From: Deltaproteobacteria bacterium
GTDB lineage: Bacteria > Lernaellota > Lernaellaia > JACKCT01
Length of the DNA: 36,262 bases
Direction: 5' to 3'
Assembly (NCBI GenBank): GCA_020845895.1
Contig: JADLEX010000114.1
Location: 1-36,262, forward strand
Made by a program: the position numbers and the translations under genes. The notes beneath the pieces were generated by a model. The model did no database searches, was not told the origin of the DNA, and saw only the letters and a program-made list of their open reading frames with translations. This document shows, one piece after another, positions 1-36,262 of the stretch; position 1 is the stretch's first letter, and every line of letters starts with the position of its first letter.

Positions 1-955
1 CGCGCGGGTAGTCGGGATTGGCCTTGAGATCGTAAACGTGGATGTTGTCGTTAAAGGCGCGTCGATTCGTTCCCGACGAAAAGGAAGTCCGTGCGCGTCG
101 CTTACGCAGCGCCGGTTCGTTGCACAGATAGGCGGCCTCGTCGTCGATGGTGTAGCCCCAGACGTCGATGTCGCCCGGATCGTGATCGATGCCCGTGTCG
201 ATTGCGACGATCTCTCCCGAGTCCGCGTTCACGGCGATCTCGGCGTAGGTGCGTCCGCCGGCGACCACACCGGAAAATGCCCACACCGGCACGATTCCGT
301 CGCGATACCGGTACTGGAGTTCGACCTTTTCATATTGGAGCGAACTCGGATCGGCGTCGAATTCGGTCTCGATGCTCACCGCGGCCTGTTCCTCGGAGAC
401 GGTCGCGGCGGCGTCCGGGCTCAGTCCGCCGACGAATTCTCCCTGCACGGCGATGAGTCGATCGGACTTGTCGAAGACCGCGAGCATGGACCGCGTGACG
501 AACGGCAGGCCGTCGATCATCTGCGGAAACTTGACGATGGTGAACTCGGCGCAACGAGGTTCGTAAAACTCGTCGTCGATCAGCGCGGGCAACGGTTCCA
601 TGCCGTCGCGGTCGCACGAATAGACGATCTGGGCCGGGCCGAACGCGGACTTGAGCATGTCAGCGTCGATCCGTTCGCCCCCCCCCCCGGCGCTCAAAAG
701 ATCGCCGTTGCGGGTCACGAACGCGAAGAACGCCGTGGAGTAATCGCCGCCGGATTCGATCGGCGAAAATCCCGACACACTGAACGGACGGTCGAACAGT
801 CTTCCGTCGTTGACCGCCGCGCCGGGGTTGTCGTGCAGTAACCGGTCGCGGGCAGCATCGCCCGATTGCGCGCCGTAAGCCGGGCCGACGGCCAGAACGG
901 CCAATGTGAGGGTCATCAACAACCATCGCGCTCTCCAGGGAAACCTTCCACGCAT
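1..955 (-). CDS. Secreted protein, possible metalloprotease-type propeptide (C-terminus beyond window)
   Basis: The frame is open from an ATG at 955 to base 1, so 318 residues are visible and the C-terminus is missing. A GGAGG sits 8 nt before the ATG. Residues 1-29 form a signal peptide: basic start, hydrophobic core, then an AYGA-Q type cleavage site. The middle (about residues 125-240) reads like FTP/PepSY propeptide modules found in front of M4/M36 metalloproteases, with segments such as GLPFVTRSMLAVFD and the PVWAFSGVV region. No catalytic HExxH is visible, but it would lie beyond the edge. An 11-G run on the coding strand (plus positions 678-688) encodes part of a Gly4 stretch and is in frame at its present length. 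The secreted nature is fairly certain. The protease assignment is a guess from the propeptide-like part. Confidence 0.55.
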   Translation of the reverse strand, partial: MRGRFPWRARWLLMTLTLAVLAVGPAYGAQSGDAARDRLLHDNPGAAVNDGRLFDRPFSVSGFSPIESGGDYSTAFFAFVTRNGDLLSAGGGGERIDADMLKSAFGPAQIVYSCDRDGMEPLPALIDDEFYEPRCAEFTIVKFPQMIDGLPFVTRSMLAVFDKSDRLIAVQGEFVGGLSPDAAATVSEEQAAVSIETEFDADPSSLQYEKVELQYRYRDGIVPVWAFSGVVAGGRTYAEIAVNADSGEIVAIDTGIDHDPGDIDVWGYTIDDEAAYLCNEPALRKRRARTSFSSGTNRRAFNDNIHVYDLKANPDYPR

Positions 956-1118
956 CACATTTTCCTCCATGGTTAAACCGGTCGTCGCGCGGACCACGAG
1001 CCGCGCAACCGCACCGGGAATTTCCCTTCTAAGCATTGAACTGATTGAATTTTCGAGAGATTTTTGATCGCGCTCGAAATGTCATTGCCGAGCGAGGGTG
1101 ATTGCGGATAGCCGGTCG

Positions 1119-1277
1119 TTGAAAAATGGCGAAACCGCTCAAGGCGACCTGTCATTTCGTGCGAGGCCGTCAGTCCGAGTTGAGAAATCCCTTTATATTT
1201 CGATCGTTTAAGGGATTCCTCCGCTCCGCTTCGCTTCGGTCGGAATGACAGAATTCCTTGCGACGAGAGTTTTTCAA
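1119..1277. repeat. Palindromic intergenic repeat element (REP/MITE-like)
   Basis: There are three nested inverted repeats. The outer arms are TTGAAAAA (1119-1126) and TTTTTCAA (1270-1277). The middle arms are CTGTCATTTCG (from 1149) and CGGAATGACAG (ending 1251). The inner arms are GAGAAATCCCTT (1182-1193) and AAGGGATTCCTC (1210-1221), matching at 11 of 12 positions around a 16-nt loop. The purine-rich part with GCTTCGCTTCGGTCGGAATG resembles dispersed intergenic repeats common in environmental deltaproteobacterial genomes. No transposase is present, so it would be non-autonomous. Only one full copy is in the window, plus a degenerate fragment at about 1079-1098. Confidence 0.6.
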
Positions 1278-1611
1278 TGCGTCGGCAGAATGCCCGTGGA
1301 AATAGCTCGGATCTGAAGAAAATGCCTTTGCTTCGACTCACGGCGTCTTCCCGTCCCGTCTTTTCCGATCTGAACGCGAATCTCCCTGACGCTTCTTTTC
1401 ACGATACGCCTATGAAAATGGAAACGCAAGGAAAATCATCGCCAAATTTCCGTGGTAGAAATAATTCTAGATCTCCGCCCCCGGCATTCAACAACAGATT
1501 TTAGAAAAACGTTGGGACGTACGAGAGGTCGGGCAAAGGCGATGCTGTCGAGGTCCCATACGTGCTGCCCCGGAAGGGACTCTTGTGGGCGATGCCGAAT
1601 GGAAAAAAGGC

Positions 1612-1650
1612 AAAAAAGGGCCCCCACGTGTGCCATGTCCCGTGGGGGCC
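1612..1650 (-). terminator. Rho-independent terminator of the amt-glnK-porin operon
   Basis: A perfect 10-bp stem (GGCCCCCACG at 1619-1628 with CGTGGGGGCC at 1641-1650) and a 12-nt loop are followed, on the minus strand, by six T residues (plus-strand A run 1612-1617) and a second T run. It lies about 80 nt after the porin stop codon, as expected for the end of that transcript. Confidence 0.85.
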
Positions 1651-1727
1651 GAATAGAAGGAGAAGACCGTTTGGGCTTGGGAATGACCGCCCGACCTTCG
1701 GTCTGTAGGCCGGGCGGCGTGGGGCCT

Positions 1728-2915
1728 TTAGAAGACGACCTTGGCCTGGAGCTCGGCGAGCGAATCGGTGTTCGAGTCGCTGTCCGAACCGGTCAGGAAC
1801 TGCACCGCGAGGTGCAGGCCGTCGATGTAGTCGGTGCCGACGTAGCCGCCGAACTGCGTGTAGGTGGTGGGCTCGAACTCGGGATCGAGGCCCGCCGTGC
1901 CGAGCCAATCGAGGCCCGACACGCCCGCGTACTTGCCGCCGACCTGAACGCGCTTCTTGTCGAACATCAGCGCGAGCTCGCCGTGCGTGGCGGAGATCGC
2001 CGTGGCCTCGCCGGCCGCGTCCACGTATTCGAGTTCGTCGAACTCGCCGGTGGTGGCGTACTCGCCGGCCACGCCGATCGCGACCATGTCGTTCACCGCG
2101 AAGACGCCGTTGGCGTACGCGCCGTAGGCCGGGACGTTGGCGTCGTAGAGGACCACGTCGTCGGTGGCGTCATTCGGCGTGTCCGCGATGTCCTGCGCCA
2201 TCAGCAGGCCGCCCACGCCACGCAGCGTCTCCGTCGCGTCGGACAGGTAGTAGCCGCCGATTTCCAGCACCTGGTCGTCGAGGTTCGCGAGCGGATACAC
2301 CGCCAGCGCCGCGGCAACGTCGCCGATCGTGTCGTCGCCCGGGTCGGCCGCGCCGTTGTCATCCTGCACGGTGTCGAAATTGCCGTTGAACACGTGGGCC
2401 GACACGGTGGCGAACTTGTGCGTGTACCCGACGCCCAGACCGCTCGCCCGCGTCCAGAACAGATCCTGCACCCGCGTGTAGCCGGGGCCCCAGGAGGTAA
2501 AGTCGCCGACCGGCGGATAGTACTTGCCCATCTTGGCCCAGATCTCGCCGCCGTCGCCCTTGTTGAAGGCGTATTTCGTGATCAGGTAGAACTCGTCGAT
2601 CGTCAGGCTCTCGGTGCGGCCCGTGTGGTCGCCGTTCGACCAATCGACGTAGTAGAAGACCGCGTCGGCCGTGACGTAATCGTTGATGTCCACGTGCGGG
2701 GCCACCGCGGCCTCGAAGACCTTGATGTCGGACGACGAGATGGCTTCGGCGACCGACTCGTCCACGTCCGGCGTCCACGTATAGAACTGCACGCGCGTGT
2801 CCAGGTAGCCGGTGAACGAAATCCTCTCCGCCCACGACTCCTCGTCCGCGGCCATGGCCGTCGCGGCGAACGCCGCCATGCACATCACGATCGCAATGGT
2901 CACTCGGACTCGCAT
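1728..2915 (-). CDS. Outer-membrane beta-barrel porin-like protein
   Basis: This is a 395-residue protein. The start at 2915 was chosen because it begins a clean signal peptide (MRVRVTIAIVM... ending ATAMA) and has a G-rich Shine-Dalgarno (GGGGG) just upstream; the longer in-frame extension has neither. The mature part is rich in alternating aromatic and polar strands (FTGYLDTRVQFYTW near the N-terminus, AELQAKVVF at the end) and finishes with Phe, the usual signature of outer-membrane barrels. Acidic turns with many Asp residues fit surface or periplasmic loops. It lies 41 nt after glnK on the same strand and shares its terminator, so it is probably co-transcribed with amt and glnK. That suggests a role in passage of a nitrogen source across the outer membrane, but the substrate is not visible from sequence. 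An LbtU-like or general substrate porin is possible. Confidence 0.75.
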   Translation of the reverse strand: MRVRVTIAIVMCMAAFAATAMAADEESWAERISFTGYLDTRVQFYTWTPDVDESVAEAISSSDIKVFEAAVAPHVDINDYVTADAVFYYVDWSNGDHTGRTESLTIDEFYLITKYAFNKGDGGEIWAKMGKYYPPVGDFTSWGPGYTRVQDLFWTRASGLGVGYTHKFATVSAHVFNGNFDTVQDDNGAADPGDDTIGDVAAALAVYPLANLDDQVLEIGGYYLSDATETLRGVGGLLMAQDIADTPNDATDDVVLYDANVPAYGAYANGVFAVNDMVAIGVAGEYATTGEFDELEYVDAAGEATAISATHGELALMFDKKRVQVGGKYAGVSGLDWLGTAGLDPEFEPTTYTQFGGYVGTDYIDGLHLAVQFLTGSDSDSNTDSLAELQAKVVF

Positions 2916-2956
2916 TCGATACCCCCACGTTGGAATGGAATACACCGGGAACAACA

Positions 2957-3298
2957 TTACCCGATCGCCTCGCTTCCCGTCTCGCCGGTCCGAATGCGGA
3001 TGCACTCCGGCAGGTCGAGGATGAAGATCTTTCCGTCGCCGATCTTGCCGGAGCGCGCCCCGGCAACGATCGCGTCCACCGTCGGCTTGACGAAATCGTC
3101 GTTGACCGCGATCTCGAGCCGCACCTTTTTGAGCAGGTTCACTTCGATGTCCACGCCGCGGTACATCTCGTGGAACCCTTTTTGCTGACCGCAGCCCAGG
3201 GCGTTGGTCACGGACATCTTGTAGACTTCCTTCTCGTAGAGCCGCTGCTTCACGTCGGAGAGCTTCTCCGGCTGGATATACGCAATGATGAGTTTCAT
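2957..3298 (-). CDS. glnK: P-II nitrogen regulatory protein (GlnK-type) lacking Tyr51
   Basis: At 113 residues it has the standard P-II length. P-II trimers sense 2-oxoglutarate, ATP and ADP and control the ammonium channel and other nitrogen targets. Conserved residues are in their usual places: Gln39, Lys58, the SGKIGDGK loop at 83-90, and Arg101/Arg103 in IRIRTGE. The T-loop keeps Tyr46 but has Ile at position 51, the site normally uridylylated by GlnD in proteobacteria (the usual YRGAEY reads YRGVDI). Signalling is therefore expected to rely on ligands only, or on another modification. The gene starts 13 nt after the amt stop, the classic amt-glnK arrangement, although in the common amtB operon glnK comes first. 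Confidence 0.95.
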
Positions 3299-3311
3299 CG
3301 GATCGCCCCCT

Positions 3312-4586
3312 TTATTCGACCGTGAAGACCTGGAAGCCGCTGTACGACTCCATGCCGTGTTCGCTGATGTCCAGACCGCGCTGTTCCTCGTGATGGTGCG
3401 CGCGGATGCCGATCGTCACCTTCATCGCGTAAGTGACCGCGAAGACGCACGCGAACACGAACAGACAGCAGGCGGCGCTTCCGATGAGCTGAACGCCGAG
3501 TTGCGAGAACCCGCCGCCCATGAACAGTCCGTCGTTGGGAAGGCCAAGGGCCTTCTGGCCCCACAGGCCGACGGCGATGGTGCCGAAGATGCCGTTGGTG
3601 CCGTGCACTGAGATCGCGCCGACTGCGTCATCGACCTTGATTTTGTCGATGAATGCGACCGAGAGGCACACGAGCACGCCGGCGATGAGTCCGATGATGA
3701 TCGACGCATTCGGCGAAACGAACGCACACGGGGCCGTGATCGCGACCAGACCGGCGAGCGAGCCGTTGAGCGTGAAGCTCAGATCGGGCTTGCCGAATCG
3801 CGCCCAGGCGTATCCCATGGCCGACATCGCGCCGGCCGAGGCCGCGAGCGTGGTGTTGAGGGTGATGAGGCCGATCAGTTTGCCGTCACCGACCGCAAGG
3901 GCGCTGCCGGCGTTGAATCCGAACCAACCGAGCCACAGGATGAAGGTGCCCAAGCCCGCGAGGGGAAGGTTGTGGCCGGGGAATGCCTTGGGCGTGCCGT
4001 CGGGCTTGAATTTGCCCACGCGGGGACCGAGCAGCCACGCCACCGCGAGTGCCGCCATACCGCCGACGGAATGCACGACGGTCGAGCCCGCGAAGTCCAT
4101 GAAACCCATTTTCGCGAGCCAGCCGCCGCCCCAGATCCAGTGGCCGACGATCGGGTAGAGGAACCCGGAAATGACGAGGATGTAGACGAGGTACGCCCGG
4201 AACTGCAAACGCTCGGCGATGGCGCCCGCCAGAATCGTCGCGCCCGCGCCGGCGAACACCACTTGGAAGATCCAGTAGATGTGAACCGGCAGCTTGCTCG
4301 GGTTGAACGTCGAGGGATCGCCCGACAGGAAGAACCCCGACAGGCCGATGAACCCGTTACCCGTGCCGAACATGAACGCATAACCGAACGCGTAAAAGAC
4401 GAGGGCCGTCAGACAGAAGTCCACGTAACCCTTCATCATGACGTTCACGCCGTTCTTGGCGCGCGTCATTCCGGACTCCAGACACGCGAACCCGGCCTGC
4501 ATGAAAAACACCAGAGCTGCGGCGAGGAGGACCCAAAGGGCGTCCACTCCCGCTGCGACCGCCTCAGCCGTGAGCGTCGATTCCAT
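3312..4586 (-). CDS. amt: Ammonium transporter (Amt family)
   Basis: This 424-residue inner-membrane protein has about eleven transmembrane helices. The start at 4586 (MESTLTAE) was chosen because a GGAGGGAG Shine-Dalgarno precedes it and the family normally begins here; there is no obvious cleaved signal peptide. The pore twin histidines are His172 ([12 protein letters not shown]) and His328 ([12 protein letters not shown]). The conserved Asp is Asp164 (GFMDFAG), and the Phe of the pore gate motif is seen in [11 protein letters not shown]. The protein conducts ammonium into the cell and is normally blocked by GlnK, whose gene follows directly. A sigma54-like promoter lies about 100 nt upstream, in line with nitrogen-limitation control. 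Confidence 0.97.
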
Positions 4587-4889
4587 GGCGGATTGTCTCC
4601 CTCCATCGTACGAGTGAATGTCAACGGAAATTCGGCGATGGCCGAACGTCCAATTCCCGAATCGATGGCGGCGCAATACTCAAACGCCGTGCCAAGTTGG
4701 GAAACCGAACCCAAGTGGCCGTTTTCTCGAGGGAAGGGAATTCACCGCTGGTCAGAAAACGACGAATGTGCGACAAAAATGGAAAATCAGTGGCCGATAA
4801 TGGAACAATCGAGCGGCTTTCCGGGGGAGATCTACGTATTTGTCGACAAATCAGCCGATGGAGCGAAATAATTTTGAAGAAACTTCGGT
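4587..4889. other. Intergenic region upstream of amt
   Basis: About 300 bp lie between the prenyltransferase stop and the amt start, both leftward genes. No open frame with a ribosome-binding site is seen. The stretch carries the sigma54-like element at 4679-4694 and is AT-richer from 4730 to 4880, where enhancer or NtrC sites would be expected. No clear NtrC palindrome was found by eye. Confidence 0.5.
4679..4694 (-). promoter_or_regulatory. Sigma54-like (-24/-12) promoter for amt-glnK
   Basis: Read on the minus strand the sequence is TGGCAC-GGCGT-TTGAG. The -24 element matches TGGCAC perfectly and the five-base spacing is right. The -12 element matches TTG, but the normally invariant C of GC is an A. 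It sits 93 nt before the amt start. Nitrogen-regulated amt-glnK operons are classic sigma54 targets, which supports the call; the -12 mismatch keeps it a candidate. Confidence 0.45.
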
Positions 4890-5786
4890 TCAGGTCGTGT
4901 AGAGCAGGACGACGACCGCGACGAACCAGAGAAGGATGTTGATGAGGAGCGGCTTGTCTGAAACGAGCACTTTGCTTGGGCTGCCGCCTTCTTCCCGCTG
5001 ATGGACGAGGTAGAGATAGCGGAAGATGCCGTAAATGACGAAGGGGATGGTCAATGGTAGGCGCGTCGTGCCGAGCTTTTCGATCGTCGCCGCGTCCATC
5101 GTGTAGAGCGAATACGCAACCACGGTGCTCGCCGTGACGACTGCGATCATCTGGTCGAGGTAATACGGCGAATACTCTTCGAGAATCCGTCGGTGCTCAC
5201 CCGCCTCGCCCGAGAGCAGCACCAGTTCATGCCGCCGTTTGCCGAATCCGAGGAACAGCGCGAGCAGCGTGGTGCACACGATGATCCACATGCCGATCGG
5301 CACGTTGATGATCGCCGTGCCCGCCAGCACCCGCAGCACGAATCCCGCCGCGATGCAGCCCACGTCCAGAATCACCACATGCTTGAGCTTGAGCGTGTAC
5401 GCGATCTGGAGGGCGAGGTAGAGCACGGCAATCAGGAAGAAGTCGAACCCCACCTTGGTCGTGACGATGTTGAGCGCGAGCGAGCCGACGAGCGCCGCGA
5501 TCGCGACGAACCCCATGGCGCGGCGCGCGTCGGGGATCGACAGCTCGCCCGAGGCGATGGGGCGGAACTTCTTGTTGGGATGCAGGCGGTCTTTTTCGTA
5601 GTCCTTGATGTCGTTGAACAGATAGACCGCGCCCGACAGCAGGCAAAAAACGACGAAGCCGCCGCAGACCGCGATGACGTCGGTGAGGTCGGTGAGATGA
5701 CCCGCAAAAACGAGCGCCGGGAAGACCATGAAGTTCTTGATCCACTGCTTCGGGCGCATCGCTTTCAGGACGGCCATCACGTTCAT
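4890..5786 (-). CDS. UbiA-family decaprenyl-phosphate phosphoribosyltransferase (DPPR synthase-like)
   Basis: This 298-residue polytopic membrane protein has the prenyltransferase signature NDIKDYEKD at residues 58-66, followed by HPNKKFRPIASG (69-80). That combination is typical of the branch that transfers 5-phosphoribose from PRPP to a polyprenyl phosphate, as in mycobacterial Rv3806c. The later FGKRRHEL segment with a downstream Tyr-rich ILEEYSPYYLDQ also fits that branch. About eight hydrophobic segments are seen. The product would feed decaprenyl-phosphoryl ribose or arabinose for cell-surface glycan. The usual partner genes (DprE1/DprE2) are not in the window, so it stands alone here. 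The ATG at 5786 is assumed; another ATG lies three codons later, and the ribosome-binding site is weak for both. Confidence 0.88.
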   Translation of the reverse strand: MNVMAVLKAMRPKQWIKNFMVFPALVFAGHLTDLTDVIAVCGGFVVFCLLSGAVYLFNDIKDYEKDRLHPNKKFRPIASGELSIPDARRAMGFVAIAALVGSLALNIVTTKVGFDFFLIAVLYLALQIAYTLKLKHVVILDVGCIAAGFVLRVLAGTAIINVPIGMWIIVCTTLLALFLGFGKRRHELVLLSGEAGEHRRILEEYSPYYLDQMIAVVTASTVVAYSLYTMDAATIEKLGTTRLPLTIPFVIYGIFRYLYLVHQREEGGSPSKVLVSDKPLLINILLWFVAVVVLLYTT

Positions 5787-5910
5787 TTTCGCGCCCGCTT
5801 TTGTTGCTCCATGGTCGGCGGGATGCTACTGTGCGGCCTTGCAGGGGTCAAGGCGAATGGGCGAACGCGCGGGGGAAAACGCGGGCGGACGACTGCCCGA
5901 TGGGCACGAG

Positions 5911-6270
5911 ATGAGTGAAACTTCGCATCCCAAAAAAGGTGCGCCGATCCTGCGCCGGGCGGCGCTGTTCGCGGTGATCTTCGGCCTTGCCTGGGCAGCA
6001 CTCACCTGTGCGTCCGGCGGCTCGATCGATTCCACCGAACTCGATCGCGTGTTGCGCGACGCGGCGACCGACTCCGCCGCCCCCGCGCCCACACCGGTGC
6101 CGGCCTCACCCTTGGGAATCCGCACGCGGCTGCCGGCCGCGGGCGAACCGCCGACCGCTGTATTCTCGGAAGACGAAGAGGCGTTTCTGGATGAACTTCC
6201 GGCAGACGGCGAAGAAGGCTCCGCCGAGGCCGACGCGTCCCCCACGCCGGCGGATCCCTCAGCGGGCTGA
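5911..6270 (+). CDS. Small secreted or membrane-anchored protein of unknown function
   Basis: This is a 119-residue protein with no family I recognise. A hydrophobic segment at about residues 18-32 (AALFAVIFGLAWAAL), followed by TCASGGS, looks like a signal peptide or single anchor, possibly with a weak lipobox at the Cys. The rest is low-complexity: a Pro/Ala-rich stretch (APAPTPVPASP), then an acidic tail rich in Glu and Asp. The start at 5911 is the ATG just before the basic/hydrophobic N-terminus; its Shine-Dalgarno is poor and an upstream ATG at 5857 is in frame. The 3' end overlaps the converging HEAT-repeat gene by 12 bp. It is moderately likely to be real. Confidence 0.5.
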   Translation: MSETSHPKKGAPILRRAALFAVIFGLAWAALTCASGGSIDSTELDRVLRDAATDSAAPAPTPVPASPLGIRTRLPAAGEPPTAVFSEDEEAFLDELPADGEEGSAEADASPTPADPSAG

Positions 6271-7593
6271 TTCCTCGATCTTCGCAATGGCTTCGATCGC
6301 CGCCCGGCGCACGTCGGGGTGTGGATCTTTCGTCCGCGCGCGCAGCGCGTCGAGTGCGGATGTTGCGGTCAGGCCGATCGACCCCAGCGACCTCGCCGCG
6401 CGTTCGCGCACGTTGGGATCGGAGTCGTCCAGCGCGCGGACGAGCGAGGGTGTCGCCGCGCCCGCGTTTTCGCCGATACGTCCGAGGGCGGTCGCGCAAT
6501 CGGCGCGCACGTTCCAGCGGTGATCCGACAGGGCTTTCGCGATCTCTTCCACGGCGGGACTCTCCGCATCGGGGGCGAGGTTCTCGATCCCAAGTCCCGC
6601 GGCTTTGCGCACGCGCACGTCGGAATCGCGCAGTCCCCAGATCACCGCGCGCACTTCGGGGCCGGTGCGCGGGCCGATCCGCGCCAGCGCGTATTGGGAC
6701 GCCGTGCGCACCGAGGCCGACGGATCGTTCGTCGTCTTCACGATCGCGGCCGATGCCGGTCGCGCCGTAGGGCCCATGATGGCCAGCGCATCCGCCGCGC
6801 CGCGCCGCAGATTGTCGTTGCGATCCGCGAGCGCTTTTTCCAGATCGGGGATCGCGCCCTTGCCCACCGCCGCCAGCGCGCGAACCGTGCCCTCGTAATC
6901 GCGCGGGTCCTTGAGCTTCTGCACGAGCGCGGCGACCGAGGGCGTTCCAATGCGCGCGAGGGCGACCTGCGCCGCGCCTCGCACGTCTGCGTTCGGGTGA
7001 TCCGCCGCCTTCGAAAGCGCGGGCACCGCGGCGGGACCGATGCGCACCAGCGCGTCGACCGACTCGTCGCGCAGCTCGATTTCGGTCAGAAGCGCGACCA
7101 GCGTGGGCGCGGCGGGAGCGGCTTCGCTGTCCATCGCGCCGAGCGCGCGCACGGCCGCGAGACGCACTCTGGGCTCACCACCCTTCGCGAGCGCGTCGAG
7201 CGTCGGCACCACGGTCTCGTGCCACGGACCGATCGCCGCCATCGCGTCGATTGCCGATACGCGCACCGCGACGGACTCTTCTTGGTTCGCCGCGACCTTC
7301 CCCAGTGCGGGCAGGGACGAACGCGCCGGGCCACCGGTCATGGCGAGGGCGCGGGCGGCGTCGGCCCGCACGGTGTCGCGGGGATCGGCGAGCGCCCGCG
7401 TCTGCGACGGCACGTCCGCCGTGAAGGGCAATTCCACCGGCGGCTCGGGAGTTGCCTCGGTATCGAACCAGGACTCATCTTCCTGAAAAAACTCTTTCTT
7501 CGCGCAACCGAACGCGCAAACGCACGCACCGACCAGCAATGCGATGGGAAAAGCCCACGCGCGCCGCACGCCCGCTCGCCGGAAGCGCGCCAT
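6259..7593 (-). CDS. HEAT-repeat lipoprotein
   Basis: The 444-residue protein has an N-terminal signal ending at Cys30 (CAFGC), which looks like a lipobox. After an acidic linker (residues 32-60) it consists almost entirely of about ten to twelve HEAT/PBS-lyase type repeats. Each is roughly 35 residues with the pattern DPxxxVRxxAAxALGxIG; clear examples are DPSASVRTASQYALARIG and DSDPNVRERAARSLGSIG. Such solenoids bind other proteins; no enzyme motif is present. It follows the winged-helix-like gene with a TGATG overlap (one shared base), so the two are translationally coupled. It probably faces the periplasm as a scaffold, but the partner is unknown. Confidence 0.85.
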   Translation of the reverse strand: MARFRRAGVRRAWAFPIALLVGACVCAFGCAKKEFFQEDESWFDTEATPEPPVELPFTADVPSQTRALADPRDTVRADAARALAMTGGPARSSLPALGKVAANQEESVAVRVSAIDAMAAIGPWHETVVPTLDALAKGGEPRVRLAAVRALGAMDSEAAPAAPTLVALLTEIELRDESVDALVRIGPAAVPALSKAADHPNADVRGAAQVALARIGTPSVAALVQKLKDPRDYEGTVRALAAVGKGAIPDLEKALADRNDNLRRGAADALAIMGPTARPASAAIVKTTNDPSASVRTASQYALARIGPRTGPEVRAVIWGLRDSDVRVRKAAGLGIENLAPDAESPAVEEIAKALSDHRWNVRADCATALGRIGENAGAATPSLVRALDDSDPNVRERAARSLGSIGLTATSALDALRARTKDPHPDVRRAAIEAIAKIEESAR

Positions 7594-8150
7594 CAGCCGT
7601 CCTTCTTGCGCAGCAGCGCGTCGAGCGGGTTTTCCTTTTTCTCGCTCTTGCCGGAAAGCTGCGTGGAAAGCTGCGCGAAGAGATCGTTCTTCGCGGGGTC
7701 CACTGCGGGCTTGGGGGAGGGCGGCGCGCCGTCGAGCGGGTTCGCCCGCGCGGGCGCCGTTCCGCCGAGCCGGGCCTTCACATCGTCGAACAATTTGGAT
7801 TTTTCCGGATCGACGTAGCCGGACGAAAACCGCTGACCGATCTGCCCGACGTGCTCTTCCACTTTTTTCTTCCGCTCGGCGTGCGCGTCGCCGATGGTCG
7901 GCTCGTCGTCGGGATCGGGCGCGGTTTCGATCAGGTCCTCGTCCTCGACCGCGAATCGGTCCTCAAACGACGAAGGAATAATCGACAGCACGCCGTGGTC
8001 GGAGAGGCGATGCACGATCCACAGCGTGTATTCGACCGACCAGCCCGCGCGCTCGCCGATGTCCTCGGCCGTCGGCGGCCTGCCCTCGGCCTCGACCTCG
8101 GCCGCGATCTCGATTACCCGCCTACAGCGCTCACGATATTCCGCGCCCAT
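7593..8150 (-). CDS. Protein with N-terminal winged-helix-like region, unknown function
   Basis: This is a 185-residue cytoplasmic-looking protein. The start at 8150 (MGAEYRERCRRV) has a GGGGGA Shine-Dalgarno five bases upstream; the longer frame lacks one. Residues 1-60 resemble a helix-turn-helix or winged-helix fold (VIEIAAEVEAEGRPPTAEDIGERAGWSVEYTLWIVHRLSDHGVLSII). The rest is charged and probably disordered. It contains the DPEKSKLFDDVKARL and DPAKNDLFAQLSTQL segments, an internal repeat of about 15 residues, and a basic C-terminal tail (NPLDALLRKKDG, echoing the earlier NPLDGAPP). It is coupled to the HEAT-repeat lipoprotein. DNA binding is an inference from the N-terminal pattern only. 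Confidence 0.7.
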   Translation of the reverse strand: MGAEYRERCRRVIEIAAEVEAEGRPPTAEDIGERAGWSVEYTLWIVHRLSDHGVLSIIPSSFEDRFAVEDEDLIETAPDPDDEPTIGDAHAERKKKVEEHVGQIGQRFSSGYVDPEKSKLFDDVKARLGGTAPARANPLDGAPPSPKPAVDPAKNDLFAQLSTQLSGKSEKKENPLDALLRKKDG

Positions 8151-8298
8151 GCGATTCCCCCGTCCTCGATGGGGATAGCCCCCGACGCGCCCGGCGTCAA
8201 GATTGCGGGCGATTCGGCCCGTGGTGGTTTCCCATCGGGCGCGCGAGCCGGTATCATCCGACGCACGACCGGACATCATCGCAGCGGATTCGATCCCG

Positions 8299-9675
8299 AT
8301 GAAATTCCCGCTTCATCCCGAAACACCGGCGCGACGCGCCCTCCTGATCCTGTGCGCGGCGCAGTTCGCGCTCTTCGCGCCCGCGCACGTCTTTCTGTTC
8401 GCCGCGATGATGCCGGCCGATATTCTGGTCGCGGCGGCGTTGACGGGCGCGATGTATCTGCTTTGGCGGCGCGGCGGACCGGTCTCCACTGCGATCCTCG
8501 GCGCGGCGCTCCTGCCCGTGTGGACGCCGCCCGCGATCCTGTATTTCGACGCCTATCCCTGGGCGTGCGTCGCGACCATCGTTGCGATCGCGGCGGCGGT
8601 CGTGGTCCTGCGACTGAGGCCGTTCGTGCGGGTGCTCACGGCCGCGCTCGTCTTCGCGGCGGGGATGGCGACGTGCACGCTTTGGACGATGCTTCCGCCC
8701 GGCGAGGGCGACCTTACGCGGATGCTCGATTCGCTCGGCGACGCCGGACGGCTCGTCTTCGAGGCGCGCACGCGGCCCGAGTACGACCACATCCGCCACG
8801 TGCGTCTCGACCCCACGCGACCGCGGCTCTTCGTCTCGCGCGGGTTCGACTGGGAATCGAAGCGCGACGGCGTCTTCGCGCTCGATCCCGCGACGGGAGC
8901 AATCACGCCGATCGGCGCGACGCCCGCGCAGGGGATGGCGATCGACGCCGAGCGCCGCCGCCTGATCGTCGGGCATTTTCGCATCGGCAAGCTCGTCGCC
9001 TACGACCTCGACACGCTCGCGCCCGTCGCCGACGCGCCGATCCGCCGTCCGATTCTCTTCATCCCCGATCGCGAGGGCCGCTCGTTCTTCATGCTCGGCG
9101 AGCGCCACCCCATGGTGACGCGCTGGGGCTTCGAGGGACTCTATCCCGTGGTGCCGTCGGCGAATCTCGGCCGGCTGCTCGCCGCGGACATGGCCGTCAG
9201 CGAGGAGCGGGGCGCCGCCTGGGCGGCATCGAACCTGATGAGCCCATTCAACCGCGTCGTCGAGATCGATCTCGACCGGCTTGCGATCCGCCGCGAGGCG
9301 TCGCTCGGTTTCGCGCCGACGCGCTCGATCGTCGTCGATGAGCGGCGCGGCGTGCTCTACCTCGCGCACCCGCTGCCCGGTTCGATCGAAGTGCTGGATC
9401 TCGCGGATCTGCGCCCGGTGCGTTCGCTGCCCGCGCCGACGGGGGTGTATCCGCTCGTTCACGATTCCGCGTCCGATTCTCTCTTCGTCGCGAGCTATTC
9501 CACGGGGCGGCTGATGCGTGTCGATGCTGAAACCGGCGCGGTGACGTGGAGTGCGTTCGTCGGGCGTCGTGCGCGCGGGCTGACGCTCGATGCCGCGCAA
9601 CGAAAACTCTACGGCACCAGCGCGCTCGGCGTATACGAGATCGATGTCGAAAAAATCGCACGCACGATGCCGTGA
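8299..9675 (+). CDS. Membrane-anchored beta-propeller (YVTN-like) protein
   Basis: This is a 458-residue protein. The start at 8299 gives MKFPLHPETPARRALLIL and leads straight into about four to five hydrophobic segments over residues 8-140. The rest (about 160-458) consists of repeated beta-blade units with patterns such as LDPTRPRLFVSRG, IDAERRRLIVGHF, VDERRGVLYLAHP, DSASDSLFVASYSTGRLMRVD and LDAAQRKLYGTSALGVYEID. This is the style of YVTN/NHL/SMP-30 propellers, which would sit outside the membrane. No catalytic residues can be assigned. It is transcribed away from the winged-helix-like gene and converges with the GH5 gene 12 bp downstream. The function is unknown. Confidence 0.8.
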   Translation: MKFPLHPETPARRALLILCAAQFALFAPAHVFLFAAMMPADILVAAALTGAMYLLWRRGGPVSTAILGAALLPVWTPPAILYFDAYPWACVATIVAIAAAVVVLRLRPFVRVLTAALVFAAGMATCTLWTMLPPGEGDLTRMLDSLGDAGRLVFEARTRPEYDHIRHVRLDPTRPRLFVSRGFDWESKRDGVFALDPATGAITPIGATPAQGMAIDAERRRLIVGHFRIGKLVAYDLDTLAPVADAPIRRPILFIPDREGRSFFMLGERHPMVTRWGFEGLYPVVPSANLGRLLAADMAVSEERGAAWAASNLMSPFNRVVEIDLDRLAIRREASLGFAPTRSIVVDERRGVLYLAHPLPGSIEVLDLADLRPVRSLPAPTGVYPLVHDSASDSLFVASYSTGRLMRVDAETGAVTWSAFVGRRARGLTLDAAQRKLYGTSALGVYEIDVEKIARTMP

Positions 9676-9687
9676 TGCGCGGCGCGC

Positions 9688-11259
9688 CTATTCCGCCGGT
9701 GCGATCACAATCGTGTGCTCCGCCTCGGCGGGGTTCGTCCAGATCGACATCACGCCGGTCGTTTCGTCGAGATCCCACGACCACGTGTCGCCCCCGTCGC
9801 TGACGTCGAGGGTCCAGCCGTCCGGATAATTGCGTTCCTCGGACAGGTAGATCTCGGTCGGCCCGGTCGTGCCCTCGCGGTTCCGAAATACGAGCGTGAA
9901 GACGCCCGTCGTGTCGTCGTATCCGTAGGAAATCGGCGTGCCGGCCACGGCGCGAGGATAGATCGACGCGATGCGCGCGTGGTGCGCCTCGTCGCCTGAC
10001 AGGAAGAACCCGCAGTCCCAAAACGTCCATCCGCTCGTCGTGCGCTCGAGCATACGCAACGCGGTGTTTTCCCAGAGGGCGCGATTGGCGTCGTCCGTCC
10101 AGCGCAGCATCGACCATTCGCCCGCGAGCACGGGCACGCGGTGCGCGGCGGCCTCGTTCGTGCGCAGGGTCTCCCAACGCGGCAGCGCGTGATCGACCTC
10201 GGGCACGTACCCACCGGTCACGTCGATGAGCAACGGATACAGGTGCGGGAAATACGCGAGACGCGCCTCGCCCGCGCGCGGATCGGCCAGCTCCGCGATG
10301 TACGACGGCCCGGCCTGATTGGCGATGAAGGCGTTGGGTTCGTAAAAGATCCAACCTTCGGGATCGGCCTCTCGGATGGCGTCGATCACGCGTTGTAGAA
10401 ACGGCGTGTAGACCGTTTCGTCGAACTGCCGATAACGCAGTAGTCCGCTGCCCTGCCACGGCTCGTTCATGATGTCGTAGCCCAAAACAGCGGGATGGTC
10501 CTTGAATCGATCGGCGACATGCGCCCACATCGCGCCGTAGGCGTCCTGCAGTTCCGGGTGCGCGTCGTAATCCCAGAAGTTGTCCCACGCGCGCATGATG
10601 TCGGGGGAGAGGTAGTTGAACGCCCAGTTGCCCAGCATCGTCGCGAAGTCGACGAACGGCATGCCATCGGTCATGGTGGCCCACTCGGGCGCGCCGTCCG
10701 AGTCCTCATTGCGATTGGGATCGCTCGCGAAGGGCCCCCAAACGTCCTGGTGCATGTCGAGCACGACATACATCCCCGCGTCGGCGAGCGTGTCGAGCCA
10801 GTCCTCCACTGCGTCGAGGTAGGCGTCGTTGTAAACGCCCTGCTGTTCCTCGATGCGCGCCCAGAAGATCAGGTAGCGCATGAAGTTGAAGCCATAGACC
10901 GCGCCGAAATCGAGCGCTTCCTGCTCGGTGCGGTTCGGCAGACCGGATTCGCCCTTGGCGTTTCCGTCGAAGTTGCAGCCGTGCAGGATCAGCGCGCGGC
11001 CCTGTTCGTCGCGGATGTATTTCCAGTCTTCGTTGTCGGTGTCGTCATCTGTCGCATCGTCGTCCGGCAGGGGCGGCCACGTGTCGTCGTCCGCGTCGTC
11101 GTCCGACACATCGTCGTCGCCCGCGTCATCATCCTCCATATCGTCATCGACATTCGAATCATTGTCGCCGTCCGATCCGTCGGCGCAAGCGACTCCAATC
11201 AGACACAACAGCGCTAGAACGAAAACCATGCCGTATCGCCCGTAAATCCGACCACGCAT
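9688..11259 (-). CDS. GH5 endoglycoceramidase-like glycoside hydrolase, lipoprotein with Asp-rich linker
   Basis: This is a 523-residue protein. The start at 11259 has GGAGG eight bases upstream and opens a signal peptide ending at Cys25 (GVAC), a likely lipid anchor. Residues about 28-76 are an extreme Asp-rich linker, with runs of DDD separated by single residues and a WPPLP insert. The catalytic domain follows: HGCNFDG, GFNFMRYLIFWARIE, VVLDMHQD, then the acid/base Glu266 in YDIMNEPWQG and the nucleophile Glu381 in LAGEWS. These are standard GH5 (clan A) features, and the LIFWARIE and MHQD context is that of endoglycosylceramidases. A C-terminal beta-sandwich follows (about 440-523). It probably cleaves extracellular glycolipid or oligosaccharide at the cell surface. 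A possible promoter (TTCCTT, 17 nt, TATCAT) lies in the 64-bp gap after the upstream reductase gene. Confidence 0.88.
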   Translation of the reverse strand: MRGRIYGRYGMVFVLALLCLIGVACADGSDGDNDSNVDDDMEDDDAGDDDVSDDDADDDTWPPLPDDDATDDDTDNEDWKYIRDEQGRALILHGCNFDGNAKGESGLPNRTEQEALDFGAVYGFNFMRYLIFWARIEEQQGVYNDAYLDAVEDWLDTLADAGMYVVLDMHQDVWGPFASDPNRNEDSDGAPEWATMTDGMPFVDFATMLGNWAFNYLSPDIMRAWDNFWDYDAHPELQDAYGAMWAHVADRFKDHPAVLGYDIMNEPWQGSGLLRYRQFDETVYTPFLQRVIDAIREADPEGWIFYEPNAFIANQAGPSYIAELADPRAGEARLAYFPHLYPLLIDVTGGYVPEVDHALPRWETLRTNEAAAHRVPVLAGEWSMLRWTDDANRALWENTALRMLERTTSGWTFWDCGFFLSGDEAHHARIASIYPRAVAGTPISYGYDDTTGVFTLVFRNREGTTGPTEIYLSEERNYPDGWTLDVSDGGDTWSWDLDETTGVMSIWTNPAEAEHTIVIAPAE

Positions 11260-11323
11260 CGATCCGACCTCCGTCACGGTGCGTCGATGATATCCGCGCG
11301 GCGGGGCGGAAGGAATGCGTCTC

Positions 11324-13357
11324 CTACGCAATCGCCCACGCGGCCTGAAATCCGTCCTCGATGGCGTCGATGGCGCGGCGCGGGGCCTTGGCATCGCCGA
11401 TCGCCTGAACCGGCAAGCCGGCGTCGGTGAACTGCTCGACCAGCGCGTTATCCGCCACGTGGCCCACGGCGATCACGACGTTTTTGCACGGGATCAATTC
11501 TTCGATACTTTCGGGCGACTGCACGCGCACGCCCTCGGCCTCGATCGCCAGCACCTTGGTCTTCTTACGCACATCGACGCGCAGGCGCTTGAGGTCCTGC
11601 ATCATCGTCCAGCGCGTGGACTTGCCGATGTCCTCGCCCACTTTGCCCAGCATCTCGACGATCGACACGGTGCGCACGGGGCGATTCAGCAAGTCCTTCA
11701 CGCGCTCGGCGCTCTCGGCCTTCGACTCGATCAGGAACGCGGCGATCTCGGGGGAGGGCATGCCCTCGTGCGCGAGGAATAGGGCCGTCTCGCAGCCCAC
11801 CGCGCCGCCGCCCACGATGACCGTGTCGCCGTAACAACGCACTCGCCCGAGCAGCACGTCGCGCGCGAGAAAGACGTTCGCCAACTTCGCGTCGCGGGCA
11901 AACGCGGGAACCACCGGGCGCGTGCCGGTCGCGACGAGCACGAGGTCGGGCGCGAGCGAGCGGACGAGGCCGACGTCGGCCTCCTCGCCGAGGCGGACGT
12001 CGACGCCGAGATCCGTGAGCGCGTGCCGGTGGTAGTCCGCGAGTTCGAGAAACTCCGCGCGTCCCGGAGGCGCGGCGCACAGGTGCAGCGCCCCGCCGAG
12101 CCGGTCGGATTTTTCGAAGAGCGTGACACGGTGACCGCGCTCGGCGGCCACGCGCGCGGCCTCGCACCCGGCGGGCCCGCCACCGACGACCACGACGCGC
12201 TTGGGTGTCGCGACGTGCGTCGCGGCGGAGAATCGCCCCTCGCGCCCGGCGCGATAGTTCGCCAGACAGTTCACGTCCTCGCCGGTGAAGACGTGGTCGA
12301 AGCAGCCCTGATTGCATCCGATGCATTTGCGGATGAGGTGGAATTTTCCCGCGCGCGCCTTGTTCGGAAACTCGGGATCGGCGATGGACGCGCGCGCCAT
12401 GCCGACGAGGTCGGCGAGGTCCTGACGCAGGATGTCCTCGCCGATGCGCGGATCGTTGATGCGGTTGCACGCGACGACGGGCACGCCGACCTTTTGCCTG
12501 ATGCCGTGCGCGAGGTGCACGAACGCGCCGCGCGGCACGCCCATGGTGAGCTGCGGCACGCGCGACTCGTGCCAGCCGCCGGTCACGTCGAAGGCGTCCA
12601 CGCCCGCCTGCTCGAAGAGCACGCACGCCTCCGCGGATTCGACATTGGTGTGCCCGCCCGGCACGAGGTCCGCGCCCGCGACGCGCATGAAGATGGGGTA
12701 GTCGTCGCCGACCGCCACGCGGACGCGGCGGATCGTCTCGACGCCGAATCGCGCGCGGTTCTCGAACGAGCCGCCGTATTCGTCCTCGCGCTTGTTCGTC
12801 ACGGGCGAAAGAAACTGCGGAATGAGATAACCCGCGCTGCCGATGATCTCGACGAGGTCGAAGCCCGCGGCCTTGATGCGCGCGGCGGCGTCGGCGAACC
12901 GCTGCTGGAACACGGGGATCTCGGCGAGTTCCAGCGCGCGCGGCGTTTCGGGGTTGAAGTCGGAGCCGAAAGCCGACGGCGCGACCGGCTGCATGCCCGT
13001 GAGCCAGGACATGGCATAGCGCCCTGCGTGATAGAGCTGGGCGCCGAGGATCACGGTGGGGTCGGTCTTCTTCATCTCCTCCACGAATCGCGCGAGCCCC
13101 GGGATGAAGCGGTCCTCGTGCGCGCCGATCATCAGCGGCATGCCGCCTTCGACGTCGATCGGGCACCCGCCGACAATGATGAGGCCGACGCCGCCCGCCA
13201 CGCGCTCGCGGTAGAAGTCGATGAGCTGGTCGGTCACGACCTGCTGCGGCGTGTAATTGAGGTGCATCGCGGTCATCACGATGCGGTTCTTGAGCGTGAC
13301 GTTTTTGATGCGAAGCGGCGAAAAAAGTCGGTCGCAGGTGGAGGGAAGGTGCGTCAT
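11324..13357 (-). CDS. NADH:flavin oxidoreductase / 2,4-dienoyl-CoA reductase family (FadH-like)
   Basis: This 677-residue protein has the usual FadH/trimethylamine dehydrogenase architecture. Residues 1-340 form an old-yellow-enzyme FMN barrel, with the hallmark GYLIPQFLSPVTNKR, EYGGSFENRARF and the GMARASIADPEF phosphate-binding end. A [4Fe-4S] site is formed by Cys345, Cys348, Cys352 and Cys364 (CIGCNQGC then C after 11 residues). Two nucleotide-binding parts follow: GGGPAGCEAARVAAERG for FAD (from about 392) and VGGGAVGCETALFLA for NAD(P)H. The enzyme reduces an activated C=C bond or related substrate in the cytoplasm; the exact substrate is not clear. The ATG at 13357 gives the family-standard N-terminus (RLFSPLRIKN), with GGGGAT upstream. 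It is divergent from the VapBC genes. Confidence 0.92.
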   Translation of the reverse strand: MTHLPSTCDRLFSPLRIKNVTLKNRIVMTAMHLNYTPQQVVTDQLIDFYRERVAGGVGLIIVGGCPIDVEGGMPLMIGAHEDRFIPGLARFVEEMKKTDPTVILGAQLYHAGRYAMSWLTGMQPVAPSAFGSDFNPETPRALELAEIPVFQQRFADAAARIKAAGFDLVEIIGSAGYLIPQFLSPVTNKREDEYGGSFENRARFGVETIRRVRVAVGDDYPIFMRVAGADLVPGGHTNVESAEACVLFEQAGVDAFDVTGGWHESRVPQLTMGVPRGAFVHLAHGIRQKVGVPVVACNRINDPRIGEDILRQDLADLVGMARASIADPEFPNKARAGKFHLIRKCIGCNQGCFDHVFTGEDVNCLANYRAGREGRFSAATHVATPKRVVVVGGGPAGCEAARVAAERGHRVTLFEKSDRLGGALHLCAAPPGRAEFLELADYHRHALTDLGVDVRLGEEADVGLVRSLAPDLVLVATGTRPVVPAFARDAKLANVFLARDVLLGRVRCYGDTVIVGGGAVGCETALFLAHEGMPSPEIAAFLIESKAESAERVKDLLNRPVRTVSIVEMLGKVGEDIGKSTRWTMMQDLKRLRVDVRKKTKVLAIEAEGVRVQSPESIEELIPCKNVVIAVGHVADNALVEQFTDAGLPVQAIGDAKAPRRAIDAIEDGFQAAWAIA

Positions 13358-13468
13358 GGCGTGATCCCCAGGGAAATGTGCATCGCGGACTTCCGAAACG
13401 GATGTCGGTGTCCTTATATCAGGTTGCGGCTCGCGTGGCACGGGGAATTTCGGGCCACACGGCGCGGC

Positions 13469-13504
13469 TTGACGTGCCCATGACGCCGGTAATACTCTTA
13501 CCGG
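13469..13504 (+). promoter_or_regulatory. Promoter and palindromic operator of the vapBC-type pair
   Basis: A -35 TTGACG at 13469-13474 is followed by a -10-like TAATAC at 13490-13495 (spacing 15) or TACTCT at 13493-13498 (spacing 18). The -10 is embedded in a perfect 7-bp inverted repeat, CCGGTAA (13486-13492) and TTACCGG (13498-13504), with a 5-bp spacer. A palindrome over the -10 fits autorepression by the AbrB-type antitoxin encoded 19 bp downstream. Confidence 0.55.
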
Positions 13505-13522
13505 TAAGAATTGGAGGACGCC

Positions 13523-13756
13523 GTGCGGATCACATCGAAGGGGCAAGTCACGATCCCTCAGGAAATCCGGGAGAAGCTGGGGTTGCTGCCGCTGACCGAG
13601 GTGGATTTCATCATCGACGGGCAGGCGGCGAAGATCGTTCGGGCGAAGAAGCGAAAAAAGGCCGCGCGCGGGGAGTCGATCGTCGCACGTATCCGCGGAA
13701 CCGCCGCCGAAGGGATGACGACCGACCAGATCATGGCGCTCACGCGCGGCGAATGA
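13523..13756 (+). CDS. AbrB/MazE-family antitoxin (VapB type)
   Basis: This 77-residue protein opens with the AbrB/SpoVT swapped-hairpin signature VRITSKGQVTIPQEIREKLG. It starts with GTG at 13523, preceded by GGAGG at 13513-13517 with a 5-nt spacer; an in-frame TTG at 13511 overlaps this site and is not the start. The N-terminal half binds DNA as a dimer. The C-terminal tail (GTAAEGMTTDQIMALTRGE) is the usual toxin-neutralising part. The stop overlaps the PIN-domain gene by four bases (ATGA), the typical antitoxin-first arrangement. It probably represses its own promoter together with the toxin. Confidence 0.92.
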   Translation: MRITSKGQVTIPQEIREKLGLLPLTEVDFIIDGQAAKIVRAKKRKKAARGESIVARIRGTAAEGMTTDQIMALTRGE

Positions 13757-14166
13757 ACCCCGTTCTCGTCGACAGCAATGTGATCCTGGACATCGCGACC
13801 GAAGACCCGCAATGGTCCTCTTGGTCGAGTGCGGCGTTGGCGCGCGTCGGCGAAAATTCTCGGCTCGTCGTCAACGCGGTCGTGTTCGCCGAGGTGTCGG
13901 TCGGTTACGCATCGATCGAGCTTCTGAACGACGTTCTTTCTCCCGACGTGTTCCGCCGCGAAGCCATTCCCTTCGAGGCCGCTTTTCTCGCGGGCAAGGT
14001 CTTCGAGACGTACCGCCGACGCGGGGGCGTAAGGACTTCACCGCTGCCGGACTTCTTCATCGGCGCCCATGCGGCGGTCGCCGGTTATCGTCTGCTCACG
14101 CGGGACGCCAGGCGGTACCGGACGTGCTTTCCGACCGTCGAACTGATCGTGCCCGCGAATCCATGA
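13753..14166 (+). CDS. PIN-domain ribonuclease toxin (VapC type)
   Basis: This 137-residue protein is of normal VapC length. The acidic metal-binding residues are Asp7 (VLVDSNVILD), Glu47 (VFAEVSVG), Asp100 (PLPDFFIGAHA) and Asp118 (LLTRDARRYRTCFP), which together form a complete PIN active site. VapC toxins cut specific RNAs, often initiator tRNA or 23S rRNA; the target here cannot be told. Translation is coupled to the antitoxin by an ATGA overlap. No sign of truncation or inactivation is visible. Confidence 0.93.
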   Translation: MNPVLVDSNVILDIATEDPQWSSWSSAALARVGENSRLVVNAVVFAEVSVGYASIELLNDVLSPDVFRREAIPFEAAFLAGKVFETYRRRGGVRTSPLPDFFIGAHAAVAGYRLLTRDARRYRTCFPTVELIVPANP

Positions 14167-14235
14167 GCGCACGCCGGGGCTTGCCCTCGGCGCGCGAATC
14201 GGCCACTAGTGGAGTTCCACGCGAGGAGGAATGCC

Positions 14236-14667
14236 ATGGTTGACGAACTCTCGATTTACGTGCCCGACCGCGCCGGCGAGCTCGCCCGCATCCTGCAACT
14301 GCTCAAGACCGCCGACGTCAACATCCTCGGCCTGACGATCGACGAGGTGCAGTCCGTCAGCATTGCGCGGTTCATCGTCGATGCTCCCGAGATTGCTCAA
14401 AACGCCCTGGAGGATAAAAACTACACTGTCAGCGTCTCCAAGGTTTTCACGGTGCGTCTCGCGCACGCCCCCGGCGCGCTGCACGGCATCGTCGCCACGC
14501 TCGCCAAGGCGAAGATCAACATTCGCTACATCTATGTGATGCAGCAGAAGAACAGCCTCGACCCCGTCATCGTTCTTCGCGTGCCGCCGCGACAAGAGAA
14601 GGACACCAAGGACGTGCTCGAAAAGAACAAGTTCGCGCACGTGCGTCTGAAGGACCTGATGGCGTAG
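14236..14667 (+). CDS. Tandem ACT-domain protein
   Basis: This 143-residue protein is made of two ACT domains, about residues 1-66 (ELSIYVPDRAGELARILQLLKTADVNILGL) and 70-143 (VFTVRLAHAPGALHGIVATLAKAKINIRYIYV). The hallmark Gly-Glu-Leu and Gly-Ala-Leu turns between strand 1 and helix 1 are present in both. ACT pairs bind small ligands, usually amino acids, and regulate metabolism. The start is the ATG at 14236 with AGGAGG just upstream; a GTG at 14209 is in frame but has no Shine-Dalgarno. No enzyme domain is attached. In other genomes such stand-alone proteins are often found near phenylacetate-CoA ligase or acetolactate genes, but none is nearby here. The specific ligand is unknown. Confidence 0.85.
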   Translation: MVDELSIYVPDRAGELARILQLLKTADVNILGLTIDEVQSVSIARFIVDAPEIAQNALEDKNYTVSVSKVFTVRLAHAPGALHGIVATLAKAKINIRYIYVMQQKNSLDPVIVLRVPPRQEKDTKDVLEKNKFAHVRLKDLMA

Positions 14668-14688
14668 AGCGATCTCAGGAGATAGCGC

Positions 14689-16494
14689 GTGAATTCCGGC
14701 AGCTGCCGACTCCGGCTCGCCCGTGTCGGCCTTTGGCTGACGGTCGCGCTGTGCGCCTGCGACGCCCCCCAAGCCGTCGCGCCCATTCCTCCGGGATACG
14801 AAACGGCGACCTACGAGGCGCGGGTCAATCGCGCGCACGAGATCGTGCGTGACGCCGTCGCGACGAAAAATCCCGGGTCGCTCGCGGATGCCGAAGCCCT
14901 GCTGCGTTCCGCGATCGCGATGAATCCCGATCAGGCCATGGCGTACGAATTCCTCGGAGCGTTTCACATGACGGCGGCGGAATTCGCAACGGACGCCGCC
15001 GAAAAACGGTCTCATGCCAAAGAGGCGCGGACGGCGTACGAAAACGCCGCGCGGATCGAACCGAATGCGGCGAAGCACCAGATCGCGCTGGGACGTTGCG
15101 CGGCGGCTCTCGACGACTACGCGCGGGCGCGACGCTTCTTCCTGCGGGCGCTCGATCTCGACGAAAACCAAATCACGCTGCTCGTGGATCTGGCGTGGTT
15201 TGACTACAAAGAGGATCGGCTCGCCGAAGCGGAGCCGCGGCTGCGTGAATATTTGCGTCGAGTGAAACCGGGCGACGATCCCATCAACGAAATCCGGGCG
15301 AAGGAATTTCTGGGCCGAATCCTGACGCGCACGCACCACGAGGGCGAGGCGCAAATCTGGCTGGAGGACTCCGCACGCCAGTACGATGCGTGGCTCGCGG
15401 AGCACGGAAATTTCAACTACTGGGGCTGCCCCTACCAGGCGCTCGGCAAGCTCTACTCGAAGACCGGCGACTACGACGCCGAGACCGAGATGATGGTGAA
15501 ATCGGCCGAGCAGGAGGCTTTTCGAGTCGGGATGCAGCGCGACGCCGCGATTCGGCTTTATCGGATCGGCGATTACGAACGATCGCTCGCGTTTTTCGAT
15601 CGCGCCGTCGATCTCGAGGGCCGAGCCGAGGACCGCCTCGCGAAAGCCCTCGTGCTGCTGGCGCTGCGCCGTTACGGCGAGGCGGAGGAGATCGTTCGAG
15701 AATTCGGTTCCGACCGGACGGTCGCATCGTGGCTCGGCCTTCCCGCTTGGCTCGGCAAGTCCGTGGTGGAAGGGCATCTTGCGCTCGTGCACAAGGATTT
15801 CGCCCTGTCGCGTGAGCGCTTCGTGTCGGCGACGCGGGAGATTTCGCCTGGCGCATGGTGGTTTGCGCGCAGCGCTCGCGACGAGTACTGGTCCACGATT
15901 CCGTTCCTGCACGAAATGGGACTGCTCGGGCTCGCGTGGACGGCGTCCAACGAAGCGCGGCACGACGAGGCGATCGCGGCGTACGACCGCATCCTCGCCG
16001 TTGTGCCCGGGCATCTGCTTGCAATGCTGGGCAAGGGCAATGCGCTCGCGGGATTGCAAAGGATGGACGAGGCCGAGGCCGTTTTTCGCAGCGTCCTCAC
16101 GCACTATCCTGAGAACAAGTACGCGATCACGGAACTCGGGATCATTCGCTACAACAAGGGCGAACTCGACGCGGCACAACACGACTTCGAGCTGGCCGTC
16201 GAAAAAGACCCGACCGGATACACTTGCCCCTACGAGGGTCTTGGACTCGTGTATCTACGCCGTGGCGAAGACGAAAAGGCGAAGACGTTTCTGACGAAGG
16301 CCATCGAGATCGATCCCGACATCGAATACAAAAAGTACAACGCGCTCGCCCGCATCTACATGAAGGAAGGACGGTTCGACGAGGCGGCGCGTCTCCTGGA
16401 GAAGTCGATCAGCAACTATCCTCACGACGACGAATCCGCGCGGTTATCGCGTGAACTTGAGAGCCTTCGCGGGGCGCGGCTCTCCGTTCCGTGA
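14689..16494 (+). CDS. TPR-repeat lipoprotein
   Basis: This 601-residue protein starts with GTG at 14689 and AGGAG upstream. The N-terminal 24 residues form a lipoprotein signal with Cys24 (ALCAC). The remainder is built from tetratricopeptide repeats. Clear units are NPGSLADAEALLRSAIAMNPDQAMAYEFLG (split), RHDEAIAAYDRILAVVPGHLLAMLGKG, RMDEAEAVFRSVLTHYPENKYAITELG, ELDAAQHDFELAVEKDP and EDEKAKTFLTKAIEIDPD. The central part (about 250-400) is more divergent. TPR lipoproteins serve as protein-binding scaffolds at the envelope, and no catalytic motif is seen. It lies 21 nt after the ACT gene and may share its transcript. No relation to the downstream molybdoenzyme operon can be shown, because that operon has its own promoter. 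Confidence 0.85.
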   Translation: MNSGSCRLRLARVGLWLTVALCACDAPQAVAPIPPGYETATYEARVNRAHEIVRDAVATKNPGSLADAEALLRSAIAMNPDQAMAYEFLGAFHMTAAEFATDAAEKRSHAKEARTAYENAARIEPNAAKHQIALGRCAAALDDYARARRFFLRALDLDENQITLLVDLAWFDYKEDRLAEAEPRLREYLRRVKPGDDPINEIRAKEFLGRILTRTHHEGEAQIWLEDSARQYDAWLAEHGNFNYWGCPYQALGKLYSKTGDYDAETEMMVKSAEQEAFRVGMQRDAAIRLYRIGDYERSLAFFDRAVDLEGRAEDRLAKALVLLALRRYGEAEEIVREFGSDRTVASWLGLPAWLGKSVVEGHLALVHKDFALSRERFVSATREISPGAWWFARSARDEYWSTIPFLHEMGLLGLAWTASNEARHDEAIAAYDRILAVVPGHLLAMLGKGNALAGLQRMDEAEAVFRSVLTHYPENKYAITELGIIRYNKGELDAAQHDFELAVEKDPTGYTCPYEGLGLVYLRRGEDEKAKTFLTKAIEIDPDIEYKKYNALARIYMKEGRFDEAARLLEKSISNYPHDDESARLSRELESLRGARLSVP

Positions 16495-16562
16495 GCGCGA
16501 CATCGTGCGCTCGTTTCCTCGGCAACTCCCGACCGGTTAGTCGCTCGCGCAATTCGCGGGAG

Positions 16563-16578
16563 TTTGACTCACGTCAAA
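16563..16578 (+). promoter_or_regulatory. Crp/Fnr-family binding site (TTGAC-N4-GTCAA)
   Basis: The site reads TTTGAC-TCAC-GTCAAA, a perfect 6+6 palindrome around a 4-bp spacer. It matches the half-site form used by FNR, DNR/NnrR and HcpR-type regulators, which respond to oxygen, NO or nitrosative stress. Its centre (16570.5) lies exactly 41.5 bp upstream of the start point predicted from the -10 at 16600-16605. This is class II activation geometry. It lies 166 nt before the alpha-subunit start codon. Confidence 0.75.
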
Positions 16579-16596
16579 TGCCCGGCGATACTCCCG

Positions 16597-16605
16597 TGCG
16601 ATAAC
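16597..16605 (+). promoter_or_regulatory. Extended -10 promoter of the molybdoenzyme operon
   Basis: The sequence TGC-GATAAC has an extended -10 TG motif and a hexamer matching TATAAT at four of six positions. It predicts a start near 16612. There is no recognisable -35, as expected when a Crp/Fnr protein bound at -41.5 replaces it. The leader to the ATG would be about 132 nt. Confidence 0.5.
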
Positions 16606-16743
16606 GCTCGCGACGGAACACGTCGTGTTGTTGATTTCGTCCTGCCGCGTCGATGCCCGTCGACGGCGTCAGGGCGCTTCGGGTTTCCAGGGTCCGATAT
16701 CGTTCTACAGGTCCGACATCGCATCGCGATCGCGGGAGGCGAC

Positions 16744-19700
16744 ATGAAGAATTCGTCCGGCAAGAGTCTATCGAGGCGGTGTTTTCTCACGCACCTGGCC
16801 GCCGCCGGCGCAGGGACGACGCTCGTCGCGGGCAAAGCCGCCGCGGCCATGAACATGCTGCGCCCGGTGATCGTCGACAACCCGCTCTCCCAGTATCCGA
16901 ACCGCGAATGGGAGAAGGTCTATCGCAACCTCTACAAATCCGATTCGTCGTTCACGTTTCTGTGCGCGCCGAACGATACGCATAACTGCCTTCTGCGCGC
17001 GTACGTGAAGAACGGCGTGGTGACGCGCATCGGGCCGACTTACGGGTTCCACAAGGCGACCGATCTGGACGGCAACGCGGCCAGCCGCAGGTGGGATCCG
17101 CGCTGTTGCCAGAAGGGCCTCGCGCTCGCCCGTCGTTTTTACGGCGACCGCCGCTGCCGCAAGCCCATGATCCGCAAGGGCTTCAAGCAGTGGGTCGATG
17201 ACGGCTTCCCGCGCGATCCCAAGACCGGCGCCGCCGATCCCAAATACATGCAGCGCGGTCGCGACTCCTGGGTGGCCGGGACGTGGGACGAGGCGTTCGA
17301 GCTGTCCGCGAAAGCGATGATCAACATCGCGAAGACCTACACGGGCGACGAGGGCAAGAAGCGGCTGCTCGCGCAGGGCTACGACCCGGTGATGGTCGAT
17401 GCGACGGGCGGCGTGGGCACGCAGGTGCTCAAGTTTCGCGGCGGCATGCCGTTGCTCGGCATGACGCGCGTTTTCGCGCAGTACCGCCTCGCCAACTCGA
17501 TGGCGTTGCTCGACAACAAGCTGCGTGGCGTGTCGCCCGATCAGGCACAGGGAGCGCGCGGCTGGGACAACTATAGCTGGCACACCGACCTGCCGCCGGG
17601 ACACCCGATGGTGACGGGCCAGCAGACGGTCGATTTCGACCTGTGCAACGCGGAGCACGCGGGGCTCGTGATCGTGTGGGGCATGAACTGGATCACGACC
17701 AAGATGCCCGACAGCCACTGGTTGACCGAAGCGCGCATGAAGGGCACGAAGGTCGTCGTCATCGCGTGCGAATACAGCGCGACGGCGAGCAAGGGCGACG
17801 AGGTGCTCGTGGTGCGGCCGGGAACGACGCCGGCGCTCGCGCTCGGCCTCGCGCAGGTCATCATCGCCGAAAAGCGCTACGACGCTGACTACATCAAAGC
17901 CAACACGGACCTGCCGCTGCTCGTGCGCATGGATACGGGCGTGAAGCTGCGCGCATCGGATGTGTTTCCCGATTATCAAAACGCCGAATTGTCGGATCGC
18001 AGCAAGGTTCTGGCCGCCGGCGAAAAAGCGCCACCGATGTTCGAGCAGGCCGGACCGACGATGACGAAGGCACTGCGTGACGCGTTCGGCGACTACGTGA
18101 TCTGGGACCGGAAAAAGAAAGCCCCGGTCGCCGTGAATCACGACCAGGTCGGCGAGCACTTCGCGAAGTTGCGCATCGATGCGCAACTCGAAGGCGCTGT
18201 GAGCGTCAAGCTCGCGGACGGTAGCACGGTGACGTGCCGCACGGTCTTCGACGTCACGAAGGAAATGCTCGACGGCAGCTACACACCCGAGGACGTGGAA
18301 AAACTCACCTGGGCGCCCGCGAGCGCGATCCGCACGCTGGCTCGCCAGATCGCGGCGAACAAGGACAAGACGCTGTTTGCGATGGGCATGGGCCCGAACC
18401 AGTTCTTCAACAACGACCTGAAGGACCGCGACGTCTTCCTGCTGGCCTCCCTCACGCGAAACATCGGCAAGTTCGGCGGCAACGTCGGCAGCTACGCGGG
18501 CAACTACCGCACGAGCTTTTTCAACGGCATCGGCCAGTACATCGCCGAGGACCCGTTCAACGTGCAGCTCGATCCGGCCAAGCCGTCCACGGTGAAGCGC
18601 TACTTCAAGCCCGAGAGCGTCCACTACTTCAACCACGGCGACCAGATCCTGCGCATGGGCGACGCGGTGCTGACCGGCAAGTCGCACGTGCCCACACCGA
18701 CCAAATCGTTCACGGTCAGCAACTCCAACTCGCTGATCGGCAACGTGAAAGGCCACTACGACTTCGTCATCAACACGCTCTCGCGCGTCGAGTTCGTCGG
18801 CGTGAGCGACTGGTGGTGGACGGCGAGCTGCGAATACGCCGACATCGTGTACGCGGTCGATAGCTGGGCCGAGTTCAAGTACCCCGACATGACCGCGAGC
18901 GTGACCAATCCGTTCCTCTACGTCTTCCCGGTCACGCCGCTCGAGCGCATCCACGACACGCGAAGCGACGTCGAGGTGGCCGCGGGCATCGCGAAGGCTG
19001 TCGGCAAGGAAACCGGCGACGATCGCTACGACGCCTACTGGAAGTTCATCGAAGACGGCCGCGTGCGACCGTATATCCAGCGCGTTCTGAACGCGTCGAA
19101 CAGCACCCGCGGATACAAGATCGCGGATCTGGAAAGGAACGCGGAGGCGGGCATTCCGGGCATCATTCAGACGCGCACGTACCCCAAGGTCGGCGCGTGG
19201 GAGCAGGGTAACGAGAGCAAGCCGTACTACACCAAGTCGGGCCGTCTCGAGTTCTACCGCGACGAGCCCGAGTTCATGGACAGCGGCGAGAACCTGCTCG
19301 TGCATCGCGAGCCGATCGACTCCACGTTTTACGAGCCGAACGTGATCGTGGCGAAAGCGCACCCCTTGCTGCGCCCGAAGACGCCCGACAAGTACGGCGT
19401 CTCCCCGGACAAGCTCGATGCTGACACGCGTCAGGCGCGGCACGTCGTGCGCACGGTGGACGAGCTGATGTCCACGGAGCATCCGCTCTCGCACGAGGGT
19501 TACAAGTACATCTTCCATACGCCGAAATACCGGCACGGCGCGCACACCACGCCGATCGACACCGACATCGTGGCGATCTGGTTCGGGCCCTTCGGCGACA
19601 TGTTCCGCGCCGACAAACGCATGCCCTTCATCAGTGAGGGCTATATCGATATTCATCCGCAGGATGCGAGGGATCTCGGCCTGGAGGACGGGGATTATGC

Positions 19701-20223
19701 GCACATCGACGCCGATCCGCACGACCGGCCCTTCCGCGGATGGGAAAAATACCCCGAGGGATACAAGGTCGCCCGTCTGCTCGCGCGTGTGCGTTACTAT
19801 CCCGGCACGCCGCGCGGCGTCACGCGCATGTGGCACAACATGTACGGCGCGACCTTTGGCTCGGTGAAGGGCCAGGCTCAAAACGCGAACGGCCTCGCGA
19901 AGAGCCCCGAGACGGGCTACCAAGCCATGTTCCGGACCGGCAGCCACCAGAGCTGCACCCGCGGCTGGCTCAAGCCCACGATGATGACCGACACGCTCAC
20001 GATCAAGCAGACCTTCGGGCAGGAGATGAAGCAGGGATTCGAGCCCGACGTGCACTGCCCGACCGGCGCGCCGCGCGAGTCGATGGTGCGTATCACGAAA
20101 GCCGAAGACGGCGGATTGAACGGCAAGGGTCTGTGGCGGCCGGCGCAGCTCGGCCTGCGTCCCGGTTACGAGAACGACGTGCTCAAGAAATTCCTGGCCG
20201 GCGCTTACGTGAAACGCGCCTAG
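16744..20223 (+). CDS. Periplasmic molybdopterin oxidoreductase, catalytic alpha subunit (type II DMSO reductase family, Nxr-like)
   Basis: This 1159-residue protein is close to periplasmic NxrA in length. The start at 16744 has GGGAGG upstream and gives a Tat signal ([17 protein letters not shown]), so the enzyme folds with cofactor and is exported. The N-terminal cluster site is C74-x3-D78-x3-C82 with Cys121/Cys122 following. In NarG the first ligand is His. Asp282 in [16 protein letters not shown] is the expected Mo ligand (NarG Asp222 equivalent). Later segments such as [20 protein letters not shown] and [17 protein letters not shown] are, from memory, those of the Nitrospira/anammox nitrite oxidoreductase clade. 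The reaction could be nitrite oxidation, nitrate reduction or another oxyanion or hydrocarbon substrate. It is the first gene of a five-gene operon. Confidence 0.9.
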
Positions 20224-20243
20224 CACCAACGGAGGCATCGACC

Positions 20244-21371
20244 ATGGCGAAGCGAATGAATTGGCAGATCGGCCGGGAGATGGATTACCCCTACGACTCC
20301 ACTCCGCCCAAGCGGCAGGTCGCCTACATCTTCGATACGAACAAGTGCATCGAGTGCCAGACCTGCACCGTGGCCTGCAAGACCTGCTGGACCAGCGGCA
20401 AAGGGCAGGAGCACATCTTCTACAACAACGTCGAGACGAAACCCTACGGCGGCTACCCGCTCGCGTGGGACCAGAAGCTGCTCGACATGCAGGGCCCCGG
20501 CGAGTGGCGGAAGGTCACTTACCTCGGCAACACCGTCTTCGAAAACCACAGCCCCCTCGATCCGCCGATCGGCCATCGCCCAGTGATCGAGGACTACGCC
20601 GCGCCGAATATCGGCGAGGACGACACCACCGGTCTGCTGGAGCGCGGCGGGTTCTTCGACGGCGTGCATCCGCACTGGATGTTCTACCTCGCGCGCATCT
20701 GCAACCACTGCGACAATCCCGCCTGCGCCGCGGCCTGCCCGCGCAAGGCGATCTACAAACGCGACGAGGACGGCATCGTGCTCGTCGATCAGGAGCGTTG
20801 CCGCGGCTACCAGGAGTGCGTGAAGGCGTGCCCGTACAAGAAAGTCTTTTACAACGTCATCGGCCGCGCGAGTGAAAAGTGCATCGGCTGCTTCCCGCGC
20901 GTCGAGGAGGGCAAGGTCGCGCTGTGCGTCGAGTCGTGCATCGGCAAGATCCGCCTGCACGGATTCCTGACCACGCAGGACGAGCCGCGCGAAGACAACC
21001 CCTTCGACTACATCGTCAAGATCCGCAAGCTCGCGCTGCCGCTCTACCCGCAGTTCGGCACCGGCCCGAACGTGTACTACATCCCGCCGATCCACGTGCC
21101 CGACGGATTTCTGGAGATGATGTTCGGACCGGGCGTGGAGGAGTCGAAGGAACTCTACCGCAACCTGAAAAACGATAAAAAACTGTTGGGCGCGCTCATG
21201 CTCTTCGGGTCGACCGAGTACATGATCGACCGGTTCGAGGTGCAGGGCGACGAGGTGGTCGGCTGGAACGACAAGGGCGAGGAAGTCACCCGCGTGCCGT
21301 TCACCGAGCCGACGGTTATCCGCGACCACCGCGACGAGCGCTTCGGCGCCTTCCGTCACAACACGAACTAA
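20244..21371 (+). CDS. Iron-sulfur beta subunit of the molybdoenzyme (NarH/NxrB/EbdB type)
   Basis: This 375-residue protein is the electron-transfer subunit. It carries four ferredoxin-type cysteine groups: C35/C38/C41/C45, C153/C156/C161/C165, C186/(Y189)/C192/C196 and C213/C216/C228/C232. Tyr189 replaces one Cys, so three [4Fe-4S] and one [3Fe-4S] cluster are expected, as in NarH, where Trp is at that place. The segment WTSGKGQEHIFYNNVETKPYGGYP is typical of periplasmic type II enzymes. There is no signal peptide, so it should be co-exported with the Tat-targeted alpha subunit. GGAGG lies 8 nt before the ATG at 20244, 20 nt after the alpha stop. It passes electrons between the Mo centre and the heme-b gamma subunit. 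Confidence 0.95.
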   Translation: MAKRMNWQIGREMDYPYDSTPPKRQVAYIFDTNKCIECQTCTVACKTCWTSGKGQEHIFYNNVETKPYGGYPLAWDQKLLDMQGPGEWRKVTYLGNTVFENHSPLDPPIGHRPVIEDYAAPNIGEDDTTGLLERGGFFDGVHPHWMFYLARICNHCDNPACAAACPRKAIYKRDEDGIVLVDQERCRGYQECVKACPYKKVFYNVIGRASEKCIGCFPRVEEGKVALCVESCIGKIRLHGFLTTQDEPREDNPFDYIVKIRKLALPLYPQFGTGPNVYYIPPIHVPDGFLEMMFGPGVEESKELYRNLKNDKKLLGALMLFGSTEYMIDRFEVQGDEVVGWNDKGEEVTRVPFTEPTVIRDHRDERFGAFRHNTN

Positions 21372-21381
21372 GGGGCAAACG

Positions 21382-22359
21382 ATGTCGATGCGAACCATCA
21401 TCGGCGGTTGTGTCGCGCTGATCGCGCTTGCGTTCGCCACCGCGTGCGCGTCGACCTCCGCGCCCGAGGCGGCGCTGGAAGACGCCGGCGCGCCGGTCGC
21501 CAAAGCCCCGTGGCCGCCCGCGGGCTCGTTCCCGTCCATCGCGCCGACGCAGGCGGACAAGCTCGTCGTCGTTCGTGCCAAGGCTGACCTGGCGACGGAC
21601 AATCCCTACGCCGAGTATTGGAACAACGTCCCGGCGTATCGCGTCCCCGTCATCCCGCAGCTCATCACCGCGCCGCAACTCCTGCCCGAGCAGACGGCCG
21701 TTCAACAAATCGACGTGCAGGCCGTGACCGACGGCAAGACGATCGCATGGCGGCTCACCTGGGCCGACGCCACCGCCGACGGCAACGTCGACACGGCGCG
21801 GTTTACCGACGGCGTCGCGATGCAGTTTCCGCTCGATCCCGGCGCCGCGCCCATGATGGGCCACCGCGAAACCGGCAAGGTGCAGATCGTTCACTGGAAA
21901 GCCCTGTGGCAGAAGGATCTCGACGTGGGATTCCAGGACGTGCAGGACCTGCATCCGAATTACTGGAGCGACCTCTACTGGTTCGCGGAAGGGAAGTTCC
22001 CTTATCCCGTTCCGACGGCCTTCAAGGACCCGCGCTCGCTGCAGTGGTTTGTCGCCAATCAGGCGGGCAACCCGTTGGCGGTGTTCTCGCGCACGCAGCC
22101 GGCGGAAGAGCTGATCGCGGAAGGATTCGGCACGCTCACGCACCAGAAAGATTCCGTCTCGCGAGCCAAGGGCGTGTGGGCCAACGGCACGTGGTCGGTC
22201 GTCATCTCGCGGCCGATCGCATCGACCGATCCGCTCGACTACCAGTTCCAGCTCGGCGGCGCGGGTCAGGTGTCGTTCGCGGTGTGGGAAGGCACGCACG
22301 AAAACGTCGGCGGGCGCAAGCACTGGACGAACTGGGTGCCCTTCGAGGTGCAACCGTGA
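21382..22359 (+). CDS. Heme-b gamma subunit (ethylbenzene-dehydrogenase-type), predicted lipoprotein
   Basis: This 325-residue protein is 10 nt after the beta gene. The N-terminus is a signal peptide with a likely lipobox ending at Cys22 (FATAC), so it would be exported separately and lipid-anchored. The mature part matches the EB_dh heme-binding fold of EbdC/SerC/ClrC/NxrC-type subunits. Candidate heme-b axial ligands are Met147 (DGVAMQFP) and Lys313 (VGGRKHWTNW), matching the Met/Lys pair known for ethylbenzene dehydrogenase. This subunit links beta-subunit clusters to a periplasmic cytochrome, and a c-type cytochrome is encoded two genes later. Lipid anchoring would tether the complex to a membrane. 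The family call is good; the ligand assignment is by position and motif. Confidence 0.85.
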   Translation: MSMRTIIGGCVALIALAFATACASTSAPEAALEDAGAPVAKAPWPPAGSFPSIAPTQADKLVVVRAKADLATDNPYAEYWNNVPAYRVPVIPQLITAPQLLPEQTAVQQIDVQAVTDGKTIAWRLTWADATADGNVDTARFTDGVAMQFPLDPGAAPMMGHRETGKVQIVHWKALWQKDLDVGFQDVQDLHPNYWSDLYWFAEGKFPYPVPTAFKDPRSLQWFVANQAGNPLAVFSRTQPAEELIAEGFGTLTHQKDSVSRAKGVWANGTWSVVISRPIASTDPLDYQFQLGGAGQVSFAVWEGTHENVGGRKHWTNWVPFEVQP

Positions 22360-23108
22360 CGGAGGCAGTTTTCAACAACCTCGCGCCGCTCGCGCAGTCC
22401 GATCTGCTGGGCGTGCTGGCCGATGCCTTCACCACCCCGGTCGCGGCGCACGCGCTGCGTGAGACGAAGCCGGACGATCTGCGTGCACTCGTCGAAACGG
22501 CGGGTTTCGCCGGGGCCGAGGGTCTCGTTGCGGCGATCGACGAACTTCACGCGCGGGTGTCGGCGGCGTCGCTCGACCAGATCGAGGCGGAGCACGCCCG
22601 GGCGTTCTGGGCGCAGTCCGACTGTCCGCCCTACGAGTCCGCGTTCGTTCGCCGCGACAAAGGCGCGATTCTCGGCGACATCGCCGGGTTCTACGAGGCG
22701 TTCGGCTTCCGCGCCGATCAGCCGGGCGAGCGGCGCGCCGACCATCTCGTGTGCGAACTGGAATTCCTCGCCGCGCTTCTGGTGATGGCGGAACGCTCGA
22801 AGGCCGAAGGCGAGCCCGAGCGGACCACCGTGACACAGACGGCTATCGACAGTTTCGTGTGGGAGCATCTCGGCGACTGGCTGCCGACGTTTTGCGAGCG
22901 GCTGTCGGCTACCGTGCCCGGCGGCGTGCTCGACGCGGCGGCCACGGCGCTTGGCCTTCTGTGGGACAGTCTTGTGCTCGCGCACAACTGGCCCGCGGGC
23001 GATTCCGCTGCGTTCGTCGCCGACGACGGCACGCCGTACGAGTGCCCGATGGCGACCGAGGAGCAGTGGACTCCGGTCGAGTTCGATCCGGGCGCGACGC
23101 ATTCGTGA
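22356..23108 (+). CDS. TorD/NarJ-family molybdoenzyme chaperone (delta)
   Basis: This 250-residue cytoplasmic protein has no signal. It starts with GTG at 22356, overlapping the gamma stop by four bases (GTGA), so translation is coupled. The family motifs are CPPYES (90-95) and ADHLVCELEF (128-137), in a helical protein of normal TorD/NarJ length. Such chaperones hold the apo-alpha subunit until the Mo cofactor is inserted and shield its Tat signal. Placement inside the operon makes the alpha subunit its client. It is not part of the finished enzyme. Confidence 0.88.
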   Translation: MTEAVFNNLAPLAQSDLLGVLADAFTTPVAAHALRETKPDDLRALVETAGFAGAEGLVAAIDELHARVSAASLDQIEAEHARAFWAQSDCPPYESAFVRRDKGAILGDIAGFYEAFGFRADQPGERRADHLVCELEFLAALLVMAERSKAEGEPERTTVTQTAIDSFVWEHLGDWLPTFCERLSATVPGGVLDAAATALGLLWDSLVLAHNWPAGDSAAFVADDGTPYECPMATEEQWTPVEFDPGATHS

Positions 23109-23140
23109 ACACGCGACGAACAATCGCCGTCGCCAAAATC

Positions 23141-23157
23141 CGGCGGGTCGCCCGCCG
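23141..23157 (+). other. Strong hairpin between the chaperone and cytochrome genes
   Basis: A perfect 7-bp GC stem (CGGCGGG and CCCGCCG) closes on a 3-nt loop. There is no T-run after it, so it is unlikely to end transcription. It may stabilise or separate parts of the mRNA so that cytochrome c is made at a different level from the upstream subunits. Confidence 0.5.
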
Positions 23158-23181
23158 CAAATCCGATGAAGGAGAGATGAC

Positions 23182-23577
23182 ATGACCCAGGGTTCGATTT
23201 CCAAATTCGTGATGACGATCGCCGTGGCGGTGGCCGTGGCGATGGCGGCGCAGTTCGCCTTCGGTCCCGTCGCCGACGCCGCCGGCCTGCTCGGCGACGC
23301 GGCCAAGGGCGCGGCTCCGTACAAGACCTACTGTTTCTCGTGCCACGGCGAAAAGGGCGACGGCAACGGTCCCGCCGGCGCGGCGCTCAATCCCAAACCG
23401 CGCGCCTTCACCGACAAGGCGTACATGTCCGGCCTGACCGACGAACAATTGCTGAAGGTCATCACGGACGGCGGCGCGGCGGTCGGCAAGTCGCCGCTCA
23501 TGGCTCCGTGGAAGGGCACGCTCAAGGATCAGGAGATCAAGGACGTGGCCGCCTACGTTCGCGCGGTCGCGAAGTAA
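23182..23577 (+). CDS. Periplasmic monoheme cytochrome c
   Basis: This 131-residue protein has a signal peptide of about 33 residues ending ADAA, and AAGGAGAG just before the ATG. The heme-binding motif is CFSCH at residues 51-55, and Met107 (SPLMAPWKGTL) is the likely sixth ligand, giving a class I cytochrome c. The surroundings (GEKGDGNGP, LTDEQLLKVITDGG, DVAAYVRAVAK) are typical. As the last gene of the operon, it is the natural electron partner of the gamma subunit, carrying electrons to or from the respiratory chain. A strong terminator follows within 30 nt. Confidence 0.95.
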   Translation: MTQGSISKFVMTIAVAVAVAMAAQFAFGPVADAAGLLGDAAKGAAPYKTYCFSCHGEKGDGNGPAGAALNPKPRAFTDKAYMSGLTDEQLLKVITDGGAAVGKSPLMAPWKGTLKDQEIKDVAAYVRAVAK

Positions 23578-23599
23578 TTCGAAATCAACACGAAATCCG

Positions 23600-23626
23600 A
23601 AGGCCGACCCTCGGGTCGGCCTTTAT
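23600..23626 (+). terminator. Rho-independent terminator of the molybdoenzyme operon
   Basis: An 11-bp perfect stem (AAGGCCGACCC at 23600-23610, GGGTCGGCCTT at 23613-23623) with a 2-nt loop runs into a short T-rich stretch. It lies 22 nt after the cytochrome stop and just before the converging dioxygenase gene. It could act in both directions, because an A-rich stretch precedes the stem on the plus strand. Confidence 0.85.
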
Positions 23627-23629
23627 CGT

Positions 23630-24418
23630 CTACCCGCCGAACTGCACGCACCGCCGCGACAGCGACCCGTATTCCCATCCGGTGAAGGGGAACGATACGG
23701 CATCGCCGGAAGCCGCGCCCGCAGCCACGAGGATCGGTCGCAGGTGTTCCGCGGTCGGGTGCGCCAGGGCGATCGCCGGCGCAGTCCGGTCGTAGTCCAT
23801 CAACGCGTCCCAGTCGCGCGATGCGAGCGTCTTTTCGATCCACGCGTCGAACTCGGCGGCCCAGCTCGGCGGGGGCTGCGTCTCGCTCCAGTCGATGCGT
23901 CCGAGATTGTGCACGAGATTGCCGCTGGCCATGATCCACGCGCCCTCGTCGCGCAGGGGAGCGAGCCGTTCGCCCAGTGCGAAGAGCATCGCGCCGCTCA
24001 TCGCGCGCGGCATCGAGATTTGCAGCACGGGCACCGAAGCATCAGGGAACAGATGCATGAGCGGCGTCCACACGCCGTGATCGAGCCCCCGCGTGTCGTG
24101 TCGGACGGGCTCGCCGCCCACGATCGCCGCGACGCGCCGGGCGAGTTCCGGTGCGGCGGGCGCGGGATACTCGATCTGGTAGAGCTTCTCGGGAAAGCCG
24201 TGAAAGTCATACACGAGCGGTGCGGGTTCGGCCGCGCCGAGGGTGACCGGCGCGTCTTCCCAGTGCGCCGAAACCGCCAGAATTGCCGTCGGCCGCGGCA
24301 GTCGTTCGCCCCATGCGCGTAGTGGCGCTCCCTTGACGGGATCGAGCGCGAGCTGCGGCGCGCCATGCGCGACGAAACCCACGGGAAAACGCGCCGAAAT
24401 TTCGGCCACGGGACGCAC
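23630..24418 (-). CDS. LigB-type extradiol dioxygenase (DODA/YgiD family)
   Basis: This 262-residue protein has the normal size for the YgiD/4,5-DOPA dioxygenase family. Metal-ligand candidates are His18 (FVAHGAP), His52 (SAHWE) and His225 (AHPTAEHLRP), with His170 (GNLVHNLG) and His114 (GLDHGVWTPL) also conserved. Such enzymes open catechol rings, but many bacterial members have unknown natural substrates. The start is uncertain: GTG at 24418 has AGAAGG close by, and a second GTG three codons later has better spacing from the same G-rich site. The gene begins 17 nt after the 3' end of the selenocysteine tRNA on the same strand and could be read from the tRNA promoter. Confidence 0.9.
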   Translation of the reverse strand: MRPVAEISARFPVGFVAHGAPQLALDPVKGAPLRAWGERLPRPTAILAVSAHWEDAPVTLGAAEPAPLVYDFHGFPEKLYQIEYPAPAAPELARRVAAIVGGEPVRHDTRGLDHGVWTPLMHLFPDASVPVLQISMPRAMSGAMLFALGERLAPLRDEGAWIMASGNLVHNLGRIDWSETQPPPSWAAEFDAWIEKTLASRDWDALMDYDRTAPAIALAHPTAEHLRPILVAAGAASGDAVSFPFTGWEYGSLSRRCVQFGG

Positions 24419-24435
24419 CCCTTCTGGGCGAAGAT

Positions 24436-24534
24436 TGGCGGAAGTGGGTGGGAATCGAACCCACCGGGGACGCGATTAACGCCCCCCACGCGGCTTTGAA
24501 GGCCGGGCGGCGCACCAGCGACCGATCCACTTCC
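24436..24534 (-). tRNA. selC: Selenocysteine tRNA, anticodon UCA
   Basis: The 99-nt gene reads GGAAGTGG at the 5' end and CCACTTCC-G-CCA at the 3' end, so the acceptor stem has the 8 bp special to bacterial tRNA-Sec and CCA is encoded. The anticodon loop is CTTCAAA with anticodon TCA (24497-24499), which reads UGA. A long variable arm (GTGGGGGGCG...CGTCCCC region) and the T-arm GGTGGGTTCGATTCCCACC follow. The layout matches E. coli selC closely. The organism should therefore encode SelA, SelB and SelD and at least one selenoprotein; none lies in this window. A TAGAGT -10 (24542-24547) predicts a start about one base before the tRNA. Confidence 0.96.
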
Positions 24535-24639
24535 GCCTGCCACTCTAGCGCGGGTTTGTGCGTCGAGAAAGGCGCGGCCCGGCGGCGGAACGGACTTGGT
24601 CGCGCACGGTCGGAGACCCCCGAATCGCCCGAATTTCGG

Positions 24640-24670
24640 AGTTGCTTTCGGCAAGACGCTGTGGTAGGAA
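24640..24670 (+). promoter_or_regulatory. Candidate promoter of the rimP-nusA-infB operon
   Basis: TTGCTT at 24640-24645 and TAGGAA at 24665-24670 are separated by 19 bp, slightly long. The placement, upstream of the leader terminator and divergent from selC, is what an operon promoter would need. The match is modest. Confidence 0.4.
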
Positions 24671-24698
24671 TACGCCGCAAATTCGGTTCGCTTTCAAG

Positions 24699-24728
24699 GC
24701 GGGCCCCCTTCGGGGATCCCGCTTTTTT
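24699..24728 (+). terminator. Leader terminator/attenuator before rimP
   Basis: Outer stem GCGGG (24699-24703) with CCCGC (24718-24722) and inner C4/G4 pairs around a TTC loop, followed by six T residues (24723-24728). It lies only 20 nt before the rimP start, and no gene is encoded upstream on this strand. It is therefore more likely a leader attenuator than the end of a gene. Leader terminators ahead of rimP-nusA are known in E. coli and take part in NusA autoregulation. Confidence 0.75.
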
Positions 24729-24748
24729 GTTGGCGACGGCGGCGACCG

Positions 24749-25219
24749 ATGATCAGCGATTCGGGCATTGTGGGGAAAATCCGGCAGCTCGCCGAAGGGG
24801 TGTGCCACGACTGCGGCGTGGACCTGTTCGACGTCGAGTATGTCCCGGGGCGGGGCACCTCGATGCTGCGCGTCTTCATCGACGACGAGGTCGGCATCAA
24901 CGTCGAGGACTGCGCGACCGTGAGCCGCGAGCTCTCGGCCCTGCTGGATGTCGAGGATCCGATCCGGGGTCGTTACCGGCTCGAGGTGTCGAGCCCCGGC
25001 ATCGATCGGCCGATCCGGCATTCGGACGATGCGCGGAAGCTGATCGGCAAGCTCGTGAAGGTGAAAACCCGGACGGCGGTCGAAGGACGCAAGGCGTTCA
25101 CGGGCCGTCTGACGGATGTTCGCGGGGAAACGTGGGTCGTCCAGATGGAAGGCCGGGATTGGGAAATCGATGCGCGCGACGTGGATCGGGCGAACATGAT
25201 CTTCGAGTTCGATCGGTAG
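24749..25219 (+). CDS. rimP: Ribosome maturation factor RimP
   Basis: This 156-residue protein is of normal RimP length. The two-domain pattern is clear: an N-terminal alpha/beta domain (CGVDLFDVEYVPGRGTSMLRVFID, VEDCATVSRELSALLDVEDPI, RLEVSSPGIDRPIR) and a C-terminal SH3-like barrel (GKLVKVKTRTAVEGRKAFTGRL). RimP helps assemble the 30S subunit. The ATG at 24749 has only a weak ribosome-binding site, and the leader terminator ends 20 nt before it. It is the first gene of the rimP-nusA-infB cluster. Confidence 0.96.
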   Translation: MISDSGIVGKIRQLAEGVCHDCGVDLFDVEYVPGRGTSMLRVFIDDEVGINVEDCATVSRELSALLDVEDPIRGRYRLEVSSPGIDRPIRHSDDARKLIGKLVKVKTRTAVEGRKAFTGRLTDVRGETWVVQMEGRDWEIDARDVDRANMIFEFDR

Positions 25220-25225
25220 GACGCA

Positions 25226-25279
25226 AAGGTCCGATAGGACACCAGGGTCCCGCAGGACACGAGGGTCCCGAAGGAGAGA
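25226..25279 (+). repeat. Three tandem 18-bp direct repeats before nusA
   Basis: The units are at 25226-25243, 25244-25261 and 25262-25279, with a consensus like AGGGTCCCG(C/A)AGGACAC. Units 1 and 2 agree at about 14 of 18 positions, and unit 3 diverges at its end into GGAGAGAG, which is the nusA ribosome-binding site. Each unit carries an AGGA-like core. They fill nearly the whole 64-bp gap between rimP and nusA. Confidence 0.7.
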
Positions 25280-25283
25280 GGCC

Positions 25284-26846
25284 ATGGGTTCGGAACTGAC
25301 GCAGGTGATTGACGCCGTCGTGAAGGAACGCGGAGTCTCCAAGGACGTCATCATTTCGGCGCTCGAATCGGCAATGGTGAGCGCCGCGCGCAAGAAACTC
25401 GGCATCGACTACGATATCGAAGCGCATTTCAATCCGGAACTCGGCGAAGTGGAGCTGTTCCGTTTCCGCGAGGTGGTCGAGGACGTCGAAGACGACTCGG
25501 TCGAAATCCTGATCGAGGACGCCCGCGTGCTCGATCCCGAGGCCCAACTCGGCGATTCGATCGGCGAGAAGATCGACTCGCGCAACTTCGGCCGCATCAG
25601 CGCCCAGATGGCCAAGCAGACCATCATCCAGAAGGTGCGCGACGCCGAAAAGGACAACATCTACAACGAGTACAAAGACCGGAAGGGCGACATCGCCAAC
25701 GGCATCGTGCGCCGGTTCGAAAAGGGCAACATCATCGTCGATCTCGGCCGCGCCGAGGGCATCGTCTATCACAAGGACCAGATCCCGCGCGAAAACTACA
25801 ATATCGGTGACCGCGTCCGCGCCTTCGTGCAGGACGTGGTGAAAAGTTCGACCTCGCCGCAGATCATTCTGTCGCGCACGAGCGGCGATTTCGTCCGCAA
25901 GCTCTTCGAGCTCGAAGTGCCCGAAATCTCCGAGGGCATCGTGCAGATCATGGCGGTCGCCCGCGAGCCGGGCATGCGCGCCAAGATCGCCGTCGCGAGC
26001 CGCGACCCCAACGTCGATCCGGTCGGCGCGTGCGTCGGCATGAAAGGCTCGCGTGTGCAGAGCGTGGTCAACGAACTGCGCGGCGAGAAGATCGACATCG
26101 TCACCTACTCGGAGAATCCCGCCAAGTTCGTCTGCAACGCGCTCGCGCCGGCCGAGGTCACCAAAGTGATCATCGACGAGGATGCGCGCTCGATGCAGAT
26201 CATCGTCGCCGACGATCAGCTCTCGCTCGCGATCGGCAAGAAGGGCCAGAACGTCCGCCTCGCGGTGCAGCTCTCGGGCTGGCGGCTCGATATTCAGTCC
26301 GAGACGAAGTGGCAGGAAATCGCCGAACTCGCGAAGAGCATGTTCGCGCGAATCCCGCAGATCCCGAACGTCGCGGTCGATCTGCTCATCAAGTCGGGGT
26401 ACACGGACCTCGAGGAACTCGCCGACGCGAAGGTCGAGGACCTCACGCGGTTCCCCGGCGTCAACGAGGAACGCGCGAACGAGATCATCGACATCTGCAA
26501 CAACATCCTCGACAGCGGCGACTGGCCCCTGCCCGAACCGACGCCCGCGAAGCCCGCGGCCGAGACCGCGCCGCGAGAGGGCAAACCCGGAGAGGACGCA
26601 TCGAATACCGATGCGGCTGCTCCGGAACCGGCCGTCGAGATCGCCGAGGACAAGCCGGTGCCGCCGGAACTTCTGATCGACCTCATCAAGCTGCCGGGCG
26701 TGGGGCTCAAGAGCGCCGAGGCGCTCTATCGGGCGGGATACCGCAACCGGACGCAGCTCGCGGGGATCGCGATGGAAGCGCTGCTCGCGGTGCCGGGGCT
26801 CGACATGGAGATCGCGCAGCGCATCGCCGACGTGATGCGCAAGTGA
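25284..26846 (+). CDS. nusA: Transcription termination/antitermination factor NusA
   Basis: This 520-residue protein has the full NusA architecture: an N-terminal RNA-polymerase-binding domain (about 1-130), an S1 domain (about 135-200, [18 protein letters not shown]), KH1 ([21 protein letters not shown]) and KH2 ([18 protein letters not shown]). Two helix-hairpin-helix-like C-terminal repeats (around 365-415 and 460-520, [19 protein letters not shown]) flank a Pro/Ala/Glu linker. NusA binds the elongating polymerase and controls pausing, termination and antitermination. The start at 25284 follows AAGGAGAGAG. The preceding 18-bp repeats could affect its translation. Confidence 0.98.
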
Positions 26847-26862
26847 AAAAGAGGAAACGCGG

Positions 26863-27180
26863 ATGGGCGCTCCGGACGCGATTCACGTGCCGATCCGCAG
26901 TTGCTGTGCGTGCCGCAAGCGCGCGCCGAAAGTGGAGCTGATCCGGTTCTTCCGCTCGTCGGAGGACCGCTTGGAAATCGATGAAACGCAGCGCGCCGAA
27001 GGGCGCGGTGCGTATGTCTGCCCCTCGTTGTTATGCTTCGAGAGGGCCTTGAAAAAGGGGTCGTTTGCGAGGACACTGCGCTCCCGGTCGATGGCCCCGG
27101 ATGGCGAAGTCTTGAGGGCCCGACTGGAGCGTCTGCTCGCGCGGCGCGTCCCCGGGTGTGGAGTATCGTGGCATGAGTAA
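26863..27180 (+). CDS. ylxR: YlxR family RNA-binding protein (DUF448, RnpM)
   Basis: This 105-residue protein has the YlxR signature: PIRSCCACRKRAPKVELIRF near the N-terminus, then GRGAYVCPSLLCFERALKKGSFARTLR. It is encoded between nusA and infB, as in most bacteria. The family binds RNA; the Bacillus subtilis member modulates RNase P. An AAGAGG lies 8 nt before the ATG. The stop overlaps the infB start by 8 nt. Confidence 0.93.
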   Translation: MGAPDAIHVPIRSCCACRKRAPKVELIRFFRSSEDRLEIDETQRAEGRGAYVCPSLLCFERALKKGSFARTLRSRSMAPDGEVLRARLERLLARRVPGCGVSWHE

Positions 27181-29767
27181 GATTTCGGTCGCGGAAGCCG
27201 CGAAAAAACTGAATCTGGATCCCTATTTCCTGCTGCCCAAGCTGCGGGAACTGGGGATCTACGCGGACGACGTGCAGGCGACGATCGATCTGAAATACAT
27301 CCCCCGCGTGCGCGACCTGCTCAAGATCGAGGAGCGCGATCGCGGCCAGAATTACGAAGAGCGACGCGTCGGTACCACCGTCATTCGCCGGCGCGCGCCC
27401 GTCCGTTCGAAGGGCGACGACGGTGCAGCCCGGAGTGCCGACGAGACGACCCACGTCGACATCGCACATGAGGAAATGACAGCCGAGCTGAGGCCCGAGC
27501 CGGATGCGATGACCGCCGACGTCGACACGTCGATGGATGTTTACGAAGACACCTCTCTGCCGGCTCAGACCGAAGCGGTCGTCGAGACCCAGCCGGTCGA
27601 TTCCACGGATGCCGACGCCGTGATCGAGACCGCCCCTGAGGGCGTCGCCGAGTCCGACGAGGTCGTGGACGAAGACAACGCGCGGATTCAGCGCTCGCCC
27701 CGCCGGCTCTCGCTTCGCGGCGTGACGCCGGCTCCCGCGCGCGTGATTTCGCGCCCCGTGGCGCCGCCGCCCGTGGCGGCCCCGGCCGCGCCCAAGGAGA
27801 AAAAGCCCGGAGAAACGACCGAGGGCGACGCCGCGAAAAAGAGTGGACGGCGGGTCGTCGAAATCAATCAGCGGGACTACAACGACCGGCGTCGCTCCAA
27901 GGAGCAGGTCCAGCAGGAAATGCGGGCCGAACGGCATCGCAAAAAGAAGCGGGACTTCAAGGCCACGGAAATCACGACGCCCAAGGCGATCAAGCGCAAG
28001 ATTCGCATCGAGGGCGCCATTCTGGTCGGCGAACTCGCGCAGCGCATGGGTCTCAAGGGCGGCGAGCTCATCCGCAAGCTGTTCGAGATGGGCCAGATGT
28101 GCACCATCAACCAGCTCCTCGATGTCGATTCGGCGACGATCATCGCCTCGGAATACGGCTACGAGATCGAGAACACGGCCGTCGAGGTCGAGGACTTCTT
28201 CGAGGCCACGGAAGAAGAGACCGAAGAGGTCCAGGCGCCCCGCCACCCGGTGGTCACGGTCATGGGCCATGTCGACCACGGCAAGACCACGCTGCTCGAC
28301 GCCCTGCGCGAAACCGATGTCGCGGGCGGCGAAGCGGGCGGCATCACGCAGGCCATCGGCGCGTACAAGGTGCGGCTGCGCGGGCGCGACATCACGTTCC
28401 TCGACACGCCGGGCCATGAGTCGTTCACCTCGATGCGCGCGCGCGGCGCCCACGTCACCGACATCGTCGTGCTCGTGGTGGCCGCCGACGACGGAATGAA
28501 GCCGCAGACGGTCGAGGCGGTCAACCACGCCAAGGACGCCAAGGCGCCGATCGTCGTGGCCATCAACAAGATCGACAAGCCCGACAAGAACCTCGAGCGC
28601 CTCTATAGCGATCTCGCCGAGCACGGGCTCGTGCAGGAATCGTGGGGCGGCGAGACGCAGTTCGCGCTCATCTCGGCCAAACACCGGCAGAATCTCGACG
28701 AGCTTCTCGAAAAGATTCTCCTTCAGGCCGACATCATGGATCTCAAGGCGAACGCGGACAAAACCGCGCGCGGATTCGTCCTCGAGGCGCGGCTCGAAAA
28801 AGGTCGCGGCGCGGTGGCGACGATTCTCGTTCAGGAAGGCACGCTGAAGGTCGGCGATCCGATCGTCGCGGGCAACGTTTACGGACGCGTTCGGTTCATG
28901 CACGACGACAAGGGTCGCCGCATCGACGAAGCCGCACCGGCGGACCCCGTCGAAGTCGTGGGCCTCGGCGGCGTGCCGGCGGCGGGCGATCGCTTCTTCG
29001 TCGCGGAGAGCGAAAAGAAGGCGAAACAGGTCGCCGAGATGATGGCGACCAAGCAGCGCGAACTCCAGACGCGGCGCATGGCGCGCGTCAGCTTGGAAAG
29101 CCTGCTGGAGCGGACCGGCGGAGAGGCGATCAAGGAACTCAAGGTCATCCTGAAGGGCGACGTGCAGGGCTCGGTCGAGGCCGTCACCGAGGCGCTCCGA
29201 AAGCTCTCGACGCCGCAGGTGAAGGTCACCGTCGTGCATTCGGGCGTCGGCGGCATCACCGAGACGGACATCAACTTCGCCGTCGCGTCGCAGGCCGTCG
29301 TCATCGGCTTCAATGTCCGTCCGACGCCGGAAGTGCGAGAGCTCGCCGACCGCGAGGGCGTGCAGATCAAGATCTTTAACATCATCTACGAACTGCTCGA
29401 CGAGGTGACGGCCGGTCTCGAGGGCCTTCTCTCGCCGATCAAGAATGAGGTCTACGTCGGCCGCGCCGAGGTGCGCCAGACCTTCTGCATCTCGAAGATC
29501 GGGACCATCGCGGGCTGCTACGTGGTGGACGGCAAGATCCAGCGCTCGGCCAAGATCCGCGTGATTCGCGACAGCGTCGAGGTCTACAGCGGCAAGATGT
29601 CGTCGCTCAAGCGCTTCAAGGACGATGCCCGCGAGGTCGCGTCCGGGTTCGAGTGCGGCATCCAGGTCGAAAATTTCAACGACGTGAAACTCGGCGACAT
29701 CCTCGAATGCTTCGTGATCGAGGAGGTTGCCGCCAAGCTCCTGCCCGCGTCCGGCGCGAGCTCGTGA
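27173..29767 (+). CDS. infB: Translation initiation factor IF-2
   Basis: This 864-residue GTPase brings initiator tRNA to the 30S subunit. The start at 27173 ([15 protein letters not shown]) is the family-typical N-terminus and overlaps ylxR. After a short N-domain comes a long acidic/Pro-rich linker (about 80-225) and a basic helix (240-280). The G domain has GHVDHGKT (365-372), DTPGHE (411-416), NKID (465-468) and a SAK motif. Domains II, III and IV follow, with [14 protein letters not shown] and [11 protein letters not shown] typical of the C-terminal half. The conserved His in GHVDHGKT is present, so the protein should be active. Confidence 0.98.
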
Positions 29768-29783
29768 GCGGCCGCGCCCGGCC

Positions 29784-30083
29784 ATGGTCATCGGGGCGCT
29801 CACGATCGTTCTCCGCCTGCATCACACGCAGTCGTTGAAGGACAAGCGCGGCGTCGTCAAACGGATCCTCGAACGCACTCGGGAGACCTTTCACATCGCC
29901 GTGGCCGAGGTCGCCGATCATGACGCGATCGGCCGTGCGAAGCTCGCCTTCGTGGCGGTGGGCAACGACGGACGCGTGATGAACTCCGTGATGGACAAAG
30001 TGTTCGATTACGTGGAAGGCTTGCAGCTCGCCGAGGTCGCCGATTCGTCCATCGACGTTTTCACGGCCGACGGGGAGGACTGA
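29784..30083 (+). CDS. ylxP: YlxP family protein (DUF503)
   Basis: This 99-residue protein has the DUF503 pattern: MVIGALTIVLRLHHTQSLKDKRGVVKRIL, then FHIAVAEVADHD and RAKLAFVAVGND. It is usually encoded between infB and rbfA, as here. Its role is not established; it is presumed to be linked to ribosome biogenesis or translation by its neighbours. The start at 29784 was chosen for the family-typical N-terminus; the Shine-Dalgarno is weak. Confidence 0.9.
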   Translation: MVIGALTIVLRLHHTQSLKDKRGVVKRILERTRETFHIAVAEVADHDAIGRAKLAFVAVGNDGRVMNSVMDKVFDYVEGLQLAEVADSSIDVFTADGED

Positions 30084-30084
30084 C

Positions 30085-30528
30085 ATGGCCCGCCGCCAGG
30101 TGCGCAAGTACAGTGGATTCGCGAGGCGCGATCGCGTCTCCGAGGCGGTCATGCGAACCGTCGCGCAATCGCTGCGCACCGGTCTCGCCGACCCCAGCCT
30201 TCAGGACGTGACGATCACGCAGGTCGAGATGTCCACCGATAACCGCGTAGCCAAGATCTGGTTCAGCCTGATGGGAAGCGAGGACCAGGTCGCCGCGGCG
30301 ATGAAGGGCTTTCATGCCGCGATGGGGCGGTTGCGTCACGACATCGCCGAGGCCGTGCGCTTGCAGTTCACGCCGGAACTTCGATTCATCCAAGACACAG
30401 CCCTCGACAACGCCCAGAAGATGGAAGAGATCTTTCGGCGCATTCGCGAAGAACGGGAACTCAATCCGCCGGAAATCGGCGACGACGATGGCGCCGTGGA
30501 ACCCGGGGACGACGATGACGATGAATAG
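30085..30528 (+). CDS. rbfA: Ribosome-binding factor A
   Basis: This 147-residue protein has the RbfA KH-like fold: RRDRVSEAVMRTVAQSL at the N-terminus, DVTITQVEMSTDNRVAKIWFSLMG in the middle, and LRHDIAEAVRLQFTPELRFIQDTALDNAQKMEEIF. It assists late 30S maturation near the 16S rRNA 5' end. A GGGGAGG lies 7 nt before the ATG, which directly follows ylxP. An acidic tail (EIGDDDGAVEPGDDDDDE) extends past the usual end, and its coding sequence overlaps the next start codon. Confidence 0.96.
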   Translation: MARRQVRKYSGFARRDRVSEAVMRTVAQSLRTGLADPSLQDVTITQVEMSTDNRVAKIWFSLMGSEDQVAAAMKGFHAAMGRLRHDIAEAVRLQFTPELRFIQDTALDNAQKMEEIFRRIREERELNPPEIGDDDGAVEPGDDDDDE

Positions 30529-31501
30529 CGCCGTCGAGATCGCCGACCTGCTGCTCGGCGGACGCCGGTTTGTCGCGCTGTCGCACACGAATCCCGACGG
30601 CGACGCGCTGGGTGCGGTCCTTGGACTTGCGCATGCGCTGCGTCGCCTCGGCAAGGAGTGCGTCGCGTACAGTCAGGACGCCGCGCCGTACTTTCTGCGC
30701 TACCTGCCCGGCGTCGGCGATCTGCGCCGCGACTGGCCCGGGCACAACGACCTCGATGCGATCCTCGTGCTCGACTGCGGTGATTTTTACCGCGTCGGCA
30801 AGATCCTCGAGACGATCCAAAACGCGCCGCGCGTCGTCAACATCGACCATCACGCGAGCAACCCGATGTTCGGTGAATGGAATTTCGTGGACGAATCGGC
30901 GAGTTCCACATCGGAGATGGTGTATCGTATTCTGCGCGCGGCGGATTTCGTTTTCGACGCCGACACGGCGACCTGTCTTTACACCGGCGTGTTCTCGGAC
31001 ACGCGGGCGTTTCACAACGCAAACTCCTCGCCCGACGCGTATCGCATCTGCGGCGAGATGGTCGCCGCCGGCGCGGACCCCGCGCGGGTGGCGCGTCACC
31101 TCTACATCGAGCAGCGCCCCGAATCGATTCGCCTGATGGCCGCCGCGCTGACCACGCTCGCGATCGAGGACGACGGACGCATCGCCGGCGTGACCGTGAC
31201 GCGGGAGATGACCGACGGCGCGGGCGCGGCGCAGGACGCCTTCGAGGGTCTCGTCGATATCCCCCGGTCGATCATCGGGGTCGAAGGCGCGTACGTGGTG
31301 CGCGAGGTCGTCGGATCCGACGGGAAGAAGCGGATCAAGGGCTCGATTCGCACGACCGAGCGCATCGATGCCACCGTGGTGACGGCGCAGTTCGGCGGCG
31401 GCGGGCACCGTCGCGCGGCGGGATTCACCACCGAGGGCGAACTTGGCGACATTCGTGACCACCTCGTCGCCGCGCTGCGCGAGCAACTCGGTTCGGCGTG
31501 A
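30515..31501 (+). CDS. DHH-DHHA1 phosphoesterase (NrnA-like nanoRNase/pAp phosphatase)
   Basis: This 328-residue protein has the metal-binding motifs of the DHH family: SHTNPDGDALG (His24, Asp28, Asp30), Asp87 in LVLDCGD and the DHH triad at 111-113 (NIDHHASN). The DHHA1 substrate-binding part ends with GGGGHRRAAGF (294-304). NrnA-type enzymes degrade very short RNAs and dephosphorylate pAp. The gene sits between rbfA and truB, the common position. The ATG at 30515 has GGGGA five bases upstream and overlaps rbfA by 14 bp; an ATG two codons later is possible. Confidence 0.94.
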   Translation: MTMNSAVEIADLLLGGRRFVALSHTNPDGDALGAVLGLAHALRRLGKECVAYSQDAAPYFLRYLPGVGDLRRDWPGHNDLDAILVLDCGDFYRVGKILETIQNAPRVVNIDHHASNPMFGEWNFVDESASSTSEMVYRILRAADFVFDADTATCLYTGVFSDTRAFHNANSSPDAYRICGEMVAAGADPARVARHLYIEQRPESIRLMAAALTTLAIEDDGRIAGVTVTREMTDGAGAAQDAFEGLVDIPRSIIGVEGAYVVREVVGSDGKKRIKGSIRTTERIDATVVTAQFGGGGHRRAAGFTTEGELGDIRDHLVAALREQLGSA

Positions 31502-32469
31502 GTTTTTCCGGCCTCATCATCATCGACAAAGACCCCGGACCCGGCAGCCACGACGTCGTGCGGCGGATGCGTCGTCTGCTGAATGACAAAAGCGTGGGCC
31601 ACGCGGGCACCCTGGACCCCTTCGCGTCGGGCGTGCTGGTCGTTCTCGTCGGCCACGCGACGCTGCTGTCGCAGTTTCTGATTCTCGACGAAAAATCGTA
31701 TGAGGCGCGATTGCATTGGGGCGCGGCGACCGATACGCAGGACGGCGAGGGGCGCGTGGTCGAATCGACCGCCGCGAACGTGCCGAGCGAATTGGAGATC
31801 GCGGCGGCGATGGAAAGGTTTACCGGGGCGATCGAGCAAATCCCGCCGATGTTTTCGGCGAAGAAGATCGACGGTCGACCGCTGCACAAGCTTGCGCGCA
31901 AGGGCGCGGAAATTGACCGGAAGCCCGTGCCGGTCGTCGTTCACGAACTGCGTCTCACCGCGCGGCACGAGGACGGCTGGTCGTTTTTTGTGCGCTGCTC
32001 CAAGGGCACGTACGTGCGCACGCTGGCGCACGACATGGCGATCGCGCTCGGAGGGCTCGGCCATCTCACTTCGCTACGGCGTCTGGCGTCGGGACCGTTC
32101 ACGGTCGATCGCGCGATCAAGCTCGCCGATTTCGAGGAGCGGATCGTTCGGGCGGACGACATCGCGCGCGTCGCGGCCGAGGTCGGAATCGGTTTTGACG
32201 ACGCGCTGCCGCATCTTCCCGCGATCGATCTGGGACCGAACGACGCATGGGATCTCATCAATGGGCGATTGCTTCCGCTCGATCGAACTCCCCCGACCGG
32301 CGACGTGGGCGGATGCGATCTCTGGCGCTGCGTCGACGAGCGAGGCCATTTGATCGCGGTGGCGACGCCGCGCTTCGACAAGGGCGTCTGGAAAACGAAG
32401 CGCGTGTTCGTGGATTCGGTGGAATACCGCCGCGAAACGGGCGGCCCGGGCGCGTCACCACAGGAATAA
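31498..32469 (+). CDS. truB: tRNA pseudouridine(55) synthase TruB
   Basis: This 323-residue enzyme makes pseudouridine 55 in the T-loop of tRNAs. The catalytic Asp40 is in GHAGTLDPFASGVL, and other conserved stretches are EQIPPMFSAKKIDGRPLHKLARKG and CSKGTYVRTLAHDM. It starts with GTG at 31498, overlapping the phosphoesterase stop by four bases (GTGA). It is the last gene of the operon and its end overlaps the converging DUF3570 gene by 15 bp. Confidence 0.97.
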   Translation: MSFSGLIIIDKDPGPGSHDVVRRMRRLLNDKSVGHAGTLDPFASGVLVVLVGHATLLSQFLILDEKSYEARLHWGAATDTQDGEGRVVESTAANVPSELEIAAAMERFTGAIEQIPPMFSAKKIDGRPLHKLARKGAEIDRKPVPVVVHELRLTARHEDGWSFFVRCSKGTYVRTLAHDMAIALGGLGHLTSLRRLASGPFTVDRAIKLADFEERIVRADDIARVAAEVGIGFDDALPHLPAIDLGPNDAWDLINGRLLPLDRTPPTGDVGGCDLWRCVDERGHLIAVATPRFDKGVWKTKRVFVDSVEYRRETGGPGASPQE

Positions 32470-33615
32470 AACGTTCGCCCCCACGATGGGCGCGAAGTAA
32501 CCCTGTTTCATTTCATTGCGCGGCGTCTGGTAGTAGAGATCGACGTCGAGCCCGCCGCTCACGGCCGTGATCGCGCCCGGCACATCGCCCGAATTCCACG
32601 TCCAACGCAAACCGCCGAGCCACGACGTGAACCCCTGCATCTGCGCGTTCGCGGTGTACGACCGGTCGCGGTCGGCGTGGGCGATCGTGCCGAACCAACG
32701 CGATTCATTCTGCGTGTAGGCTCGCAGACGCGCGCGCAGGATCGTGCCCGATCCGAACCGGCGAAATGCCATGATGCGCGCCGAAGGGGCGGCGAGCCCC
32801 CAATCGTCGAAATCGTATTGAACGCCCGCGTGCACGCTCGCGTCGTTCCCGACGAGCCGCGCCGCACGCACCGCCACCGCGCCGCGACGGCGTGCGTCGG
32901 GCAGGCGCTCGGGCGAGATTTCGAGCACGCCGGGCTCGCGCCACACCAGCACGTCACGCTCCGGGCTTTCCAGTACGCCGCGTTCCACGCGCCCCGCCGC
33001 CGAAAACATCGCGATTGAACGTCGTCCGAGTACCTGCTGCCAACCCAACGCGCCGCCGTCCACATCCTTGCGTCCGGGCAGGTCGAGTTCGCGCGCGCGC
33101 GTATCGTCCTCGGCGTTCACGGTGTCGAAGTTATGAAAGTACGTCGCCGACACGGTGGAGTTGCGTTGCCACAGATGGCGGCGGATCGATCCCCACGCGG
33201 TATGGCTCTCGTACACGCTCTCGTACGAATAGATGTATCCGCCCGACTCCTCCCACTCGCCGTGTCGCGCGTCGCCGAAGCCCGACAGTTCGTATCTCTG
33301 GCGAAGCCAATTGGGCTGCGAAAATTCGTATCGCGTGCGTTTGCGGTTTGAGTATCCGCCCAGGTAGGCATCCTCGACATCGTCGCCCGCCTTGGTCGAC
33401 GCGCCCGAGACCCCGTCCACCAGCAGGCGAGCGCCGAGGTTGAAGCGCTCGGCGAGCGGCGTGCGGACCTGCGTCGCGCCGGTCAGGACGTAGTTGTTCT
33501 CGCTGTCGGCGAAGATGGCGAGGCGGCTCGCAAATTCATCGGCGATGACCGAACGCGTGAGAAGTAGCGGGCCCGCGACCAGGATGGCGACGATCGCGCG
33601 GCCGAATCGGCGCAT
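32455..33615 (-). CDS. DUF3570 outer-membrane beta-barrel protein
   Basis: This 386-residue protein has a signal peptide (residues 1-25, ending VIA). The mature part shows many alternating beta-strands with Tyr, Trp and Arg (YIYSYESVYESHTAWGS, SATYFHNFDT, GVQYDFDDWG) and ends VGANVLFLW, typical of an outer-membrane barrel. The sequence pattern and the DUF4266 neighbour identify DUF3570. It starts at 33615, immediately after the DUF4266 stop (TGAATG). In other genomes this pair is often found with ApbE flavin transferase and a thioredoxin-like protein, but neither is here. The function is unknown. Confidence 0.82.
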   Translation of the reverse strand: MRRFGRAIVAILVAGPLLLTRSVIADEFASRLAIFADSENNYVLTGATQVRTPLAERFNLGARLLVDGVSGASTKAGDDVEDAYLGGYSNRKRTRYEFSQPNWLRQRYELSGFGDARHGEWEESGGYIYSYESVYESHTAWGSIRRHLWQRNSTVSATYFHNFDTVNAEDDTRARELDLPGRKDVDGGALGWQQVLGRRSIAMFSAAGRVERGVLESPERDVLVWREPGVLEISPERLPDARRRGAVAVRAARLVGNDASVHAGVQYDFDDWGLAAPSARIMAFRRFGSGTILRARLRAYTQNESRWFGTIAHADRDRSYTANAQMQGFTSWLGGLRWTWNSGDVPGAITAVSGGLDVDLYYQTPRNEMKQGYFAPIVGANVLFLW

Positions 33616-33843
33616 TCACTTGCAGCCGCAACCTGCCGCCGCGCCGCCGATCGCCGCGAGGCCCGCTTCGCGGGTTTCGAGCATCTTCATTTCATAGAGG
33701 CCCGCGAGATCCGACTCGTCGAGTGTCAGGATGGGATCGGCGAGCGCGGCGCGTTCGTACGGGGCCACGACGGCGCAGCCCGCGCCGAGCGCGAGTGCGA
33801 CAAAAACGGCGAGTGCCGCGAGGAAGCGTAACCTGTTGTTCAT
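33616..33843 (-). CDS. DUF4266 small lipoprotein
   Basis: This 75-residue protein has a signal with Cys23 (LGAGC) as the likely lipid anchor. The family core VAPYERAALADPIL follows, then a short helix and the Gly/Ala-rich C-terminus GGAAAGCGCK. The CGC motif at the very end is characteristic and suggests metal binding, a disulfide or a modification site. The stop is directly adjacent to the DUF3570 start, so the two are co-translated. GGGAG precedes the ATG with short spacing. No biochemical role is known to me. Confidence 0.85.
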   Translation of the reverse strand: MNNRLRFLAALAVFVALALGAGCAVVAPYERAALADPILTLDESDLAGLYEMKMLETREAGLAAIGGAAAGCGCK

Positions 33844-33892
33844 GGCTCCCGTCTTACCATCCGCAAACCGCCGTGAAAAGCCCGTCCGCGCC

Positions 33893-35269
33893 CTACAAAT
33901 GGATCGGCAGGAACACGTAGCGCGCGAGGAAGATCGCCATGAGCCCCCAAACGAGCCCCGGCACCTCCTTCGCCTTGCCTGCCGCCGCCTTGAGCAGCGG
34001 GTAGCTGATGAATCCGATCGCGAAACCGTGGCTGATGGAGAACGTCAGCGGCATGGTCAGCACGGTCAGAAACGCCGGGCCGCCCTCGGTGATGTCGTTC
34101 CAGTCGATGTGGCGGATCGACGACATCATCAGAAAGCCCACCGTGATGAGCGCGGGGGCCGTCACCGGCCGCAGGAAGATCTCCGGGTTCAGCGACGAGG
34201 GGACCGACGCGCCGAACATTTTGACCAGCGGCGTGAAAAACATCGCGACGAGGAAAAGCGCGGCGGTAACAAGGCTCGCGAAGCCCGTGCGCCCGCCCTC
34301 GGCGACGCCCGCGGCGGACTCGATGTAGCTCGTCACCGTGCTCGTTCCGGTCGTCGCCCCGACGATGGTGCCGATGGCATCCGCGGCGAGAGCCTGCGTC
34401 GCGCGGGGGAGTTTGCCGTCCACGAGCATGCCGCCTTTTTGTCCGACGCCGATGAGCGTGCCGATCGTGTCGAACATGTCGAAGAAGAGCAGCATCAGGA
34501 TCGGCGTAATGAAGTAGAACGAAAACGCGTGGCCGAGATCCATCTGAAAGAACGCGGTGGGCTGCGGCGGGGCGCTGATGACGCCCTCGAAATGCACGAT
34601 GCCGAAAGGGATGCCGAGCAGGCCCGTCGCCACGAGGCCGATGAGGATCGAGCCGCGCACGCGCATCGCCATGAGGCCGAGCGTGATCGCGAGTCCGATG
34701 ATCGCGAGGATCGTCGCGGGCTCCGCCAGTTTGCCGAGCTGAACAAAGGTGACCGGATGCGAGGTGATGATGCCCGCCTCCTCGAGCCCGATGAACGCGA
34801 TGAACAAGCCGATGCCGCACGCGATGCCGTGCTTGAGCGCGTTCGGCACCGAGTTGACGATCATTTCGCGAACCTTCAGGAACGTCAGGAGCAGGAACAG
34901 GCAGCCGGACATGAAGACCATCCCGAGCGCGATCTTCCACGGCTCGACGCCCTCGGCGACCTGGTGCTGTGCCTGTAGGGCGGCAATCATGTTGCAGATT
35001 TCAAAGCTGAAGAACGCGTTGAGCCCCATGCCGGGAGCGAGGGCGATGGGATACTTCGCCCAGAGCGCCATGACCACGGTGGCGACGGCCGAGGCGATGC
35101 ACGTCGCGGCCATCACCGCCTCGAAACTCATCTTCGCGCCGAACGCATGCGACAGGATCGCGGGATTCACGACGATGATATAGGCCATCGTCATGAACGT
35201 GGTGACGCCCGCGAGCGTTTCGGTTTTGTACGAAGTCCCCAGTTCCTCGAAGCGGAAAAAGTTCTTCAT
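33893..35269 (-). CDS. AzgA/PbuG-type purine permease (NCS2 family)
   Basis: This 458-residue inner-membrane protein has about 12 hydrophobic helices. The signature parts are TLAGVTTFMTMAYIIVVNPAIL at the N-terminus, APGMGLNAFFSFEI, the central FFDMFDTIGTLIGV, and TGTSTVTSYIESAAGVAEGGRTG. These are the family motifs of the AzgA-like guanine/hypoxanthine/adenine transporters driven by protons. A GGGGG stretch lies 8 nt before the ATG. A good sigma70 promoter is found 34 nt upstream. No purine riboswitch fits in the 91-bp upstream gap. Confidence 0.94.
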   Translation of the reverse strand: MKNFFRFEELGTSYKTETLAGVTTFMTMAYIIVVNPAILSHAFGAKMSFEAVMAATCIASAVATVVMALWAKYPIALAPGMGLNAFFSFEICNMIAALQAQHQVAEGVEPWKIALGMVFMSGCLFLLLTFLKVREMIVNSVPNALKHGIACGIGLFIAFIGLEEAGIITSHPVTFVQLGKLAEPATILAIIGLAITLGLMAMRVRGSILIGLVATGLLGIPFGIVHFEGVISAPPQPTAFFQMDLGHAFSFYFITPILMLLFFDMFDTIGTLIGVGQKGGMLVDGKLPRATQALAADAIGTIVGATTGTSTVTSYIESAAGVAEGGRTGFASLVTAALFLVAMFFTPLVKMFGASVPSSLNPEIFLRPVTAPALITVGFLMMSSIRHIDWNDITEGGPAFLTVLTMPLTFSISHGFAIGFISYPLLKAAAGKAKEVPGLVWGLMAIFLARYVFLPIHL

Positions 35270-35302
35270 CGCCCGACCCCCAGGGAAATAGAGGCGGACA
35301 TC

Positions 35303-35331
35303 ATCTTAGTGCCCGGGCCGGGGCGTCGCAA
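35303..35331 (-). promoter_or_regulatory. Sigma70-type promoter of the purine permease gene
   Basis: On the minus strand, TTGCGA (35331-35326) and TAAGAT (35308-35303) are separated by exactly 17 bp. Each hexamer matches its consensus at four of six or better. The start would be near 35296, giving a leader of about 27 nt that includes the ribosome-binding site. Confidence 0.7.
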
Positions 35332-35360
35332 GAAAAATCGTAATCGGACTTTCGCGCGTC

Positions 35361-36262
35361 CTACCAGGCGTATTCGGCGACGTTCAGTGACGCATCCGAC
35401 GCGCGGCGCAGATATCGGCCGAGCCAATACGCCCCGTGGAAATCGCCGCCGGGGTTGAGCCGAGAGCCGCCGCCGCCGTTGGGCTCGAAGGGATTCGACC
35501 GCCAGTTGAAGTTCGACGGCGGCCGGATGGCGCGCGGGATTGGATCGACCGAGTTGTAGGCGTCGTTGTGCCCCAGGTAGGGGAAGAACGTGCCGCCGAT
35601 GTGCGCGCCGGCGAGGGTGATAGTCGTGACGCCGTCCACGGCGAGGCATTCGCCCGCCGCAAGTTCCCCCGGGTCGCAGTTGATGATCGGCTCGTTCCAA
35701 TACGGTGGTTCGGGCAAACCGGCGAGATCGGTCGCCGCCGCGTCCGCCGCCGCGACATCCGTGCCGCCCGGCGCGAACGCCGAATAGATCACGTTGAACC
35801 ACGCGAGATCGGTATTCGCCGCGCCCCATCCCGCGAACCACGTCTCCCAAAGGTCGCGGCGCAGTACCTCCTGCCAGTACGCGCGGATGGCGGGATCGGC
35901 CTCGTACCGCAGCAGCGGGTAGATCGCGCAGAACGCCATGTTCGCGTTTGACCAGTTCGTGAACGGCCCCGTCATCGTAATCTTGAACGTCTGGTCCACG
36001 TAACGCGGATAATCGCGATCGAAATACAGCTCGTCCCAATAGTCCATCAGGTCGGCGTCGCCCGTGATGAAGGCGAGCGTTTTGATGAATCCGAGCGACA
36101 TGACCGCGTTGAATCCGTTGCCGATCCCCAGGAATTCGGGGAACACCACGCCCTCGAGTTCGAGCGCGTTCAGGTCATGAAAGCTCGTCAAGCGGCCGTC
36201 GGCGTCGCGGATCGACAGGTCGAGGCCCGTCTCCGGAGCGACCGCGCGCAACATGCCGGCGA
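35361..36262 (-). CDS. Unrecognised protein, C-terminal part (N-terminus beyond window)
   Basis: The frame is open to the right edge, so the 5' end is missing; at least 300 residues are visible. The first 150 residues are helical with aromatic motifs (GFNAVMSLGFIKTLAF, FITGDADLMDYWDELYFD, FTNWSNANMAFCAIYPLLRYEADP), reminiscent of an alpha/alpha-barrel solenoid. The last third is Gly/Pro/Asn-rich and probably extracellular (HIGGTFFPYLGHNDAYNS, FEPNGGGGSRLNPGGDF). Two Cys, in IINCDPG and GECLAVDG, could form a disulfide. I do not recognise a family and cannot assign a function; a secreted or surface protein is most likely. Confidence 0.7.
   Translation of the reverse strand, partial: AGMLRAVAPETGLDLSIRDADGRLTSFHDLNALELEGVVFPEFLGIGNGFNAVMSLGFIKTLAFITGDADLMDYWDELYFDRDYPRYVDQTFKITMTGPFTNWSNANMAFCAIYPLLRYEADPAIRAYWQEVLRRDLWETWFAGWGAANTDLAWFNVIYSAFAPGGTDVAAADAAATDLAGLPEPPYWNEPIINCDPGELAAGECLAVDGVTTITLAGAHIGGTFFPYLGHNDAYNSVDPIPRAIRPPSNFNWRSNPFEPNGGGGSRLNPGGDFHGAYWLGRYLRRASDASLNVAEYAW

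Follow-up and report, generated by a model that had tools for sequence, protein, structure and literature searches.

Two questions are raised by this locus: what switches on its NXR-type operon, and does the molybdoenzyme encoded there oxidize nitrite or reduce nitrate? For enzymes of the NXR clade the sequence by itself is silent on the second question. Membership of the operon in one regulon with genes for nitrite reduction and NO defence is an independent clue to the direction of the enzyme. We followed up a Crp/Fnr-type palindrome that a first-pass annotation had pointed out upstream of the operon. The window, by which we mean the whole 36,262-nt stretch analyzed, belongs to a genome (G000) that we compared with two genomes of the same family (G001 and G002) and one of the same class (G003). 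The features are collected in Table 1.

Table 1. Predicted promoter elements and genes at the NXR-type operon, in coordinates of the window.
Feature	Position	Strand	Basis
Crp/Fnr-family (HcpR-like) operator TTTGAC-TCAC-GTCAAA, predicted	16563..16578	+	Exact match; conserved at the G002 orthologue
Competing sigma-70-like pair TTGACT-N17-GATACT	16564..16592	+	Consensus scan; corresponding spacing not enriched at other boxes
Extended -10 element TGC-GATAAC	16597..16605	+	Spacing equals the peak of -10-like hexamers elsewhere, window excluded
Predicted transcription start (+1)	16612	+	Inferred from the -10 position alone
nxrA-like molybdoenzyme alpha subunit, Tat-like signal	16744..20223	+	Best solved relative Kuenenia NxrA 7b04, 942 bits; CAPNDTHNC
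nxrB-like Fe-S beta subunit	20244..21371	+	TIGR03478 270 bits, under its cut-off; Fer4_11
nxrC-like heme-b gamma subunit	21382..22359	+	TIGR03477 139 bits, under its cut-off; PF09459
Probable TorD/NarJ-type chaperone, 250 aa, GTG start	22356..23108	+	Open frame overlapping the nxrC stop
c-type cytochrome	23182..23577	+	PF13442/PF00034

The alpha subunit matches Kuenenia NxrA over its full length, as against a score of about 131 bits with NarG, and its CAPNDTHNC motif follows the Cys/Asp and Asn pattern of FS0 that has been reported for NXR, whose clade includes the nitrate reductase of Beggiatoa (PMC8387239). It thus displays both marks of the NXR clade, full-length likeness to NxrA over NarG and the FS0 Cys/Asp motif. 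With the nitrite oxidoreductases of the Nitrospira/anammox clade, among which the Beggiatoa-type nitrate reductases fall (PMC8387239), the enzyme shares CxxNDxxxC, the Fe-S beta subunit and the heme-b gamma subunit. It differs from them in that its nearest relatives belong to sulfur bacteria, among them Thioploca and Parabeggiatoa (at 74% the closest to alpha in the genome collection), and in lying under an HcpR-like box that is common with nrfHA. The chaperone function was assigned as probable by analogy, with no family match, and a protein related to it is encoded at the same place in G002. Among the other PF00384 proteins of the genome one is PhsA-like; further ones, of which part were run against the family library, were read by eye as formate dehydrogenases and NuoG.

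The predicted operator reads TTTGACTCACGTCAAA. The description of it as a perfect palindrome holds for the two 6-bp arms, which are fully complementary inverted repeats, but not for the central TCAC. Around the box, CGGG (16557–16560) and CCCG (16581–16584) form a further, outer inverted repeat that keeps the same register. Within the window the exact box occurs once. Matches with up to three mismatches are as frequent there as in shuffled sequence (7 against a mean of 6.98), so that only the exact match is informative; in the genome, matches with two mismatches number 66 against 52 in the control. Loose matching, at up to three mismatches in the window and two in the genome, was accordingly set aside as background. 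The exact 16-mer is present in two copies in the 5.0-Mb genome, where 0.05 are expected from base composition, and the backward-read control gave none genome-wide. The shorter form TTGACN4GTCAA occurs seven times against 1.65 expected and not at all in the control.

The genome-wide search for the same box, which the first-pass annotation had proposed, thus yielded a second exact copy, and this copy stands before nrfHA (contig 124, position 10461), centred about 77 bp before the NrfH start codon. NrfH scores 163.8 bits with TIGR03153, above its cut-off, and is followed by a pentaheme NrfA of 507 aa (PF02335, 442.7 bits). Divergent from nrfHA (contig 124, 10657–13011) lies a gene whose lipoprotein-like product contains extended Asp/Thr repeats (DDDDDD, TDDDT), and similar repeats are seen at several other loci of this family. 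Of the further TTGACN4GTCAA sites, the one on contig 26 has no evident target. The others precede a porin-like gene, a heme-copper cluster on contig 34 and the genes of a YgbA-type protein (PF11756, 75.9 bits) and of an HHE hemerythrin (PF01814, 65.2 bits). A role in N-oxide metabolism is plausible for the genes behind five of the seven sites. In the contig-34 cluster (1634–5609) the box is followed by a COX1-like gene, then by a subunit of cupredoxin type and by a divergent COX1 in which the motif reads GHQSQQ. A Gln where the cross-linked Tyr would stand is the hallmark of eNOR (PMC8756737), and by eye, with no family test, we read the cluster as a putative eNOR-type NO reductase. Automatic annotation may label it cytochrome oxidase.

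The box is conserved in a related genome. G002 has an orthologous NXR-type operon with protein identities of 70–79%, and the centre of its box, TTTGACCTGAATCAAA, lies about 73 bp upstream of the start codon. Other boxes of G002 lie before ygbA, a di-heme cytochrome c peroxidase gene and a nearby cytochrome c gene, the latter related to the c-type cytochrome gene at 23182..23577 in the window. G001 has no close NXR; related boxes, with TTGAT half-sites, stand there upstream of nrfH and of a gene homologous to the first one in the contig-34 cluster. The G002 nxrA is split, as is the G002 regulator gene considered below.

The first-pass annotation had placed the centre of the box 41.5 bp from the start predicted by the extended -10 element, and the arithmetic is correct (16612 - 16570.5 = 41.5). 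The element consists of TG (16597–16598), a C, and GATAAC (16600–16605). Because a sigma-70-like pair overlaps the box, we sought independent support for the promoter assignment in the spacing at other boxes. The -10 hexamer of the window begins at nucleotide 22 counting from the 3′ end of the 16-mer (offset 22). We collected the gene-facing TTGAYN4RTCAA boxes of G000 and G002, for which the surrounding gene calls are crude, and left out the promoter of the window, which gave 38 promoters. Their mean -10 score is maximal at exactly offset 22, with P of 0.0006–0.001 for this pre-stated offset and 0.03 when the best of all offsets is taken; in G000 alone the peak is weak. TAnnnT occurs six times at offset 22, against a mean of 0.36 per offset. 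The hexamers found there include TATATT (ccp), TACGAT and TACGGT (two ygbA genes) and TAGAGT (contig 34), as well as TAACTT (nxr) and TAACGT (cytochrome c) in G002, while the -10 spacing of the nrfHA and HHE hemerythrin promoters is one base off. G001, which lacks both a close NXR and a close regulator orthologue and served as an informal negative control, shows no -10 peak. A box centre near -41.5 is obtained with the predicted start, the spacing at other promoters agrees with it, and the class II reading is supported independently of the promoter in the window.

The first-pass annotation had also staked its proposal on the genome holding a Crp/Fnr regulator of this type, and a suitable one is encoded on contig 159. 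Five Crp/Fnr proteins score above the family cut-off; one more match, where contig 6 breaks off, belongs to the protein truncated on contig 137, of which it is the opposite end. Four of the five have the recognition helices SRETVSL or VETxIR. The contig-159 protein (3584–4276), with a cNMP-binding domain (PF00027, 75.6 bits) and a Crp-type HTH (PF13545, 62.8 bits), has the helix SETLSR, in keeping with the E..SR pattern seen in FNR-type readers; it is the sole one with an E..SR helix, and its position 180 is Ser. The change of R180 to Ser has been linked to TTGACnnnnGTCAA by Rodionov et al. (PMC1274295). The helix rule of TTGAC-reading HcpR1 proteins (Ser/Pro at 180, Glu at 181) is obeyed here and in the G002 orthologue, which keeps GTVSETLSR. 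This orthologue (contig 9, ~54345–55020) is split by an apparent frameshift in the assembly. In G003 the best match to the contig-159 regulator adjoins a ferredoxin-type (frdX-like) gene and hcp, and a TTGATTAAGGTCAA box precedes the ferredoxin gene, which is the canonical HcpR arrangement. The best match of this hcp-linked protein in G000 is in turn the contig-159 regulator (37.5%, 152 bits; next 82), making the two mutual best matches. We found no close orthologue in G001 (31% at best), and on contig 159 itself neither N-oxide genes nor a box upstream of the regulator gene. From its helix and relatives, the contig-159 protein is probably the regulator that reads the box.

The HcpR motif of delta-proteobacteria is ATTTGACCNNGGTCAAAT or wyTTGACnnnnGTCAArw, and the HcpR regulon of Desulfuromonas and Geobacter comprises nrfHA, a nar operon, hemerythrin and cytochrome c genes (PMC545781, PMC1274295). 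Likewise, in this genome such boxes lie before nrfHA, nitrate-reductase-type and hemerythrin genes. The HcpR (HcpR1) regulons of Desulfuromonas, Geobacter and Desulfotalea agree with what we observe in the box, in Ser/Pro at position 180 and in the targets nrfHA, a nitrate reductase operon, hemerythrin and cytochrome c genes. Here, in contrast, there is no hcp, an NXR-clade enzyme stands where nar is named, and the regulator is unlinked to its targets. The core targets of HcpR, hcp and frdX, do not belong to the set seen here: hcp (PF03063) has no match in G000, G001 or G002. As the core target hcp is absent, we use "HcpR-like" only and do not claim membership in HcpR proper. DNR and FNR class II promoters, with TTGATnnnnATCAA at -41.5, likewise have two half-sites, a 4-bp spacer, a centre at -41.5 and an extended -10, but the box in the window has C/G for T/A at the fifth position of each half-site, and the regulators found in this genome do not carry the FNR cysteines.

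Could the palindrome have arisen by chance and be without function? The matches with two or three mismatches, which stay near control levels, are what one would expect in that case, but the excess of exact copies, the functional coherence of their targets and the conservation of both the box at the orthologue and the spacing make this very improbable. Another alternative takes the sigma-70-like pair as the promoter, with TTGACT at 16564 as -35 and GATACT at 16587 as -10, and the palindrome as a Crp/Fnr repression operator or as incidental. The pair scores 9 of 12 with the optimal 17-bp spacing and is the sole such pair in the region, where 0.1 are expected. Yet other boxes are enriched for the class II spacing but not for the hexamer offset of 9 that this pair requires (P 0.29), and a start near 16599 would transcribe the entire terminator-like hairpin at 16609–16627. 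We consider this arrangement unlikely, and activation rather than repression the probable outcome of binding. The hairpin and the T run that follows it (16609–16637) lie exactly at the predicted start, where 0.3 such structures are expected by chance; the stem would be complete in a transcript from ~16599 and lack its first three bases in one from 16612.

The same class II site might instead be read by another protein, either an FNR-type O2 sensor or one of the four other regulators, in which case the signal would be anoxia and not NO. FNR and DNR boxes are only one base per arm away from the box in the window, and a cysteine-bearing, FNR-like regulator that has its own TTGAY-type box is encoded in both G001 and G002. 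In G000 (99.5% complete) we searched for an FNR-type regulator and found none, nor do the regulators read there carry FNR-type cysteines; the cysteine type is seen in G001 and G002 only. As no Crp/Fnr protein found in the genome has these cysteines, the regulator is probably not FNR. Moreover, the four remaining regulators have VETxIR or SRETVSL helices, and the co-regulated ygbA and hemerythrin genes point to NO. A different reader of the site is therefore improbable, about as much so as the sigma-70 arrangement. The cysteine-type regulators (G002 contig 1, 502164; G001 contig 80, 11232) have an N-terminal CFTC...C and an R-P-E-T helix, and the box just upstream of the gene in both genomes suggests autoregulation.

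We thus favour, with a probability of roughly 0.7, an HcpR-like class II activation of the NXR-type operon that responds to NO or nitrite and is shared with nrfHA and NO-defence genes. An HcpR/DNR-type Crp/Fnr dimer, probably of the contig-159 protein, would sense NO, presumably through heme, bind the box centred at -41.5 and contact RNA polymerase from the -35 position, so that NO or nitrite switches the operon on from ~16612. Further targets of this regulator would be nrfHA, ygbA, the HHE hemerythrin and the eNOR-like cluster. The periplasmic NXR-type enzyme would then turn nitrate into nitrite and NrfHA would reduce nitrite to ammonium, with the remaining genes handling NO formed en route. 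The first-pass annotation had offered low oxygen or NO as the signal; the Crp/Fnr-family box and the class II geometry stand, and the signal can be narrowed to NO or nitrite as the more likely one because the regulators found have no FNR-type cysteines and the targets resemble those of HcpR. The anaerobic respiratory role that it proposed is supported for N-oxides, given that nrfHA and NO-defence genes have the box as well and that the -10 spacing is seen again independently. Co-regulation with a nitrite reductase makes its other option, a nitrite oxidase produced under microoxic conditions, less likely. Given the regulatory context and a clade that includes the Beggiatoa nitrate reductase, we infer that nitrate reduction is the more likely working direction of the enzyme.

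In order to look beyond these genomes, we searched the upstream regions of 79 NxrA relatives. As coding and upstream sequences differ in composition, dinucleotide shuffles replaced in-gene sequence as the control in this cross-phylum comparison. TTGAYN4RTCAA was found in 6 of the 79 regions (0.09 expected from shuffles), TGAYN4RTCA in 19 (1.2 expected) and the CRP-type TGTGAN6TCACA in 4 (0.01 expected), in records of Beggiatoaceae, Deltaproteobacteria, Bacteroidetes and Omnitrophota, among others. This enrichment makes the clue to enzyme direction applicable beyond the present genome. In the relaxed cross-phylum set the -10 spacing at offset 22 is not significant (P 0.16); TAnnnT at offset 22–23 in five of the six exact FNR-type boxes was noticed post hoc. 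In the papers that we read, we found no report of a Crp/Fnr site before an NXR operon. NXR-clade genes in metagenomes have been hypothesized to be NxrA (PMC10732223). We tentatively suggest, at slightly less than even odds, that in many phyla, apart from the known nitrifiers and anammox bacteria, NXR-clade enzymes serve as respiratory nitrate reductases under the control of Crp/Fnr regulators of NO or anoxia, and that here an HcpR-like regulator without hcp couples the enzyme with NrfHA and an eNOR-like NO reductase in one nitrate-to-ammonium regulon. Across several phyla the palindromes before NXR-type operons are of FNR-type, intermediate or CRP-type form, as if the type of box had switched together with the regulator.
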